From the NCBI RefSeq assembly GCF_030409505.1, contig NZ_JAUFPZ010000002.1:3974501-4038500 (forward strand): a DNA stretch of 64,000 bases, in the 5' to 3' direction. Shown piece after piece: positions 1 to 64,000 of the stretch. The DNA is from Zunongwangia endophytica (GTDB lineage Bacteria > Bacteroidota > Bacteroidia > Flavobacteriales > Flavobacteriaceae). The notes below the pieces were generated by a model. That model had not been told where the DNA came from. It ran no database searches and saw only the letters and a program-made list of their open reading frames with translations. Made by a program: the position numbers and the translations under genes. Every line of letters begins with the position of its first letter. Position 1 is the stretch's first letter.

Positions 1-250
1 AGGACAGGATACAACTAAAATTGGTGAGTTTACTCCCGATCAGCGTTTTTTCCTTTCCGTAGCTAAAATATGGCGTGTAAAAATGAAAGATGAATTTCTA
101 CGATTATGGATCAATAATAATCCGCATTCGCCACCATCATGGAGAGTTAATGGTCCATTGATGAATAGTACACCGTTTTATGAAGCATTCGACGTGAAAC
201 CAGAGGATTCGTTATATGTAGAGAAAGAGGACAGAATTGTGATTTGGTAA
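1..250 (+). CDS. M13-family (neprilysin/PepO-like) metallopeptidase, C-terminal fragment
   Basis: Only the last 82 codons are in the window; the gene starts upstream. The frame opens at base 2 and ends with a TAA at 248-250. The translation matches the C-terminal end of M13 zinc peptidases: a stretch reading TPDQRFFLSVAKIWR, then the family-typical segment MNSTPFYEAFDVKPEDSLY, and the terminal DRIVIW that resembles the conserved C-terminal Trp of this family. The HExxH zinc site would lie upstream and cannot be checked. In flavobacteria these are usually secreted lipoprotein endopeptidases, so a periplasmic or surface location is likely. A hairpin with a T-rich tail follows at 327-366. Confidence 0.85.
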   Translation, partial: GQDTTKIGEFTPDQRFFLSVAKIWRVKMKDEFLRLWINNNPHSPPSWRVNGPLMNSTPFYEAFDVKPEDSLYVEKEDRIVIW

Positions 251-326
251 TTTCCTCAGACTTAATCTTCCGTTAACACGAAAACGATGACCAAGAAAAA
301 AAATAGATCATAATTTGCAAAAAAAT

Positions 327-366
327 AAGGATTGGTTAAAGTAGAATAAACCAGTCCTTGTTTATT
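327..366 (+). terminator. Rho-independent terminator after the M13 peptidase
   Basis: Inverted repeat 327-337 / 349-359 (AAGGATTGGTT with AACCAGTCCTT, one G-U pair) with an 11-base loop, followed by GTTTATT. It closes the peptidase gene before the next gene at 408. Confidence 0.6.
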
Positions 367-407
367 ATTATTCGTAATTTTTATATAGTTGAAATTTACC
401 CAAAACA

Positions 408-1232
408 ATGAAGAAAATTCTTAGTGCCCTAACGCTAATTTGTTGCTTAACCAGCACTTTTGCTCAAACTAAATTGATGACCTACAATATCAAATACGCC
501 AATGAAACTGATGGTGAAAATAGCTGGTCGTATCGCAAAGATTGGATTACCAATCAAATTAAGTTTTACGAACCCGATATTTTTGGAGTTCAGGAAGCGC
601 TACATACTCAGATTGCATATTTCGATGAGCAAATGCCGAATTACAAGTATATTGGCGTAGGTCGTGATAACGGAAAGCAAGAAGGAGAATACAGTGCGAT
701 ATTTTATAATACCAACAAATTGGAAGTATTAAAAAGCAACACATTTTGGTTAAATGAAAATCCAACCGAAATCAAGAAAGGTTGGGATGCGGTTTTGCCA
801 AGAATTTGCACGTACGGACTTTTTGAAAATAAAGAAAGCGGAGAAAAATTTTGGCATTTTAATGCGCATTTTGATCATGTTGGCGTAAAAGCAAGACAGG
901 AAAGTGCTAAGCTGATTTTCAATAAGATTCAGGAGTTGAATACCGAAGACTACCCAGTGGTATTAACTGGCGATTTAAATCTAACTCCAGAAACAAAGAG
1001 TATTCAGTATTTATCTGATAAAATGCTTGATGCTAAAAGTGTGGCTGAACTTGCATTTGGTCCCACAGGAACTTATAACGGATTTAATTTTTCAGAACCG
1101 GTAATCACAAAGCTTGATTATGTTTTTGTTTCAAAAAATGGATTTAAAGTGAAGAAACATGCTGTTTTAAGTGACTCTAAGGATTTACACTATCCCTCAG
1201 ATCATTTACCGGTGATGGTGATTTTGGAATAA
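408..1232 (+). CDS. Secreted endonuclease/exonuclease/phosphatase family protein
   Basis: This 274-residue protein has a signal peptide (about residues 1-19, ending TFA-Q) and then one complete endonuclease/exonuclease/phosphatase (EEP, DNase I-like) fold. Family motifs appear in order: MTYNIKY near the N-terminus, the metal-binding Glu in GVQEA, FNAHFDH, the TGDLN catalytic Asp/Asn pair, and the C-terminal SDHLPV with the catalytic His. EEP enzymes cleave phosphodiester or phosphate-ester bonds with Mg2+; the substrate cannot be told from sequence (nucleic acid, sphingomyelin or sugar phosphate are all possible). A single-gene unit, with terminator-like hairpins before it (327-366) and after it (1255-1281). 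Confidence 0.88.
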   Translation: MKKILSALTLICCLTSTFAQTKLMTYNIKYANETDGENSWSYRKDWITNQIKFYEPDIFGVQEALHTQIAYFDEQMPNYKYIGVGRDNGKQEGEYSAIFYNTNKLEVLKSNTFWLNENPTEIKKGWDAVLPRICTYGLFENKESGEKFWHFNAHFDHVGVKARQESAKLIFNKIQELNTEDYPVVLTGDLNLTPETKSIQYLSDKMLDAKSVAELAFGPTGTYNGFNFSEPVITKLDYVFVSKNGFKVKKHAVLSDSKDLHYPSDHLPVMVILE

Positions 1233-1254
1233 AAAGTAATTTGAATTTATATGA

Positions 1255-1281
1255 AAAGCTGTCTTTTGGACAGCTTTTTTT
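1255..1281 (+). terminator. Rho-independent terminator
   Basis: Stem AAAGCTGTC (1255-1263) and GACAGCTTT (1269-1277), loop TTTTG, then a T run. It lies between the convergent genes ending at 1232 and 1302 and could serve both, although the T run is best on the plus strand. Confidence 0.8.
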
Positions 1282-1301
1282 ATTTTCTGAATGTCTTGTT
1301 T

Positions 1302-1727
1302 TTAGTTTTTATCCTTTATCTTGATACTTATATATTCAATGAGTTTTCCGCCAACTAAAACAAACAATGCTATAATTCCAGATAATATAAGTCCAGTTAT
1401 AGATGAGAAATTTCGTCTGGTGTCTAAAATCGCTTTGCTCATAGCCTCTTTTTGTTCAACAGTGATTTCTTCTCCATTAATAAATTCGTCTCTATCCAAG
1501 TCAAATTTTTGTAGAGTCAGTTCCGATGAGATATCACAATAAGTCGCTCCTCCAACAATTAGAAGATAAATTCCGAAAAATACAGTTGTGCTTATCCAAA
1601 ACCATTTCCATTTTCCATTCGGGAATATTTTTTTTCTTTTCATAATTATCATTCCCAAAATCAGAATTGAAATAAGACTTGGAATTATTAAGTGATATGG
1701 TAGACTTATTTCGTTAAATAGTTTCAT
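1302..1727 (-). CDS. Small membrane protein with an EF-hand-like calcium loop
   Basis: A 141-residue hypothetical protein with three hydrophobic segments (about residues 12-29, 41-62 and 108-130). Between the second and third lies DLDRDEFINGEE, a 12-residue stretch with Asp at loop positions 1, 3 and 5, Ile at 8 and Glu at 12, as in a canonical EF-hand loop. By the simplest topology this loop lies on the opposite face from the short N-terminal tail. I do not recognise the family. Calcium binding is an inference from the loop alone, since a second EF-hand is not visible. The gene starts 22 bases after the Coq4-like gene ends, on the same strand, so the two may be co-transcribed. Confidence 0.6.
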   Translation of the reverse strand: MKLFNEISLPYHLIIPSLISILILGMIIMKRKKIFPNGKWKWFWISTTVFFGIYLLIVGGATYCDISSELTLQKFDLDRDEFINGEEITVEQKEAMSKAILDTRRNFSSITGLILSGIIALFVLVGGKLIEYISIKIKDKN

Positions 1728-1749
1728 TTCTGTTTTGTCAAATTACCTG

Positions 1750-2226
1750 TCAATTATTGAAAATTACCGATGTTTGAAAAATACTTTGCCTAAAATCTTC
1801 AAAATTAAGTTGAAGAATTTCTTTGTAATCAAGGTGATGAAAAGTATTCGCATTTTTACCAATCTGGTATGAGCGATAGTAATACCGAAAGTAATCGGGT
1901 AGAATTAATGTTCCCAAGAGAATCGCACCGAACATATAAGGACTTCGTTTTCCGTTGCCTAAACATAAATATTGTAACGCGATTTCATCTTCAACTTTGG
2001 TTCCGTAACCGCAAAGTGTATGGTAGGCATCATGACGCTCTACTTTTGCGATTAGCTCAAAATTATTTTTATTCAGAAATTGACCAAGATGATATCCAAA
2101 ACTTTCTTCGGGGTATTTCAGTAGATCAGTGGTACTAATATTCCACGGAATGTGATCGCGTTTTAACCATTTAGTATAAACCTTCTGAGTTTGATCGAAT
2201 AACCAATGAATTAATTTCTTTCGCAT
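1750..2226 (-). CDS. Coq4-like protein
   Basis: A 158-residue protein containing HDAYH, then 11 residues, then Glu: the HDxxH-x11-E zinc-ligand signature of the Coq4 family. The region reads RHDAYHTLCGYGTKVEDEIAL, which aligns closely with the Coq4 core. Eukaryotic Coq4 organises the ubiquinone biosynthesis complex and acts on ubiquinone head-group intermediates. Flavobacteriaceae use menaquinone, so the role here must differ or is unknown. The length is shorter than eukaryotic Coq4, without a targeting sequence. A 21-base palindrome (2241-2261) lies 14 bases upstream of the start codon, implying control by the local winged-helix regulator (3226-3531). Confidence 0.7.
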   Translation of the reverse strand: MRKKLIHWLFDQTQKVYTKWLKRDHIPWNISTTDLLKYPEESFGYHLGQFLNKNNFELIAKVERHDAYHTLCGYGTKVEDEIALQYLCLGNGKRSPYMFGAILLGTLILPDYFRYYYRSYQIGKNANTFHHLDYKEILQLNFEDFRQSIFQTSVIFNN

Positions 2227-2240
2227 AGTGATTAATTAAA

Positions 2241-2261
2241 GTACTTTGAAATTCAAAGTAC
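2241..2261 (-). promoter_or_regulatory. Palindromic operator, copy 1
   Basis: GTACTTTGAA-A-TTCAAAGTAC, a 21-base palindrome that is perfect apart from its central base. It sits just upstream of the Coq4-like start (2226). The same TACTTTG-N5-CAAAGTA arms occur at 4164-4182, and a shorter version is at 3195-3209. Confidence 0.7.
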
Positions 2262-2279
2262 ATGAATAAAATTTTTTGA

Positions 2280-3053
2280 TTAATGAGTTGTTGATTGATC
2301 TAAGGCTTTTATATCTTTTTTATAATCTTTCGGAAGCAGAAGTTCTTTTAATACATAATCCATCCTTAAAATTTTGCTTAGGCGATATAAAGGAATTACA
2401 CCAATAAGCAGCGATCTATTTTTGAAGTTTAGTAAATATTTTACCCTGGCAGGAGCCATTAAGGTTTGCGCCTCTAATAATAAAGCATAGCGAATGGCGC
2501 CTAAATGCTTTTTATACTGAATAAAAAGGTCTTTGGTGTATTTACTATATTCAAAATTCTCTTGAAGCTGAAGCTCGCGTCGTTCTTCCCAGGCCAAAAA
2601 ATCTTCAGGTAGACCGGCAATCTTCATTTGTTTACCCACTCTTAAGAATACTTCAAAAACTTCATTCTTTTCAGCTAAAGTCAGCTGTCGTTCCAGCGCT
2701 TCAAAAGCTCTTATCGAATAATCAATGAGCATAAAAAGTACATCCCGATATGCCCAATCTGGAATTTTAGCACCGCGATTTTCTTCAACTTGACCATGAA
2801 TTTTATTCATTTGATCGATCGCATGGATGGCAGATTTTTCTTCAGCAAAAACAATCAATTTCGCATAATTTACGGTAGAGAAGAGGCGTCCCAGTGGATC
2901 TTTAGGAAGACGCCCGGTAAAATACAGCCAATCTACCGCTTTATTCAAGGCAAATTCTGCAGCAGCTCCCGCAAAAATAAATAGGATCGTATCTGCCTTA
3001 CCCCAAATTTCCCTGACAATAGATCCTTTCTCTGTAAAATACGTAGTTTCCAT
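2280..3053 (-). CDS. MpaB/DUF2236 (latex-clearing-protein-like) oxygenase-family protein
   Basis: A 257-residue protein matching the oxygenase MpaB / rubber-oxygenase (DUF2236) family. It shows the usual order: an N-terminal helix, a hydrophobic 'FIFAGAAAEFAL' region, an RLFST segment, then AIDQMNKIHGQV containing the conserved His, and later the acidic helix EDFLAWEERRE. Characterised relatives are b-type heme proteins that cleave isoprenoid chains (latex clearing protein) or act on fungal meroterpenoids (MpaB); the substrate here is unknown. It lies between the Coq4-like gene and the regulator on the same strand. A quinone or isoprenoid theme for the pair is tempting but is inference. Confidence 0.7.
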   Translation of the reverse strand: METTYFTEKGSIVREIWGKADTILFIFAGAAAEFALNKAVDWLYFTGRLPKDPLGRLFSTVNYAKLIVFAEEKSAIHAIDQMNKIHGQVEENRGAKIPDWAYRDVLFMLIDYSIRAFEALERQLTLAEKNEVFEVFLRVGKQMKIAGLPEDFLAWEERRELQLQENFEYSKYTKDLFIQYKKHLGAIRYALLLEAQTLMAPARVKYLLNFKNRSLLIGVIPLYRLSKILRMDYVLKELLLPKDYKKDIKALDQSTTH

Positions 3054-3103
3054 AGCTTCAAATTAATTTCACCATCCAACCAGGTTTTGGTCAAAGACAA
3101 GAC

Positions 3104-3178
3104 TTAAACATCGCTGTGAGTTACCGCACGATGACCAGCTAATCCATAATTTAATTTCCAAGGATTTCTAATAGTCAT
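3104..3178 (-). CDS. Possible 24-residue small ORF behind operator copy 2
   Basis: An ATG at 3178 opens a 24-codon frame (MTIRNPWKLNYGLAGHRAVT plus four more residues) ending in TAA at 3104-3106. It starts 16 bases downstream of operator copy 2, the same spacing as seen for the Coq4-like gene, and an AAGAAA run sits just before it. It could be a real small protein, a leader peptide for the MpaB-like gene 50 bases on, or the remnant of a decayed gene. No family is recognised. Confidence 0.3.
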   Translation of the reverse strand: MTIRNPWKLNYGLAGHRAVTHSDV

Positions 3179-3194
3179 ATTTTCTTGTTTTTTG

Positions 3195-3209
3195 CTTTGA
3201 ATTTCAAAG
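3195..3209 (-). promoter_or_regulatory. Palindromic operator, copy 2
   Basis: CTTTGAA-T-TTCAAAG, a 15-base palindrome with the same core as copies 1 and 3 but shorter arms (GC instead of TAC on one side). It lies after the regulator gene stop (3226) and upstream of the MpaB-like gene, so it likely marks a promoter for that gene and the small ORF at 3104-3178. Confidence 0.6.
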
Positions 3210-3225
3210 TGAATAAATAAAAAAA

Positions 3226-3531
3226 TTATTTTAGTTCATTTTTCGATTTTATGATATTTTCGAGTGCATCGATGTGTTTCTTAAATGCGAGTTTTCCAAT
3301 TTTGGTCGCTCGATATTTTGTGTTTGGTTTTCGGTCTATAAAAGACTTTTGTACTTCAAGATATTCGGCTTTTTCCAATGCTTTTATATGGCTGGCAAGA
3401 TTACCATCAGTCACTGCTAACAGCTCTTTTAACTGTTTAAAACTTGCATTTTCGTTCACTGCGAGAATGGACATGATGCCCAAACGAATTCGGTGATCAA
3501 AAAGCTTATTTATGTTTTCTATGATGCTCAC
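3226..3531 (-). CDS. Winged-helix transcriptional regulator (HTH_34/MarR-ArsR-like)
   Basis: A 101-residue single-domain DNA-binding protein. Residues about 10-75 form a winged helix: the FDHRIRLGIMSIL helix 1, the FKQLKELLAVTDGNLASHIKALEKAEYLEV helix-turn-helix region, and the wing with the K..IDRKPNTKYRAT strand. This is the typical arrangement of the short family found in Bacteroidota next to a small membrane protein. It follows the membrane-protein gene by 22 bases, so the two form an operon. The palindrome upstream of that operon (4164-4182) and the two further copies nearby are the obvious candidate binding sites, implying autoregulation and a local regulon (inference). No ligand domain is present. 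Confidence 0.85.
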   Translation of the reverse strand: MSIIENINKLFDHRIRLGIMSILAVNENASFKQLKELLAVTDGNLASHIKALEKAEYLEVQKSFIDRKPNTKYRATKIGKLAFKKHIDALENIIKSKNELK

Positions 3532-3553
3532 TTGCAGAATTTTTCTTCGGAAA

Positions 3554-4156
3554 TTATTGTTTTTGAATATTCATTAAACTTCCGTAGATAATATGCAAAA
3601 GTCCGAATCCTATAGTCCAAAACCAAAATCCAAATCCAGGGAAACAAGCGCAAATTAATCCAATTATTATTTCTGAAATTCCTAAATATTTAATTGTCCC
3701 GATCGTATATTTTGAAGCATTTAAAAGGGCCAGTCCGTAGAAAATAAGCATCAGCGAAGGAGCGGCTTCAATTTCGCCTTGATTCAATTTTAAAAGGATA
3801 TAGGCGCCACCGGTAAGTAACGGAATCAGAAAATGAAATACTAATCGTTTTGCAGTTTCATCCCAGATCATTTCTTCGTTTTTCTTAGCTTCTTTTACTG
3901 ATAGAAAGTAGGCGGTAACTAAACTAGAAATTAGAACCAGCATTAATATAATGACTATTGGTAATAGAACTTCTGGGTTTGCTGCATTTTGCTGCTCCAA
4001 AACATTAGACAAAAAGAATATTTTAGCAACCCCTGCTCCAAGGATTGCATAGATTCCTGCCATAATTCCCGACGTGCCACTGAGAGAAAGAAACCGCGAA
4101 GAGCGATTCATTAAATTCCGGATTTCAGATAAATCCTGTGAATAATCTTTATTCAT
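3554..4156 (-). CDS. Multi-pass membrane protein co-transcribed with the regulator
   Basis: A 200-residue integral membrane protein with about six hydrophobic segments (approximately residues 24-48, 65-87, 106-122, 131-147, 154-172 and 175-193) after a polar N-terminal helix (MNKDYSQDLSEIRNLMNRSS). No catalytic motif is visible and I do not recognise a functional family. The 22-base gap to the downstream winged-helix gene shows an operon; such membrane protein/regulator pairs are common in flavobacteria, where the membrane partner may sense a signal or sequester the regulator (inference). The start codon lies 7 bases from operator copy 3. Confidence 0.75.
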   Translation of the reverse strand: MNKDYSQDLSEIRNLMNRSSRFLSLSGTSGIMAGIYAILGAGVAKIFFLSNVLEQQNAANPEVLLPIVIILMLVLISSLVTAYFLSVKEAKKNEEMIWDETAKRLVFHFLIPLLTGGAYILLKLNQGEIEAAPSLMLIFYGLALLNASKYTIGTIKYLGISEIIIGLICACFPGFGFWFWTIGFGLLHIIYGSLMNIQKQ

Positions 4157-4163
4157 ATTAAAG

Positions 4164-4182
4164 TACTTTGAATTACAAAGTA
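4164..4182 (-). promoter_or_regulatory. Palindromic operator, copy 3
   Basis: TACTTTG-AATTA-CAAAGTA: perfect 7-base arms identical to copy 1. It lies immediately upstream of the ATG at 4156 of the membrane protein/regulator operon, a position suited to autorepression. Confidence 0.7.
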
Positions 4183-4274
4183 AGTGTATAAAAATAAATT
4201 ATGCAACTGAATTTTAGAATTTTATATTCTTTAAAATATAAATCCAAAAAACAATTGCATAATTTTAAATATCT

Positions 4275-4300
4275 TCTCGCTCTGAGCGATAGTCGAAATT
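4275..4300. repeat. REP-like intergenic element
   Basis: TCTCGCTCTGAGCGATAGTC plus six further bases contains the mini-hairpin CGCTC-T-GAGCG (4278-4288). It lies in the 200-base gap between the operator and the stress-protein gene. Elements of this 'GCTCAGAGCGA...TCGAAAT' type are often seen dispersed between genes in flavobacteria; a second related type is at 21241-21274. Confidence 0.45.
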
Positions 4301-4356
4301 TAATGCTAGCCACAGAAAGTTCTCATAGAAACCTCATGGACTCGCAAAAAAGTACT

Positions 4357-5214
4357 TTACTTAACTACCCAAATCGGAATTCGGGCATTAGAAGTCGAAA
4401 GTTCATTAGTAACACTACCTAGCATTAAAGATGAAATATTGTTACTTCCTTTATCAGCAACCATCAGCAAATCTGCACCACGAGCTTGTGAATGTTCCAC
4501 AAGTTTTTCTGCAACACTAGATTCTTTGCTCTCTAGCGCATGTTGATGGATATCATAGGATTTATGCAAGCGCTTGATAAATTTTTCTAAGCGCTCCTCA
4601 CTATGCTTTTTAATCTTAGACTTTAATGTCTCGTCTGATACGTAAGGTGAAAACTGCGCTGGTATGTGATACACATGTGCAGCAGTAATTTTGGCGTTGG
4701 TATTATCCCGAATGTAATCTACATTATTGTAAATTTTCATACAGCTTCTAGAAAAATCGGTACCTATCCAAATATCTTCAATTTTATTTTGAGTGGTCTC
4801 CGGAATAATTAATAATGGGCATTTAACCATTCGAAGTAATTTATCGGTCAGCGCGCCCGCCCCTTCATAATCGATTTTATTACCAACTAGAATCATATCG
4901 ATATAATATTTATTTACGATATGATTAAAAATTGATTCAGTATAAGGATCTTCTGCGATAAGCGTATCCCATTCTACATCTGCATCAAAGCTTTTGGTAA
5001 TAGTTTCAGTAAGTTCATCACCTATGATCTGCTCAAGATCTAAATCTTGTAATTGTTCCTGAAATAATTCAGAAATTGCATATTTCTTTACGTTATGCGT
5101 AAAGTACACCTTTTTTATGTTCAGCTTCTTGGCTAAAAAGGAAGCATATTTAATAAGGTGATCATCCATTGGTGATAAATCAAGCCCTACCAGTATATTA
5201 TTTATATTAGTCAT
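4357..5214 (-). CDS. Universal stress protein, tandem UspA domains
   Basis: A 285-residue cytoplasmic protein with two UspA-type domains (about residues 1-150 and 155-285). Domain 1 begins NILVGLDLSPMDDHLIKYA and ends in LVGNKIDYEG..KLLRMVKCPLLII. Domain 2 contains IWIGTDFSRSC and ends LLMVADKGSNNISSLMLGSVTNEL, close to the G-x2-G-x9-G(S/T) ATP-binding signature. Usp proteins bind ATP or AMP and modulate stress physiology. The first 8 bases overlap the end of the BCCT transporter gene, so the two are translationally coupled. Transporter-Usp pairs suggest that the Usp senses energy or osmotic state for the transporter (inference). Confidence 0.9.
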   Translation of the reverse strand: MTNINNILVGLDLSPMDDHLIKYASFLAKKLNIKKVYFTHNVKKYAISELFQEQLQDLDLEQIIGDELTETITKSFDADVEWDTLIAEDPYTESIFNHIVNKYYIDMILVGNKIDYEGAGALTDKLLRMVKCPLLIIPETTQNKIEDIWIGTDFSRSCMKIYNNVDYIRDNTNAKITAAHVYHIPAQFSPYVSDETLKSKIKKHSEERLEKFIKRLHKSYDIHQHALESKESSVAEKLVEHSQARGADLLMVADKGSNNISSLMLGSVTNELSTSNARIPIWVVK

Positions 5215-6832
5215 TTTGATCGGCTTTTTTCAGGTTTCTTTTTTGTACTATATTTTTAACGACTTCTTCGTAATTTTCTTTTTGCTTTTGCTCTTTCTTT
5301 TTATTCAGTTTTTTCATGTCTTCGCTAAGTCCTTTATATAAGGAGTAGCACATTACGAGCAGAATAAAAGCAAAGGGGAGACCTGTTACAATCGAGGCGG
5401 TCTGCAATGCTTGTAATCCACCTCCAATAAGTAAAACTGCTGCAATCGTACCTTCGGCGAATGCCCAGAAAATTCGTTGACTAATTGGAGAATCAATTTT
5501 TCCTCCTGAAGTTAGACTGTCTACTACCAAAGAACCAGAATCGGAAGAGGTTACAAAGAATCCAGCAATCAAGATCACTCCAACTACGTTAAGCACGGTG
5601 GCTAATGGAAACTGTTCTAAGAAAACGAAAAGCGCCGTAGCAACATCTTCGTTAACAGCATCTACGATAGCAGTCTCACCCAATAATGTCTGTTGGATTG
5701 AAGCACTACCAAAAGCGGAAATCCAGAAAAAAGTAATGATAGAAGGAACGATAAGTACACCTAATGTAAATTCTCTAATGGTTCTACCTTTAGAAACACG
5801 TGCAATAAAAGTTCCCACAAAAGGAGACCATGCAATCCACCAACCCCAGTAAAATACGGTCCAGTCGTTCTGCCATTTAGTGCCGGTAAAACTCTCTGTC
5901 CAGGTAGAAATCATTAAGAAATCAGAAAAATAGTTTCCTGTGTTTTGTACAAAAGATTGAAATATAAAAATAGTTGGTCCTAAAATTAAAACTAATATTA
6001 ATAGAACAACTGCTATACGCATATTCCATTCACTTAAAATTCGTACACCTTTATCTACACCTAAAACTACAGATAGGGTTGCTACGGCGGTAATCCCTGC
6101 AATTAATATTACCTGAGTTGTGATATCATTGGTTATTCCAAAAACGTGTTCTATACCCGCTGCAATCTGTTGCACTCCAAAACCTAAAGAGGTTGCCAGT
6201 CCAAAAAGAGTTGCTAAAACAGCGAAAATGTCGATAACATTACCAATCCATCCATGAATTTTATCACCGATAAAGGGATAAAATACCGATCTAATTGTTA
6301 GTGGTAACCCACGAGAATAGGTGAAATAAGCCAAGGCTAAACCAACTAAAGCATAAATAGCCCAAGCATGAAATCCCCAGTGAAGAAAGGTAAAGCTCAT
6401 TGCTTCACGCGCGGCTTCAACAGAACCGCCTTCTGCCATTGGTGGAGTATTAAAGTGGTTTATAGGTTCTGCAATACTCCAAAAGAGTAATCCAATTCCC
6501 ATACCTGCACTAAAAAGCATCGCAAACCACGAACCTGTTTTAAATTCAGGTTTAGCATTTTGGCCACCAATTCTTAGGTTTCCAAACCGGCTAAATGCAA
6601 GATAGAGCATAAAGCCAAGGAAAATGTTTACTACAAGTATAAAAAACCACCCTCCGTTGTTGGCTACGTAATTTTGAACATTTTCGAATATTTTTTCTGC
6701 TTTTTCCTCATAAATAAGCGTTAAGACGATACTTATGATAATAATGATGGTCGAAGTAAAGAAAACAGGTCCGTTAACTTCGAGTCCGAACAAGGACTTT
6801 CCTTCATCACTTCTTTTTACTTTTTCTGCCAT
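5207..6832 (-). CDS. BCCT-family betaine/choline/carnitine transporter
   Basis: A 541-residue inner-membrane protein with about 12 transmembrane helices. It carries the BCCT signature WTVFYWGWWIAWSPFVGTFI, containing the Trp-rich box that binds trimethylammonium groups, and the glycine-rich FSAGMGIGLLFW segment used for Na+ coupling. Both ends are charged; the C-terminal tail (KKLNKKKEQKQKENYEEV...) is Lys/Glu-rich, as in osmoregulated BCCT carriers where it helps sense osmotic stress. It is preceded by two porin genes and overlaps the Usp gene on the same strand. The likely role is uptake of glycine betaine or a related compatible solute in a marine organism; the exact substrate is not readable. 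Confidence 0.93.
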   Translation of the reverse strand: MAEKVKRSDEGKSLFGLEVNGPVFFTSTIIIIISIVLTLIYEEKAEKIFENVQNYVANNGGWFFILVVNIFLGFMLYLAFSRFGNLRIGGQNAKPEFKTGSWFAMLFSAGMGIGLLFWSIAEPINHFNTPPMAEGGSVEAAREAMSFTFLHWGFHAWAIYALVGLALAYFTYSRGLPLTIRSVFYPFIGDKIHGWIGNVIDIFAVLATLFGLATSLGFGVQQIAAGIEHVFGITNDITTQVILIAGITAVATLSVVLGVDKGVRILSEWNMRIAVVLLILVLILGPTIFIFQSFVQNTGNYFSDFLMISTWTESFTGTKWQNDWTVFYWGWWIAWSPFVGTFIARVSKGRTIREFTLGVLIVPSIITFFWISAFGSASIQQTLLGETAIVDAVNEDVATALFVFLEQFPLATVLNVVGVILIAGFFVTSSDSGSLVVDSLTSGGKIDSPISQRIFWAFAEGTIAAVLLIGGGLQALQTASIVTGLPFAFILLVMCYSLYKGLSEDMKKLNKKKEQKQKENYEEVVKNIVQKRNLKKADQND

Positions 6833-6849
6833 ATTAAATTGTTAGTTGT

Positions 6850-8009
6850 TTAAAAATAATATCCTATGTTTATATTAAAGCGGGCTTCCCATTTTGCATC
6901 AGAATTTCCTACAGAGAAATCATCTACAAAGTTTCCGCCCAGCCAGGAATGATTGTACCCTGCGGCATAATCGATGTATGTATAGATTTGACCAGCCGTT
7001 ACCAAAACTCCGGTCACGTTCATAAAAGAATCTTCAAAAGTATCCTCAGATTTGTCCATAAAACCAAAATCATTATAGAATTCCAAATTTGATATTGGTC
7101 CTATTTCAACAGGAATTTTTCTACTTACTGCTAGCGTATACATATTGAAATCTGCTGCGACCTCGTATGGAGCACCGTAGGCAGCAAATTTTAAAACGTT
7201 GCTATTCACGGTATCTGGTGTAGCGGGGTTATGTTCGATAATCATCCCTTGTGCCTTTACATTCCACTTTTCACCCAAGTATTCATAATGAAGCGCGAAA
7301 CCATGATGGTCTCCTGTTTCTTCAGTATCAATATTATAAATACCACCATATTGTACCGATGTCCCTATCTGGTGATTTTTATTTTTGCCAAACTTATAAA
7401 TAAATTTTCCGTTGAACTGGTTAATTTCCTTATTTCTGCCAGCAATATCGTAGGAGTATCTAGAAGGAGATACTTCAGTATTACTTCCAAATCTTAGTTC
7501 TTCGGCATTTTTGAAGAAAGCAAACTGATACTGGAAATCTTCTGAATCGTGCATATACTTAATACCCATATCATGATCGTCTTCTAATCCCACGTAGTAT
7601 GAAATATTAAAAAACCAATTATGAGAATTATATTGCTGAAGTCCAAATGGTACCTGTGTTAATCCAACCTGGATTTGGTCCTGATCATTAAAATTATAAC
7701 CAACCCAACCTTGTTTTAGAAATCCACCTCCAAATGATTCAGAATACAATCGATATTCTACATTTAGAAAGATGTCTTTGTAAGATCCTTTTGCGTTGAT
7801 ACGAAATATATCGTAACCAAAATCGCCTCCCCGTTTCTTTTGTCCCTCTTTCCAACTAGAAAGATTGTAATTAAAACGCAATGCGCCACCAATATCCAAC
7901 TTCGGTTTTTCGGCTTCGTTGTCATCTTGTGCCATCACCGGGAAAAGCAAAAAAGAAATGCAGCGCTCAGGAATAATTTGTAAGTTTTAGAAAGTAAATT
8001 TTTTTTCAT
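6850..8009 (-). pseudogene. Outer-membrane porin, frameshifted in the signal peptide (possibly phase-variable)
   Basis: The barrel frame (6850-7950, 366 residues) is a close paralogue of the next porin: both begin with KLDIGGALRFNYNLSSWK, share RGGDFG, SHNWF and YVGLEDD, and end INxGYYF. As the sequence stands, that frame opens only at a TTG and has no signal peptide. The proper start is the ATG at 8009 (MKKNLLSKTYKLF...), which runs into a TGA just after the hydrophobic core. Adding one base to the A6 run at 7949-7954 (T6 on the coding strand) joins the two parts into a signal peptide ending PVMA-Q. It is therefore a frameshift mutation, a sequencing error or an on/off homopolymer switch. 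It lies 17 bases upstream of the BCCT gene. Confidence 0.8.
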
Positions 8010-8111
8010 TCACTATGGTTTTAAATGGATTTTTGCGAAACAATAAAAAACTGCCTCAATAAACTAAAAATTAATAAACTCTTAAATCATCTTTATGAGG
8101 AATTTATAGAA

Positions 8112-8125
8112 TTATTTGCAAATAA
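8112..8125. repeat. Perfect 14-base palindrome between the two porins
   Basis: TTATTTGCAAATAA lies in the 134-base gap between the porin genes. It may be a regulatory site or a weak hairpin; no function can be assigned. Confidence 0.3.
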
Positions 8126-8143
8126 ACATTATAAACCGAGTTT

Positions 8144-9307
8144 TTAGAAGTAATAACCCACATTAATGTTAAAACGAGCTTCCCATTTAACACCCGGATC
8201 ACCGGTAGAAAATTCATTATCAAAATCACCACCCAGCCAAGAATGATTATATCCGGCGGCATAATCGATATAGGTACTAATAGGTCCAGAATTTATAAGT
8301 ACTCCAAAGACATTCATATAGGATTCTGCAAAGCCATCAATACTTTTGTGCATATATCCAAAGTCATTATAAATCTCAATTTTTTCTACAAAATCCCTAT
8401 CGACATTAATTAGGCGTGAAACACCAAAGTTATAAATTTCAAAATCTGTAGCAACTTCGTAAGGCGTACCGTAAGCGCCCATTTGAATAATATCTCTGGA
8501 ATTGCCCGGGGCGTTTTCAGGATTAAATTCGGCTTTAGTTGCCTGTGCTTTTATAAACCAGTCTTCGGTTCTAAATTCATAATGAACTGCAAGGGCATAG
8601 CGATCTCCGGTTTCCTGAGTCTCTATATTGTAAATGCCGCCATATTGCGCAGAAAGTCCAATCTTATGCATTCCATCTAAATTCGGTTTGTAAACTAATT
8701 TTCCGTTGATTTGGTTTACTTCCTTATTTTTTCCGACGATATCATAAGAATATCGACTAGACGATGCAGCAGAGTTATTTCCAAATGTCAACTCTTCACC
8801 ATTCTTGAAAAAAGCGGCATAATACTCAAACATATCACCTTTATAGGAATATCGAACTCCCATATCATAGTCGTCTTCGAGACCAACATAGTAAGGAAGA
8901 TTTAAAAACCAGTTGTGAGAATTATAACGCTCGATCCCAAAAGGAACCTGTAATAAACCAATTTGAATTTCTTGCTCTTCATTTAAGTGATAACCTAGCC
9001 AGCCTTGTTTTAAGAAGTTTCCACCAAATGCTTCAGAGTAAAATCGATATTCTGCATTTATATAGAGATCTTTATATTCTCCTTGTACGGCAAGTCTAAA
9101 TAGATCAAATCCAAAATCGCCTCCTCGTTCTTTCATCTCGGGTTTCCAGGAAGATAGGTTGTAATTGAAACGGAGGGCACCGCCAATGTCTAATTTTGGC
9201 TTAGGTTTTTCATCGCTTTTTTCTTGGGCATTGCTTTCCTGAAGTGGTAAAAAGCATAAAATAAGTAAAGCAATGCAATAGTTAGTTAGAGGTAGTTTTT
9301 GTTTCAT
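8144..9307 (-). CDS. Outer-membrane porin (intact paralogue)
   Basis: A 387-residue protein with a signal peptide (about 1-27, ending SNA-Q), a short charged linker (EKSDEKPKPK) and a beta-barrel of alternating polar/hydrophobic strands closing with the terminal Phe of INVGYYF, as outer-membrane proteins do. It resembles phosphate-selective/OprO-P-like or generic porins of Bacteroidota, but no specificity is readable. It is strongly similar along its whole length to the frameshifted copy downstream, pointing to a tandem duplication. First gene of the apparent operon porin-porin-BCCT-Usp, so passage of compatible solutes across the outer membrane is a reasonable inference. Confidence 0.85.
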   Translation of the reverse strand: MKQKLPLTNYCIALLILCFLPLQESNAQEKSDEKPKPKLDIGGALRFNYNLSSWKPEMKERGGDFGFDLFRLAVQGEYKDLYINAEYRFYSEAFGGNFLKQGWLGYHLNEEQEIQIGLLQVPFGIERYNSHNWFLNLPYYVGLEDDYDMGVRYSYKGDMFEYYAAFFKNGEELTFGNNSAASSSRYSYDIVGKNKEVNQINGKLVYKPNLDGMHKIGLSAQYGGIYNIETQETGDRYALAVHYEFRTEDWFIKAQATKAEFNPENAPGNSRDIIQMGAYGTPYEVATDFEIYNFGVSRLINVDRDFVEKIEIYNDFGYMHKSIDGFAESYMNVFGVLINSGPISTYIDYAAGYNHSWLGGDFDNEFSTGDPGVKWEARFNINVGYYF

Positions 9308-9391
9308 TTATTCGGTTTTTTTTAAGTTACATTGAATTAAATTAATTCAGCATTAAATGTTTGATTTTAATATTTAATTAAACTTTCAGCA

Positions 9392-9421
9392 ATAAAAAAG
9401 GCCCTCTAAAAAGAAGGCCTT
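9392..9421 (-). terminator. Rho-independent terminator after the TlpA-like lipoprotein gene
   Basis: On the minus strand AAGGCC (9421-9416) pairs with GGCCTT (9402-9397) across a 13-base loop and is followed by TTTTA. It closes the gene that ends at 9457. Confidence 0.75.
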
Positions 9422-9456
9422 GATATAAGTTTTGGTAAGAATTTATCCCAATTTCT

Positions 9457-11376
9457 TTATGATTGAGTAAGTTCAATCATGATTGCAATTTCTTCGGCAA
9501 GTTTATCTGGATTTCCATTATATCCTACAGATTTAAATTTGATACGACCATCTGGTCCTAAAACAAATTTCGTAGGAATTCCAGATACGCCATACGCATC
9601 GACAACTTTAAAATCATTGCTATCTTCAACTTTTTCGTCCATCAAAACATGAAAGTCGTAATCGTTAGATTCGATAAATTCGGTTACCGCTTTCGTACGA
9701 GCATCAGGAGCTTGTCTTTCCCAGGTATCTATAAATAGAAATTCTACGTTTGGATTATCTTTTGTGGCGACTACCGCTTTTTGCATTCCCGGGAACGAGC
9801 TTTTACAAGGCCCACACCAAGTTGCCCAAAAATCTAGAATAACAGTTTTACCTTTTAGATCGCTTAAAGCAACCTCATTACCGTCAAGGTCTTTAAGGTT
9901 AAATTTGCTAGCATCTTCGTCGATCATGGTTTTTTCAAGATCACTTTTAGCTTTAGCATGCCCTTTTTCTTCCAGCATCGCCAGTTCTTCTTCAAATCCA
10001 GAAGTGTCTCCAGTTGCGGTATAGGCTTCTTTATAGTAATCTTTTAATTTTTCAGAACCTTTATTTTCAGCAATAAATGCGGAGGCTTTTTCTTTAGCTA
10101 CATCATATTGTTTGTCTTCTACTAAATATTGAATGTATTTTTCAGTAATCTCAGCATCGGCCATTTTCGATTTTGTGGCCATTTCTTGATATTTAATCGC
10201 TTCTTTTAACTGGTCCTGCTTATACATGATGGTTGCATAAGTGTCCTGATACATCGCTTTGCTATAATCTAAATTTGCTGCGTGTTGAGAAGCAGATTGT
10301 GTATTGGGCTTATCTTTAGCATCAATATTATCTAAAAGATCGAGTGATTTTTTTGATAATTTCTGTGCCTTATCTAATTCTTCATCTTCTTCGGCTAGTT
10401 TCCACGCAATACTGTTATAAACTGAAGCCGATCTCATTTTTGCTCCGATTTTTGAAGCATACTCCTGTGCTTTATCAATATCACCTTCAGTAGCTAATTC
10501 GTTGGCAAGCATAGACAGCATGTAATCTCTAAACATATTGTCTTTGCCGATTTTATCCTGATAATCTTCAAAAACTTTTTGTTTTTCCGAAGCTCCTTTT
10601 GCCTGGTACATTTTTGAATAAAAAGCCTGGCTAGCAATATTTCCTTTTGGAAATTTTTCAGGAATTAAATTTTGAAGTGAATCGGCAGCTTTTTTATTAC
10701 CAACAATAGAATTCATTCTATACAAATTGGTATAATCGTCTTCTGTTAAAGAATCATTTTCTTTAGAAGCCATCATTTGTTTGTCTACAAATGCTGTTGC
10801 TTTTTCTTTATCAGATTTTATTAGGCTAACGTAATTACTGCTCCATTTTTTCTCTAATTTGGGATCTTTTTTAAAATCTGCTTCAAATTTAGAAGTAATT
10901 GAATCTTCTGGCATGTCAATATTCCCGTAGCGATCACCCTGGCTATACAAATTTGCAATTTGAGCATTGCTGCCGGTAAGCGCATTTCCTTCTTCATCGT
11001 AAAGAGGAAGAACATATCCCGCTTTCTTATTACTATCTTCTACACCATATTGTTTAAACTGAAAAGAAATTGCAGTGACAGAATCTGGTATTTTTATGCT
11101 TGAAGAATACATCTTAGCAGAATCTTTAAGCTCTAAATCTTGTGGGTAAATGCCATTGCCGGTCATAAAGTTAACAGTGCCTTTTACTTTTTCGTCTTCG
11201 GCCTGTGGGATACTATCTTTAGCGGTGTAGCTAATTTTTATGTCGTCTCCCGGTTGCGGGAATTCTTTAGAAATATGCAGCGCACCAATATCTTTTCCTT
11301 GATCTTCGGGCTCATTATTCTCGCAAGAAGTTAGAGCTGCACATAAAGCCAAAGCTGGTAATGCTAATTTTTTCAT
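9457..11376 (-). CDS. TlpA-like thioredoxin lipoprotein with a TPR-like middle region
   Basis: A 639-residue envelope lipoprotein. The signal ends LTSC with the lipid-bearing Cys at 18, followed by ENNEPEDQ. Residues about 30-125 look like a beta-rich domain, about 180-480 are helical with TPR-like repeats (AQEYASKIGAKMRSA, AQKLSKKSLDLLD, YDVAKEKASAFIAENKG), and about 490-639 form a thioredoxin fold with WATWCGPC (Cys521/Cys524) and the GIPTKFVL cis-Pro loop. TlpA/ResA-type proteins reduce disulfides, for example during cytochrome c maturation. This N-terminal/TPR/TlpA layout is common in Bacteroidota and the client is unknown. Single-gene unit with its own terminator. Confidence 0.85.
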   Translation of the reverse strand: MKKLALPALALCAALTSCENNEPEDQGKDIGALHISKEFPQPGDDIKISYTAKDSIPQAEDEKVKGTVNFMTGNGIYPQDLELKDSAKMYSSSIKIPDSVTAISFQFKQYGVEDSNKKAGYVLPLYDEEGNALTGSNAQIANLYSQGDRYGNIDMPEDSITSKFEADFKKDPKLEKKWSSNYVSLIKSDKEKATAFVDKQMMASKENDSLTEDDYTNLYRMNSIVGNKKAADSLQNLIPEKFPKGNIASQAFYSKMYQAKGASEKQKVFEDYQDKIGKDNMFRDYMLSMLANELATEGDIDKAQEYASKIGAKMRSASVYNSIAWKLAEEDEELDKAQKLSKKSLDLLDNIDAKDKPNTQSASQHAANLDYSKAMYQDTYATIMYKQDQLKEAIKYQEMATKSKMADAEITEKYIQYLVEDKQYDVAKEKASAFIAENKGSEKLKDYYKEAYTATGDTSGFEEELAMLEEKGHAKAKSDLEKTMIDEDASKFNLKDLDGNEVALSDLKGKTVILDFWATWCGPCKSSFPGMQKAVVATKDNPNVEFLFIDTWERQAPDARTKAVTEFIESNDYDFHVLMDEKVEDSNDFKVVDAYGVSGIPTKFVLGPDGRIKFKSVGYNGNPDKLAEEIAIMIELTQS

Positions 11377-11523
11377 TCTGTTGGTTATTTATAAGTGGTT
11401 TAAGATTGAAAATAGTTAAAATGAATAACTATTTTATGCATAAGCGTTTATTTAACATTTAGACTGAATTTTCAATAAAATTAATTATGCTAGATGAATA
11501 ACAATTAAAAATAGACTCGATTT

Positions 11524-11566
11524 TTGATAAAAAGATAAAGGCTCTAAATTTCTTAGAGCCTTTATC
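11524..11566 (-). terminator. Strong terminator after kdsA
   Basis: Perfect 14-base arms GATAAAGGCTCTAA (11534-11547) and TTAGAGCCTTTATC (11553-11566) with a 5-base loop; on the minus strand a T5 run follows. Confidence 0.85.
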
Positions 11567-11610
11567 TAATATACTTCAATGAAAATTTAAACGTTTTTAA
11601 ATACCGAATA

Positions 11611-12429
11611 CTAAAATGTATTAATGGTTTGGCGAATAGCGACTAGATTCGATAACAACTTTTCCAAATATTTTAAATCAAGCATATTTGCGCCGTCACT
11701 TTTTGCATTTGCAGGATCAAAATGTGTTTCGATAAATAGACCATCTACGTTATTTACAACTCCGGCTCTGGCAATAGTTTCTATCATATCTGGTCGACCA
11801 CCAGTAACACCACTGGTCTGGTTAGGTTGTTGCAAACTATGGGTTACATCCAAAACCGTTGGTGCAAATTCTCGCATGGTAGGAATTCCTCTAAAATCAA
11901 CGATCATGTCTTTATAGCCAAACATGGTACCGCGATCGGTAACCATTACCTGCTCGTTATTACAATCGGTAACTTTGGTCACGGCATGTTGCATAGCTTC
12001 AGGGCTCATAAACTGTCCTTTTTTAAGGTTAACAGTTTTGCCGGTTTCAGCAGCAGCGACTACAAGATCGGTTTGTCTTACTAAAAATGCCGGAATTTGT
12101 AGAATGTCAACATATTCCGCAGCTAATTTAGCATCGTTTATTTCGTGAATATCGGTAATTGTGGGAACTTTAAAGGTCTCTGAAACTTTTCTAAGAATTT
12201 TCAGTGCTTTTTCGTCACCAATCCCCGTAAAACTATCGATTCTAGATCGATTTGCCTTTTTAAAACTTCCTTTAAAAACGTAAGGAATCTTCAGTTTATC
12301 GGTAATTTCAACAACTTTTTCAGCAATTCTCAACGCCATGTCTTCACCTTCAATAGCGCAAGGACCGGCTAGAAGAAAAAAGTTATCAGCATCAGCATTA
12401 TGGATTTGTGGTATATTTTCTAATTTCAT
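11611..12429 (-). CDS. kdsA: 3-deoxy-8-phosphooctulonate (KDO-8-P) synthase
   Basis: A 272-residue enzyme of full family length that condenses phosphoenolpyruvate with arabinose 5-phosphate to make KDO-8-P, the precursor of the lipopolysaccharide inner-core sugar. Family hallmarks are LAGPCAIEGEDMAL near the N-terminus, FKGSFKKANRSR (substrate-binding Lys/Asn/Arg), DIHE, LKKGQFMSPEAM, TDRGTMFGY and the C-terminal ETHFDPANAKSDGANML. The segment KKANRSR, with Asn rather than Cys in the N-terminal region, suggests the metal-independent class (inference). Transcribed alone from a TATCTTTG promoter box at 12449-12456. Its presence agrees with a Gram-negative envelope. Confidence 0.96.
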   Translation of the reverse strand: MKLENIPQIHNADADNFFLLAGPCAIEGEDMALRIAEKVVEITDKLKIPYVFKGSFKKANRSRIDSFTGIGDEKALKILRKVSETFKVPTITDIHEINDAKLAAEYVDILQIPAFLVRQTDLVVAAAETGKTVNLKKGQFMSPEAMQHAVTKVTDCNNEQVMVTDRGTMFGYKDMIVDFRGIPTMREFAPTVLDVTHSLQQPNQTSGVTGGRPDMIETIARAGVVNNVDGLFIETHFDPANAKSDGANMLDLKYLEKLLSNLVAIRQTINTF

Positions 12430-12448
12430 TTTCGACTAATTAAGTGAG

Positions 12449-12456
12449 CAAAGATA
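12449..12456 (-). promoter_or_regulatory. -7 promoter box (TATCTTTG) for kdsA
   Basis: TATCTTTG on the minus strand, 19 bases upstream of the kdsA start. It matches the Bacteroidota consensus TAnnTTTG; the -33 element is not clear. It lies on the GTG that would otherwise extend the divergent small gene, which argues for that gene starting at 12516. Confidence 0.6.
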
Positions 12457-12515
12457 AGATTTTAAAATCCACGATTTATAATTTACCGTATATATGGCCA
12501 AATTCGAATCTTCTT

Positions 12516-12707
12516 ATGAAAAAGGGCATAAAAAGCTTTTTGACCGGTAAAGGTCTATTATTAAGCGGAATTGTATTAGTGAGTATTGGGAGCTTTTTAG
12601 CTTACAATCAGAATGATGAAATTAATTTTTTTGCTTATTTATTTCTATTTATCGGATTTATTTATCTGGTAATTTTTAGCTATTTTAAATTGAAAGCTCT
12701 AGATTAA
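12516..12707 (+). CDS. Small two-helix membrane protein
   Basis: A 63-residue hypothetical protein starting at the ATG of MKKGIKSFLTGKG. It has two hydrophobic segments (about residues 13-30 and 38-57) with a short polar loop (NQNDEIN) and a Lys-rich N-terminus. A GTG at 12444 would add 24 residues, but it falls beside the kdsA promoter and the extra residues are polar and unconvincing. No family or function is recognised. It precedes typA by 118 bases and has no obvious terminator of its own. Confidence 0.55.
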   Translation: MKKGIKSFLTGKGLLLSGIVLVSIGSFLAYNQNDEINFFAYLFLFIGFIYLVIFSYFKLKALD

Positions 12708-12795
12708 CTCTAAGTATTTGTATTACAATTTGTTACTTTTATATTATTATTTTTCAATAATATATATTTAGGCTTTATATAGCGAAAAATAGCTG

Positions 12796-12803
12796 TATAT
12801 TTG
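12796..12803 (+). promoter_or_regulatory. -7 promoter box (TATATTTG) for typA
   Basis: TATATTTGCG ends 22 bases before the typA ATG and matches the Bacteroidota TAnnTTTG box. Confidence 0.7.
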
Positions 12804-12825
12804 CGCCCTTTAAAAACAGGCTTTT

Positions 12826-14628
12826 ATGGCAGATATTAAAAATATTGCAATTATTGCACACGTTGACCACGGTAAGACTACCCTGGTTGATAAGATCATG
12901 TATCATTGTCGTTTATTTAGAGAAAACGAAAATACTGGTGACCTTATTTTGGATAATAACGATCTTGAGAGAGAACGTGGTATTACCATTACTTCAAAAA
13001 ACGTATCTGTAGTATATAAAGATACAAAGATTAACATTATTGATACTCCTGGTCACGCCGATTTTGGTGGAGAGGTAGAGCGTGTGTTAAATATGGCAGA
13101 TGGTGTTTTACTTTTAGTAGATGCTTTTGAAGGGCCTATGCCACAAACTCGTTTCGTATTACAAAAAGCAATCGACCTTGGTTTAAAACCATGTGTTGTT
13201 GTAAATAAAGTAGATAAAGAAAACTGTACTCCAGACGAAGTTCACGAAAAAGTATTCGATCTTATGTTCGAACTTGGAGCAGAGGAGTGGCAGTTAGACT
13301 TCCCAACAGTATACGGTTCTGCAAAGAACAACTGGATGAGCGAAGACTGGAAAAACCAAACTGAAAATATCGAGCCATTATTAGATATGGTTATCGAACA
13401 TATTCCTTCTCCAAAAGTAGATACTACTGGTACACCACAAATGCTTATTACATCTTTAGACTTTTCTTCTTTTACAGGAAGAATTGCTATTGGACGTTTG
13501 CAACGTGGAATCCTTAAAGAAGGAATGCAGGTTTCTTTGGTAAAACGTGATGGAAGCATCAAGAAAACAAAAATTAAAGAACTTCATACTTTCGAAGGTT
13601 TAGGCCGTAGAAAAATTGATGAAGTTGTGGCAGGAGATATTTGTGCGGTTGTAGGATTAGAAGGTTTTGATATTGGTGATACTATTGCTGATATAGAAAA
13701 TCCTGAAGGTCTTAAAACCATCGCAATCGATGAGCCTACAATGAGTATGTTGTTCACAATTAACGATTCTCCTTTCTTTGGAAAAGATGGAAAGTTTGTG
13801 ACTTCAAGACACATTAAAGACAGGCTTACTAAAGAATTAGAAAAGAACCTTGCGCTTAGAGTACACGATACCGATAGTGCCGATAAGTTTATGGTTTACG
13901 GTCGTGGTGTACTTCACTTATCTGTACTAATCGAAACGATGCGTCGTGAAGGTTACGAATTACAGATTGGGCAGCCACAGGTAATCATCAAAGAAATTGA
14001 TGGTGTTAAATGTGAGCCGGTTGAAGAATTAACGATCGACCTTCCAGAAAATGTTTCTGGTAGAGCGGTAGAGTTTGTAACTTTACGTAAAGGTGAAATG
14101 TTAAGTATGGAAGCCAAAGGTGACCGTATGGTATGTGAATTTTTAATTCCATCTCGTGGGATCATTGGTTTACGTAACCAATTGTTAACCGCTACGGCAG
14201 GTGAAGCAATAATGGCACACCGTTTTAAAGAATATCAGCCATTAAAAGGTGGTATCCCAGAGCGTTTAAATGGATCGTTAGTTTCTATGGAAAAAGGATC
14301 TGCAATTCCTTATTCTATTGATAAACTTCAGGATCGTGGTAAATTCTTTGTAGATCCAGGTGAAGATATTTATGAAGGTCAGGTAATTGGAGAAAATTCA
14401 CGTCAGGATGATATGGCGGTGAATATCACTAAAACTAAGAAACTTTCTAACGTACGTTCTTCTGGTGCAGATGATAAAGCGAAGATCGTACCTGCGATTA
14501 AGTTTTCTTTGGAAGAAGCTTTAGAATATATTCAGAAAGATGAGTATGTTGAAGTTACACCAAATCACTTAAGACTTAGAAAGATTTATCTAACTGAGAA
14601 TGACAGAAAAAGAAATAAAATTATCTAA
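12826..14628 (+). CDS. typA: Translational GTPase TypA/BipA
   Basis: A 600-residue ribosome-binding GTPase, full length for the family. The G domain carries [10 protein letters not shown] (G1, about residues 10-19), RERGITI (G2), [14 protein letters not shown] (G3) and [13 protein letters not shown] (G4). Then come domain 2 ([13 protein letters not shown]...), an EF-G-like domain III and V, and the BipA-specific C-terminal domain with [20 protein letters not shown] and the late [24 protein letters not shown]. BipA acts in 50S ribosome assembly and stress adaptation, especially in the cold. Its own promoter box is at 12796-12803 and a strong terminator at 14652-14688 separates it from the copper-like locus. 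Confidence 0.97.
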
Positions 14629-14651
14629 TCGATAGTTTTATACTGAAATAG

Positions 14652-14688
14652 AAAAAACCTCACAGTTCTTAACTCGTGAGGTTTTTTT
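14652..14688 (+). terminator. Rho-independent terminator after typA
   Basis: AAAAAACCTCAC (14652-14663) and GTGAGGTTTTTT (14676-14687) with a 12-base loop and a T run. It isolates the following 6.2-kb gene group on its upstream side. Confidence 0.9.
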
Positions 14689-14862
14689 GTTTTTAGCGCT
14701 CATATCTTTCACATAAAAAGTTCGTCGCATGACTATATCTGCAAATTCTCTTCTCTCTTCTCTCAATTCTCACTTCTAATCTCTAGAAAAAAAGACCCAA
14801 ATTTTAACTAATATGAAGTCTACAAAATCAGTGTTTATGTTGAATAGAAATACCGATTTACC

Positions 14863-14870
14863 TATTTTTG
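14863..14870 (+). promoter_or_regulatory. -7 promoter box (TATTTTTG) of the MbnP/MbnH locus
   Basis: TATTTTTGCAGC ends only 4 bases before the GTG start at 14875. With transcription starting a few bases after the box, the mRNA would be leaderless or nearly so. Confidence 0.6.
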
Positions 14871-14874
14871 CAGC

Positions 14875-15240
14875 GTGAAATATTTGTTTCCCATATTCGC
14901 TTTTTTGATCTTGGTAAAGCCTGTTTTTCCGGTGGTGGACTACGTGCTTAATTACGATTATATCGCTAAAGAGTTATGCGAGAACAAAGAGCGTCCAGAA
15001 CTGGCCTGTAACGGGAAGTGTTATTTGATGCAGGCGCTTGCAGAAGCTTCAGAAGAGGAGTCTGAACAGAAAAAAGAATCTTCAATTAAAAAAGTTGACA
15101 TTCCTCTTTTCTATACAGAGAAAGTCGTACTAATAAATAACAATCAGGAAACTGAAGCTGTGGCGCATAACTTTAGATTTCAGCCTCAGTTTTACCATTT
15201 CCAGAATTCACAGGAGTTTTTCCATCCTCCAATTGTTTAA
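14875..15240 (+). CDS. CNGKC small membrane-anchored protein, copy 1
   Basis: A 121-residue protein with a GTG start, one N-terminal hydrophobic segment (about residues 3-24) and then the motif ELC-x9-CNGKCYLMQ with Cys35, Cys45 and Cys49. The C-terminus is polar and ends HPPIV. It aligns end to end with the protein at 15765 (same NYDYI, CNGKCYLMQ and PPI ending). I know of no assigned function. Three conserved cysteines with Met52 beside a membrane anchor would suit soft-metal (copper) or thiol chemistry (inference), and the neighbours (MbnP, MbnH) support that. First gene of the cluster. Confidence 0.75.
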   Translation: MKYLFPIFAFLILVKPVFPVVDYVLNYDYIAKELCENKERPELACNGKCYLMQALAEASEEESEQKKESSIKKVDIPLFYTEKVVLINNNQETEAVAHNFRFQPQFYHFQNSQEFFHPPIV

Positions 15241-15305
15241 GTTTAAATGCTGAATTTCTAAAATTCGGTGCCATTTTTATTCAATATTAAACTTAAATAT
15301 TCTCA

Positions 15306-15743
15306 ATGAAACTTATTTACAAAGCAGCATTACTACTTAGTTTTGCAACACTTGCCTATTCTTGTGCAGAAGATACTTCAGCAAAGAAAAAAGAATACGA
15401 TAATCTATTCCATGAGGTTTTGGATATTCACGACGAAGTAATGCCTAAGATGGCTGATATTCCTGAATTGTCGAAACAACTTCAAACCATTGCAGACACT
15501 AGTGCTTCCGCAGAAAAATATATGCAAGCTGAAAAAAAGCTTCAAGAAGCAGACAAAGTGATGATGAAATGGATGCATAGCTTTAGTGATGAATTTGTGA
15601 AGGATAAAGCTGAAGTTCAGAAAATGAACAATGAGCAACTTCAAGAACGAATTGATGCGTTAGAAGAAGAGCTAGACGACGTTAAAGCGATGCAGGAAAA
15701 AGTAGATTCCAGTATCGAAAACGCAGAGAATCTTATTCAATAA
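15306..15743 (+). CDS. His/Met-rich helical lipoprotein
   Basis: A 145-residue lipoprotein: signal ending LAYSC (Cys20), then a nearly all-helical, highly charged body that resembles what databases often label a viral A-type inclusion-like coiled coil. Two clusters stand out: HEVLDIHDEVMPKM (His36, His42, Met46, Met49) and VMMKWMHSF (Met86, Met87, Met90, His91). The spacing would line up on facing helices. Metal binding by these side chains is an inference; coiled-coil character in the C-terminal half (ALEEELDDVKAMQEKVDSSI) is seen directly. It lies between the two CNGKC genes, gaps of 65 and 21 bases. Confidence 0.7.
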   Translation: MKLIYKAALLLSFATLAYSCAEDTSAKKKEYDNLFHEVLDIHDEVMPKMADIPELSKQLQTIADTSASAEKYMQAEKKLQEADKVMMKWMHSFSDEFVKDKAEVQKMNNEQLQERIDALEEELDDVKAMQEKVDSSIENAENLIQ

Positions 15744-15764
15744 TCCTATTTCTATCGATTCTAC

Positions 15765-16136
15765 ATGCGATATTTAGGCCTTTTTGTGGTCTTATTTATC
15801 CTGTTGAAACCAGTATTGCCGGTTGTGGACTATATTTTCAATTATGATTATATAGCCACCGAATTATGTATTAACCGTGATCGCCCCGATTTGGCTTGTA
15901 ACGGTAAATGCTATTTAATGCAATCCCTGGCAGAACAGGCAAATAAAGAGCACGACAAAAAGCAAGCAAACTTAGAAAGCAGGTATAAGCTTCCTGTGCT
16001 TTATTTTGAGGATCATCAGTCAATTTTCGATAATCTGACTGATGTTTTAATAAATAAAGCGAAAGTGACGATGCCGTATTTTGCTTCTTATAGTTTCTTG
16101 TTTTCCAAAGACGAGACTAAGCCTCCAATTGCTTAA
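15765..16136 (+). CDS. CNGKC small membrane-anchored protein, copy 2
   Basis: A 123-residue paralogue of the protein at 14875. The N-terminal hydrophobic segment (residues 3-24), the NYDYIATELC stretch and CNGKCYLMQ are conserved, with Cys35, Cys45 and Cys49 at identical positions; the C-terminus ends KPPIA. Between the motif and the tail the two copies have diverged, so only the anchor, the cysteine motif and the extreme C-terminus appear constrained. ATG start 21 bases after the lipoprotein gene, so the three genes are likely one transcript. Function unknown. Confidence 0.75.
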   Translation: MRYLGLFVVLFILLKPVLPVVDYIFNYDYIATELCINRDRPDLACNGKCYLMQSLAEQANKEHDKKQANLESRYKLPVLYFEDHQSIFDNLTDVLINKAKVTMPYFASYSFLFSKDETKPPIA

Positions 16137-16219
16137 AATTCATTTATAAAATTGGCAATATTGATTCTTAAATTGAGAGTCGAGAGCCACTGGTATGTCC
16201 AAATTTTAATAAACAATCG

Positions 16220-16246
16220 CTGCTATACCTATAAAATCGATAGCAG
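16220..16246 (+). promoter_or_regulatory. Inverted repeat upstream of the first MbnP-like gene
   Basis: CTGCTAT (16220-16226) and ATAGCAG (16240-16246) flank a 13-base spacer, 15 bases before the ATG at 16262. It could be an operator dyad for the MbnP/MbnH genes; there is no T run, so a terminator is unlikely. Confidence 0.4.
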
Positions 16247-16261
16247 TATAAATTGAAAAAA

Positions 16262-17065
16262 ATGAATTTTAATTATATAAAAATAAGTCTTCTTTTTTTA
16301 GTTGTTTCTCTTGCTGCATGCTCATCAGACGATGATGCTGTGGATACCGCAACGGGTGAAAATGAAGTTAGAATCGGGTTTGATAATGGCGTTAATGGAG
16401 ATGATCTTTTATTAGGTGCGTCTACTTACATAAACTCTAATGATGAAGTTTTAACTATAAATCGTTTTAATTACATCGTAAGTAATTTTGTTTTAATCGA
16501 TGCTGAAGGAAATGAATATACTTATCCTAAAGATGAAAGTTATTTTGTGGTAAGCGAAGAAAATGATCTTACTGAAGTAAGTTTAAAAAACATTCCTGCG
16601 GCAGAATATGTGGCTATTAAATTTGGTGTAGGAGTAGATCAGGCTAAATACCAGCAAGGTGCTGAAGGACAAGGTGATTTTTTAGAGATTGCAGAGAACA
16701 ACGAGATGATGTGGTCGTGGCAAGCGGGTTATAAATTTTTAAATTTTGAAGGAACCTTTACCTCAGAAACTGTTGCTGAAGCTACAAACTTTAAAATCCA
16801 TATGGGAAGCCACGGTAGTAGTTTAGATAACTATCGTGAAGTAACTTTAGATTTACCATCGAGAGCCTTGGTTAGCGATAAGTTGAGTCCGGTGATTCAC
16901 ATGGCTGTAGATGCGAATAGAATTTTAGACGGTCAAAACAAGATTAAACTTTCAGAGAAAGCGGTAGTGATGATCGATGAAGTTAAAAGTCCGCAAATTT
17001 CAGAAAATGCAACTGGGATGTTTCGGGTAGATCATGTTCATAATGGTGAAAATGTTCAACATTAA
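16262..17065 (+). CDS. MbnP-like copper-binding lipoprotein, copy 1
   Basis: A 267-residue lipoprotein: signal ending LAAC (Cys20) followed by SSDDD, a surface-lipoprotein export signal of Bacteroidota. The body matches the MbnP family: an immunoglobulin-like beta fold beginning VRIGFDNGVNG, the FNYIVSNFVLID segment, FGVGVDQAKYQ and MMWSWQAGYKF (Trp151, Trp153). It also has KIHMGSHG (His180, Met181, His184), which the second copy lacks. In methanotroph MbnP a Trp is oxidised by the partner MbnH to kynurenine to help make a copper site; one of these Trp residues is the natural candidate here (inference). A TTG at 16253 would add three residues and cannot be excluded. Confidence 0.85.
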   Translation: MNFNYIKISLLFLVVSLAACSSDDDAVDTATGENEVRIGFDNGVNGDDLLLGASTYINSNDEVLTINRFNYIVSNFVLIDAEGNEYTYPKDESYFVVSEENDLTEVSLKNIPAAEYVAIKFGVGVDQAKYQQGAEGQGDFLEIAENNEMMWSWQAGYKFLNFEGTFTSETVAEATNFKIHMGSHGSSLDNYREVTLDLPSRALVSDKLSPVIHMAVDANRILDGQNKIKLSEKAVVMIDEVKSPQISENATGMFRVDHVHNGENVQH

Positions 17066-17091
17066 TTACAGGTATTTCGCTTGTTAATTAC

Positions 17092-17166
17092 ATGAGGAGA
17101 TTGAATTCATTCAACAAAATCATATCGGTTTTTCAGAATGGCTTAAACTCCTTTAAGAATATATAG
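17092..17166 (+). CDS. Possible 24-residue small ORF before the first MbnH-like gene
   Basis: ATG at 17092 to TAG at 17164-17166 encodes a basic amphipathic peptide (MRRLNSFNKIISVF...). It ends 2 bases before the MbnH ATG at 17169, so translation could be coupled. Coding status is uncertain. Confidence 0.25.
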   Translation: MRRLNSFNKIISVFQNGLNSFKNI

Positions 17167-17168
17167 CT

Positions 17169-18224
17169 ATGATCAAAAATCTAAAAATACTAGTACTTTT
17201 TTTATTTCTTTTAGGGAATTGCTCGTGTAGTAGTGACGATAGCGAAGATTACATTGCGATCAACAAGTCGTTGGAGGTAAATATACCTTCAAATTTTCCT
17301 GAAATTCAATATGATCTAAGTGCTAACCCACCAACAGAGAAAGGTTTCGAATTGGGTAAAAAGTTGTTTTATGATGGGAAACTGTCCACAAATGGGTTTA
17401 TTTCTTGTGGTTTTTGCCACGAACAGCGATTTGCTTTTACGCACCACGGCCATCAATTTAGCCACGGTATTGATGATCTGGAGGGAACAAGAAATGCTCC
17501 TGCAGTTCAGAATATGGCATTTCAGAAAGAATTTGCCTGGGACGGGGCAACGTCACATTTAGATTTATTTCCCATCATACCGATTACTAACGAGGTAGAA
17601 ATGGGAGAAACAGTCTCTAATGTGATCGCTAAACTAAAGTCTGATGGCGAATATCCTCGATTATTTGCTGAGGCTTTTGAAGACGGCGAGGTAAATAACG
17701 AATATTTCTTTAAAGCCTTATCACAATTTATGGTGATGATGATCTCTTCGAACTCTAAATATGATAAATATGTTAGAGAAGAAGAAGGAGGTACATTTTC
17801 TGAAACCGAGAAATTAGGTCTTGATATTTTTACACAGAAATGTGCCACCTGTCACAAGACCGATCTTTTTACTGATGATGCTTTTAGAAACAATGGATTA
17901 CCACCATATCCTGGAATCAATGATATTGGAAGAGCTGAAGTTACCGGAAGTGCTGCCGATAATTATAAATTTAAAGTACCTAGCTTACGGAATGTAGCGA
18001 TTACCGAGCCATATATGCATGACGGCAGGTTTGGGAGTCTGGAATCTGTACTTAATTTTTACGATCACGGTGTGCAGGATTCGGAAACTTTAGATCCTAT
18101 TTTAAAACAAAACAGTCGATTAGGAATCGATTTGAATAGTGAGGAAAAGGCAGCATTAATTGCTTTTCTAAACACACTAACCGACGACGAATATTTAAAT
18201 GATAAACGATTTGCAGAATATTAA
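17169..18224 (+). CDS. MbnH-like di-heme peroxidase (MauG/CCP superfamily), copy 1
   Basis: A 351-residue di-heme protein. Two c-type heme motifs are seen: CGFCH (80-84) and CATCH (225-229), with the conserved VPSLRNVAITEPYMHDGRF segment of bacterial cytochrome c peroxidase/MauG enzymes near residues 270-287 and the early ELGKKLFYDGKLS..G..SC run. MbnH, a member of this superfamily, oxidises a Trp of its partner MbnP. The N-terminus is hydrophobic and reaches CSCSSDDSED, an acidic lipoprotein-like stretch, although the lipobox is not ideal. It starts 103 bases after MbnP copy 1 and is followed by MbnP copy 2 after 32 bases. Confidence 0.9.
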   Translation: MIKNLKILVLFLFLLGNCSCSSDDSEDYIAINKSLEVNIPSNFPEIQYDLSANPPTEKGFELGKKLFYDGKLSTNGFISCGFCHEQRFAFTHHGHQFSHGIDDLEGTRNAPAVQNMAFQKEFAWDGATSHLDLFPIIPITNEVEMGETVSNVIAKLKSDGEYPRLFAEAFEDGEVNNEYFFKALSQFMVMMISSNSKYDKYVREEEGGTFSETEKLGLDIFTQKCATCHKTDLFTDDAFRNNGLPPYPGINDIGRAEVTGSAADNYKFKVPSLRNVAITEPYMHDGRFGSLESVLNFYDHGVQDSETLDPILKQNSRLGIDLNSEEKAALIAFLNTLTDDEYLNDKRFAEY

Positions 18225-18256
18225 GGCAAATTATAAAAACACAAAAACACAAAAAC

Positions 18257-19054
18257 ATGAAATCAATTATAAAATCAGCAATCTTATTTTCATTATTAAT
18301 AGCATTCACGGCATGCAGCAGTGATGATGATGTTAATAATTTAGACGCTTCCGTAAGTGCTGGGAGTTTGGATATTACTTTTAATAATATGGTTGGAGAT
18401 GAAGATTTTCAGCTTGATAAAGAATATTCAGTAAACGGAGAAGATGTAAGTTTATCTCAGGTTCGTTACTGGATAAGTAATATTAAATTAATTAATGACG
18501 ATGGTGAAAGTATAGAAATTCCAGAGTCCTACTTTCTAATCGAGGAAACGGGTGCAATTAGCATTCAGGATGGGGCGTACGAGTATCCAGCTAAAAATAG
18601 AGATGTAATCAATATTGCAAGTGTACCTGGTGGTACTTATACCGATATAGAATTTTCTGTTGGTGTAGATCAGGTGTATAATGATAACTTAAGTTTACAA
18701 GCAGGAGAACTATCTCAATTAAATGGAATGACTAATATTTCTTGGATGTGGCATACTAGTTACATTTTCGCTTCAATTAAAGGGAATAAAGCGGGTAATG
18801 ACAATAATCTAGTTTTTGAAACAGGATTAAACGATAACTATAAAACAGTTACAATAGATTTAGAAGATGCGCTTCAAATCGATGGAACTAGCACAGGTAA
18901 GATCCAGTTAAAAGCAGATATAGCTGCTATTTTAGATGGAATTGATATAGAGGAAACACCAGTAATTGGTGCTGCTACTCCAGAAGCTATGGAATTGATG
19001 GCAACAAATTTCGAGACTAAAGTTTTTACCTGGATGTCATTAAGTAATGAGTAG
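18257..19054 (+). CDS. MbnP-like copper-binding lipoprotein, copy 2
   Basis: A 265-residue lipoprotein with signal FTAC (Cys20) followed by SSDDD, then the MbnP pattern: LDITFNNMVGDEDFQLDKEY, VRYWISNIKLI, FSVGVDQVYNDN and ISWMWHTSYIF (Trp163, Trp165, His166). The His/Met stretch KIHMGSHG of copy 1 is replaced by VFETGLNDNY, so the two copies may differ in metal site or cargo. Its last 8 bases overlap the start of MbnH copy 2, giving a translationally coupled pair. The binding and kynurenine chemistry are inferred from the family, not shown by the sequence. Confidence 0.85.
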   Translation: MKSIIKSAILFSLLIAFTACSSDDDVNNLDASVSAGSLDITFNNMVGDEDFQLDKEYSVNGEDVSLSQVRYWISNIKLINDDGESIEIPESYFLIEETGAISIQDGAYEYPAKNRDVINIASVPGGTYTDIEFSVGVDQVYNDNLSLQAGELSQLNGMTNISWMWHTSYIFASIKGNKAGNDNNLVFETGLNDNYKTVTIDLEDALQIDGTSTGKIQLKADIAAILDGIDIEETPVIGAATPEAMELMATNFETKVFTWMSLSNE

Positions 19055-20105
19055 AAAATCTCTATTTATTATAGTATTAAGTGGTTGTATCCTTTTTAGC
19101 TGTAATAAAGATGAAATTTATATACCGCAGGAACCTGATGATGTACTTCAGGTTCCTGCTAATTTTCCTCCTTTACCACAACAACCGGATTATCCAATTA
19201 CTGAAGCTGGAGTAGCTCTTGGTAGAAAACTATTTTTTGATACTCGACTCTCTGGTAATAATCAGGTTTCTTGTGCAAGTTGCCACGTTCCATCTTTAGC
19301 TTTTACAGAAGGGAGCACGCTTAGTACTAAAGGAATCTCTGGAAATCCATTGCTGCGGCACGTACCAGCATTAATAAATCTTGCATGGGCCGACAATGGT
19401 TTATTCTGGGATGGAGGTTCGGCAAATTTGGAATCTCAGGCATTTGCTCCATTAGGACATAAAGACGAAATGTTTCAGAATTTGGATGAATTGGAAAAGG
19501 ATTTGAAAAATGATCAATATTATCCTTTATTTTTTCAAGATGCATTCGATAGTCAGATTCGAATTAATTTGGTGATGAAAGCATTGGCGCAATATCAACG
19601 CACACTTGTTTCAGCAAATAGTAAATATGATTATGTGGTACGGGGAGAAAAGGATGCGGTTTTTAATGAAGTAGAAGAAAGAGGATTTCAACTTTTCAAT
19701 CAAAAATGTGCAGCGTGCCACAAACCCGAACTCTTTACTGATAATGACTATCATAATAATGGTTTGGATGAAGATTTTACCGATGTTGGCGAGGATGAAA
19801 TTTATTTAGGGAGATTTCGTGTTACGCGTAATCCCGATGATATTGGAAAATATAAAACTCCAACACTAAGAAATATTGCGGTCACAGGACCTTACATGCA
19901 TGATGGCCGTTTAGATAACTTAAAAGCAGTTCTAGACTTTTATGCTACTGAAATAAAAGATTCTAAAACTTTAGATCCAATTTTGAAAGAAAATGGACGA
20001 TTGGGAGTCGATTTAAATGAAGAAGATAAAAAAGCATTGATCGCATTCTTAAATACCCTAACAGATGAAACTTTTTTGAATAATGAAGAATTTACAGAGT
20101 ACTAA
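19047..20105 (+). CDS. MbnH-like di-heme peroxidase, copy 2
   Basis: A 352-residue lipoprotein: signal ending LFSC (Cys19), then NKDEIY, again an acidic stretch after the Cys. Heme motifs CASCH and CAACH are present, with ALGRKLFFDTRLSGNNQVSCASCH before the first and YKTPTLRNIAVTGPYMHDGRL after the second, as in MauG/bacterial CCP enzymes. It is similar throughout to copy 1, including the shared ending AFLNTLTD. Overlaps MbnP copy 2 at its start (8 bases) and the outer-membrane protein gene at its end (23 bases), so the last three genes form one tightly coupled unit. Confidence 0.9.
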   Translation: MSRKSLFIIVLSGCILFSCNKDEIYIPQEPDDVLQVPANFPPLPQQPDYPITEAGVALGRKLFFDTRLSGNNQVSCASCHVPSLAFTEGSTLSTKGISGNPLLRHVPALINLAWADNGLFWDGGSANLESQAFAPLGHKDEMFQNLDELEKDLKNDQYYPLFFQDAFDSQIRINLVMKALAQYQRTLVSANSKYDYVVRGEKDAVFNEVEERGFQLFNQKCAACHKPELFTDNDYHNNGLDEDFTDVGEDEIYLGRFRVTRNPDDIGKYKTPTLRNIAVTGPYMHDGRLDNLKAVLDFYATEIKDSKTLDPILKENGRLGVDLNEEDKKALIAFLNTLTDETFLNNEEFTEY

Positions 20106-21090
20106 ATATACACTATCGATAATAATAATGTTTTGCTTCTCTTTAGTGAAAGCAGAAACATCAAAAGATTCTACTGCCGTATTCTCGAATTTCAATTTTG
20201 AATACGATGATTGTGATGTATGCGGCTGCGGTAGTAGTGGCGGTAGTATGGGTTACGGTACTATCGGAAATGGTGATTTTGCAGGCCTACGTTATATCCA
20301 TCAACAATATAAATCTAAAGATGGAATTTATAATAATTCCCCATGGATCGATGAAAATTTTAATACGCTGCAAGCCTGGACACGAATTCCGGTAACTACA
20401 AAAATTAAAGTCAATGTAATTGTGCCTTACCATTTTCACAATCGTGAATTTGACGACGGAAGCACTCAGGATATTAATGGCTTGGGAGATATTAGTATTC
20501 TTGGTTTTTATAAGCTGATCTCACCAAAATTAGATGGATTTTTACCTGAACAACAAACAAAATTTAAACATAACCTTGAAGTTGGAGCAGGAGTGAAGTT
20601 ACCTACAGGAGAATACAAAAGATCCAATAATGAGGGAAGTGTAAATCCAAGTTTTCAGGTAGGAACAGGAAGCTGGGATATTCTTTTGGCAAGTAACTAT
20701 TCTATATCCTATAATAATTGGGGATTGGGAGCACTTGCGAATTATACTATTAAGACTGAAAACGAACAAAATTACCATTTTGGAGATCAGTTTACTTATG
20801 GCTTAAATCTTTACCGTAGCTTCATGACCATGAATGCAAAAACGTTTACGCCAATATCTATAACACCGATTTTGGGTCTTTCAGGAGAAGTTTTTGGGGA
20901 AAATGAAAGTTATGGTATGCCTGTTAAAGATACCAAAGGCGATATTTTATTTAGCCGAATAGGAGTCGAATCGAATTATGGTAAAATTTCAGGAGGAGTA
21001 AATCTTATGCTTCCTGTGAGTCAAAACTTAAATGCAGGAAATGTTGAAGCTAAAATGCGATTAGGAATCCATCTTAATTACGTATTGTAA
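20083..21090 (+). CDS. Outer-membrane beta-barrel protein with N-terminal CxxCxC cluster
   Basis: A 335-residue secreted protein: signal peptide ending VKA (about residue 24), then a short mature N-terminus with YDDCDVCGCGSSGGSMGYG (Cys44, Cys47, Cys49) and after it a beta-barrel-like body (WTRIPVTTKIKVNVIVPYHF, LEVGAGVKLPTGEY, GTGSWDILLASNYSISYNNWGLGALANY). Such bodies are seen in 'transporter' barrels placed beside MbnP/MbnH-type genes. The Cys cluster is a plausible periplasmic or surface metal site (inference). Last gene of the cluster; a perfect hairpin terminator follows at 21113. Confidence 0.8.
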   Translation: MKNLQSTKYTLSIIIMFCFSLVKAETSKDSTAVFSNFNFEYDDCDVCGCGSSGGSMGYGTIGNGDFAGLRYIHQQYKSKDGIYNNSPWIDENFNTLQAWTRIPVTTKIKVNVIVPYHFHNREFDDGSTQDINGLGDISILGFYKLISPKLDGFLPEQQTKFKHNLEVGAGVKLPTGEYKRSNNEGSVNPSFQVGTGSWDILLASNYSISYNNWGLGALANYTIKTENEQNYHFGDQFTYGLNLYRSFMTMNAKTFTPISITPILGLSGEVFGENESYGMPVKDTKGDILFSRIGVESNYGKISGGVNLMLPVSQNLNAGNVEAKMRLGIHLNYVL

Positions 21091-21112
21091 TTTCATAATA
21101 TTGAATAAAAAT

Positions 21113-21142
21113 AGCTGCTAATATTAATATTAGCAGCTTTTT
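21113..21142. terminator. Perfect-palindrome terminator closing the MbnP/MbnH locus
   Basis: AGCTGCTAATATTAATATTA plus GCAGCT is a 26-base perfect palindrome followed by a T run; on the other strand a T5 stretch also follows, so it may serve the convergent ftsE gene too. Confidence 0.85.
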
Positions 21143-21240
21143 CTATATAAAATCGTCTCCCAAATTTAGAAGGTTAGAATAAAAAGTTTTCTAACTTCTC
21201 TCTATTCTATTTTCTCCGTTCTAACCGCAAACTAAAAAAA

Positions 21241-21274
21241 GATCTCTCCACTGCGGTCGAGATGACACCGAAAT
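21241..21274. repeat. REP-like intergenic element
   Basis: GATCTCTCCACTGCGGTCGA, continuing GATGACACCGAAAT, contains paired ATCTC (21242-21246) and GAGAT (21259-21263). It is flanked by pyrimidine-rich 'TTCTAACTTCTC' and 'TCTAATTTCTAAC' runs (21188-21225 and 21300-21345). This 'TCTCCACTGCGGTCGA-ATGACA' form is a frequent intergenic element in flavobacterial genomes (from memory). Confidence 0.5.
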
Positions 21275-21343
21275 TAATTTTTTAAAATAATAGTCTATCC
21301 TCTAAATTCTAACAGCGAAGCGATCTAACATCTAATTTCTAAC

Positions 21344-22027
21344 TTACACTGTTTTCTGTACCACTTCAAAGACGCGTTGCCCATCACATTTAAGTGTTTT
21401 TGAAGGATATTTTAATAACAACGCATAATCATGAGTTGCCATTAAAATGGTGTTTCCGTTTCGGCTAATTTCTTGTAAAACCTGCATCACTTCAACAGAG
21501 GTTTGTGGGTCTAGATTTCCGGTAGGCTCATCGGCCAGGATTAATTCAGGGTCATTTAAAAGGGCACGAGCAATGGCAACACGTTGTTGTTCTCCACCAG
21601 ATAATTGATAAGGGTATTTAAATCCTTTGGTTTTCATGCCTACTTTCTCTAAAACAAAATCAATTTTTTGATCCATATTGGCTTTGTCTTTCCAACCGGT
21701 AGCTTTCAGTACAAACAATAGGTTGTCTTTAATATTACGATCGGTAAGCAATTTAAAATCCTGAAAAACGATTCCTAATTTTCGTCTCAAATAAGGAATG
21801 TCTTTTTCTTTAAGTTTTCTAAGATTAAAGTCTACGATGCTCCCTTCACCTTCAGTTAGCGGCAAATCTCCGTAAAGCGTTTTCATAAAACTACTTTTAC
21901 CGGTACCGGTTTTCCCAATAAGATATACAAATTCTCCTTTATTTACAGTCACATCAACTTCAGAAAGAATAAGATTCTCTCTTTGGTAGATAGCGGCATT
22001 TTTCAATTCAAGAACAACATTAGACAT
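21344..22027 (-). CDS. ftsE: Cell-division ABC ATPase FtsE
   Basis: A 227-residue ABC ATP-binding subunit. Walker [10 protein letters not shown] (about 38-46), Q-loop FQDFKLL, signature LSGGEQQR, Walker [14 protein letters not shown] and switch THDYALL are all present. The FQDFKLL segment and the short length are typical of FtsE, which with the membrane protein FtsX activates septal peptidoglycan hydrolases. FtsX is not next to it here, which is usual in Bacteroidota where the pair is often split. The assignment versus other small LolD-like ATPases rests on these segment similarities. Confidence 0.85.
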
Positions 22028-22248
22028 AGATCAAAAACTTTTCAGTATAAATAATTCAGGCTAAAAAAAACATTGCTAATTTTTCTAATCTTAATGATGT
22101 TTCAGCCTTAAATATTTGAAGTCGAAAAAGTGACTTCAGAATATAAAATTACGGGTAAATATACAGTTTTAGTGCACTGCGCAATTACTTTTTTTATCAT
22201 TAACATAATTATAGTGTTTAAATCGCGTTTAGAAATAAAGCATTAAAT

Positions 22249-22256
22249 TATCTTTG
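22249..22256 (+). promoter_or_regulatory. -7 promoter box (TATCTTTG) for the TPR gene
   Basis: TATCTTTG ends 24 bases before the ATG at 22281 and matches TAnnTTTG. Confidence 0.65.
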
Positions 22257-22280
22257 ATCATCAAACTTAAAAAACTATAA

Positions 22281-25200
22281 ATGACAACTGGCAAATCTTA
22301 CCTATTTGTTGTTTTCTTATTCGTGGCCAGCCTTGGTTTTTCCCAGCAATCGGCCATTTACACCAATGATCTTGTAAAATTTAATAAGGCGTTAGAACTG
22401 TACAATAATGAGCAGTATCTGGCAGCCCAAAAGATTTTTGCAGATGTGAAAGAAGAAGCAACTGACGAGAAAATTCAAGGCGACTGTGCATACTATGTGG
22501 CTAATGCTGCTGTAAGGCTTAACCAGCCCGGAGCAGATGAACTTATGCAGCGCTTTGTTTCCCGATACCCTACCAGTACAAAAACAAATTCTGCTTATCA
22601 GGATGTAGCCACGTATTATTTTAATACCGGTAAATATCCACAAGCACGCAAGTGGTACGATATGGTAGACGAAAAGAGTATTAGCCGTGGCGACATGGAT
22701 AAATATTATTTTAATAAAGGATATGTTTATTTTCAAACCGATGATCTAGATCAGGCTAAAAATTACTTTAACCGTGTTATCGATTCTAAAGAATATGGCG
22801 CGCAGGCAAAATATTATATAGGATACATGGCTTATGAGGCTAATGATTATGATCAGGCGAATCAATATTTTGATGAGGTAAAAGGTGATTCCCGTTATGG
22901 TAAAGAACTTTCTTACTACCAGGCCGACATGAATTTTAAGCTAGGGAATTTTGAGAAAGCGATACAGCTTGGTAAAGAGCAGCTTCCAAAATCTAATGTG
23001 ATGGAAAAATCACAGCTTAATAAAATTATTGGGGAAAGCTATTTCAACCTTAAACAATACGATCAGGCAATTCCTTATTTAAAGGAATACGAAGGCGTAA
23101 GAAGAAAATGGAATAATACCGATTATTACCAATTAGGTTACGCGTACTATAAGCAGGGTGATTATGCCAATGCTATTTCAGAATTCAATAAAATTATTGA
23201 CGGGAAAAACGCGATTGCGCAAAACGCATATTATCATTTAGCACAATCTTATTTAGAATCTGGCCAAAAACAGCAAGCTTTAAATGCATTTAAAAATGCC
23301 AGTGAAATGGATTTTGATGCGAAAATTAAAGAAGATGCGATGCTGAATTACGCAAAGCTGGGTTACGAAATAGGGAATAGTTACGAGAGTCCGTCGAAGG
23401 TGCTAATCACTTTCTTAGAAACGTATCCAAATTCGGCAAATAAGGCTGAAGCAGAAGAACTTTTAATTAATTCGTTTATAACCTCCGGGAATTTCGAAGA
23501 AGCGATGCAGCTTTTGGAAAATAACAGAAATTTTGCTGATAAAGTAGCCTATCAGAAAGTTGCTTATTACTACGGAATCCAACTTTACGAAGAAGGTGAT
23601 TATAATGAAGCGATTAAGAACCTAGATAAAGCTTTAAAAGAACCGCGTGACCCAAAAATAACTGCAAAAGCAACTTATTGGAAAGCGGAAAGCGAGTTTA
23701 ATGTGAATAAAATCGATGATGCAATTATCGGATATAAGGAATTTAGCGGAATGAGCGCCGCAGCCGGAACCGAAGAAAAAGCCGATTTAGATTACAATAT
23801 TGGGTACGCGTATTTCAAGAAAAACGAATACGCACGTGCCATCGATTATTTTAAAAAGTATGCTGAAAATAACCAAAATGACATGGTTAAAAGAAATGAC
23901 GCTTACTTAAGATTGGGAGATAGCTATTTTGTGAATAGCCAGTATTGGCCGGCAATGGAGTCGTATAATTCGGCGATCGCAAATGGTGTTAGTAATGCAG
24001 ATTATGCAGCATTTCAAAAAGCAATTAGCTATGGATTTGTAGATCGTAATGAACGTAAAATTGAAGATCTTTCAGGATTTAATAGCAGTTATCCAAGATC
24101 TGCTTTTCGAGACGATGCGTTATACGAATTAGGAAATACCTACGTAGCTACCAATAATACCTCTCAGGCAATTTCAACTTACGATCGTTTGATTAGAGAA
24201 GTGCCGGGAAGCGCTTTGGTACCAAAAGCAATGTTGAGACAGGGATTAATTTATTATAACGGAAATGAAGGCGAAAAAGCCTTAAGCCGATTTAAAAAAG
24301 TAGTAAATGATTATCCAAATACTCCGGAAGCTATGGAAGCAGTTTCTACAGCTAGAAATGTGTATGTAGATTTAGGAAGAACCGACGAGTATGCAAGTTG
24401 GGTAAAGAATATCGACTTTGTTGAAGTAACCGATGCCGATTTGGATAATACTACTTACGAAGCTGCCGAAAATCAATATTTGGCAAATAATACTTCGCAG
24501 GCAAAATCAAATTTTGAAAAGTATTTAAAAAGCTTTCCTAACGGAATCCATGCCATTAACGCTAATTTTTATTTAGCAGAGATTCAGTATCGTGAAGGAG
24601 CAAAAGATGCGTCGGTTTCGCATTTTAAATATGTGATTGATAAACCGAATAATGAATTTACTGAACAATCCTTAGCACGACTTTCTCAAATTTATCTTGA
24701 AAAGTCTAAATATCAGGAAGCAGTACCATTATTGCAGCGTTTAGAAAAAGTAGCAGGGGATACCCAAAATACCATTTATGCACAGTCGAATTTGATGAAA
24801 TCTTATGATGAGATGAATCAGCCTCGCGAGGCTGCAGCTTATGCAGATAAAGTGCTATCGAATACTGAAGCAGATAAACAGGCAAAAACAGATGCACAGC
24901 TAATCGTTGCGAGATCTGCAATTAAATCTGGTAATGAAGCTAAAGCGAAACAAGCCTATGCTGAAGTTCAGAAAACGGCAACGGGAGAATTAGCGGCAGA
25001 GTCTTTATACTATGATGCTTATTTCAAAAATAAAAGCAATAACTACGAAGCTTCAAATGCTGCAGTACAGATATTGGCTAAAGATTTCTCTGGATATAAA
25101 AAATGGGGAGCGAAAGGTTTAGTGCTTATGGCAAAAAACTTTTATGCTCTTGGGGATGCTTATCAGGCAACTTATGTTTTAGATAACGTAGTTAAGAATT

Positions 25201-25304
25201 TTGCCCAATATCCGGAAATCGTTCAGGAAGCAAAACAAGAGCTTTCTAAAATTAAAGCTGAAGAGGCTAAAACAAATTCTTCAGTACAAACCGGAAACAA
25301 TTAA
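22281..25304 (+). CDS. Secreted tetratricopeptide-repeat protein, about 1,000 residues
   Basis: A 1007-residue protein with a signal peptide (about 1-22, ending GFSQ) and then TPR repeats from end to end, including YFNTGKYPQARKWYD, YYFNKGYVYFQTDDLDQAKNYF, YYQLGYAYYKQGDYANAISEF and LGDSYFVNSQYWPAMESYN. There is no lipobox or membrane helix, so it is likely periplasmic. TPR arrays bind partner proteins. The next gene, 33 bases on, encodes a TonB-receptor-like barrel, suggesting that the TPR protein organises or docks to it. I cannot assign a specific system; PorW/SprE is a lipoprotein and does not match. Confidence 0.85.
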   Translation: MTTGKSYLFVVFLFVASLGFSQQSAIYTNDLVKFNKALELYNNEQYLAAQKIFADVKEEATDEKIQGDCAYYVANAAVRLNQPGADELMQRFVSRYPTSTKTNSAYQDVATYYFNTGKYPQARKWYDMVDEKSISRGDMDKYYFNKGYVYFQTDDLDQAKNYFNRVIDSKEYGAQAKYYIGYMAYEANDYDQANQYFDEVKGDSRYGKELSYYQADMNFKLGNFEKAIQLGKEQLPKSNVMEKSQLNKIIGESYFNLKQYDQAIPYLKEYEGVRRKWNNTDYYQLGYAYYKQGDYANAISEFNKIIDGKNAIAQNAYYHLAQSYLESGQKQQALNAFKNASEMDFDAKIKEDAMLNYAKLGYEIGNSYESPSKVLITFLETYPNSANKAEAEELLINSFITSGNFEEAMQLLENNRNFADKVAYQKVAYYYGIQLYEEGDYNEAIKNLDKALKEPRDPKITAKATYWKAESEFNVNKIDDAIIGYKEFSGMSAAAGTEEKADLDYNIGYAYFKKNEYARAIDYFKKYAENNQNDMVKRNDAYLRLGDSYFVNSQYWPAMESYNSAIANGVSNADYAAFQKAISYGFVDRNERKIEDLSGFNSSYPRSAFRDDALYELGNTYVATNNTSQAISTYDRLIREVPGSALVPKAMLRQGLIYYNGNEGEKALSRFKKVVNDYPNTPEAMEAVSTARNVYVDLGRTDEYASWVKNIDFVEVTDADLDNTTYEAAENQYLANNTSQAKSNFEKYLKSFPNGIHAINANFYLAEIQYREGAKDASVSHFKYVIDKPNNEFTEQSLARLSQIYLEKSKYQEAVPLLQRLEKVAGDTQNTIYAQSNLMKSYDEMNQPREAAAYADKVLSNTEADKQAKTDAQLIVARSAIKSGNEAKAKQAYAEVQKTATGELAAESLYYDAYFKNKSNNYEASNAAVQILAKDFSGYKKWGAKGLVLMAKNFYALGDAYQATYVLDNVVKNFAQYPEIVQEAKQELSKIKAEEAKTNSSVQTGNN

Positions 25305-25337
25305 AATATAACCCAACAACAATTTAAGCAATCATAT

Positions 25338-27071
25338 ATGAAATTTGTTTCAATAAAAAGAAGCTTGTTTTTATGTCTGTTTTTAGTGAGCGGCTTTGCA
25401 TTTGCTCAGGATCCAATCGACAGTGAAACAGTAACGGTGGTAAAACCATATTCACCATCGGTTAGGGAAGCTTCTAAAATAAAAGCGGTACCGGGAAAAG
25501 CCGATTCGGTAAGCACCACAAAAAGATCAGTAAAATATAACATTTTCTCTGTTCCGGTAGCATCAACCTTTACACCGGTAAAGGGTAGAGCAACCAGAGT
25601 AGAGCGAGAACGCGCACCAAAAGCGTACGATAATTATGCAACTTTAGGTATTGGGAATTACACTAATGTTTTAGCTGAATTCTATAGCAATATCGAAGTA
25701 AATCGTGATCAAAATTTTGGCGTTTATTTGCTTCATAACTCCTCGCAAGGAGGAATAGACGGAGTATTATTAGATAATAAATTCTATGATACATCGCTTA
25801 ATCTTAACTACGGAAGCAAAGATCGTGACTTTGCCTGGAATACAGAACTGGGAGTAGAACATCAGTTATTTAACTGGTATGGTGTTTCTGACGCATTACC
25901 AATGACTGATTCTGAAATTCTTTCTATCGATCCTCAACAAAACTATTATTCAGTTTTTGGTGGCGGTAATATCGAATTTTATGATTCTTTCTTTAAAGGT
26001 GCAGATCTGGAAATTCGTCAAACCGGAGATGCTTCTGGAACTTCAGAACAAAAAATTGATCTAAACAGTACGCTTGAATTTAATATTTTAGATGAATTAA
26101 TTACTACCGATGTTCAGGCTAACTTTGTAAATGGATCTACAGATAGATTTTATACTGCAGATATAGAAAATAAGTATAGCTTTTTAAACTTAGGAATTAA
26201 CCCAAGCTTACTAATTTTGAGAAATAACCTAACTTTAAATTTAGGTGCTGCATTTTTCTATAGTTCAGATATAGAAAATAGTGATGGTAACTTTTATATC
26301 TATCCAAAAGTAACTGCTAGTTATAAACTGTTAGAAGATTACTTTACGCCTTATGCTGGGTTAGAAGGTGGATTAAAGCAGAATTCATATTACAACTTTG
26401 TGCAGCAAAATCCATATGTATCTCCAACGACTGCGGTAGCACCAACAGATAATCTATATAACTTCTATCTAGGAGCTAAAGGGAAATTAACCAATACTGT
26501 TTCTTATAATTTTAGAGGAGGTTATAATGCTGAAGATGTAAAGCCACTTTTTGTGAAAAATGCTTACGATCCTACCATAATGGAAGGCTATGCTTATGGA
26601 AATTCATTCGGAGTAGTGTATGATAATGTAAAAACGCTTTCGTTTTTTGCGAATGTAAGTGTAGATGTAAGCGATGATTTTAGATTAGGAATCACCGGAG
26701 AATTTTTTGATTATGATACCGATGTTCAGCAAGAAGCTTGGAATCTACCAACATATAACGCCGAATTAACCGCCGATTATCAGATCACAGATAAATGGTA
26801 TGCAGGAGCTAATTTATTTTTGGTGGGGCAACGAGAAGCGATGAGTATTGTAGATAACCGACCAGTAGATGGCGGAATCGATAGAGAACCAATTACTTTA
26901 GATAGTTATTTTGATGCTAATACACATGTAGGATATCGAATTAACGATCAATTTACCGCATTTGTTAAAGGGAGCAACCTTTTAAATAATGATTATCAGC
27001 GATGGAGCGATTTTCAGGTTCAGGGCATTCAGATTTTAGGGGGTGTCACTTATAAATTCGATTATAATTAA
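25338..27071 (+). CDS. TonB-receptor-like outer-membrane barrel without a visible plug
   Basis: A 577-residue protein with signal peptide (ending FAFAQ), then a short N-terminal segment with DSETVTVVKPYSPSVREA, which resembles the TonB-box/linker style of Bacteroidota receptors, and a barrel with aromatic-rich alternating strands, ending in INDQFTAFVKGSNLLNNDYQ..LGGVTYKFDYN, the C-terminal part typical of TonB-dependent receptors. It is shorter than classic receptors (700-1,000 residues) and no plug domain is evident, so it may be a diffusion pore or a partner of the upstream TPR protein. The pair is followed by a terminator at 27092. Confidence 0.75.
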   Translation: MKFVSIKRSLFLCLFLVSGFAFAQDPIDSETVTVVKPYSPSVREASKIKAVPGKADSVSTTKRSVKYNIFSVPVASTFTPVKGRATRVERERAPKAYDNYATLGIGNYTNVLAEFYSNIEVNRDQNFGVYLLHNSSQGGIDGVLLDNKFYDTSLNLNYGSKDRDFAWNTELGVEHQLFNWYGVSDALPMTDSEILSIDPQQNYYSVFGGGNIEFYDSFFKGADLEIRQTGDASGTSEQKIDLNSTLEFNILDELITTDVQANFVNGSTDRFYTADIENKYSFLNLGINPSLLILRNNLTLNLGAAFFYSSDIENSDGNFYIYPKVTASYKLLEDYFTPYAGLEGGLKQNSYYNFVQQNPYVSPTTAVAPTDNLYNFYLGAKGKLTNTVSYNFRGGYNAEDVKPLFVKNAYDPTIMEGYAYGNSFGVVYDNVKTLSFFANVSVDVSDDFRLGITGEFFDYDTDVQQEAWNLPTYNAELTADYQITDKWYAGANLFLVGQREAMSIVDNRPVDGGIDREPITLDSYFDANTHVGYRINDQFTAFVKGSNLLNNDYQRWSDFQVQGIQILGGVTYKFDYN

Positions 27072-27091
27072 GATTTAGTTATATAAGTAAT

Positions 27092-27125
27092 AAAAGGCGA
27101 TCAGGTTATCTGGTCGCCTTTTTTA
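27092..27125 (+). terminator. Rho-independent terminator
   Basis: AAAAGGCGA (27092-27100) and TCGCCTTTT (27114-27122) with an inner CAG/CTG pair, then a T run. Confidence 0.85.
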
Positions 27126-27290
27126 TTTTAAAAGACTATAAATATCTGCTATAATTCTTACAATCAATTTAAAAACTTCTTAGTTTTGCCTTACTAAATT
27201 GATAACAATAACAAAACATTGGATCACTAAAATTAACGAGGTTTGTCTGTTAATTTGTATCCAAATTTGTCAATAACGTAATAGAATTTA

Positions 27291-28415
27291 ATGGCTAAAA
27301 AATTCAAACGAATTAACCGGGATCGACCTTATCTAAACATCCTGGACTTTCTTGTAAAAGAGAGAACATTCTTAGGGATTATCATGGTAGGAATTATCGT
27401 TGCGGGAATTTCTACTGGTTACGGTAGAGCAGCAATGTGGGTAGGTTTTTTCTTTGCAGCTTATGCGACCGTAGCAAACGACAGTATCCAATCTTTAGGA
27501 ACTTTTATTGAAAGTAATAAGACACGAAAATGGTGGATTCTCTGGATTTTTGTAGGAAGTATTTTCTTAGTGACTGTCACCTGGAGTTTTGTTATTAATG
27601 ATGGTGATGTTACTTACCAACGACTCTTAAATCCCGATGGTACTTCAGATTATCCACATCCAGATAAGTTTAGCTTCTTCCAGATTATTGCACCTTTAGT
27701 GTTGCTGATACTTACCAGAATGAGAATGCCGGTTTCAACCACATTCCTTATTTTAAGCGTTTTTAGTGCCGATACGTCCGGAATTACATCAGTTATAGGT
27801 AAAAGTTTATCGGGTTACGTAATGGCCTTTGTATTGTCTTTTGCGGTGTGGTATTTATCGTATAATGCCATTAGAAAGTTCTTTAAAAGCAGGAAAGCAC
27901 ATACCGGTTGGATGGCAGTACAGTGGATCGTTAGTGGTTCGCTTTGGGCCGTTTGGGTAATGCAGGATGGTGCTAATATTGCGGTATTTTTACCAAGACA
28001 TCAAAGTGTATTTCAGTTTATCATATTTGCAACCACCATATTCTTAGGTCTTGGTTTGTTGTTCTATTTACGTGGAGATCGTATTCAGGAAGTGGTAAGC
28101 GAAAAATCAAGAATCTCAGATATTCGTGCAGCGACTTTGGTAGATTTAACCTATGTGATATTATTGATTTATAAGCTTTTTATCAGTACCGTTCCTATGA
28201 GTACTACATGGGTATTTCTTGGAGTTATTGGAGGTAGAGAAATCGCAATAAGTCTGGCTCGTAAGAAAAAAGGTAAAAAACATCGAAACAAAGCTTTCAG
28301 ATTAATAGGAAGAGATTTTGCCTATGCCTTTTTAGGATTAATTATTTCTGTAGCGCTTGCCGCAGCAGCAAATAAGAGTATTCGCGATGCGATTTTCCAG
28401 GGAATAACAGGTTAA
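27291..28415 (+). CDS. PiT-like membrane transporter (divergent phosphate permease relative)
   Basis: A 374-residue integral membrane protein with about nine to ten hydrophobic segments. Two related segments, AAYATVANDSIQSLGTFI with MPVSTTFLILSVF and later VPMSTTWVFLGVIGGREIA, resemble the duplicated GANDxxN / P-V-STT signatures of the PiT inorganic phosphate transporter family, in inverted-repeat arrangement. It is shorter than most PiT members and the first motif is VANDS rather than GANDVAN, so the substrate may not be phosphate. No neighbour points to a substrate. Single gene with its own terminator at 28455. Confidence 0.65.
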   Translation: MAKKFKRINRDRPYLNILDFLVKERTFLGIIMVGIIVAGISTGYGRAAMWVGFFFAAYATVANDSIQSLGTFIESNKTRKWWILWIFVGSIFLVTVTWSFVINDGDVTYQRLLNPDGTSDYPHPDKFSFFQIIAPLVLLILTRMRMPVSTTFLILSVFSADTSGITSVIGKSLSGYVMAFVLSFAVWYLSYNAIRKFFKSRKAHTGWMAVQWIVSGSLWAVWVMQDGANIAVFLPRHQSVFQFIIFATTIFLGLGLLFYLRGDRIQEVVSEKSRISDIRAATLVDLTYVILLIYKLFISTVPMSTTWVFLGVIGGREIAISLARKKKGKKHRNKAFRLIGRDFAYAFLGLIISVALAAAANKSIRDAIFQGITG

Positions 28416-28454
28416 AAATATAATTAATTATTTCTAACACATATAATTTTAATC

Positions 28455-28485
28455 AAATGCACCTTAGCTGAGGTGCATTTTTTAT
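28455..28485 (+). terminator. Rho-independent terminator
   Basis: AAATGCACCT (28455-28464) and AGGTGCATTT (28471-28480), loop TAGCTG, followed by T6. Confidence 0.9.
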
Positions 28486-28510
28486 TTTTACACTTATCTA
28501 AAATTAAACT

Positions 28511-30136
28511 ATGCATAAATTTTTTACAATTTTAATATTAGCAATTGGTCTCTTTGCCTGTAATTCTAAACAGAAAGTAGATTTGATTGTAACTAATGCC
28601 AAAGTATATACTGTTGATGAGGGTTTTTCTATGGCTGAAGCATTTGCAGTGAAAGATGGCAAATTTGAAGCAATTGGAACTACTTCAGAAATTACTTCAA
28701 AATACGAGGCTCGGGAAACTGTAGATGCTGAAGGAAAAGCAGTATATCCAGGTTTTATAGATGCACATGCACATTTTTATCGATTGGGGCTTCAGCAGCA
28801 AATGGTCAATCTTGTTGGTACTAAAAGATTTGAAGATGTCGTAGCGAGAATCGTCGAATTTCAGCAAAAAAATGGAAAAGATTTTATTACCGGTGGCGGT
28901 TGGGATCAAAACGATTGGGAGAATAAAGAATTCCCAACCAAGGATACTTTAGATCGATTATTCCCCGATACCCCTATTGCTATAAGCCGAATTGACGGAC
29001 ATGCGCTTTTAGTGAATCAGGCTGCCTTAGACAAAGCAGGAATTACTACAGAAACTCCTTTTGAAGGAGGCGATATCGAACAGAAGAATGGTGAATTAAC
29101 CGGGATAATAGTGGACAACCCTATGCAGTTAATTTTTGATGCTCAACCAAAACCTGGTTTAGAAGACATGTCGAAGGCACTTATGACTGCACAAAAAATG
29201 TGTTTCGAGTATGGTTTAACTACGGTAGTGGACGCTGGGATCGATCGTCCTGTAATCGAATTAATGGATAGCCTGCAGCAACACGATAATTTCAAGATGA
29301 GAATCTACGCGATGATTAGCAATACCGAGGCGAATCTCGACTTTTTTCTAGATAAAGAGCCTTATAAATCTGATCGCCTGAATGTGCGTTCGGTTAAATT
29401 TTATGGAGATGGAGCACTAGGATCTCGAGGTGCAGCTTTAAAGGAAGAATATAGTGATCGTCACGATCATTTTGGAGCCTTGCTTTCTCCTGTCGAGGAT
29501 TTCAAAGATGTAGCTGCCAGAGTAGCAAAATCAAAATATCAATTAAACACGCATGCGATTGGTGATTCTGCAAATTACGTGGTATTAAAAACCTATGATT
29601 CTTTACTGAAGAATGATTCCGATCGCAGATGGCGTGTAGAACATGCACAAATAATTGATGACGAAGATTTTAAATATTTCAGTAAAAATATAATTCCTTC
29701 AGTACAACCAACTCATGCCACCAGTGATATGTATTGGGCAGAAGATCGATTGGGATCAGCACGATTACAAGAAGGCGCTTATGCGTATAAAAAGTTGTTA
29801 AACCAGTCTGGAATAGTAGCGTTGGGGACAGATTTTCCGGTAGAGCAGGTGAGTCCGTTTTTGACTTTTTATGCTGCGGTTACCAGAAAAGATACCAAGA
29901 ATTATCCCGAGGGCGGTTTTATGATGGAAGAAGCGCTTAGTCGCGAAGAAACCTTAAAAGGGATGACCATCTGGGCAGCGTATGCGAATTTTGAAGAAAA
30001 TGAAAAAGGAAGTATTGAAAAAGGAAAGTTTGCTGATTTTATCATACTTGACAAAGATATTATGGAAGTCGAAGCAACTGAGATCCCGAACCTAAAAGTG
30101 AAGGGAACTTATGTAGGCGGAGAAAAAGTATATTAA
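28511..30136 (+). CDS. Amidohydrolase-family lipoprotein (YtcJ/amidohydrolase_3 type)
   Basis: A 541-residue metal-dependent hydrolase with an N-terminal lipoprotein signal (LFAC, Cys17). The amidohydrolase fold is clear: YPGFIDAHAHF (metal-binding HxH), GGGWDQNDWE, the VKFYGDGALGSRGAAL segment, LNTHAIGDSANYVVL, RVEHAQIIDDEDF and LGTDFPVEQVSPFLTFYAAVTRK near the end, finishing IEKGKFADFIILDKD. YtcJ-like enzymes hydrolyse amide-type substrates; the natural substrate is unknown. It is a lipoprotein, hence envelope-located. It is followed by a promoter and the immunophilin gene. Confidence 0.9.
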   Translation: MHKFFTILILAIGLFACNSKQKVDLIVTNAKVYTVDEGFSMAEAFAVKDGKFEAIGTTSEITSKYEARETVDAEGKAVYPGFIDAHAHFYRLGLQQQMVNLVGTKRFEDVVARIVEFQQKNGKDFITGGGWDQNDWENKEFPTKDTLDRLFPDTPIAISRIDGHALLVNQAALDKAGITTETPFEGGDIEQKNGELTGIIVDNPMQLIFDAQPKPGLEDMSKALMTAQKMCFEYGLTTVVDAGIDRPVIELMDSLQQHDNFKMRIYAMISNTEANLDFFLDKEPYKSDRLNVRSVKFYGDGALGSRGAALKEEYSDRHDHFGALLSPVEDFKDVAARVAKSKYQLNTHAIGDSANYVVLKTYDSLLKNDSDRRWRVEHAQIIDDEDFKYFSKNIIPSVQPTHATSDMYWAEDRLGSARLQEGAYAYKKLLNQSGIVALGTDFPVEQVSPFLTFYAAVTRKDTKNYPEGGFMMEEALSREETLKGMTIWAAYANFEENEKGSIEKGKFADFIILDKDIMEVEATEIPNLKVKGTYVGGEKVY

Positions 30137-30151
30137 AAAAACAGAAAACAG

Positions 30152-30159
30152 TATCTTTG
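30152..30159 (+). promoter_or_regulatory. -7 promoter box (TATCTTTG) for the immunophilin gene
   Basis: TATCTTTGC ends 21 bases before the ATG at 30181. Confidence 0.65.
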
Positions 30160-30180
30160 CTGAAATTAAAAAACTAAAAA

Positions 30181-31113
30181 ATGGATAACGGAATATACGC
30201 TAAGTTTCATACTACAAAAGGTGAAATTTTAGTTGCATTAGAATACGAAAAGGCTCCAGGAACGGTAGGGAATTTTGTAGGTCTTGCTGAAGGGAATTTA
30301 GAAAACGAAGCAAAACCACAAGGAACACCATATTATGATGGATTGAAATTTCACCGTGTAATACCAGATTTTATGGTACAGGGAGGAGATCCACAGGGAA
30401 CAGGTGTTGGCGGTCCTGGATACAAATTTGAAGATGAAATCCACCCAGATCTTGTGCACGATGCACCGGGGAAATTATCAATGGCTAATGCTGGTCCTGG
30501 TACTAATGGGAGTCAGTTTTTTATTACGCATGTAGAAACTCCATGGTTAGACGGTAAACATACTGTTTTTGGTAGCGTTGTAGAAGGACAGGATATCGTA
30601 AATAAAATTGCGCAAGGCGATAAGATTGAAAAGCTAGAGATTATTCGCGAAGGAGAAGCGGCTAAAAACTGGAATGCAGTGGAAAGCTTTCGTAAATTTA
30701 ATGGTGCGAAAGCTGAGCGTGAAGCAGCAGCTAAAAAACAGCAAGAAGAATTGCTTGGTGAATTAGCACAAGGTTTTGAGAAAACGGAAAGTGGATTACG
30801 TTATAAAATTGAAAAACAAGGAGACGGTATAAAAGCAGAAAAAGGAAAAACTGTTTCTGTGCATTACAAAGGTCGTTTGGCAGATGGTACTGTTTTCGAT
30901 TCTTCGTATAAGAGAAATGAGCCTATAGAATTTCCTATTGGTGTAGGTCACGTAATTGCAGGTTGGGACGAAGGTATTTCAATGCTGAAAGTTGGTGACC
31001 AGGCAAGATTTGTAATTCCTTCTCATCTTGGTTACGGTGAGCGTGGTGCAGGTGGTGTAATTCCGCCAAATGCAACCTTAATTTTTGATGTTGAATTGAT
31101 GGATGTAAAATAA
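30181..31113 (+). CDS. Dual-family immunophilin: cyclophilin-FKBP fusion peptidyl-prolyl isomerase
   Basis: A 310-residue fusion of two unrelated proline isomerases. Residues about 5-150 are a cyclophilin: [38 protein letters not shown] and the [10 protein letters not shown] stretch. After a charged helical linker (about 170-195, [18 protein letters not shown]), residues about 205-310 are an FKBP with [33 protein letters not shown] and [24 protein letters not shown]. No signal peptide is present, so it is cytoplasmic. The cyclophilin-first order (CFBP) is described from Flavobacterium and related bacteria. It should assist protein folding. Confidence 0.95.
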
Positions 31114-31118
31114 TTCAT

Positions 31119-31178
31119 GAAATCATAGAATAAAAAAAGGCTGTCGTTTGACAGCCTTTTTTTTATTCTATGATTTCA
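31119..31178. terminator. Exceptionally long bidirectional terminator hairpin
   Basis: Arms of about 27-28 bases (31119-31145 with 31150-31178, roughly) pair around the 4-base loop GTTT, with GGCTGTC/GACAGCC at the tip, A7/T8 tracts below and GAAATCATAGAAT/ATTCTATGATTTC at the base. It sits between convergent genes ending at 31113 and 31180. Confidence 0.9.
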
Positions 31179-31179
31179 A

Positions 31180-31821
31180 TTAATCCAAATTTGGTTGTGG
31201 AGTTAATCTTAAATAAGGTTTTACTTCTTTAAATCCTTTTGGGAATAAGTCTTTTGCATCTGCATTAGAAACCGCAGGACTAATTACCACCTCTTCACCA
31301 TGTTTCCAGTTTGCTGGAGTGGCTACTTTATGATAAGCAGTTAATTGTAAAGAATCGATTACACGTAAGATTTCTTCAAAATTTCTACCAGTACTTGGTG
31401 GGTAAGTAAGCGTTAACTTTACTTTTTTGTCTGGATCGATAATGAAAACAGATCTTACGGTAGCTTTATTATCCTCGTTAGGATGAATCATCCCATAAAG
31501 GCTAGATACATTCTTATCTTCATCTGCTATGATTGGATAATTCAGCTTAACTTCCTGAGTTTCCTCGATATCTTTAACCCAACCTTTATGCGATTCTAAA
31601 TCATCTATACTTAAAGCAATTGGTTTCGTGTTTCGCTTATCGAACTCAGCTTTGTAATTCGCTACAGTACCCAACTCGGTTGTACACACCGGTGTATAAT
31701 CTGATGGGTGAGAAAATAAGATTCCCCAACTATCTCCTAGATAATCATAAAAGTTTATTTTCCCTTCAGTAGTTTCAGCATCGAAATTTGGTGCTGTATC
31801 ACCTAATCTTATATTGCTCAT
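31180..31821 (-). CDS. 1-Cys peroxiredoxin (Prx6-like)
   Basis: A 213-residue peroxiredoxin when started at the ATG of MSNIRLG. The peroxidatic motif is PSDYTPVCTTEL (Cys46), with the Prx6-type C-terminal extension (about residues 150-213) containing TYPPSTGRNFEEILRVIDSLQ and the terminal PQPNLD. Such enzymes reduce hydrogen and organic peroxides in the cytoplasm. An upstream ATG at 31848 would add 9 residues, but the TAATTTTG promoter box lies at 31846-31853, so the start at 31821 is preferred. Confidence 0.93.
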   Translation of the reverse strand: MSNIRLGDTAPNFDAETTEGKINFYDYLGDSWGILFSHPSDYTPVCTTELGTVANYKAEFDKRNTKPIALSIDDLESHKGWVKDIEETQEVKLNYPIIADEDKNVSSLYGMIHPNEDNKATVRSVFIIDPDKKVKLTLTYPPSTGRNFEEILRVIDSLQLTAYHKVATPANWKHGEEVVISPAVSNADAKDLFPKGFKEVKPYLRLTPQPNLD

Positions 31822-31845
31822 AATTTCATCTTTTTTAAACCTATT

Positions 31846-31853
31846 CAAAATTA
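31846..31853 (-). promoter_or_regulatory. -7 promoter box (TAATTTTG) for the peroxiredoxin gene
   Basis: Minus-strand TAATTTTG, 24 bases upstream of the chosen start; it overlaps the more distal ATG and excludes it. Confidence 0.55.
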
Positions 31854-31971
31854 AAGAAAATCAAATTAATTAACCTATTAAATCTATAGGATAATTACTG
31901 TTTATGAAAAGTTTAACCTGCGCTTCATATTTCAGTAAAAAATTAGTTGAATTATATCAAATTTCGACTAG

Positions 31972-32532
31972 TTAAGCTTGTTTCCATTTAATATTGCAGC
32001 CGATGCTTGGTTTTTGGTCTTCAGAAACCTTATTGCCCGCCAAAATAGCGTCCATAGCATCTCTTAAATCTTTGCCTGTAACGGGTTTTTCATTTCCAGG
32101 TCTGGAATCATCTAACTGACCGCGATAGGCAAGTTCTAAATTTTCATCGAAAAGAAAGAAATCTGGTGTGCAGGCTGCATCGTAAGCTTTGGCTACGCTT
32201 TGATCTTCATCGTATAAATAAGGAAAAGTATAGCCTTCATCTTTAGCATTTTGCTTCATTAATTCAGGGCCATCCTGTGGATAGTTTTCCACATCGTTAC
32301 TCGAAATTGCTACAATTCCGAATCCTTTTCCCTGATATTCTTCACCTAGTTTTGTGATTTCTTCGTTTACATGTTTCACAAAAGGGCAGTGGTTACAGAT
32401 AAACATTATTAAAGTTCCTTTTGGTCCTTTTAGCGCTTCTAAATCGAAAGTTTTATCGGTAACGGTATCTGGTAATTCGAAAGCTGGTGCTTTTGTTCCA
32501 AGTTCCAGCATATTTGATGGTGTGCGTGACAT
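31972..32532 (-). CDS. Redoxin/thioredoxin-family protein with CNHC motif
   Basis: A 186-residue cytoplasmic thioredoxin-fold protein of the AhpC/TSA-redoxin type: AFELPDTVTDKTFDL, FICNHCPFVKHV (Cys46/Cys49), YDAACTPDFFLFD (Cys121) and the C-terminal PSIGCNIKWK (Cys179) found in this family. A CxxC in the redox position indicates disulfide exchange or peroxide defence. It lies divergent from csaA and 123 bases upstream of the peroxiredoxin promoter box, an oxidative-stress neighbourhood. Confidence 0.9.
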   Translation of the reverse strand: MSRTPSNMLELGTKAPAFELPDTVTDKTFDLEALKGPKGTLIMFICNHCPFVKHVNEEITKLGEEYQGKGFGIVAISSNDVENYPQDGPELMKQNAKDEGYTFPYLYDEDQSVAKAYDAACTPDFFLFDENLELAYRGQLDDSRPGNEKPVTGKDLRDAMDAILAGNKVSEDQKPSIGCNIKWKQA

Positions 32533-32599
32533 ATTTTTTACTTTAAATTTACAAATTTCTATTCTAGAATATTTAAATTTCCAGAGAAATACAAATGCT

Positions 32600-32935
32600 A
32601 TGGAAATAAGTTGGAGAGACTTTGAGAAAGTAGATATGAGAGTGGGGACAATTATTGAGGTTATCGAATTCCCAGAGGCTAGAAAACCAGCCTATAAACT
32701 GAAAATCGATTTCGGTAAACATATTGGTTTTAAGAAAACCTCTGCCCAAATTACCACCAATTACAAACCAGAAGATTTAATGAACAAACAGATCATTGCG
32801 GTAGTTAATTTTCCTGATAAGCAAATTGCAAATTTTATGAGCGAATGTTTGGTTATGGGCGCCGTTGGCGAACATAATGATATCACGTTAATAGAACCTG
32901 GTTTAAATGTAGAAAATGGATTAAGAATTGGCTAA
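32600..32935 (+). CDS. csaA: CsaA-type tRNA-binding-domain protein
   Basis: A 111-residue protein made of one tRNA-binding domain (the OB-fold of methionyl-tRNA synthetase C-termini). It starts at MEISWRDFEKVDMRVGTII and carries the core QIIAVVNFPDKQIANFMSECLVMG and VENGLRIG. CsaA is reported to act as a chaperone with export activity and to bind tRNA. The frame is open back to 32354, but that extension runs antisense through the redoxin gene, so the ATG at 32600 is taken. Divergent from the redoxin gene. Confidence 0.9.
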   Translation: MEISWRDFEKVDMRVGTIIEVIEFPEARKPAYKLKIDFGKHIGFKKTSAQITTNYKPEDLMNKQIIAVVNFPDKQIANFMSECLVMGAVGEHNDITLIEPGLNVENGLRIG

Positions 32936-32941
32936 AATGGA

Positions 32942-33649
32942 TTATTGATGTCTCTCGTTTTTCTCTTGATCTTCTAAGAGTTTTCTGATGTCTTTTTTGT
33001 TTCCGTAGATTACCATAATATCATCTTTATAGAGTTTTGTTTCTGCGGAAGCAACTCCTTTGATATTGGTGATTTTTTTCGTCGCTCCAAGATCGTTTTT
33101 ACCTTCGGTGATTTTCATTGTGGTAAGAATTATCAAATTATAATCTTCCCTAAAACGAATATCTTTTAGCATCTTATCGTCGTATTGCTTAGGCACCTGA
33201 ATTTCGATAATCCCGTAATCTTCGTTAAGCTCAAAACTGTCGATAACACCTCGCATGTTCAGTTTTTTAGCCCAACGTTCGGCAGTTTCTTCTTCAGGAT
33301 GTATAATTTCATCTACACCCATCGCTTCCAAAACCATTTCCTGCAAACCTTGTTGTGCCCGGCTAATAAGTCTTTTTACATTCAGCTTCTTCATTAATGC
33401 AGTCGCCATTACGTTAGCACCCTTGTTTTCCCCAATCGCTACGACCACCACATCAGTATCTCTTAAAGGTAAGTTAGATACCGCGGCAGAGTCGGTTCCG
33501 TCAAGATTAATGGCATGCGTAATTTTATCTTTTATGGCTTCTATACGATCCATGCGTAGATCTACACCAATAACTTCATTATTTAGTGCGGTTAGCTTTT
33601 GAGCTAAGGATGAACCAAAATTTCCTAATCCAATAATGATATATTTCAT
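32942..33649 (-). CDS. ktrA: KtrA-like regulatory subunit of potassium uptake
   Basis: A 235-residue cytoplasmic RCK protein: N-terminal Rossmann domain with IIGLGNFGSSLAQKL and GVDLRMDRIEAIKD, then the helical part with VVAIGENKGANVMATALMK and the C-terminal RCK_C domain (EIQVPKQYDDKMLKDIRF..). The short single-RCK form is KtrA-like rather than the double-domain TrkA. It gates the partner channel in response to nucleotides. It starts 7 bases after the channel gene ends, so the two form an operon. Confidence 0.92.
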   Translation of the reverse strand: MKYIIIGLGNFGSSLAQKLTALNNEVIGVDLRMDRIEAIKDKITHAINLDGTDSAAVSNLPLRDTDVVVVAIGENKGANVMATALMKKLNVKRLISRAQQGLQEMVLEAMGVDEIIHPEEETAERWAKKLNMRGVIDSFELNEDYGIIEIQVPKQYDDKMLKDIRFREDYNLIILTTMKITEGKNDLGATKKITNIKGVASAETKLYKDDIMVIYGNKKDIRKLLEDQEKNERHQ

Positions 33650-33656
33650 AATGTTA

Positions 33657-35420
33657 TTAGTTAATTAAAACTTCCTCTGTAGGGTATTTATAATTTAAGT
33701 GTTTTACATCGGCAAGGAATGCTGCCATAATCGTTAGCATGCTTACTCTACCGGCAAACATGGTTGCTACCAGTACTATTTTTGAAGCGCTGGAAAAACT
33801 TGCGGTAATTCCTAAACTTAATCCAACGGTACTATAAGCCGAGATACATTCGAAAGCAACATCCAAAAGGTGCATTTCTGGATCAAAATAAGAAATCATT
33901 AAAATCGAAAGACCAACAAAAAGCATCGATAAACTCATTATAGAAAAAGCTCGGCGCAAAGAGTTATGTGCAATTTCTCGGTTATAAACTTCTACACGAT
34001 CTTTTCCTTTTGCTAAGCTTAAAAAGTTAAGCGTCGCGATGGCAATGGTGCTTGTTTTTATACCACCACCGGTAGATCCCGGTGAAGCTCCCACCCACAT
34101 TAAAAACATAATGACCATGATGGTAGAAAAATTAAGCGCTCCCATGTCTACCGAGTTAAAACCGGCTGTTCTGGGAGTGGAAGACCCAAAAAATGATGCC
34201 GCTAACTTTCCAAAGAAGTTATAATCTTTTAAAGTATTGTTGTATTCAAAAAACATAAAAAATACCATTCCGCCCACCAATAGAACAGCAGTGGTAACCA
34301 GTACAATTCTTGAATTTAAATTTAAAACCCAAGGCATATTTACCGGCTGGTCTGGTCTTTTAAAACGCAGAAAATTCTTCTTTATAAAATACTTTCCGAA
34401 TTTGTAGATATTCAAAACAATAGGAAATCCTAAACCACCTAAAATAAACAATACGGCAAGTATAATATGCAATGGAAAATTTAGGCGATATTCTGGTTGA
34501 TACAAACTATATTCTAAAGTAGAGAAACCTGCATTACAGAATCCCGAAATTGTATGAAAAATAGAAAAGAAAACGCGATCCCCAACGGTATCAAATAATT
34601 TTGAATCCAGGCTGAAATAAATAAAAACAGCGCCAATAAACTCGAATATAAAGGTGATAAATATAATCTTTTTTAATGCTGAAAAAACTTCGCCAATGGT
34701 TTCAGAATCGGTTACATTTTTCATCATTAATTGATTTTCGTAGGAAGTACTTCCTCTAAAAAAGTAACTGAAATAGCTGGCAAAAGTCATAATTCCTAAT
34801 CCGCCTAACTGGATTAATATTAAGAGAATGGATTGTCCAAATAGGGTAAAATAGCTTCCGGTATCAACCACAATTAAACCTGTAACGCAAACAGCGCTGG
34901 TAGATGTAAATAAAGCATCCAGAAAAGAAATACCGTCGTGCGTAGCTTTTGGTAGCATTAGACAAAGGGTGCCCAATAAAATTAATATAAAAAAGCTTAA
35001 TATAAATAATTGCGCAGGGTTAATATCTTTCCGGTTTATCTTTAATTCGAATCGAGAAAGTTCCCGAACAAAATAAACGATAAGAACCAGATAGATCCAG
35101 CCCATTTTATTGAAGAATTCAAAGAACGTAATGTTTTCTCGTATTCCATCAATTTGAGCAAGTGCAAGCAAAGTAAAAAGACTGAAAATAATGGTATCAA
35201 AAACCTTTACTTTCTTATGAAATGTTTCGTTAGAGATAAAATATCTTACGGCTATCGAGGGAATTCCTAAAAGAAGAGCGATAAAATAAAACGTCCTTAT
35301 TTCAACCTTAATAAATTTATCGTGTGAAAAACCTAAATCGAAAATTACCGCAACTACCGCAAAAAAGCTTAGCCAAAAAGAAAATCTTCTTAGGTACTTT
35401 AAAATCTTAAATTTACTCAT
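33657..35420 (-). CDS. ktrB: TrkH/KtrB-family potassium transporter membrane subunit
   Basis: A 587-residue membrane protein with the TrkH/KtrB fold. The repeated pore motifs are visible: STSAVCVTGLIVVDTGSYFT, ISGFCNAGFST, FFGSSTPRTAGFNSVD and ECISAYSTVGLSLGI. The segment TPRTAGFNS is the KtrB/TrkH signature. The N-terminal extension (about residues 1-120) with four hydrophobic stretches makes it longer than KtrB from Bacillus. Together with the adjacent RCK subunit it takes up K+ (Na+-coupled in KtrAB), fitting a marine osmoregulator. Confidence 0.93.
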   Translation of the reverse strand: MSKFKILKYLRRFSFWLSFFAVVAVIFDLGFSHDKFIKVEIRTFYFIALLLGIPSIAVRYFISNETFHKKVKVFDTIIFSLFTLLALAQIDGIRENITFFEFFNKMGWIYLVLIVYFVRELSRFELKINRKDINPAQLFILSFFILILLGTLCLMLPKATHDGISFLDALFTSTSAVCVTGLIVVDTGSYFTLFGQSILLILIQLGGLGIMTFASYFSYFFRGSTSYENQLMMKNVTDSETIGEVFSALKKIIFITFIFEFIGAVFIYFSLDSKLFDTVGDRVFFSIFHTISGFCNAGFSTLEYSLYQPEYRLNFPLHIILAVLFILGGLGFPIVLNIYKFGKYFIKKNFLRFKRPDQPVNMPWVLNLNSRIVLVTTAVLLVGGMVFFMFFEYNNTLKDYNFFGKLAASFFGSSTPRTAGFNSVDMGALNFSTIMVIMFLMWVGASPGSTGGGIKTSTIAIATLNFLSLAKGKDRVEVYNREIAHNSLRRAFSIMSLSMLFVGLSILMISYFDPEMHLLDVAFECISAYSTVGLSLGITASFSSASKIVLVATMFAGRVSMLTIMAAFLADVKHLNYKYPTEEVLIN

Positions 35421-35575
35421 ACACTACTTAAATTAGGTAGTATTTAGTGGTTTCTAATAAGTGCTTAGAAGACCTTTAAATTCAGCGCAAGATAAATAGA
35501 AATGCAGAAATAGCGAGGAAGTTTGCTTTAAATAAAACCAAAATTTATTTCGAAACTCGGCTATAGGAGTAGAAA

Positions 35576-35606
35576 TAAAAAGGGAGCGCTATAAAAAGAG
35601 CTCCCT
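35576..35606 (-). terminator. Terminator after the M14 carboxypeptidase
   Basis: AGGGAGC (35581-35587) and GCTCCCT (35600-35606) pair; on the minus strand a T5 run follows. Confidence 0.8.
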
Positions 35607-35652
35607 ATTTATCTAATTTGAGTTTTCAGGATTGTAGTTTTCTAACTTCTTC

Positions 35653-38172
35653 TTACATGTGATCACCAAAGAAAATGGCATTCATCAGTAATTTGTTGGT
35701 TCCGTACCAAAAAGCTCTAAAGTTAGTGTTATCTGTAAAATAGATGACGTTTCCTCTACCAAGACTGCCTTTTTTGAAAGGAACAGTGTTTTTAATTTCT
35801 TCGTTCTTTTCTTCACTTATATATCCACTCAATAACGGATCATTGGTATACTGGATTGGATTATTATAGCTTTGATCGTCTGCTTCAATAAAAGTAGTTG
35901 TATTTCTAAACAAAGCTAAATGATCGCTGGTATATCCAAAAGCTATAGGGTGGGAGCGATCCAATTTAGCTTCGAAAATAGCTCCACCAATTCCCTGTGC
36001 GCCATAAAAATCACGACGTTGCTCAAAGCTCACATTCTTAGCTTCTATATCACTACTTTTTATTTTTAAGTCAAGTAGTTTATTAGTGGTCAAAAATCTA
36101 GAAGCATTTCTATAAGCGATTAAAGTCCCGCCGTTTCTTATCCAGGTTTTAAGTTTTTCGGTATTACGCTCGTCTAGTGCAGATCTCCAACTATTCACTA
36201 AAATAATATCGGTGTAACGACTAAGATCGGCACGGCCAAAATTACGGGTATTCAATTTTGTGACTTTAATATCATAGCGTTGATCGAATAAATGCCAGAT
36301 TTCTCCTGCATCGTAAGGAGTTATACCTTCACCAACGATAATCGCAATTTCCTGATTTTCTAACGGAAGGAAAAAACGACTTCCTAAATTAATTCCTGAA
36401 GTTAACCCTGTACCGACTGCATCGATTTCAATATTGGATGTTTCAGCAACATATTTTATAAAGTCGAAAAGCTCTTGTTTATTTAGCTTTTGATTCTGAA
36501 CCGGGATCATAATACTTCCGTAGTCATATTTATTAGTTGCAGTTCCAAATTCCTGCATCGCCACTTTAGCTCGTAATCCTTTGTTTAAGATCATATTTAG
36601 CGCTTTTGGCGCATTGTAATCGTGCCATTCCATAACGTAAGCGTAATCGCTTTTTTCTACGGAGGGAATCTCTGGTTTTTCTAATGCTGAAATTTTATCT
36701 CCTGCATTTGCTAAAGAAGCGCTATCGGTATAATCTACATTAAAAGCTAATGGAAACGTCCAAGCTGAAATATCATAGAATAAGCTATCTTCAAAACTGG
36801 TTCTTTTTTCGAACATGGCTTCTACCAAACGATGCTGGCGTTGATTTTTCGGAATGATATAAGAAGAACCCGGTTTGTAGGTTTTTCCGTCCTCGGTAAA
36901 TTCTTCTTCTACAGGGTGAATGTCAATTTGATGCCTTTTCATAATTTCAGCTAGATAATAAGCTGAATTTGCATCTTTGCTGCTCCCAAAAGCCCATTCT
37001 CCTTTGCCGGCAGAATTTCTGGCATTTTTATAAAAATCACGCTGATAATTCAACAATTTTACTCGCATGTTTTTAGCAGCTTCTAAAGTAGAAAGTGCTG
37101 CAGTAAATTGGTTTCTAATGGTAAAAGGAAAAGTTAATAATCCGTTATCGGTTTCCTGGGCGTGACCGCGAGAACTGGCTTGCTCGAATAAGATTCCGAT
37201 ACTTCCGTTGATGTCTGGAAATGTAGAGCCTTTTCCGTAGTAAAAATCATCGTAGCTTTCTTCAGTAAAATAAAAACTTCCTAATTTATCGAAAGCTTCA
37301 GCATGATAATTCCCAATTTCTCGAGTTAATTCCTGATTTAGATCTGGCGTTAGCGGATGTGTTCTTGATGGAATTCCCGGCTGAAAGAAAAATGAAGAAT
37401 TAGAACCCATCTCGTGATGATCGGTTAGAATGTTAGGATACCAATCGTGAAATGTTTTGATTCTCGCTCTAGATTCTGGTAACTGTGCTGGCAGCCAGTC
37501 CCGATTAAGATCAAACCAGTAATGATTAGTACGCCCACCAGGCCAAACTTCGTCGTATTCGCGATCTTGTGGATCTGCATTAATATTGGCACTTCGATTA
37601 GTGTTTGCCCAGTATGCAAAACGTTGCAGACCATCTGGATTAAAAGAAGGATCAAATAGAATGATTGTGTTTTTTAGCAATTCTTGAATTTCTTCACCTT
37701 CGGCAGCAGCTAAATGATAAGCAGCAACTAAAGCAGCATTGGTTCCACTAGGTTCATTTCCGTGAATAGAAAAACCCTGATTTACGACAACCGGCATTTC
37801 TTTGATGTCCACATCTTCTGATCCTGCTTCAACTAAAGCTTTATGATTTTGTCGAATTTGATCTATGTTTTTAATGTTTTCTTCCGAAGATATTGTCAGT
37901 AATAATAAAGGTCTGCCTTCGTAAGTCGTACCACGATTTTCTAAGCTGATGCGTGGGGAAACTTCAGCAAGTTTAGTCATATAATTTACAAGGCGATCAT
38001 GGCTTACATGCCATTGGCCGGGTACAAAACCGATAATATTCTGAGGTTTGGGGATTTCAGGATTATAAGTAATGTCTTTTGGTAAATAGTAATCGAGGCT
38101 TAAGGTATCGAAGTCTTGCGCCTGCGAAACAACTGAGAAAATTAGTAGTAAAAGCGTAATAACTCTGCTCAT
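35653..38172 (-). CDS. Secreted M14-family zinc carboxypeptidase, large form
   Basis: An 839-residue exported peptidase. A signal peptide (about 1-19, ending SQAQ) precedes an M14 domain (about 55-370) with the zinc motif HGNEPSG (His137/Glu140), NPDG, the DLNRDWLP and DHHEMGSNSSFFFQPG segments, and FEQASSRGH late in the domain. The rest (about 380-839) is a long beta/alpha region, including IIVGEGITPYDAGEIWHLFDQRYDIKVTKL, that resembles a glutamine-amidotransferase-like accessory domain of Bacteroidota M14 proteins. It should cleave C-terminal residues from peptides. Single gene. Confidence 0.9.
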   Translation of the reverse strand: MSRVITLLLLIFSVVSQAQDFDTLSLDYYLPKDITYNPEIPKPQNIIGFVPGQWHVSHDRLVNYMTKLAEVSPRISLENRGTTYEGRPLLLLTISSEENIKNIDQIRQNHKALVEAGSEDVDIKEMPVVVNQGFSIHGNEPSGTNAALVAAYHLAAAEGEEIQELLKNTIILFDPSFNPDGLQRFAYWANTNRSANINADPQDREYDEVWPGGRTNHYWFDLNRDWLPAQLPESRARIKTFHDWYPNILTDHHEMGSNSSFFFQPGIPSRTHPLTPDLNQELTREIGNYHAEAFDKLGSFYFTEESYDDFYYGKGSTFPDINGSIGILFEQASSRGHAQETDNGLLTFPFTIRNQFTAALSTLEAAKNMRVKLLNYQRDFYKNARNSAGKGEWAFGSSKDANSAYYLAEIMKRHQIDIHPVEEEFTEDGKTYKPGSSYIIPKNQRQHRLVEAMFEKRTSFEDSLFYDISAWTFPLAFNVDYTDSASLANAGDKISALEKPEIPSVEKSDYAYVMEWHDYNAPKALNMILNKGLRAKVAMQEFGTATNKYDYGSIMIPVQNQKLNKQELFDFIKYVAETSNIEIDAVGTGLTSGINLGSRFFLPLENQEIAIIVGEGITPYDAGEIWHLFDQRYDIKVTKLNTRNFGRADLSRYTDIILVNSWRSALDERNTEKLKTWIRNGGTLIAYRNASRFLTTNKLLDLKIKSSDIEAKNVSFEQRRDFYGAQGIGGAIFEAKLDRSHPIAFGYTSDHLALFRNTTTFIEADDQSYNNPIQYTNDPLLSGYISEEKNEEIKNTVPFKKGSLGRGNVIYFTDNTNFRAFWYGTNKLLMNAIFFGDHM

Positions 38173-38196
38173 AATGTTATTTGGTTTGAGGTATGA

Positions 38197-38230
38197 AACA
38201 AAAAAACCGCTTCTGGTTGGGAAGCGGTTT
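38197..38230 (-). terminator. Terminator after the PUR-family gene
   Basis: AAACCGCTTC (38204-38213) and GAAGCGGTTT (38221-38230); on the minus strand a run of T7 follows. It lies downstream of the DUF3276 gene. Confidence 0.85.
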
Positions 38231-38250
38231 GTAATTTATAGAAACTTTTT

Positions 38251-38628
38251 TTAAATATCATCAAAGCTAACATCGGTAAAATTCTCTGGAGCAGCTTTTG
38301 CTTCTACTGCACCGGTACCTTCGTAAGCTGGTTTGAAGTCTTTTTGGTGACGCTCACTAATTACCTCTTCACCTTTTTCATCAAGAATAAAATCTGTCAT
38401 TTCCTGAAGAATTTCATTGAATCCTGCAAAATCTTCTTTGTAAAGGTAGATTTTGTGCTTCTTGTAATAGAAGGATCCATCATCATTTGTGAATTTCTTA
38501 CTTTCTGTGATAGTTAAGTAGTAATCGTTGGCACGAGTCGCTCTAACATCAAAGAAATAAGTTCTTCTCCCTGCTCTTAATACTTTAGAGAATATTTCTT
38601 CTTTCTCCATCAATCCCTTGTCGCTCAT
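38251..38628 (-). CDS. PUR-family nucleic-acid-binding protein (DUF3276)
   Basis: A 125-residue protein of the Bacteroidota DUF3276 family, structurally related to the PUR-alpha nucleic-acid-binding domain. Strands EEIFSKVLRAGRRTYFFDVRAT and NDYYLTITESKKF followed by YYKKHKIYLYKEDFAGFNEILQEMTDFI form the PUR beta-beta-beta-beta-alpha unit; the C-terminal tail (about 88-125) is disordered and ends FTDVSFDDI. PUR proteins bind purine-rich single-stranded DNA or RNA. Function in Bacteroidota is little known. A terminator follows it. Confidence 0.88.
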   Translation of the reverse strand: MSDKGLMEKEEIFSKVLRAGRRTYFFDVRATRANDYYLTITESKKFTNDDGSFYYKKHKIYLYKEDFAGFNEILQEMTDFILDEKGEEVISERHQKDFKPAYEGTGAVEAKAAPENFTDVSFDDI

Positions 38629-38704
38629 AAAATAAAATTCTTTAAATGGTTTAGTATAGTTGACTTCAAAAATCTAAAAAAAATTAACATTTTACAAGAA
38701 ATTT

Positions 38705-40462
38705 TCACATTTCTTTCTCATTTAACTGTTTTGCGTACAGTTCTTTATAATAGCCTTCTTTTTTAATTAGCTCATCGTGTGTGCCCTGTTCTACAATTTC
38801 GCCATCTTCAAGAATAATTATTCGGTCAGCATTTTTAGCTGAAGAAATCCTGTGGCTCACAATAATTGTTGTTTTTTCTCTCGAAATCTGGAACAGATTG
38901 CTAAGTATAGCTTCTTCAGTTTCTGTATCTACTGCTGAAAGACAATCGTCAAATAACAAGATTTGTGGATCCTGAATAATAGCTCTTGCGATCGAAACTC
39001 TTTGTTTTTGTCCGCCAGATAAGGTGATTCCGCGTTCTCCAAGAACAGTTTCGTATCCTTTGCTAAATCCTTCGATGTTTATGTGAACAGAAGCCGTTTT
39101 TGCAGCTTTTACAACTTCCTCGTCGGTAGCGTTTGTTTTTCCGAACTTGATATTATTACCAATAGAATCACTAAATAGAAAAGCATCTTGTGGAACATAA
39201 CCAATGCTGCGTCTTAGATTATCTAAATTTAAGTTCTCAACATTTTTACCATCTATTTCAATAGCACCTTTATCTACATCGTAAAGACGCCCAATAAGAT
39301 CGAGCACGGTAGATTTACCAGAACCTGTTTTACCAATAATCGCTAAAGTTTCTCCCTGGTTCACTTCAAAAGAGACATTTTTTAAGGCGGTTATATTAGT
39401 ATCATCATAAGTAAAGGTCACATTTTTAAAGTTGACTTTACCTGTTATTTCGTCTTCGGTTTCTTTATGATTTTTAATTTCTGGCTCACTATCTAAAAAT
39501 TCGTTGATACGTTCCTGTGAGGCTTCAGCTTGTTTTACTAAAGAAGTAACCCAACCAATAGAAGCTACCGGCCAGGTAAGCATATTTACATAAAGTAAAA
39601 ATTCTACAATAATGCCAAGATTATCAATTTGCCCGGTAATATATTGTCGCCCGCCAACGTAGATTACAAGTACATTACTAATACCAATAAGTAACACCAT
39701 AAGCGGGAAAAAGAATGCCTGAACTTTTACAAGATCAATATTCTTATCTCGGCTGGTATTCGAAAGATCGGTGAAATTATCGTCGGTTTGCTGCTCTAAT
39801 CCGTATGATTTGATAACCGCAATTCCGCTAAAACTTTCCTGTGTAAAGGTGTTTAATTTAGATAAATACTGCTGAACAACCGTACTGCGCTTTTGTATCG
39901 AAACACTAAGTTTATAGATAGCAAAAGAAAGTATTGGTAGAGGAATTACCGTATATAGCGTTAAAATTGGTGCGGCCCGTATCATAAAGATTAATACCAC
40001 AATAGTTGAGGTAAGCGTGGTTACCGTATACATTATCGCAGGGCCAAGATACATTCTTACTTTGGTAACATCTTCGCTAATACGATTCATTAAATCGCCG
40101 GTACGATTCTTCTTATAGAAATTAAGTGATAATTCCTGATAATGTTTAAAAACCACATTTTTTAGATCATACTCGATATGTCTGGAAACGACGATAAATG
40201 TTTGTCGCATTAAAAAGGTGAAAAATGCGGAAATTAGGGTAGAACCAACCAGCAATAAAATATTCTTAATAAGCTCTGCTTTTAACGCATCATAGTTGGT
40301 AAGTTCTCCATTAACATATTGCTCGATAGCATCGGTAGAATTACCAACAAGTGGAATAAAATATAGTCCGAATATCCTCGAAATAATGGTAACCACTAAT
40401 CCAATTAGCAATTTCCACTTGTATTTTAGAAAGAATTTATTGAGTGTTCTTAAATGTTTCAT
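38705..40462 (-). CDS. ABC transporter, fused membrane/ATPase subunit (MsbA-like exporter)
   Basis: A 585-residue half-transporter: six transmembrane segments in about residues 15-320, then an ATPase domain (about 340-575) with Walker A IIGKTGSGKSTV, Q-loop YVPQDAFLF, signature TLSGGQKQRV, Walker B ILLFDDCLSAVD and the switch His in VSHRISS. It resembles lipid/multidrug exporters of the MsbA/LmrA class and would work as a homodimer. The walker-B region DDCLSAVD instead of DEATSALD (Cys and second Asp) suggests an atypical catalytic Glu, seen in heteromeric exporters such as those with a degenerate site; here no second subunit gene is adjacent. Confidence 0.9.
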   Translation of the reverse strand: MKHLRTLNKFFLKYKWKLLIGLVVTIISRIFGLYFIPLVGNSTDAIEQYVNGELTNYDALKAELIKNILLLVGSTLISAFFTFLMRQTFIVVSRHIEYDLKNVVFKHYQELSLNFYKKNRTGDLMNRISEDVTKVRMYLGPAIMYTVTTLTSTIVVLIFMIRAAPILTLYTVIPLPILSFAIYKLSVSIQKRSTVVQQYLSKLNTFTQESFSGIAVIKSYGLEQQTDDNFTDLSNTSRDKNIDLVKVQAFFFPLMVLLIGISNVLVIYVGGRQYITGQIDNLGIIVEFLLYVNMLTWPVASIGWVTSLVKQAEASQERINEFLDSEPEIKNHKETEDEITGKVNFKNVTFTYDDTNITALKNVSFEVNQGETLAIIGKTGSGKSTVLDLIGRLYDVDKGAIEIDGKNVENLNLDNLRRSIGYVPQDAFLFSDSIGNNIKFGKTNATDEEVVKAAKTASVHINIEGFSKGYETVLGERGITLSGGQKQRVSIARAIIQDPQILLFDDCLSAVDTETEEAILSNLFQISREKTTIIVSHRISSAKNADRIIILEDGEIVEQGTHDELIKKEGYYKELYAKQLNEKEM

Positions 40463-40537
40463 CTTTAAAATAGATCTCTTATTTTTAAGAATATGATATT
40501 TTAACCATTATTTAATGATGTGAAATTAAAATATTCT

Positions 40538-40545
40538 TATTTTTG
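40538..40545 (+). promoter_or_regulatory. -7 promoter box (TATTTTTG) for the dehydrogenase gene
   Basis: TATTTTTGCAGC, with the most distal possible start codon (40520) upstream of it, so that start cannot be used from this promoter. Confidence 0.7.
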
Positions 40546-40550
40546 CAGCG

Positions 40551-40575
40551 TCATTTTTATGAAATTCAAAAATGA
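40551..40575 (+). promoter_or_regulatory. 5'-UTR hairpin before the dehydrogenase start
   Basis: TCATTTTT (40551-40558) pairs with AAAAATGA (40568-40575). A non-preferred ATG (40559) sits in the loop. The role is unknown; it may shield that ATG. Confidence 0.35.
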
Positions 40576-40600
40576 CATTAATTTTAAAAACCCGCAAATT

Positions 40601-41704
40601 ATGCAAGTTGATGTTTTAAATGCTAAAGAACTTAAAAAAGCTGCACCAGTGTTTGGACAGCTTTCGTTCGATAATCATGAACAGGTTGTATTTTGTAACG
40701 ACAAAGATACAGGATTAAAAGCAATAATAGGTATTCATAATACAGTTTTGGGACCGGCTCTTGGTGGTACAAGAATGTGGAATTACACCAGCGAATGGGA
40801 GGCATTAAATGATGTATTACGTTTATCTCGCGGGATGACATTTAAAAGTGCAATTACTGGTTTAAACCTTGGTGGAGGTAAGGCGGTAATTATGGGTGAT
40901 GCAAAAACTCAGAAGACGCCAGAGCTAATGAGAAGATTTGGTGAATATGTAAATTCTCTAAGCGGAAAATATATAACAGCCGAAGATGTTGGTATGGAAA
41001 CTTCAGATATGGATATCGTAAGAGATGTAACTCCTTATGTTGCCGGAATTTCTGAAGAAAGAGGAGGAACAGGAAATCCTTCACCAGTTACCGCTTACGG
41101 TGTTTTTATGGGAATTAAAGCCGCCGCTAAATATAAATTTGGTACAGATGAACTTGAAGATCGTACAGTATTAGTACAGGGGATAGGTCACGTAGGTGAA
41201 GCTTTAGTTGAATATCTAACAAACGATGGCGCTAAAGTCTATATTACAGATATTAGCGAAGAACGTTTGCAAGAAGTACGTAATAAATACGGTGCAATTA
41301 TTTTTGATGAAGCCGATATTTATAGTGCACAAGTAGATATCTACGCACCATGTGCTTTAGGAGCTACAATCGATGATGAAACTGTAAATCGTCTAAACTG
41401 TAAAGTTGTTGCCGGAGCGGCTAATAATCAATTGGCAGATGAGGTGAGACACGGGCAGATTTTAAGAGAACGTGGAATTGTTTATGCACCGGATTTTTTA
41501 ATTAATGCAGGAGGAATAATCAATGTTTATGCTGAATTAGAAAAATACAGCAAACAAGAAATAATTTCTAAAACAGAAAATATTTATAATACCACCTTGC
41601 AAATCCTTGAAACAGCGGCAAAAGAAGACATGACGACACATTTTGCAGCGCTTAAAATAGCGAAGCAAAGAATAGATGATAGAAAAAAATCAAGTTTGAA
41701 GTAG
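40601..41704 (+). CDS. Glu/Leu/Phe/Val dehydrogenase (leucine-dehydrogenase type)
   Basis: A 367-residue NAD-dependent amino-acid dehydrogenase. It has the family segment GGTRMWNY, the catalytic-Lys motif LNLGGGKAVIMGDA, ITAEDVGMETSDMD and the Rossmann VLVQGIGHVGEALVEYL. Leucine dehydrogenases are about 365 residues and act on branched-chain amino acids, linking them to 2-keto acids, while glutamate dehydrogenases are longer (about 420-450), so the leucine type is favoured. The start MQVDVLNAKEL at 40601 is chosen because upstream ATGs at 40520 and 40559 lie before the promoter or in the hairpin loop. Confidence 0.88.
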   Translation: MQVDVLNAKELKKAAPVFGQLSFDNHEQVVFCNDKDTGLKAIIGIHNTVLGPALGGTRMWNYTSEWEALNDVLRLSRGMTFKSAITGLNLGGGKAVIMGDAKTQKTPELMRRFGEYVNSLSGKYITAEDVGMETSDMDIVRDVTPYVAGISEERGGTGNPSPVTAYGVFMGIKAAAKYKFGTDELEDRTVLVQGIGHVGEALVEYLTNDGAKVYITDISEERLQEVRNKYGAIIFDEADIYSAQVDIYAPCALGATIDDETVNRLNCKVVAGAANNQLADEVRHGQILRERGIVYAPDFLINAGGIINVYAELEKYSKQEIISKTENIYNTTLQILETAAKEDMTTHFAALKIAKQRIDDRKKSSLK

Positions 41705-41722
41705 CCAGAATCAAAATATTGA

Positions 41723-41730
41723 TATTTTTG
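41723..41730 (+). promoter_or_regulatory. -7 promoter box (TATTTTTG) for nusB
   Basis: TATTTTTGC directly precedes the terminator hairpin of the upstream gene, so the nusB transcript would begin inside that hairpin. Confidence 0.5.
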
Positions 41731-41731
41731 C

Positions 41732-41761
41732 AGGGCGAAAGAATAATCTTTCGCCCTTTTT
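41732..41761 (+). terminator. Terminator after the dehydrogenase gene
   Basis: AGGGCGAAAG (41732-41741) and CTTTCGCCCT (41748-41757), loop AATAAT, followed by a T run. Confidence 0.85.
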
Positions 41762-41788
41762 AAATTCTAAAAAAGTTCTTTTACAATT

Positions 41789-42733
41789 ATGTTGACAAGA
41801 AGACATATTCGAGTTAAGGTAATGCAGTCCTTATACGCATTCATCCAAAGTGAAAATGATAATCTTGCTAGCGAGGAGAAATTCCTGCTAAAAAGCATGG
41901 AAGAGATGTACGATCTTTTTCTGCTTCAGCTAAGTTTGTTTATCGAAATTAAAGCACACGCCCAAACTTTTTTAGAGCGCTCCCAGCAAAAACATCTTGC
42001 TACCCAGGAAGATAAAGATCCAAATAGAAAATTTGTTCAGAATAAAGTTTTTGAAATTTTAGAGCAAAATACGCAATTGGAGCAGTTAATCGACGACCGT
42101 AAGCTTAACCACTGGAAGTTTGATGATGAGTATATCGCAATCCTTTGGGAAGAGATAAAGAAAAGCGAAGTTTTTGCCGATTATATGGAAACTCGTGACA
42201 ATTCTTTTAAAGAAGATAAAGACTTTGCTGTAGCGATCTTCAAAAAAGTAATTGCGCCTAATGACAAGATCTACGATTATTTTGAGGATAAGAAACTTAC
42301 GTGGTTGGACGATCTTCCGATAGTAAATACTGCGGTGGTAAAAATGCTTCAGAAGCTTAAAGAAACAGCAGATACAGAGGATAAGCTTCCAAAATTGTTT
42401 AAATCTGTAGATGATAAGGACTTTGCCGTAAGTCTTTTCAGAAAAACATATTTAAAAGATGGCATGCTTTCTGAAGAAATGCAGGGAAAAACACCAAATT
42501 GGGATAAGGATCGAATTGCAGAGATCGATACCATCCTTATCAAATTGGCGATTTGCGAATTTTTAGAATTTTCTTCGATTCCGGTGAAAGTAACAATAAA
42601 CGAATATCTGGAAATTAGTAAGGAATATAGTACTCCAAAAAGTAGTATTTTTATAAACGGAATTCTGGATAAGCTTTCTAAGGAGTATAAAAACGACGGA
42701 AAACTAAATAAAATGGGGCGTGGCCTTATGTAG
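41789..42733 (+). CDS. nusB: Transcription antitermination factor NusB, long Bacteroidota form
   Basis: A 314-residue protein. Start MLTRRHIRVKVMQSLYAFIQS is the classic NusB N-terminus (R-R-x-R..A.Q.LY), and the C-terminal part (about 215-310) has the NusB fold ending RIAEIDTILIKLAICEFLEFSSIPVKVTINEYLEISKEYSTPKSSIFINGILDKL. The middle (about 60-210) is an insertion, typical of Bacteroidota and absent from the about 140-residue E. coli NusB. NusB binds boxA RNA with NusE to stop premature termination of rRNA transcription. It is followed by a DUF1573 gene and yajC. Confidence 0.92.
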   Translation: MLTRRHIRVKVMQSLYAFIQSENDNLASEEKFLLKSMEEMYDLFLLQLSLFIEIKAHAQTFLERSQQKHLATQEDKDPNRKFVQNKVFEILEQNTQLEQLIDDRKLNHWKFDDEYIAILWEEIKKSEVFADYMETRDNSFKEDKDFAVAIFKKVIAPNDKIYDYFEDKKLTWLDDLPIVNTAVVKMLQKLKETADTEDKLPKLFKSVDDKDFAVSLFRKTYLKDGMLSEEMQGKTPNWDKDRIAEIDTILIKLAICEFLEFSSIPVKVTINEYLEISKEYSTPKSSIFINGILDKLSKEYKNDGKLNKMGRGLM

Positions 42734-42775
42734 TCTAGATTTTTTCTTAATTTTAAACCTTAAATAATTCATATT

Positions 42776-43243
42776 ATGAAAAAAGGAATTTTATTAATAG
42801 CAGCGGTGGGAACAATGTTCTTTACATCCTGCAAAGACAGTGGTAGTAATGCTTCAGAAAAAGTGAAGGCTGAAAATGTTGATGCAGCAGCAGCCAGAGA
42901 CTCTAAAGCAACTGTGTATCCTGAGTTATCTTTTGATGAAACTGAGTTTGATTTTGGAAACATACCACAGGGAGATCCAGTAGAACATGTATTTACCTTT
43001 ACCAATACTGGTCAAGCACCTTTAGTAATTACTAATGCGAAAAGTACTTGTGGATGTACAGTGCCAGATTATCACAAAAATGAATCTATCGAACCAGGAG
43101 AAACTGGTGAGGTTCTCGTAAAATATAATGGATCTGGTAGAGGACAAGTACAAAAAACAGTAACAATTTCTGCAAATACAGAAAACGGACAAGAGAAAAT
43201 TAAAATTAAAGCTTTTGTCGAAACCCCAGAAAACGCAAGCTAA
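42776..43243 (+). CDS. DUF1573-family lipoprotein
   Basis: A 155-residue lipoprotein: signal ending FFTSC (Cys19), a disordered Ser/Ala/Asp linker, then a DUF1573 domain (about 48-150), an immunoglobulin-like beta sandwich with FDFGNIPQGDPVEHVFTFTNTGQAPLVITNAKSTCGCTVPDY and the C-terminal KTVTISANTENGQEKIKIKAFV. The CGCT pair is a family feature. Function is unknown; these proteins are widespread in Bacteroidota envelopes. It sits between nusB (42 bases) and yajC (18 bases), a conserved arrangement in the group. Confidence 0.88.
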   Translation: MKKGILLIAAVGTMFFTSCKDSGSNASEKVKAENVDAAAARDSKATVYPELSFDETEFDFGNIPQGDPVEHVFTFTNTGQAPLVITNAKSTCGCTVPDYHKNESIEPGETGEVLVKYNGSGRGQVQKTVTISANTENGQEKIKIKAFVETPENAS

Positions 43244-43261
43244 AAGCGAGAATTACTATAT

Positions 43262-43570
43262 ATGGAGCAAATACAACAGTTTCTTCCTTTAATCTTAATG
43301 TTCGCGGTCGTGTATTTTTTTATGATACGCCCGCAAATGAAAAAGGCTAAACAGGAAAAGAATTTTATTAAAGAATTAAAAAGAGGAGATCGAATAGTTA
43401 CCAAAAGCGGTATGCACGGTAAAATTATCGATTTTAGTGATAAAAATAATGCGGTAATTATCGAAACTGGCGCAGGAAAAATCACTTTCGATAAATCTTC
43501 GATTTCAAATGAATTGAGCCAAAAGCTTAACGAGCCGGCTAAACCTGTAAAAGAAGAAAAGAAGAAATAA
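43262..43570 (+). CDS. yajC: Preprotein translocase accessory subunit YajC
   Basis: A 102-residue membrane protein with one N-terminal hydrophobic segment (about residues 6-22, FLPLILMFAVVYFFMIRPQ) and then a YajC domain: RPQMKKAKQEKNFIKELKRGDRIVTKSGMHGKIIDFSDKNNAVIIE. YajC associates with SecDF at the Sec translocon. Its C-terminus ends in a Lys/Glu-rich tail. It is the last gene of the nusB-DUF1573-yajC group; a bidirectional terminator follows. Confidence 0.93.
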   Translation: MEQIQQFLPLILMFAVVYFFMIRPQMKKAKQEKNFIKELKRGDRIVTKSGMHGKIIDFSDKNNAVIIETGAGKITFDKSSISNELSQKLNEPAKPVKEEKKK

Positions 43571-43591
43571 TTCAATTTATTTCGAATAAAT

Positions 43592-43628
43592 AAAAATCCC
43601 TTCAGGAATAATTCTGAAGGGATTTTTT
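43592..43628. terminator. Bidirectional terminator between yajC and pepT
   Basis: AAAAATCCCTTCAG (43592-43605) pairs with CTGAAGGGATTTTT (43614-43627), with T runs at both ends. Confidence 0.9.
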
Positions 43629-43684
43629 TATGCTGAAATTTCTTTAAAATGAATTTCTTAAAAACAGTGTCAAATTATCGAATC

Positions 43685-44920
43685 TTAATTTTTGGCATTA
43701 AGTTCGGCGATTTTTAAAATTACTTCAGTCGCTTTGACCATACTTTCTAATGGCACATATTCGTATTTTCCGTGGAAATTGTGACCGCCGGCAAAAATAT
43801 TAGGGCAGGGAAGTCCCATAAAGCTTAGCTGAGATCCATCAGTACCACCTCTTATTGGTTTTATGATTGGCTTTACTTCAACTTCTTCCATTGCTTGTTT
43901 CGCCAACTTTACGATATGCATCATCGGTTCAATCTTTTCACGCATATTGCGGTATTGATCTTTTACTTCAACATTAACGCAGTCACTTTCGTATTGTTTG
44001 CATATTTCTATACCTAGATCTGCAATTACTTTTTTACGTGCTTCGAAATGCTTTTTGTCGTGATCACGAATTATATAATGCAGAATCGTTTCTTCTACAT
44101 CACCTTTAATATTGCTAAGATGGAAAAATCCCTGTCTACCTTCAGTATGTTCGGGAGTTTCTAATCGTGGTAAGGAATTGATAAAATCCTGAGCGATATA
44201 CATGCTGTTTACCATTTTGTCTTTCGCATAACCGGGATGGACGCTCTTTCCTGAAATGGTAACTTTGGCGCTGGCAGCATTAAAATTTTCGTATTCTAAT
44301 TCACCAATCTGGCTTCCATCCATTGTATACGCCCAATCGGCTCCAAATTTTTTGACATCAAATTTATGTGCCCCTCGACCAATTTCTTCATCTGGAGTGA
44401 AACATACTTTTATAATGCCGTGTTCAATTTCAGGATGATCAATAAGATATTTCATCGCAGTCATAATTTCAGTAATTCCTGCTTTATCATCGGCTCCTAA
44501 AAGCGTGTTTCCGTCTGTAGTGATAATGGTTTGTCCTTCGTATTGCTTTAAATCCTCAAAGTATTCCGAAGAAAGAATAATATTTTTTTCAGCATTTAAA
44601 ATGATATCACCACCGTCGTAATTTTCTATAATCTGCGGATTGATATTTGCGCCGTTAAAATCTGGTGAAGTATCAAAATGAGAAACAAAACCTATAATTG
44701 GCGTTTCCTCCTCTATATTTTTAGCTAAAGTAGCCATAACATAAGCATTCTCGTCGATACTCACGTTTTGCATTCCCATTTCTTCTAGTTCTTTAGCCAA
44801 TTTATTGGCGAGAATCCATTGCTTCTCGGTGCTGGGAGTACTGTCACTTTCAGGGTCACTTTGTGTATCGATACTAATGTAGCTGATGAATCGATCTAAA
44901 ACTTCTTGTTTATTGATCAT
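43685..44920 (-). CDS. pepT: Peptidase T (tripeptide aminopeptidase, M20 family)
   Basis: A 411-residue dizinc aminopeptidase that removes N-terminal residues from tripeptides. Metal and catalytic motifs are visible: GFVSHFDTSPD, TTDGNTLLGADDKAGI, CFTPDEEIGRGAHKFDVKKFGADWAYTMDGS and PIIKPIRGGTDGSQLSFMGLPCPNIFAGGHNFHGKYEYVPLESM. The sequence keeps the full PepT length, including the dimerisation domain (about 200-310). Cytoplasmic, single gene. Confidence 0.96.
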   Translation of the reverse strand: MINKQEVLDRFISYISIDTQSDPESDSTPSTEKQWILANKLAKELEEMGMQNVSIDENAYVMATLAKNIEEETPIIGFVSHFDTSPDFNGANINPQIIENYDGGDIILNAEKNIILSSEYFEDLKQYEGQTIITTDGNTLLGADDKAGITEIMTAMKYLIDHPEIEHGIIKVCFTPDEEIGRGAHKFDVKKFGADWAYTMDGSQIGELEYENFNAASAKVTISGKSVHPGYAKDKMVNSMYIAQDFINSLPRLETPEHTEGRQGFFHLSNIKGDVEETILHYIIRDHDKKHFEARKKVIADLGIEICKQYESDCVNVEVKDQYRNMREKIEPMMHIVKLAKQAMEEVEVKPIIKPIRGGTDGSQLSFMGLPCPNIFAGGHNFHGKYEYVPLESMVKATEVILKIAELNAKN

Positions 44921-45135
44921 ATTTTTTGGTGTTAGTTGTCTAAAATTGGTTGATTTCTCGAAGTTATTCCTGAAATAAATTCTGAATAAACTCCTTAGGT
45001 ACTTATTGGTAAACTATTTTTTATTTCAAGGCTTGTCTCGAAACATCGAATTTCGATTATAGATTCAAAATTAGCGAATTGGCTATCGGGTGCAAAACCT
45101 TTTAAGATTTAGTGTGTTCATTTTTACAATTCATT

Positions 45136-45143
45136 TATTTTTG
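45136..45143 (+). promoter_or_regulatory. -7 promoter box (TATTTTTG) for pyrD
   Basis: TATTTTTGCAC ends 16 bases before the ATG at 45160, and it rules out the upstream start at 45112. Confidence 0.7.
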
Positions 45144-45159
45144 CACAAACCAGCCGTTT

Positions 45160-46188
45160 ATGTATAAGTCCTTAATTCGTCCGATTCTTTTTAAATACGA
45201 TCCAGAGACGATTCATCATTTCGCTTTCAACAGTATAAGAAACCTGAATAAAATTCCGGGTGTTTCTCCAATTTTAAAATCGAAATTCAGTAATAATGAT
45301 CCGCGTTTGGAGCGTGAAGTTTTTGGGTTGAAGTTTAAAAACCCTGTAGGATTGGCAGCGGGCTTTGATAAAGATGCGAAATTATACAAAGAATTATCGA
45401 ATCTTGGTTTTGGATTTGTAGAAGTGGGCACGGTAACTCCTAAACCACAACCCGGTAATGAGAAAAAAAGGATGTTCCGGTTAAAAGACGATCAGGCTAT
45501 TATCAACCGTATGGGTTTTAATAATGGCGGAGTTGAAGAAATGATTCAACGTCTTAAAAAGAATGCCGATGTACTTATTGGTGGAAATATTGGGAAGAAT
45601 AAAGTAACGCCAAACGAAAAAGCTGTTGAAGATTATAAGATTTGTTTTGAAGCCTTATTCGATTACGTAGATTATTTTGTAGTGAATGTTAGTTCGCCAA
45701 ATACACCTAATTTAAGAGCGCTACAGGATAAAGAACCATTAACGCACTTGCTTAAAACTTTAATGGATCTAAACATCGCTAAGCCAAAGCAAAAGCCAAT
45801 ATTGCTAAAAATTGCACCAGATCTTACCGATTCTCAGTTATTAGATATTATTGAAATTGTGCAGGAGACCAAAATCGACGGCGTTATTGCAACCAATACC
45901 ACCATAAGTCGCGAAGGATTAGTTTCTGAACATAAAGATGAAGCTGGTGGTTTAAGCGGAAAACCCTTAACCAAAAGATCAACAGAGGTGATTCGATTTC
46001 TTTCAGAGAAAAGCAATAAGTCTTTCCCTATTGTTGGTGTGGGTGGGATTCATAGCGCAGATGATGCTATCGAAAAGTTAGAAGCCGGGGCAAGTTTAGT
46101 ACAATTGTATACAGGATTTATTTATGAAGGACCTGCGCTAATCAAAGCCATTAATAAAAAGATCCTCGAAAAGTATCCAAAATCATAA
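45160..46188 (+). CDS. pyrD: Dihydroorotate dehydrogenase (quinone), class 2
   Basis: A 342-residue flavoprotein (FMN) that oxidises dihydroorotate to orotate for pyrimidine synthesis and passes electrons to membrane quinone. The N-terminal helices [62 protein letters not shown], the catalytic-Ser segment [26 protein letters not shown] and NTTISREGL, and SGKPL and VGVGGI near the C-terminus identify class 2. The start at 45160 is fixed by the promoter box; the N-terminal extension from 45112 is not transcribed from it. Confidence 0.95.
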
Positions 46189-46225
46189 TTTTAAAAATTC
46201 TATTCAAGATTAAAATTAAAACCAT

Positions 46226-46840
46226 TTGCTAGAACAGCTTATACCTTTTTTTACGGCTACAATCTTACTAACCTTAGCACCCGGGCCAGATAATATTTAT
46301 GTGTTAGTGCAGGGCATGGTGAATGGTAAGAAACACGCAATCATCACGGCTTTGGGTTTGGTTTCAGGTGTATTAGTGCATACCACTTTGGTGGCCTTTG
46401 GAGTTTCAGCAATTATTAAGCAATCGGAAAGCATATTCTTAATTATTAAATGTTTTGGCGCTGCATATTTGTTTTACCTCGCCTATAAAGTTTTTAAAAG
46501 CGATCCAAATATTGCTTTTTCTGCGGAAGGAATTCAGCAAAAAAGTCTGTTTGCTTTATATCGACAGGGATTTATAATGAATGTGCTAAATCCTAAAATT
46601 ACGATTTTCTTTTTAGCATTACTACCGGGATTTTTGTGGGAACCAGAAGGGAACACGGTAATTCAATTCTATATTTTGGGATTACTTTTTATGCTTCAGG
46701 GATTTTTGATTTTTGTATTAGTAGCGATTTTAGCCGGAAGCATTTCACGATATCTTCAAAAACATCAAAATGCGGGGGTCGTTTTAAAATGGACTCAGAT
46801 CGTGGTTTTTATCGGAATAGGGATTTTTATTCTTCTGTAG
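46226..46840 (+). CDS. LysE/RhtB-family amino-acid exporter
   Basis: A 204-residue inner-membrane protein with about six hydrophobic segments. It begins with the LysE-family N-terminus TATILLTLAPGPDNIYVLVQGMVNGKKHAIITALGLVSGVLVH, including the APGP motif. Members export lysine, threonine or homoserine lactones; the substrate is unknown. The start codon seems to be TTG at 46226, which fits the family's N-terminus; no ATG is available nearby. It is 37 bases after pyrD, on the same strand. Confidence 0.88.
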   Translation: MLEQLIPFFTATILLTLAPGPDNIYVLVQGMVNGKKHAIITALGLVSGVLVHTTLVAFGVSAIIKQSESIFLIIKCFGAAYLFYLAYKVFKSDPNIAFSAEGIQQKSLFALYRQGFIMNVLNPKITIFFLALLPGFLWEPEGNTVIQFYILGLLFMLQGFLIFVLVAILAGSISRYLQKHQNAGVVLKWTQIVVFIGIGIFILL

Positions 46841-46936
46841 TTAATATTCCATTTTTATTGAAAAGAGTATTTCAATATTCACATCATTTTAATATTTCTG
46901 AATAAGATTTAGATTTCGTAATCAAAATCTAAAAGG

Positions 46937-46944
46937 TATCTTTG
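46937..46944 (+). promoter_or_regulatory. -7 promoter box (TATCTTTG) for HMG-CoA lyase
   Basis: The box ends only 5 bases before the ATG at 46950, so the mRNA is probably leaderless. Confidence 0.55.
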
Positions 46945-46949
46945 GGAAT

Positions 46950-47813
46950 ATGGGAGAGATTAAACTTATCGAATGTCCTAGAGATGCAATGCAGGGAATT
47001 AAAGAATTTATTCCTACGGAAGCTAAAGCAAGGTACATCCAATCCTTATTACAGTGCGGTTTTGATACCATCGACTTTGGTAGTTTTGTTTCTCCAAAAG
47101 CTATTCCGCAGATGCGAGATACTGCAGAGGTGCTTTCTAAGCTTGATCTTAGTAGAACCCAAAGTAAATTATTGGCTATCGTTGCGAATACTCGCGGAGC
47201 TGAAGATGCTTCTCAATTTCCTGAAATAGATTACCTAGGATATCCATTTTCAATTTCAGAAAATTTCCAAATGCGTAATACGCATAAAACCATCGAGGAG
47301 TCTGTTGATATTCTAAAAGAAATATTAGATGTTGCAGCGAGGTCTAACAAAGAAGTTGTGGCATATTTATCTATGGGATTTGGAAATCCTTACGGTGATC
47401 CCTGGAATGTGGATATTGTGGGAGAATGGACCGAGCGACTTTCGAATATGGGCGTAAAGATATTGTCGCTTTCGGATACGGTGGGAACTTCAACAGCAGA
47501 TGTGATTAGTTATCTTTTTTCAGAATTGATTCCGAAATTTCCTAATATTGAGTTTGGTGCGCATTTGCATACAACACCAAGCACCTGGTTTGAGAAAGTT
47601 GATGCTGCCTTTACTTCAGGTTGCTATCGTTTTGATGGAGCGATACAGGGATTTGGCGGATGCCCAATGGCAAAAGACGAACTTACCGGTAATATGCCTA
47701 CCGAAAAAATGGTTTCCTACTTCAACACAAAAAAGCAAAATTCAAATATCAGAATGGGTAGTTTTGAGGCTTCTTTTAATAAGGCTACAGAAATTTTCAG
47801 TAAATATCAATAA
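46950..47813 (+). CDS. Hydroxymethylglutaryl-CoA lyase
   Basis: A 287-residue HMGL-like enzyme that cleaves HMG-CoA to acetyl-CoA and acetoacetate, the last step of leucine breakdown. The N-terminus IKLIECPRDAMQGIKEFIPTEAKARYIQSLLQCGFDTIDFGSFVSPKAIPQM, then SLSDTVGTSTADVISYLF and GAHLHTTPSTWFEKVDAAFTSGCYRFDGAIQGFGGCPMAKDELTGNMPTEKM, give the family pattern, including the GGCPMA catalytic-Cys loop. The family N-terminus begins directly at residue 1, and the -7 box sits just upstream, so a leaderless transcript is likely. Together with the leucine-type dehydrogenase, leucine catabolism is plausible. Confidence 0.9.
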   Translation: MGEIKLIECPRDAMQGIKEFIPTEAKARYIQSLLQCGFDTIDFGSFVSPKAIPQMRDTAEVLSKLDLSRTQSKLLAIVANTRGAEDASQFPEIDYLGYPFSISENFQMRNTHKTIEESVDILKEILDVAARSNKEVVAYLSMGFGNPYGDPWNVDIVGEWTERLSNMGVKILSLSDTVGTSTADVISYLFSELIPKFPNIEFGAHLHTTPSTWFEKVDAAFTSGCYRFDGAIQGFGGCPMAKDELTGNMPTEKMVSYFNTKKQNSNIRMGSFEASFNKATEIFSKYQ

Positions 47814-47867
47814 TGATATTTTAACTTTTCTTCTTATCATTGCCATCTTCAATTTATAATTTCTGTT

Positions 47868-49757
47868 TTGAAAATCAGTTTCTTAGGAATTTTCCTACTT
47901 TTTATCAATTTTTCTTCTTTAGCGCAGTCTGATTATTCTAATCAGATGAAAGCAGATTCAGTATTGTATTATCTGGAGCAAGCTAATAAATCTTTATTTA
48001 ATGATTTCGATGAGGCGATTGTCGGTCTAAAAAAGTGTGATGAGTTTGTAAAAGATCTTGATGATCCTAAACTTAAGGCAGAAATTATTCGAAAGTGGGC
48101 TATCGCGTATTACGTGAAAGGAGTTTATTATAAGTCTCTAAAAGATTTTTTAAAGGCTGAAAAAATATACAGATCGATAGATGACTATGAAGGTATCGGA
48201 AAATGTTTAAATGGTCTTGGCCTTATCCAGCAAGGTATGGAGCGACACAATATTGCCATTGAATATTTTCGCCAGGCAATTGAATATTACAATCAATCTG
48301 AAAATAAATACGCAGCCGCACCGGCGGTGATCAATATCGGTGTATCTAAATTACAATTGGGGCATTTGGATGATGCCAAGGCAGTTCTGGATAGTGCGCT
48401 AATTATGTCTAGAGCAGCAAATAGAAAAGATATTGAACACTTAACGATGAATCACCTGGGAGATTTAGCGTATCAAAAGGAAGAAATTTCTACCGCAATA
48501 AATTACTTCGATAGTGTATTGAATGATAAATCTGCACCAAATAACTGGGAGAAATCTTTCGCATTTTTCGGTTTAGCAGAGAGTTACTTTTATTTGGGGA
48601 ATTTGGCTAAAGCTGAAAGAAATGCACTTGAAGCTTTAAATTTTGCTGAAATAAACGATTCGTTTTATGAGTTAGAAAAAATTACAGGAATTCTTTTCAA
48701 TATCTACGAGCAAAAAGGAGAATCAAATAAAGCGTTACAATATTCGAAACAGCATAATATTTATGGGGATTCGCTATACAATCAAAAGCGTTTAAGATCT
48801 ATCGATCTTCTTAATTTGGAAAGTAAAGAAGAGGATAATCGTAGGTTGCGATTGGAAAGAATGGAGAAGGATAGACAACTTTCCCGTAATAAATTAATCA
48901 TTGCTATTCTACTTGGCGTTGGTGTTGTGCTGAAGGTTATTTTATTTTTCAGGATAAAAACGTATCGACAAAAAGAGAAATTTAGAAAAACAGTAGAAGA
49001 GAAGAACGAATTAATCGTTCAGAAAAACGAATTAATTACAGAACGTAATAAAGAGCTGGCCAATCTTAATAAAAGCAAGGATCGATTATTTTCAATCTTG
49101 TCTCATGATTTAAAGTCGCCTATTGGTTCTATTCAGAAATTGCTTGAACTTATTAAAATAGGCGAATTCTCTGAGAAAGAACAAGCAGAGCTGCTTGACG
49201 AAATGCTTAAACAGGTATCGGCAACCTCTACCATGCTGCAAAATTTATTGCAATGGGCTAATTCGCAATTAGAAGGTTCTAAAATGCATTTGGAAGAAGT
49301 GGTGCTACCAAAAAGAGTGCGAGAAATTATGGAAGCTCATTATTTGGTAGCGAAATCCAAAGACATTCAGATAAAACACGATATACCGGCGAGTTTAAGT
49401 GCTATTATTGTTGACAAAGGTCATTTATCTATCATACTTCATAATTTAGTAAGTAACGCCATAAAATTCACACATCAGCATAAAGAAATTAAAATCCATT
49501 ACGAGGAGGATGAAGAGTTTGTTTATTTTAAAATAAAAGATGGTGGCGAGGGGATTTCTGAAGAGCGAATAGCGCAAATACAAAATTTTAATACCCAGTT
49601 AATGTCTGAATTAGGCACAAATATGGAAACCGGAACGGGTATTGGGTTGCTATTAGTAAAGCAATTTTTAGAAATGAATAATGCAACTCTCGATATTAAA
49701 AGCTATACCAATGAGGGGTCAGAATTTATTATTCGTTTCAGAAAAAAGACAGATTAA
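47868..49757 (+). CDS. Sensor histidine kinase with N-terminal TPR region
   Basis: A 629-residue membrane sensor. A signal peptide (about 1-19, ending LAQ) precedes TPR repeats in the periplasm (about 60-300, with KCLNGLGLIQQGMERHNIAIEYFRQA and NIGVSKLQLGHLDDAKAVL), then one transmembrane helix (about 343-362, NKLIIAILLGVGVVLKVILFF), a coiled coil (EKNELIVQKNELITERNKELANL), a HisKA domain with ILSHDLKSPIGS, the N-box LSIILHNLVSNAIKFT and G-boxes KDGGEGI and GTGIGLLLVKQ. No receiver domain and no response-regulator gene are adjacent. The start is TTG, which gives the signal peptide. Confidence 0.9.
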   Translation: MKISFLGIFLLFINFSSLAQSDYSNQMKADSVLYYLEQANKSLFNDFDEAIVGLKKCDEFVKDLDDPKLKAEIIRKWAIAYYVKGVYYKSLKDFLKAEKIYRSIDDYEGIGKCLNGLGLIQQGMERHNIAIEYFRQAIEYYNQSENKYAAAPAVINIGVSKLQLGHLDDAKAVLDSALIMSRAANRKDIEHLTMNHLGDLAYQKEEISTAINYFDSVLNDKSAPNNWEKSFAFFGLAESYFYLGNLAKAERNALEALNFAEINDSFYELEKITGILFNIYEQKGESNKALQYSKQHNIYGDSLYNQKRLRSIDLLNLESKEEDNRRLRLERMEKDRQLSRNKLIIAILLGVGVVLKVILFFRIKTYRQKEKFRKTVEEKNELIVQKNELITERNKELANLNKSKDRLFSILSHDLKSPIGSIQKLLELIKIGEFSEKEQAELLDEMLKQVSATSTMLQNLLQWANSQLEGSKMHLEEVVLPKRVREIMEAHYLVAKSKDIQIKHDIPASLSAIIVDKGHLSIILHNLVSNAIKFTHQHKEIKIHYEEDEEFVYFKIKDGGEGISEERIAQIQNFNTQLMSELGTNMETGTGIGLLLVKQFLEMNNATLDIKSYTNEGSEFIIRFRKKTD

Positions 49758-49793
49758 TGATTTATTCACTTTAGCCTAATGCATTCTGCCTAA

Positions 49794-51305
<1,512 letters not shown>

Positions 51306-51326
51306 GTTTTTTTATTATTAGATATA

Positions 51327-51354
51327 AAAAAAGCCCGCAATTGCGGGCTTTTTT
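51327..51354. terminator. Bidirectional terminator between guaB and the OmpH gene
   Basis: AAAAAAGCCCGCAA and TTGCGGGCTTTTTT form a 28-base perfect palindrome with A/T runs on both sides. Confidence 0.92.
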
Positions 51355-51373
51355 GTTTTATTCCTGCAAAATT

Positions 51374-51931
51374 TTAGTTTGAATTTGCATTATTACTATC
51401 TGCAGAAGGTTGCGTAGTATTTACTTCTTCTATCGATATTCCTAATTTTTCCATTACTTTTTCGGTAATATCACTTCCTTGTTGTGAGTATGCTAAAGCA
51501 CCACCGCCGGCATGGAAGATTTGTGTGTAACCTTCTTCGTTAATCACTTCTTGCATTACAGCGTCGATCTTTTTGTATAATGGTTGGGTAAGTTCATTAC
51601 GCTTCATTTGCATCATTACCTGTGAGCGTTGGCGAAATTGTTTAATTTCGTTCTCTAAACCAAGTATTTGATTTTCACGTTGTTTTTTAACGTCTTCAGT
51701 AAAAACAGCCGTGCTATCCTGATAATTCTTTATAAGGCCTTCGTAAGATTGTATCGCATTTTCAACATCGGTCTGTAAAGACTCGTTATATGCTTTAACT
51801 CCGTTATTTATATCATTGATTTCAGGCATTTTAGATATAATATATTCTGCATCTATAGTGCCTATTTTACTCTGTGCGTTAGCGGCTATTGCTAAAAATA
51901 AAAATGTAATTAATACGCTAAATTTCTTCAT
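51374..51931 (-). CDS. OmpH/Skp-family periplasmic chaperone
   Basis: A 185-residue secreted protein: signal peptide (1-19, ending ANAQ), then SKIGTIDAEYIISKMPEINDI, the OmpH-type start, and a long, highly charged helical hairpin (about 45-140, with ENAIQSYEGLIKN..KKQRENQILGLENEIKQFRQRSQVMMQMKRNELTQPLYKKI), ending YTQIFHAGGGALAYSQQGSDIT. Skp/OmpH chaperones hold outer-membrane proteins in the periplasm. The C-terminal tail (TQPSADSNNANSN) is disordered. Confidence 0.9.
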   Translation of the reverse strand: MKKFSVLITFLFLAIAANAQSKIGTIDAEYIISKMPEINDINNGVKAYNESLQTDVENAIQSYEGLIKNYQDSTAVFTEDVKKQRENQILGLENEIKQFRQRSQVMMQMKRNELTQPLYKKIDAVMQEVINEEGYTQIFHAGGGALAYSQQGSDITEKVMEKLGISIEEVNTTQPSADSNNANSN

Positions 51932-51951
51932 TTTTTGTCTCTTGTTTTGCG

Positions 51952-51959
51952 CAAATATA
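51952..51959 (-). promoter_or_regulatory. -7 promoter box (TATATTTG) for the OmpH gene
   Basis: Minus-strand TATATTTGCG, 20 bases upstream of the start at 51931. Confidence 0.65.
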
Positions 51960-52108
51960 ATAGGGAGTAGTAATAAAACATAGAAATTTTTGCGAAAATG
52001 GTACTTTGTGTTACTTCAAATTAGTTTCACTTCAGATTATATTCAGTAAAAAACAAGCACTGCTTGATAATCAGTAATGTTATATCTTGCAGAACCTCTA
52101 GGAATTCT

Positions 52109-52116
52109 TATTTTTG
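52109..52116 (+). promoter_or_regulatory. -7 promoter box (TATTTTTG) for the SurA-like operon
   Basis: TATTTTTGC lies 66 bases before the first gene's TTG start at 52183; it is the only good match in this gap. Confidence 0.55.
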
Positions 52117-52182
52117 CTCCACTTAATAAGAAATTTCAGAAAAAAACGTTTTTACTGAAGTTGAAAGAATTGTTTACCTGGT

Positions 52183-53043
52183 TTGAAAATAGTATTTAAA
52201 GCAATTTTTATAAGCTTTATATTGGTTTTGGTGATTTCTTGTGATCTTTTTAAATCTCAGGATGACCGAAAGGTAGTGGTGCGGGTAAATAATTCTTATT
52301 TGTATGAAGAAGATATAGCAGATCTTGTAGGCGATGGGATATCTAAAGAAGATAGCTCGATTATCGTAAACGGTTATATAAATCGTTGGGCAACACAGCA
52401 ATTGCTTATAGATAGGGCTAAATTAAATCTCCCTGAGGAAAAGCAGCGCGAGTTTAATGATTTAGTAGAGAATTATAGAAATGAGTTGTATACCAATGCG
52501 TACACCGATGCTATAGTTTCACAAGAATTAGATTCTGTCTTTAATGATTCGGTAATTTCAGACTATTATTTAGAGCATAAAGAAACCTTTAAATTAAGTC
52601 AGGATCTCGTTAAATTGCGATATATAAATTTAGAGGCGAATAATACGAATCTTGATAAAATTAAAAAGTGGTTTGTTCGTTTTAAAGAAGAGGATAAAAA
52701 GAAGTTGCAGGAAAATGCACTTCAGTTTAAAAATTATTCGTTTAATGATTCTGTTTGGGTAAAAACCTTAACTGTTTACGACAAGATCGTGCCATTAAGT
52801 GTAGGAGATCGAGCGAAATTACTGCAGCAAGACAAATACATAGAATTAAAGGATTCACTAGAAACGTATTTAATCTATGTGAACGAAGCGCTTAAGAAAA
52901 ATGACGAAGCGCCGTTAGAATATGCAAGACGAACCGTGGAACAGATTTTGCTTAATAAGCAAAAGTTGGAGTTGGTTAAGCAATTGGAAAAGGATATTAC
53001 TAAAGATGCAATTAAAAACAATCAATTTGAGATTTACAATTAA
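52183..53043 (+). CDS. SurA-like lipoprotein with a degenerate parvulin domain
   Basis: A 286-residue lipoprotein with a TTG start, signal ending LVISC (Cys20), and a SurA-type N-terminal helical region (VVVRVNNSYLYEEDIADLVGD..SIIVNGYINRWATQQLLIDRA). The segment VKLRYINLEANN resembles the first strand of a parvulin domain, but the rotamase motifs are otherwise hard to see, so the domain seems degenerate. The last 38 bases overlap the start of the next gene. Function as a periplasmic folding factor is inferred from the neighbour. Confidence 0.75.
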   Translation: MKIVFKAIFISFILVLVISCDLFKSQDDRKVVVRVNNSYLYEEDIADLVGDGISKEDSSIIVNGYINRWATQQLLIDRAKLNLPEEKQREFNDLVENYRNELYTNAYTDAIVSQELDSVFNDSVISDYYLEHKETFKLSQDLVKLRYINLEANNTNLDKIKKWFVRFKEEDKKKLQENALQFKNYSFNDSVWVKTLTVYDKIVPLSVGDRAKLLQQDKYIELKDSLETYLIYVNEALKKNDEAPLEYARRTVEQILLNKQKLELVKQLEKDITKDAIKNNQFEIYN

Positions 53044-54457
53044 AAAAGGTTTGATGTTGGGAGCGCTACTGATGGGCATAAATGCAGGAGCACAAGAGAT
53101 TATCGTAACCGATAGTACATCGATACAGCCAGAAGATGAGTTGGTGCAAAACCAACCTATATCTGAGGATGAAGGTTCTCGTAGAAAAGTAGACGGGATA
53201 GCCGCGGTAATAGGAGATTATATTATTCTTGATAGTGACGTAGATTTAACAAGAAAAGATATTCAATCTCAGGGTGGTAGTACAGCCAATGTAACCGACT
53301 GCCAATTGGCAGGTTCTTTAATGGAGAATAAGCTATACGCTCACCAAGCGATTCAGGATAGTATTGTAGTGCCAGATGCGCAGATCAATAATTATATCGA
53401 TCAGCAAATTGCAGGAATGGTTCAGCAATTAGGAGGTATGGAAGATGTTTTAGAATTTTATAAAAGAGACTCTGAAGCAGAATTTAGAAATGAATTATTC
53501 GAGCTGAATAAGCAAAGTCAGCTGGCTCAAAAAATGAGACAGAAGATCGTAGAAAATATTGAGGTTACTCCTGAAGAAGTTCGACAATATTTTGATGAGA
53601 TTCCTAAAGATTCACTTCCAGTATTCGGTGATGAGGTAGAGATTTCTGAAATTGTTATAAAACCTGAAGTTCCTGAAGAAGAAAAGCAAAAAACGATCGA
53701 TCGCTTAAATCAGTTTAGAGCCGACGTTTTAGAAAACGATTCCAAATTCGCAACCAAAGCGATTCTTTATTCTGATGACACACAAACCGGTGGTGATATT
53801 TTAAGTTTAGGAAGAAAAGATCCTTTTGTAAAGGAATTTAAAGATGTAGCTTTTTCTTTAAGAGAAGGAGAAATAAGTGATCCTTTTGAAACGGTATATG
53901 GTTATCATATCGTTCAGTTGGTAAAAGTGAGAGGTCAGGAAATCGACGTTCGTCATATTTTGTTAATTCCAGATGTAAACAACGCTGCTGTAGAAAAAGC
54001 AAAAGAAAAAATTGATAAAGTAAGAGAGAAAATTGAGAACGGAGATATCGAATTTGCACAAGCTGCCAGAGAAGTTTCAGATAGAGAGGAAACAAAATCT
54101 GACGGTGGTAAAATGAGAAATCCTACTACTGGTGATTCTAGATTTGAGCAAACAAAATTAGATACCAAATTATATAATCAAATTTCAGATTTAAAAGAAG
54201 GAGAAATTTCTTTTAGAATTACAGAGCAGGATAACATGGGGCGTCCAATTTATAAGATTATAAAAATGGATAAAAGAATTCCTCAGCATACTGCAGATTA
54301 CGGTACAGATTATATGAAAATTAAAGATCTGGCACTTCAGGATAAAAGAATCAAAGCAATCCAGGAGTGGCAGAAAGAAAAAATTCAGGATACTTACGTT
54401 AAAATCAGCGGAAAATACCGAGATTGTGAGTATACTAGCAATTGGTTAAAAAAATAA
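53006..54457 (+). CDS. SurA-like peptidyl-prolyl isomerase with two parvulin domains
   Basis: A 483-residue secreted protein: start MQLKTINLRFTIKKGLMLGA, signal ending NAGAQ, then a SurA N-terminal region (VDGIAAVIGDYIILDSDVDLTRKDI) and two parvulin-type domains (about 195-290, ending GYHIVQLVKVRG, and about 295-400, starting DVRHILLIPDVN with SDGGKMRN and YKIIKMDKR). SurA-like proteins help outer-membrane proteins fold. The start overlaps the previous gene by 38 bases, showing translational coupling. An upstream start at 52922 is rejected because it carries no signal peptide and overlaps the previous gene by 122 bases. Confidence 0.88.
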   Translation: MQLKTINLRFTIKKGLMLGALLMGINAGAQEIIVTDSTSIQPEDELVQNQPISEDEGSRRKVDGIAAVIGDYIILDSDVDLTRKDIQSQGGSTANVTDCQLAGSLMENKLYAHQAIQDSIVVPDAQINNYIDQQIAGMVQQLGGMEDVLEFYKRDSEAEFRNELFELNKQSQLAQKMRQKIVENIEVTPEEVRQYFDEIPKDSLPVFGDEVEISEIVIKPEVPEEEKQKTIDRLNQFRADVLENDSKFATKAILYSDDTQTGGDILSLGRKDPFVKEFKDVAFSLREGEISDPFETVYGYHIVQLVKVRGQEIDVRHILLIPDVNNAAVEKAKEKIDKVREKIENGDIEFAQAAREVSDREETKSDGGKMRNPTTGDSRFEQTKLDTKLYNQISDLKEGEISFRITEQDNMGRPIYKIIKMDKRIPQHTADYGTDYMKIKDLALQDKRIKAIQEWQKEKIQDTYVKISGKYRDCEYTSNWLKK

Positions 54458-54470
54458 AACTTACTACTGA

Positions 54471-55424
54471 ATGTCTGACATTAGCTTACTAGAAAATTTT
54501 GTAAAAAAGCATCAAAGCTTAAAAGATGAAATAGCAAAAGTAATTGTTGGACAAGAAAAAGTTATAGATCAAATATTGCTCTCCGTATTTTCCGGGGGGC
54601 ATTCTTTGTTAATAGGTGTGCCCGGATTGGCTAAAACCCTTATGGTAAACACCATTGCAAAGGCGCTAGGATTGGATTTTAAACGCATTCAGTTTACTCC
54701 AGATCTAATGCCGAGTGACATCTTAGGATCAGAGATCCTGGATGAAAAGCGAGAGTTTAAATTCTTAAAGGGGCCTGTGTTTACCAATATTTTATTGGCA
54801 GATGAGATTAATAGAACTCCGCCTAAAACTCAGGCCGCATTGTTGGAAGCTATGCAGGAAAAATCGGTTACAGTAGCGGGAACGCGGTACGATCTTTCTT
54901 CACCCTATTTTGTGTTAGCAACACAAAACCCCATAGAGCAGGAGGGAACATATCCTTTACCCGAGGCTCAATTAGACCGATTTATGTTCGCCATAAATTT
55001 AGAATACCCAAGTTTTGAAGAAGAAGTAAATGTGGTTAAGAATACAACCACAGACAAAAAATATGATATTCAATCTTTATTTACTGCGGATGAGATAAGT
55101 GATATTCAGCAGGTGATAAGAAAAATGCCTGTTGCAGATAATGTTATTGAGTATGCTGTAAAACTGGTTGGCAAAACTCGCCCCAATACAACGGCGGCAC
55201 CAGAGCTCGTGAAAAATTACCTGGATTGGGGTGCAGGACCAAGAGCATCACAAAACCTTATTCTAGCGGCGAAAACTCACGCAGCAGTCAACGGTAAGTT
55301 TTCTCCTGATAAAGAGAATGTTCAGGCTGTAGCGATAGGTATACTACGCCATCGTATTATAAAAAACTACAAAGCAGAAGCCGAAGAAGTTACTTTAGAA
55401 GCCCTAATCAAAGAACTATTCTAG
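54471..55424 (+). CDS. MoxR-family AAA+ ATPase
   Basis: A 317-residue AAA+ ATPase of the MoxR class. Walker A GVPGLAKTLM (about 49-58), Walker B LLADEINRTPPKTQAALLEAMQE, the sensor-1 region LATQNPIEQEGTYPLPEAQLDRF and the C-terminal lid with RASQNLILAAKTHA all fit. MoxR proteins act as metal-insertion or assembly chaperones, often with von Willebrand factor A proteins (DUF58) downstream. Here no such partner follows, only a 388-base gap and then aconitase. It starts 13 bases after the SurA-like gene, so it belongs to that operon. Confidence 0.92.
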   Translation: MSDISLLENFVKKHQSLKDEIAKVIVGQEKVIDQILLSVFSGGHSLLIGVPGLAKTLMVNTIAKALGLDFKRIQFTPDLMPSDILGSEILDEKREFKFLKGPVFTNILLADEINRTPPKTQAALLEAMQEKSVTVAGTRYDLSSPYFVLATQNPIEQEGTYPLPEAQLDRFMFAINLEYPSFEEEVNVVKNTTTDKKYDIQSLFTADEISDIQQVIRKMPVADNVIEYAVKLVGKTRPNTTAAPELVKNYLDWGAGPRASQNLILAAKTHAAVNGKFSPDKENVQAVAIGILRHRIIKNYKAEAEEVTLEALIKELF

Positions 55425-55812
55425 AAATATCGAAGGCTTATTATTCAGAATCTCTTCATTTTAAATTAGCCAGTATTATAATTTGAAGTGTTTACTAGTT
55501 CTACGGCATATTCATTTTCGCTCATTCCGAATTCTTAAAAAAATTATAAATAGATAATTAAGAATGGCTATAAATAAAACTGATTAGTAATATAACAGCT
55601 TTAAATTTGCTGAATTCGTATTAATAGTGTTTTATTTTTAATAAGTTAGTTATTGATCCTGTTTATTGTTGGCTATAATTGAAGATCGTTTATTTGCAGG
55701 TTCTTCCTTCAGCCCTTTTACTCAAACCTTTTAGGAACCGTTTTCGTTTTCGATATCCGGCTATTTTTCTTATTTTTGCTAGACTTTTTTAGAACAAAAA
55801 ATTATAAAAACA
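55425..55812 (+). other. Gene-free AT-rich stretch before aconitase
   Basis: No ORF of note, RNA gene or strong hairpin is seen in these 388 bases. They contain the aconitase promoter box at 55771-55778 and AT-rich sequence with many short A/T runs. I saw no obvious decayed gene (for example, a partner of MoxR). Confidence 0.6.
55771..55778 (+). promoter_or_regulatory. -7 promoter box (TATTTTTG) for aconitase
   Basis: TATTTTTGC ends 34 bases before the ATG at 55813 and matches TAnnTTTG. Confidence 0.65.
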
Positions 55813-58080
55813 ATGGCATACGATATTGATATGATCAAGAAGGTTTATGGCCATATGGCAGATCGTGTTACTAAAGCACGTGATGTTGTGGGTAAACCTT
55901 TAACACTTGCAGAAAAAATTCTTTATTCTCATTTATGGGATGGTGAAGCAACTACGGCTTACGAGAGAGCGAAAGATTATGTTGAATTCTCTCCAGATAG
56001 AATTGCATGTCAGGATGCAACTGCGCAAATGGCTTTATTGCAATTTATGCAGGCTGGTAAAAAGAAAGTTGCCGTACCTACCACAGTGCACTGTGACCAC
56101 CTTATCCAGGCAAAAATGGGAGCTGCAATCGATCTTCAAAGTGCCAATAAATCAAGTAGTGAGGTTTTCGACTTTTTAGAGTCTGTTTCAAATAAATACG
56201 GAATTGGTTTTTGGAAACCAGGAGCCGGGATTATTCACCAGGTAGTTTTAGAAAATTATGCATTCCCAGGTGGGATGATGATTGGTACCGATTCTCATAC
56301 TGTAAACGCAGGTGGATTAGGTATGGTAGCTATTGGTGTTGGTGGAGCTGATGCTGTAGATGTTATGGCAGGTATGCCTTGGGAACTTAAATTTCCTAAA
56401 CTTATCGGTGTTAAGTTAACCGGTAGCCTTTCTGGATGGACAGCACCTAAAGATGTAATTCTTAAAGTTGCAGGTATCTTAACTGTAAAAGGTGGTACCG
56501 GAGCAATTATAGAATATTTTGGTGAAGGAGCTCGTTCTATGTCTTGTACTGGTAAAGGTACAATTTGTAACATGGGAGCTGAAGTTGGTGCAACCACTTC
56601 AACTTTTGGTTATGATGAGTCTATGGAGCGTTACCTAAAAGCTACAAACCGTGCAGATGTGGCCGACGCAGCAAATGCTGTGAAAGAACATTTAACTGGT
56701 GATGATGAGGTTTATGCAAATCCTGAACAATATTTTGATGAAGTTATCGAAATTAATCTTTCAGAATTAAAGCCTCATTTAAACGGACCTTTTACTCCAG
56801 ATTTAGCGACTCCAATTTCTGAAATGGGAGTAAAAGCAAAAGAAAACGACTGGCCAATAAATGTAGATTGGGGACTAATTGGTTCTTGTACTAACTCTTC
56901 TTATGAAGATTTAACTCGTGCTGCATCTATTGCACAACAGGCGGTAGATAAAAAGATAAAAGCAAAATCTGATTTTGGTATCAACCCAGGTTCAGAGCAG
57001 ATTAGATTTACTGCAGAGCGTGACGGATTGCTTCAGATTTTTGAAGATTTAGATGCTACTGTATTTACAAATGCTTGTGGACCATGTATTGGACAATGGG
57101 ATCGTAGCGATAGAAAAGGTGAAGAAAAGAATACTATTGTACATTCTTTTAACCGTAACTTCTCTAAGCGTGCCGATGGTAATCCAAACACACATGCTTT
57201 TGTAGGTTCTCCAGAAATGGTTGCCGCAATTGCAATTTCAGGTCGTCTTGATTTTGATCCAACTAGAGATAAGTTGATTAACGAAGATGGAGAAGAAGTG
57301 ATGTTGGACGAGCCTAAAGGGATAGAACTTCCAACAAAAGGTTTTGCTGTAGAAGATGCAGGTTATGTTGCTCCTAAAGAAGATGGTAGTAGCGTAGAAG
57401 TAAAAGTAGCGGAAGATAGTGAGCGATTAGAATTGCTTACTCCTTTTGAGCCTTGGGATGGTAAAAATCTAACAGGTGCTAAACTTTTAATCAAAGCATG
57501 GGGTAAATGTACTACAGACCATATTTCTATGGCTGGACCTTGGTTACGTTACCGTGGGCACTTAGACAATATCTCTAATAACTGTTTAATTGGAGCTATA
57601 AACGCTTACAATAAGAAAACAAACTTTGTAAAAAGTCAGATTACCGGCGAATACGACGGTGTACCGGCTGTACAGAGAGAATATAAAAAAGAAGGAATTC
57701 CAACAGTTGTGGTAGGAGATCATAACTACGGGGAAGGATCTTCTCGTGAGCATGCTGCAATGGAGCCACGTCACTTAGGTGTTAAAGTGGTAATTGTAAA
57801 ATCTTTCGCTCGTATTCACGAAACAAACCTTAAGAAACAAGGGATGTTAGGACTTACTTTCAAAAATGAAGAAGATTATGATCTAATTCAGGAAGACGAT
57901 ACATTCAACTTTATAGATCTTGAGGATTTTGCTCCAGACAAGGACATTACTGTAGAGATCGTTCATGCAGATGGATCTAAAGATACAATTAAGACAGAGC
58001 ATACTTACAATCAACCACAAATTGAGTGGTATAAGCATGGTTCTGCTTTAAACTTAATCAAAAAGCAAAATGCTGCTTAA
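55813..58080 (+). CDS. acn: Aconitate hydratase (mitochondrial-type aconitase)
   Basis: A 755-residue [4Fe-4S] enzyme that interconverts citrate and isocitrate in the TCA cycle. The N-terminus ([35 protein letters not shown]) and total length match the mitochondrial-type aconitases found in Bacteroidota rather than the longer AcnA or AcnB. Cluster and substrate residues are seen in [48 protein letters not shown] (Cys), [12 protein letters not shown] (two Cys) and [18 protein letters not shown] promoter box and a long 5' gap precede it; a terminator follows. Confidence 0.96.
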
Positions 58081-58099
58081 TTAAGTTATTGAATTTTTT

Positions 58100-58130
58100 A
58101 AAAAACTCTCGCATACTGCGGGAGTTTTTT
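58100..58130 (+). terminator. Rho-independent terminator after aconitase
   Basis: AACTCTCGCA and TGCGGGAGTT pair with a G-T wobble around a TAC loop, flanked by A and T runs. Confidence 0.8.
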
Positions 58131-58164
58131 GTTTTCAGCTATTTTTACATTGAAATTTTAGAGA

Positions 58165-58728
58165 ATGAAGAAGCTTTTTCAAAACGAGTGGGTAAATATT
58201 ATTCTAGTTGTTATTATAATAGCGATGGTCTTACCGCAAACGCGAAAGCCTATTGCTATTGTTTTTAATAAACTTATTGCCTCCAGTCCCAAATTGACTG
58301 ATGAAGAAGACCGACAAAAAATTGAATCTTATAACTGGACTTTGGAAGATCGTTTTGGGAATGATGTTAATTTTAGCCAATATCAAGATCAGGTTATTTT
58401 AATTAATTATTGGGCGACCTGGTGTCCGCCCTGTATTGCGGAAATGCCGAGTTTGCAGAACGTTTATCAAGATTATAAAGATGAGGTGGTTTTTCTTTTT
58501 ATAAGCGGAGAAGAACTAGAAACAAGTCAGGGATTTATGAATGCTAAAGGCTATAATTTACCTGTTTATCGAATGAAAACGAATTATCCCGATCCTCTAG
58601 AGGGTTACAAACTGCCTACGTCTTATCTAATCGATAAAAATGGCGCAATAGTGATTAAGAAAGAAGGCGCTGCCGACTGGAATAGCACTAATTTCAGAAA
58701 TACACTAGACAAGCTTTTAAAAAATTAG
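58165..58728 (+). CDS. TlpA-type membrane-anchored thioredoxin
   Basis: A 187-residue protein with one N-terminal transmembrane helix (about residues 10-27) and then a thioredoxin-like domain: NYWATWCPPCIAEMP (Cys87/Cys90) and the LPTSYLIDKNGAI cis-Pro loop. TlpA/ResA-like proteins reduce periplasmic disulfides, for example for cytochrome c maturation. Its stop codon overlaps the crtY stop: TAG on the plus strand (58726-58728) and TAA on the minus strand (58727-58725). Confidence 0.9.
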   Translation: MKKLFQNEWVNIILVVIIIAMVLPQTRKPIAIVFNKLIASSPKLTDEEDRQKIESYNWTLEDRFGNDVNFSQYQDQVILINYWATWCPPCIAEMPSLQNVYQDYKDEVVFLFISGEELETSQGFMNAKGYNLPVYRMKTNYPDPLEGYKLPTSYLIDKNGAIVIKKEGAADWNSTNFRNTLDKLLKN

Positions 58729-59867
58729 GGCTTTAGTTTTCTGAAAAATGACGTAATAAATTCAGGGTCAAAAAGGCTAAACATGATTTTTAAGTCTGTT
58801 TTTCTCGAAGTTTCTTCATCTAAATAGGCAAAAATTTCTTCTACTGAGTTCTTTTCATAGAAATTGGTGAATATCTGTTCTCCTTTTTCATTTCTTCTGG
58901 CCAGAACATCAAGAAAAATACGATCATATTGCTTAAACTTTTTTCTGAAGAGATCTTTTGAAGGTAAATGTCCGGATTTGATATTTTTGATAATCTTTGA
59001 AATCTTCTTTTCAGTATGCTTAAAGGAATAACCGGTTGAAGCTTTTACCCAACCGCCGCCAGTACCGATCTTGGTAATTTCAGCAGCATTTTCTTTATCG
59101 AAAGGAAAATCCGTCATTGGTATAATTCCCTGTTCTTCCCTAAGAATCTCGTAGGAATCTAGTTTAAGGTAATCTTTTATGTATTTTTTTAGCTGTTCAT
59201 CATAGATAGCTTCTTCAGTAATATAGGGCGTAAAAAAAGTGTATTCAACTAAAGCTTCGGTTTCTGAAAATGGTAAAATGTAAGTAAAGCTTGTGCTATT
59301 TTTATAGGTAAGTCTAAAATCCATCATTGTAAATTCATCTGGATTAAAAACAGGTTTCTTCGCTTTTATATGGTAGCCTTTAAAATGCTGATAAATTTTG
59401 GTGTAATCTTCAGTTTCTAGATATTCTGAGGATACTCGGCTATCGAAAAAATGAGTGGCGTTGTAAGATTTACTCTTCCCTACAGCCTTCATTTTAACCG
59501 TATCGATTTCAGTAATCTCGTCTTCAATTAAAGAAATATCTTCAGATTTTCGAATTTCATCTAGAGCGTATTCAAAAAACGCTTCCGAAGGCAACATTTT
59601 ATAGGAATAGGGAGTTAGTTCGAGCTCTTTTTCAGTAAAAGTTGAAATGAATTTTCCTTTAGACCATTCTGCTGAAATTAAAAAATCCCAGCGACCACGG
59701 TTTTTTTCCCAATAGCACCAGGTTTTCTCTTTATTAATCGCGAAGGAAGGATCTACAATGGCGATCTTTTTTCCTTTAAAGAATACGTCGTCTTTAAGGC
59801 GTAAGGCTAATTGAAGTCCCGCTAACCCGCCGCCAACGATTACATAATAATATACCGGGCCTAGCAT
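58725..59867 (-). CDS. crtY: Lycopene beta-cyclase
   Basis: A 380-residue flavoprotein-like cyclase of the CrtY/CrtL family: N-terminal dinucleotide-binding YVIVGGGLAGLQLALRL, the KTWCYWEKNRGRWDFL segment, FDSRVSSEYL, FTMMDFRLTYKNSTSFTYILPFSETEALVEYTFF (the substrate region), and GIIPMTDFPFDKENAAEITKIGTGGGWVKASTGYSFKHTEKK. It converts lycopene to beta-carotene. It is the last gene of the crt operon, 9 bases after crtZ. Confidence 0.93.
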   Translation of the reverse strand: MLGPVYYYVIVGGGLAGLQLALRLKDDVFFKGKKIAIVDPSFAINKEKTWCYWEKNRGRWDFLISAEWSKGKFISTFTEKELELTPYSYKMLPSEAFFEYALDEIRKSEDISLIEDEITEIDTVKMKAVGKSKSYNATHFFDSRVSSEYLETEDYTKIYQHFKGYHIKAKKPVFNPDEFTMMDFRLTYKNSTSFTYILPFSETEALVEYTFFTPYITEEAIYDEQLKKYIKDYLKLDSYEILREEQGIIPMTDFPFDKENAAEITKIGTGGGWVKASTGYSFKHTEKKISKIIKNIKSGHLPSKDLFRKKFKQYDRIFLDVLARRNEKGEQIFTNFYEKNSVEEIFAYLDEETSRKTDLKIMFSLFDPEFITSFFRKLKP

Positions 59868-59876
59868 ACAATAAAA

Positions 59877-60332
59877 TTATCTGGATTTCTTGAAATATTT
59901 GAAAGGAACGAATAACATTCCAAAGTTCTCGCCGTGTTCTTTACCGATGTGCTTATGGTGCATTTTATGCGCTCTTCTTATTCCTTTAGCGTAGGTGCTA
60001 TTCGCATTTCTAAAAATTTTGAAACGTTGATGAATAAAAATATCATGAACGCTAAAATAAGCGATCCCATAGGCTAAAATTCCTAAGCCGATAGGTAAGG
60101 TGTACCAAACATCTTCGTAGCGCCATAAAAGGAAACAACCGATACTCACCGCGGCATAGAAAACGAAAAATAAGTCGTTACGCTCCCACCAGCTGCTATG
60201 ATCTTTTTGGTGGTGATCTTTATGCAGTTTCCATAGAAAACCGTGCATAATATATTTATGAGTGAACCAGGCCATCCCTTCCATCCCTATAAATGTGGCT
60301 AGAAATATTGCGATCCAAAAAATTGTAGTCAT
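59877..60332 (-). CDS. crtZ: Beta-carotene hydroxylase
   Basis: A 151-residue membrane di-iron hydroxylase of the fatty-acid hydroxylase superfamily with the CrtZ histidine boxes: HKYIMH, HKDHHQKDH, HDIFIHQRF and HKMHHKHIGKEHGENFG. It hydroxylates beta-carotene at C3 and C3', giving zeaxanthin. Four membrane segments are predicted. It lies 16 bases after crtB. Confidence 0.94.
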   Translation of the reverse strand: MTTIFWIAIFLATFIGMEGMAWFTHKYIMHGFLWKLHKDHHQKDHSSWWERNDLFFVFYAAVSIGCFLLWRYEDVWYTLPIGLGILAYGIAYFSVHDIFIHQRFKIFRNANSTYAKGIRRAHKMHHKHIGKEHGENFGMLFVPFKYFKKSR

Positions 60333-60348
60333 AGGTTAAATTTACAAA

Positions 60349-61188
60349 TTATATAAGATTAAGGCGGCATGAAATATAAGATTTTGCCAGCAAGCCTGCT
60401 TTTTGGTAATCTGATACTCTAATTCTTTTTGTCTTAATCTCTAAAGATGGTGTTTGCTTAAGTTTGTAAAGTAGTTTTTTATAATAAATGTAGGCGGTGT
60501 ATACTCCGAATTTTGCTTCGACCGGAAGGTGAATAATTCCGTTTAATCCTTTTCTGAAATCTTCTTCAATTTCATCAATAATCCTTTTTTTACTTTCTTC
60601 ATCTAATTCATCTAAATTAGTATTTGGAAAATAACTTCGGTTTAAGTCTTCAAAATCGGCTTTTAAATCTCTAAGGAAATTTACTTTCTGAAAAGCAGAA
60701 CCCAAACTCATCGCCGATTCTTTAAGCTCGTCATACTTTTTCTGGTCTCCCTTTACAAATACTTTTAAACACATTAAACCCACTACATCTGCACTGCCAT
60801 AAATGTATTCTTTATACTCGCTAACCGTTAAGTAATCTGATTTGTGAAGATCTAGTCGCATACTCTTCATAAAGGCGATATACAATTTCTCGTCGATATC
60901 ATATTTATGCACCGTTTCCTGAAAAGCATTAAGAATAGGATTTAAACTGATCTTTTGATTTAAAGCTTTATATAAATCTTCTTCAAAATCGTTAAAAAGT
61001 ACTTCTTTGTCGTATCCATGGAAGCTGTCCACAATTTCGTCTGCAAATCTCACAAAGCCGTAAATGTTGTAAATATCTTGTCGTATAGTAGGTGCTAGCA
61101 TTTTTGTTGCAGAAGAAAAAGAAGTACTGTAGGCATTGGTAACTTCTTTACTGCACGTTCGCGAGACAACGTCAAAAATAGATTTCAT
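60349..61188 (-). CDS. crtB: Phytoene synthase
   Basis: A 279-residue squalene/phytoene synthase. The two Asp-rich Mg2+ sites are RFADEIVDSFHGYD and FLRDLKADFEDLNRSYFP; VGLMCLKVF is also present. It joins two geranylgeranyl diphosphates into phytoene, the first committed carotenoid step. It lies 4 bases after crtI. Confidence 0.95.
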   Translation of the reverse strand: MKSIFDVVSRTCSKEVTNAYSTSFSSATKMLAPTIRQDIYNIYGFVRFADEIVDSFHGYDKEVLFNDFEEDLYKALNQKISLNPILNAFQETVHKYDIDEKLYIAFMKSMRLDLHKSDYLTVSEYKEYIYGSADVVGLMCLKVFVKGDQKKYDELKESAMSLGSAFQKVNFLRDLKADFEDLNRSYFPNTNLDELDEESKKRIIDEIEEDFRKGLNGIIHLPVEAKFGVYTAYIYYKKLLYKLKQTPSLEIKTKRIRVSDYQKAGLLAKSYISCRLNLI

Positions 61189-61192
61189 AGCA

Positions 61193-62656
61193 TTAAATTT
61201 TATTCTTTTTAATTAGACCTGCGGTTAATTTTCCCGAGATCAATGATGGCGGGACACCAGGGCCGGGTACCGTAAGTTGTCCTGCGAAAAATAGGTTTTT
61301 TACTTTCTTACTTTTTAGTTTTGGCCTTAGAAATGCGGTTTGAAGTAAAGTGTTGGCAAGCCCATATGCATTCCCCTTGTAAGAGTTATAAGCTTCTTTG
61401 AAATCATTTACACAAAAAGACTCTTTAAATATAATATTATTTCTAACACTTTGATTTGTTAGACTTTCAAATCTCGTTATAATTTTATTGAAATACTTTT
61501 CCCTAAGTTCTGGTGTATCTTCGATATCTGGCGCAAGCGGTATTAAGAATATTCCGGCTTCATTTCCTTCGGGAGCAATATTTTTATCTGTTACTGAAGG
61601 AAAGCTTGCGTAAAACAATGGATCTTTTGGCCATTTAGGATTATCGTAGATATTTTGAGCATGTACATCAAAATCGGTATCAAAGAATAAACTATGATGT
61701 ACACTATTTTCGAGTCTTTTGTCAAAGCCTACGTAAAACAATAAGGCAGAAGGTGCAAAAGTTCGATTTTCCCAATACTTTTCAGAATACTGTCTAGACG
61801 ATTTTGGTAATAATTGTTCGCTATGATGATAATCGGCACCACTTAGAACGATATCGCTTGCTATAAATTCATCATTTACATAAAGACCATTTGCAGTATT
61901 ATCTTCGACAGCAATTTGCGTTACATTGGCATTTGTTTGAATTTTAACGCCTAATTCTTCAGCAAGGGATTGGATACCTTTTATAACTTCATACATTCCG
62001 CCTTTAGGATGCCATGTTCCCAAACCAAAATCAGCATAATTCATAAAACTATAAAAAGACGGAGTGGCAGTAGGTTTTGCTCCTAAAAATAACACCGGAA
62101 ATTCAAGAATCTTAATTAAGTTTTGATTGTTGAACTCTTTACGAACCTTATTTGATATGGTGCTGAAAAATTGTCCAATTCTAGTAGCAGTCTCGGGAGT
62201 AACTAGTTCTAATGGGGAAACACCAGGTCGATAAACTACATCTTTTATGGCAATATCATAATTTTCCTGCGCTTCTTTGATAAACTTTTTCAAGGCTTTA
62301 GAGCTTCCAGCTTCTTCCTTTTCAAAAGCGGCATATATTTTTTCAAGACTATCTTCAATACTTATATAATGTCCTTTTTCAAAATAAACACGATAGGCAG
62401 GATTCAGCTTAATAAGCGTATAAAAGTCTTCAGGTTTTTTACCAAAATCAGCAAAAAAACGTTCAAAGACATCTGGCATCCAATACCAGGTAGGTCCAAT
62501 ATCGAATGTGAAACCATCTTTTTTCAATTGTCTGGCTCGGCCGCCAACTTCAGCATTTTTCTCATAAATGGTAATATCGTAACCATCTTTTGCCAGGTAA
62601 CATGAAGCTGCTAAAGAAGCAAATCCAGATCCTATTATGGCAATTTTTTGCTTCAT
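61193..62656 (-). CDS. crtI: Phytoene desaturase (CrtI type)
   Basis: A 487-residue FAD-dependent desaturase. N-terminal IAIIGSGFASLAASCYLAKDGYDITIYEKNAEVGGRARQLKKDGFTFDIGPTWYWMP is the CrtI dinucleotide-binding region, and the C-terminus has the family segment LFFAGQLTVPGPGVPPSLISGKLTA. It converts phytoene to lycopene in four steps. It begins 1 base after the CarH-like gene stops, so both are co-transcribed. Confidence 0.95.
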   Translation of the reverse strand: MKQKIAIIGSGFASLAASCYLAKDGYDITIYEKNAEVGGRARQLKKDGFTFDIGPTWYWMPDVFERFFADFGKKPEDFYTLIKLNPAYRVYFEKGHYISIEDSLEKIYAAFEKEEAGSSKALKKFIKEAQENYDIAIKDVVYRPGVSPLELVTPETATRIGQFFSTISNKVRKEFNNQNLIKILEFPVLFLGAKPTATPSFYSFMNYADFGLGTWHPKGGMYEVIKGIQSLAEELGVKIQTNANVTQIAVEDNTANGLYVNDEFIASDIVLSGADYHHSEQLLPKSSRQYSEKYWENRTFAPSALLFYVGFDKRLENSVHHSLFFDTDFDVHAQNIYDNPKWPKDPLFYASFPSVTDKNIAPEGNEAGIFLIPLAPDIEDTPELREKYFNKIITRFESLTNQSVRNNIIFKESFCVNDFKEAYNSYKGNAYGLANTLLQTAFLRPKLKSKKVKNLFFAGQLTVPGPGVPPSLISGKLTAGLIKKNKI

Positions 62657-62657
62657 G

Positions 62658-63551
62658 TTATAGGGTTTTAATGAAGTTATTTAATTCTCTATAAATTTTT
62701 ACATTTTCGGGTAAAGACATTTCTTTAATGTTGTTTATTTTATGTCCAAATAAATTAAGCTCATATTGTCGATTTTCGCATATAATTTCCTGAAACTCCT
62801 TGATAAAATCTTCTATATCTAAAGGAGCTATAGTGCAATAACTTAAGAACTTTACATTAGGATAGCGATCTATTAAAAATTTCATATTAGAAAGCGGCAA
62901 ACTTGGCCCAAGAAATATGGTTTGGTATCCAGCATGCAATAGTAAATATTGAATATACAGAATGCTTAAATCATGGATTTCGTTCTCTGGAAGGAATAAT
63001 ATAAAAAGATCTTCTTTTGTCGGATTTTTTGAAGCTTTTATATCGGCCAGATTTAGATATAATTTTTGTTTAATTAAATCAACAATATAATGTTCGTGTA
63101 TAGGCTTTATAGTGTCGGTTTGCCATAACAGTCCTACTTCGTTGAGAAGAGGAAGAAAGATATCACTAAAAATGGATCTAAAACTCTTTTTCTTATGTAA
63201 TGCATCGTATGTTTGGTTGAAAAGGTTTTCGTCAAAGTTCATCATCGCCATCTTAAATTGATTGATAGCCCGATTTTCTTCGCTTATGCTTGAAGTAATT
63301 CTATGCACCATTCCTGAAATTTCTTCTTCTGTAAGTTTAGAAATTCGAGAAATTTTATAACCATTTTCGTTAAGAAAAGCGATATTTAGAATCTTTTGTA
63401 GACAAGAACTGTCATACATCCTGATATTGGTCTCTGTACGCTTAGGGTTTAAAATATTATAGCGCTTTTCCCACATTCTAATAGTGTGCGCCTTTATGCC
63501 ACTAAGGTTTTCCAGATCTTTTATACTAAAGCTTTGTTTGATTAATTCCAT
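62658..63551 (-). CDS. MerR-family regulator with B12-binding-type C-terminus (CarH/LitR-like)
   Basis: A 297-residue regulator. Residues about 8-75 are a MerR winged helix (SIKDLENLSGIKAHTIRMWEKRYNILNPKRTETNIRMYD). About residues 90-185 form a helical domain containing W-x9-EH (GLLWQTDTIKPIHEHYIVDLI), the signature of CarH-type adenosylcobalamin sensors. About 190-290 form a B12-binding Rossmann-like domain with ENEIHDLS at the cobalt-ligand His position. CarH represses carotenoid genes in the dark and releases them in light. It heads the crt operon. The ATG at 63551 is chosen because the -7 box (63570-63577) excludes the start at 63587. Confidence 0.88.
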   Translation of the reverse strand: MELIKQSFSIKDLENLSGIKAHTIRMWEKRYNILNPKRTETNIRMYDSSCLQKILNIAFLNENGYKISRISKLTEEEISGMVHRITSSISEENRAINQFKMAMMNFDENLFNQTYDALHKKKSFRSIFSDIFLPLLNEVGLLWQTDTIKPIHEHYIVDLIKQKLYLNLADIKASKNPTKEDLFILFLPENEIHDLSILYIQYLLLHAGYQTIFLGPSLPLSNMKFLIDRYPNVKFLSYCTIAPLDIEDFIKEFQEIICENRQYELNLFGHKINNIKEMSLPENVKIYRELNNFIKTL

Positions 63552-63569
63552 ATACACTATGATACTAAA

Positions 63570-63577
63570 CAAATCTA
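63570..63577 (-). promoter_or_regulatory. -7 promoter box (TAGATTTG) of the carotenoid operon
   Basis: Minus-strand TAGATTTG, 18 bases upstream of the regulator start at 63551; the repressor operator, if any, would overlap this region. No clear CarH operator palindrome was found. Confidence 0.6.
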
Positions 63578-63691
63578 AGTAAAACATCCCGGTAGAAAAT
63601 ACAGGGAAAAGTTAAAATGTTTAACCGGTGCGTTAATTGATTAAACAAAATCAAATTTTTCATGAGAATTTATGAAATACAGAAGTAATCT

Positions 63692-64000
63692 TTAAATACT
63701 AATCCCAAATCCCATCTGTAGTTTTGAAGTATATTCGTGCGTATTTAGAGGAGTTTTACTGTCGAAATAATAATCGTAAATAGTAAAGATCCTAAACCAG
63801 CGACTTAGCGGAAAATCAAATCTAAACTGTTCCAGGATGCGATAGTCATCCAGATCTTGATATAAAGGCTGGTAGTAAAAGGTATTCGTAATTGTGAAAT
63901 TTCTAGATTGGGAAGTATAGGAAAGGCTGAAATAAGTACTGTTTCTATGATTATAGCTTGTAGTGCCGGTATTGTCGCTGTATTCCATTTCGTACATATA
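63692..64000 (-). CDS. DUF481-like outer-membrane protein, C-terminal fragment
   Basis: Only the last 102 residues are in the window; the frame stays open to the edge. The sequence alternates polar and hydrophobic residues in strand-like stretches (STYFSLSYTSQSRNFTITNTFYYQP, YRILEQFRFDFPLSRWFRIFTIYDYYFDS) and ends KLQMGFGISI, as in DUF481 barrels, which are found in the outer membrane. The call is tentative because the N-terminal part is missing. Confidence 0.6.
   Translation of the reverse strand, partial: YMYEMEYSDNTGTTSYNHRNSTYFSLSYTSQSRNFTITNTFYYQPLYQDLDDYRILEQFRFDFPLSRWFRIFTIYDYYFDSKTPLNTHEYTSKLQMGFGISI

Follow-up and report, generated by a model that had tools for sequence, protein, structure and literature searches.

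A probable leader-peptide-controlled operon for copper acquisition or trapping in a member of the Flavobacteriaceae

The MauG-like di-heme enzyme MbnH converts a tryptophan of its copper-binding partner MbnP to kynurenine. Our literature search did not find a paper demonstrating this conversion of the MbnP tryptophan by MbnH. In the window (the whole stretch of 64,000 nucleotides of Zunongwangia endophytica analysed here), two such pairs stand together with small proteins carrying a CNGKC motif. With moderate confidence, we read the locus as a Flavobacteriaceae operon for copper acquisition (or trapping) that would be controlled by a leader peptide.

All eight open reading frames are on the plus strand: CNGKC1 (14875-15240, 121 aa, GTG start), a small lipoprotein with the motifs IHDEVMPKM and MMKWM (15306-15743), CNGKC2 (15765-16136, 123 aa), the His-type lipoprotein MbnP1 (open from TTG 16253, likely starting at ATG 16262, to 17065), the di-heme MauG-like lipoprotein MbnH1 (17169-18224), the Glu-type MbnP2 (18257-19054), its di-heme partner MbnH2 (19047-20105) and a predicted outer-membrane barrel (20083-21090). 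The open reading frame list covered frames of at least 50 aa. A terminator hairpin at 14651-14688 (-17.7 kcal/mol, z -5.57, matched by none of 200 shuffles) separates the set from the preceding gene (12826-14628, typA/bipA-like on visual inspection), and another at about 21113-21138, with an 11-bp stem and a T-run on both strands, closes it (z -4.35, better than all 200 shuffles). A consensus terminator scan listed only the downstream hairpin because its loop limit was 8. The initial annotation, which described an eight-gene, single-strand locus flanked by terminators, agrees with the coordinates and with the folding, and the overlaps that it gave among the last three genes were exact (8 bases for MbnP2/MbnH2 and 23 for MbnH2/barrel).

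CNGKC1 has a hydrophobic N-terminus (judged by eye), the motif ELC-x9-CNGKC and the C-terminal end FHPPIV, and CNGKC2 ends in KPPIA. After removal of identical proteins, 176 of 177 CNGKC proteins had CxGxC and 175 of 177 had Pro-Pro no more than 8 residues from the stop, in a set gathered with models that include the Pro-Pro columns and may therefore favour members bearing them. The distance from CxGxC to the first Pro was 64-74 positions across the family, the region between varying in sequence but hardly in length, and the end motif was mostly HPP, RPP or KPP, not RAPP. CNGKC proteins mostly head operons; CNGKC2 is internal, ahead of MbnP1. The gap 3' of CNGKC had a median of 101 and exceeded the other gaps, but the MbnP-MbnH gaps, with a median of 48, were not tiny. 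The 125 bases that separate CNGKC2 from MbnP1 contain a weak plus-strand hairpin (16161-16183); its 7 pairs occur in 6 Zunongwangia sequences, and 2 of the pairs are changed on both sides. A conserved RNA switch at this place was dropped as a candidate.

Ahead of CNGKC1, the plus-strand sequence TATTTTTG (14863-14870) matches the TAnnTTTG-type -7 element of Bacteroidota promoters. A TTG 20 nt upstream of it (14840-14842, plus strand) could be a -33 element; this assignment is weak because a TTG at 16-24 nt was present in only 22 of 123 heads. In Flavobacterium johnsoniae, 4 nt lie between the -7 element and the transcript start (PMC6847099), and by analogy the transcript would start at 14875, with the G of the GTG start codon, and be leaderless. 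TAnnTTTG was found upstream of 123 of 155 CNGKC operon heads, at the leaderless distance in 59; in a matched control (n=495), which replaces one with a narrower window (16/498), the numbers were 19 and 0. None of the 21 internal CNGKC copies, CNGKC2 included, had an element of its own. Two groups of heads departed from the pattern: the element was present in only 2 of 11 heads of receptors lacking the CxxxM-HxM motif, and the leaderless spacing in 0 of 13 CNGKC heads of Met-rich barrels.

These features recall CruR of Bordetella and CutF of Rhodobacter, copper-sensing upstream open reading frames with DUF2946, which precede OprC-type TonB, PepSY_TM and also MbnPH-like genes (PMC9426467, PMC9973294). 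The CNGKC family shares with them the small size, CxxC or CxxxC and Pro-Pro in the last 15 residues; CNGKC1 is also a first gene with its own promoter, whereas the internal CNGKC2 is not. DUF2946 (PF11162) was listed for 0 of 21 CNGKC proteins (Pfam at E 10, although HMMER's filters discard the majority of matches above 0.1) and for 0 of 149 family genomes, so that membership was rejected and kinship with CruR/CutF cannot be claimed. The initial annotation had taken both CNGKC proteins for new structural parts. The Pro-Pro at the end, the constant spacing, the place at the head of operons and the close promoter speak otherwise and are better fitted by a nascent-peptide sensor of the CutF/CruR type; we propose from the sequence that CNGKC1 looks less like a copper carrier and more like a copper-sensing leader. 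The CNGKC proteins might instead be ordinary small exported copper carriers feeding a downstream receptor, barrel or MbnP, with a structural Pro-Pro, and the Cys motif, the hydrophobic N-terminus and the linkage to probable copper genes would fit this equally well. We hold it to be unlikely, as it leaves aside a stretch poorly conserved yet constant in length, Pro-Pro at the end of nearly every member and a leaderless promoter distance common among heads.

CNGKC also leads TonB receptors in sister operons, where the OprC copper site CxxxM-HxM is kept in 26 of 37 receptors and absent from 11. The best NCBIfam model of one tested receptor was hemoglobin/transferrin and the second TonB-copper, both below cut-off, and in one CNGKC group the genes that follow encode TonB receptors of siderophore type together with PepSY_TM proteins. 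Copper is suggested as the metal because sister loci have OprC-like receptors, and the MbnP/MbnH system here is probably surface-located and for copper. Profile searches (Pfam/NCBIfam) gave no TonB receptor among the eight proteins, and no methanobactin-biosynthesis family (MbnB, MbnC and the like) matched them at E 0.1. The claim of a methanobactin-independent copper system therefore stands as far as these eight genes go, with copper itself just probable. It is also conceivable that the operon traps or detoxifies excess surface copper rather than acquiring it, since surface MbnP and a Cys-rich barrel could be a sink and CutF boosts copper oxidase production when copper is present (PMC9973294); however, sister operons have OprC-like receptors and none of the eight genes was recognised as belonging to an efflux pump or copper oxidase family, and we give this a low probability. 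A metal other than copper, or a metal-free MbnP, seems less probable still: the siderophore-type receptors with PepSY_TM proteins and the 11 receptors without the OprC motif would favour it, but the site is retained in the other 26 and the copper regulator CruR also precedes PepSY_TM and TonB genes (PMC9426467).

Both MbnPs matched PF20243 (159 and 145.9 bits, cut-off 27) and missed the equivalog cut-off of TIGR04052 (51.6 and 48.7 bits against 140), and the MbnP fold was found; MbnP1 has W154, W156 and H183, numbered from TTG 16253. The two MbnHs matched PF03150 (E 2.2e-51 and 8.5e-52) and TIGR04039 (E 1.8e-64 and 2.4e-68), in the latter case at 217.9 and 230.7 bits, short of a cut-off (362.85) that was passed in 0 of 149 family genomes. 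MbnH1 has the motifs CGFCH, CATCH and PYMHDG...Y, and MbnH2 the heme motifs CASCH and CAACH. The best PDB relative of MbnH1 was 6e1c (E 3.3e-42), which we take to be the di-heme enzyme MbnH with a Tyr in an axial role; two CxxCH hemes are present, with a Tyr at the axial position as placed by the 6e1c alignment only. The presence of two MbnP-MbnH pairs was thus borne out by family matches and heme motifs.

The pairs had been called duplicated, which has to be corrected: MbnP1 and MbnP2 are just 28.9% identical, MbnH1 and MbnH2 43.4%, and the six second-pair MbnHs form a single clade (support 0.974, in a tree that keeps identical proteins; the MbnH motif alignment had them removed). A recent tandem duplication is ruled out by these values and by the separate clade, and on sequence grounds the pairs are two old subfamilies. 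In the MbnP2 motif TNISWMWHTSYIF...ETG, Glu takes the position where most MbnPs have His (59/60 and 81/88 rows in two locus sets; rows below 200 residues were left out, and five proteins count double, with separate counts made without them). Counting the window, 60 loci with 61 MbnP rows were fetched, rather than all 80 MbnP places. The missing His might mark MbnP2-MbnH2 as a decaying copy without function, which is very improbable, as the best 120 of 295 MbnP2-type relatives, MbnP2 included and named from Chitinophaga, Pedobacter, Sphingobacterium and others, all keep both Trp, with Glu (118) or Gln (2), and the second-pair enzymes hold together as a clade. Among 198 genomes of a class sample searched for stand-alone MbnP2-type genes, a clear score was obtained in the own genome only (401 bits, next 130).

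In two barrel loci without MbnH, a small number and both from Flavobacterium, the first Trp of WxW and the conserved His were also lost. This co-loss gives indirect support to Trp oxidation by MbnH and singles out candidate residues in MbnP. The MbnP-MbnH pair can do without CNGKC, which is missing beside it in the 28 suf-linked loci fetched; in these the WxW motif varies despite the presence of MbnH.

The barrel has about 12 predicted strands and a disordered N-terminus with CDVCGCG. By sequence there was no convincing PDB match; the model (pLDDT 75.9) resembled FapF and COG4313 channels (5o67 and 4rl8; Foldseek E 4.6e-11 and 6.9e-11, TM 0.5-0.7), and a fold of this type is predicted. Around its relatives (80 named loci, the best 80 of 217), CNGKC and MbnP lay upstream on the same strand in 78, with MbnH as well in 76, so the companions do travel with MbnP/MbnH, as the initial annotation would have it. 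The lipoprotein, found in 15 of the 80, is an optional companion. As to the proposed new components, the barrel was upheld as a conserved companion and the CNGKC proteins were not upheld as structural parts.

Taken together, transcription would begin at or beside the CNGKC1 start codon, and the nascent chain may sense copper via its C...CNGKC cysteines during a slowing of the ribosome at the final [HRK]-Pro-Pro. If the switch works as in CruR, the stall would be held and the operon read at low copper, and with copper present it would be released and the downstream genes turned off; CNGKC2 might repeat the switch ahead of MbnP1. The output would be two pairs of lipoproteins whose acidic signal resembles one for surface export, and in which each MbnH is expected to oxidise one Trp in WxW of its own MbnP, and the oxidised Trp, together with the conserved His or, in the second old subfamily, with Glu in its place, could form the metal site. 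The FapF/COG4313-like barrel with its Cys-rich tail may then pass the metal inward. More tentatively, and with slightly less than even confidence, we suggest that Bacteroidota have a large CNGKC-HPP leader family, often leaderless and with no DUF2946 kinship detected, that acts as a nascent-chain copper switch, here controlling a surface copper system without a TonB receptor but with two MauG-like enzymes and two Trp-derived sites (His; Glu). If so, copper capture by many Flavobacteria without methanobactin genes at the locus would be explained, and MbnP/MbnH would gain a regulated setting outside methanotrophs. Nascent-peptide copper control would also extend to operons of Bacteroidota, a phylum that a survey of RAPP/RGPP leaders counted with those whose copper genes have no leaders (PMC12992588). 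Among 5,334 CutF-like proteins, Bacteroidota made up 40% after normalising and 19% otherwise (PMC9973294), and that part of the list may well already include the CNGKC family.

Compared with known systems, CNGKC is like CruR/CutF in being a small exported-type protein with CxxC/CxxxC and a C-terminal Pro-Pro at held spacing. It differs in the lack of a DUF2946 match, in the HPP/RPP/KPP end, in a spacing that is longer (64-74 positions before the first Pro, against 45 residues from CXXC to RAPP in CruR), in the predicted leaderless start of many heads and in the internal second copy. The OprC TonB-dependent copper importer, whose site most sister-operon receptors share, is absent from this locus, where its position is taken by a barrel that has no traits of a TonB receptor; to the FapF/COG4313 fold this barrel adds the disordered CDxCGC tail and the linkage to MbnP/MbnH. 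CorA/CorB and MopE/SACCP of methanotrophs comprise a copper-repressed surface copper protein with Trp-derived kynurenine, its gene co-transcribed with that of a MauG-like cytochrome (PMC3912023). The locus would resemble them in a probable surface copper protein and its MauG-like partner, a likeness that does not extend to a claim of sequence kinship; CorA/MopE were not among the listed fold relatives of MbnP1, an absence that is uninformative. Compared with MbnP of Methylosinus trichosporium (7l6g) and the di-heme enzyme 6e1c, the proteins here fall below the NCBIfam equivalog cut-offs, and eight genes without methanobactin biosynthesis join a tandem of two subfamilies to a barrel and CNGKC partners.

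All eight ORFs were found on one strand of the window, from 14875 to 21090, in the order CNGKC1, small lipoprotein, CNGKC2, MbnP1, MbnH1, MbnP2, MbnH2 and barrel, with hairpins flanking the operon (z-scores of -5.57 and -4.35). Pfam matched two of the products to MbnP and two to CCP_MauG, and no match over the curated cut-off was obtained in Pfam or NCBIfam for the other four. The host genome (4.38 Mb) is flavobacterial and belongs to the Zunongwangia group; its barrel shares 95% identity with the one in Zunongwangia sp. HGR-M22. Within the stretch separating CNGKC2 from MbnP1 (16137-16261), a block around CCAtagCTATGTC-AAATTTT is conserved in Zunongwangia. Elsewhere in the window, on the minus strand (6850-9307), a tandem of two similar porin-like genes adjoining BCCT- and UspA-like genes was noticed by eye.

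The locus is a conserved flavobacterial MbnP-MbnH-barrel operon, a new combination of known kinds, and no earlier description of it was found in the literature searched. A profile search revealed 217 relatives of the barrel in named genomes, and the loci of the best 80 were read. CNGKC and MbnP lay upstream on the same strand in 78 of these best 80, and MbnH was also present in 76. The two exceptions were L255, a locus with the order CNGKC, lipoprotein, CNGKC, MbnP, MbnH whose barrel was masked by ORF selection, and L252, which holds only a barrel fragment in a different setting. Within the same best 80, the small lipoprotein occurred in 15 loci and the tandem order MbnP-MbnH-MbnP-MbnH in four, making six tandem loci together with the window and genome G152. 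The family survey of 149 genomes showed CNGKC in 91, MbnP in 71 and barrel matches in 30; 22 of these barrels were stronger than 1e-50, of which 21 adjoined MbnP and the remaining one sits at a contig end. CNGKC was also present in 101 of the 296 genomes of the phylum sample. In the congener G100 (L123, 8506-9411), MbnH is either frameshifted just after the first heme motif or affected by an assembly error, with MbnP and barrel open.

The operon is headed by putative leader ORFs resembling CutF/CruR. CutF is described as carrying CxxxC and a C-terminal PP, and 5,334 CutF-like proteins, many from Bacteroidota, have been catalogued earlier (PMC9973294). Among 177 distinct CNGKC proteins, CxGxC was present in 176, and 175 had PP no more than 8 residues from the stop, the set having been collected by models that include the PP columns. 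The residue preceding PP was H, R or K in 156 of these 175, and the distance from the last Cys to the first Pro was 64-74 positions (mean 68.6, sd 2.0; 177 proteins). Only 15 of 452 other small ORFs of the same loci had PP within the last ten residues. The median gap from CNGKC to the next same-strand gene was 101 bases, compared with 48 for MbnP-MbnH, 12.5 for lipoprotein-CNGKC and 2 for MbnH-barrel.

In the window, the promoter element TATTTTTG (14863-14870, + strand) precedes the GTG start codon at 14875. TAnnTTTG followed by an in-frame start codon was found at 123 of 155 head CNGKC genes and stood 4-5 nt from the start in 59, a spacing at which transcript and coding sequence would start together. 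It preceded none of 21 internal CNGKC copies and, as a control, 19 of 495 distinct MbnP, MbnH, barrel, TonB, lipoprotein and YtkA-like genes, never at 4-5 nt. This spacing was seen in 45/95 CNGKC heads of MbnP operons, 11/27 of CxxxM-receptor operons and 0/13 of Met-rich-barrel operons, where the element itself occurred in 11; other-TonB heads had the element in only 2/11. In F. psychrophilum, 5.5% of the mRNAs examined are reported to be leaderless (PMC9723704).

Sorting of 100 fetched loci plus the window gave three settings of MbnP-MbnH: CNGKC-(lipoprotein-CNGKC)-MbnP-MbnH-barrel, as in the window; CNGKC-YtkA-like lipoprotein-TonB receptor-MbnP-MbnH (6 loci, and one further with the small lipoprotein in place of CNGKC); and MbnP-MbnH adjoining suf genes, lacking CNGKC (28 loci). 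In the suf loci (within L144-L181), MbnP-MbnH lies, by eye, behind choice-of-anchor-B and beta-propeller-like proteins and directly adjoins suf. CNGKC also leads MbnP-free loci, with a TonB receptor and YtkA-like protein, a TonB receptor and PepSY_TM, or a Met-rich barrel. The last type includes the third CNGKC of the own genome (G000:C2:974584-976127), another candidate copper locus; there (L122 6567-8134, G000:C2 about 974500-976130) a Met/His-rich PF13557 barrel with 6.5% Met was observed, without MbnP. At L127 (1898-2191), a different small ORF type with CELC and the end RPPPSI adjoins TonB receptors and looks like a further leader-ORF family.

Copper is the best guess for the locus, and the operon probably serves it, given the receptor matches, OprC ligand counts and the linkage of barrel and MbnP. 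OprC was the best PDB match of both receptors compared from behind CNGKC. Of two receptors from behind CNGKC run against NCBIfam, one had TonB-copper (TIGR01778) as its top model and the other had it in second place after hemoglobin/transferrin, in each case below cut-off. The copper ligands of OprC are given as Cys143, Met147, His323 and Met325 (PMC8610252); CxxxMD with HxM 181-183 residues on was present in 26 of 37 distinct receptors behind CNGKC and missing from 11. Of 104 CxxCxC barrels, mostly CDxCGC, 103 had MbnP in the same locus, and 12 of another 13, Met-rich barrels (mean 6.9% Met) had none.

At least two acidic residues after a lipobox-like Cys were counted in 136/140 MbnP (of 143 proteins), 107/141 MbnH (of 146) and only 13/24 small lipoproteins; acidic residues of this kind typify export signals in Bacteroidetes (SDDDD, SDDFE and C-x-K-(D/E)2; PMC5080379). 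The predicted barrel structure (about 12 strands, pLDDT 75.9), with a disordered CDVCGCG tail, matches FapF and COG4313 channels.

The predicted fold of MbnP1 is like that of Methylosinus MbnP, and MbnH1 and MbnH2 each have two CxxCH and a Tyr aligning with that of 6e1c. In a joint MbnP alignment, His183 was retained in 59/60 and 81/88 rows of two locus sets, the rows lacking it being those of the six second-pair MbnPs, which have Glu, and of two others. The best 120 of 295 MbnP2 relatives, MbnP2 included, carried Glu (118) or Gln (2) at the His183 position and had a signature resembling TNISWMW[HM]TSYIF. A tree built from 150 MbnH sequences placed the six second-pair MbnH in a single clade (support 0.974). 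All 102 distinct MbnPs adjoining MbnH in barrel loci retained both Trp of WxW, with His (96) or Glu (6) at the His183 position. In L259 and L284, barrel loci without MbnH, the first Trp and the His were gone and the second Trp was retained. This loss pattern, from two MbnH-less loci, suggests that the first Trp is the MbnH target, acting together with the His. By contrast, the second Trp was Val in 18/28 and the first Phe in 2/28 in the suf setting, even though MbnH is present there. CorA and MopE, which adjoin a MauG-like enzyme, are described with two His and a kynurenine around copper, the kynurenine of CorA being termed a second-sphere ligand (PMC3912023), and these proteins serve as a functional model for MbnP-MbnH.
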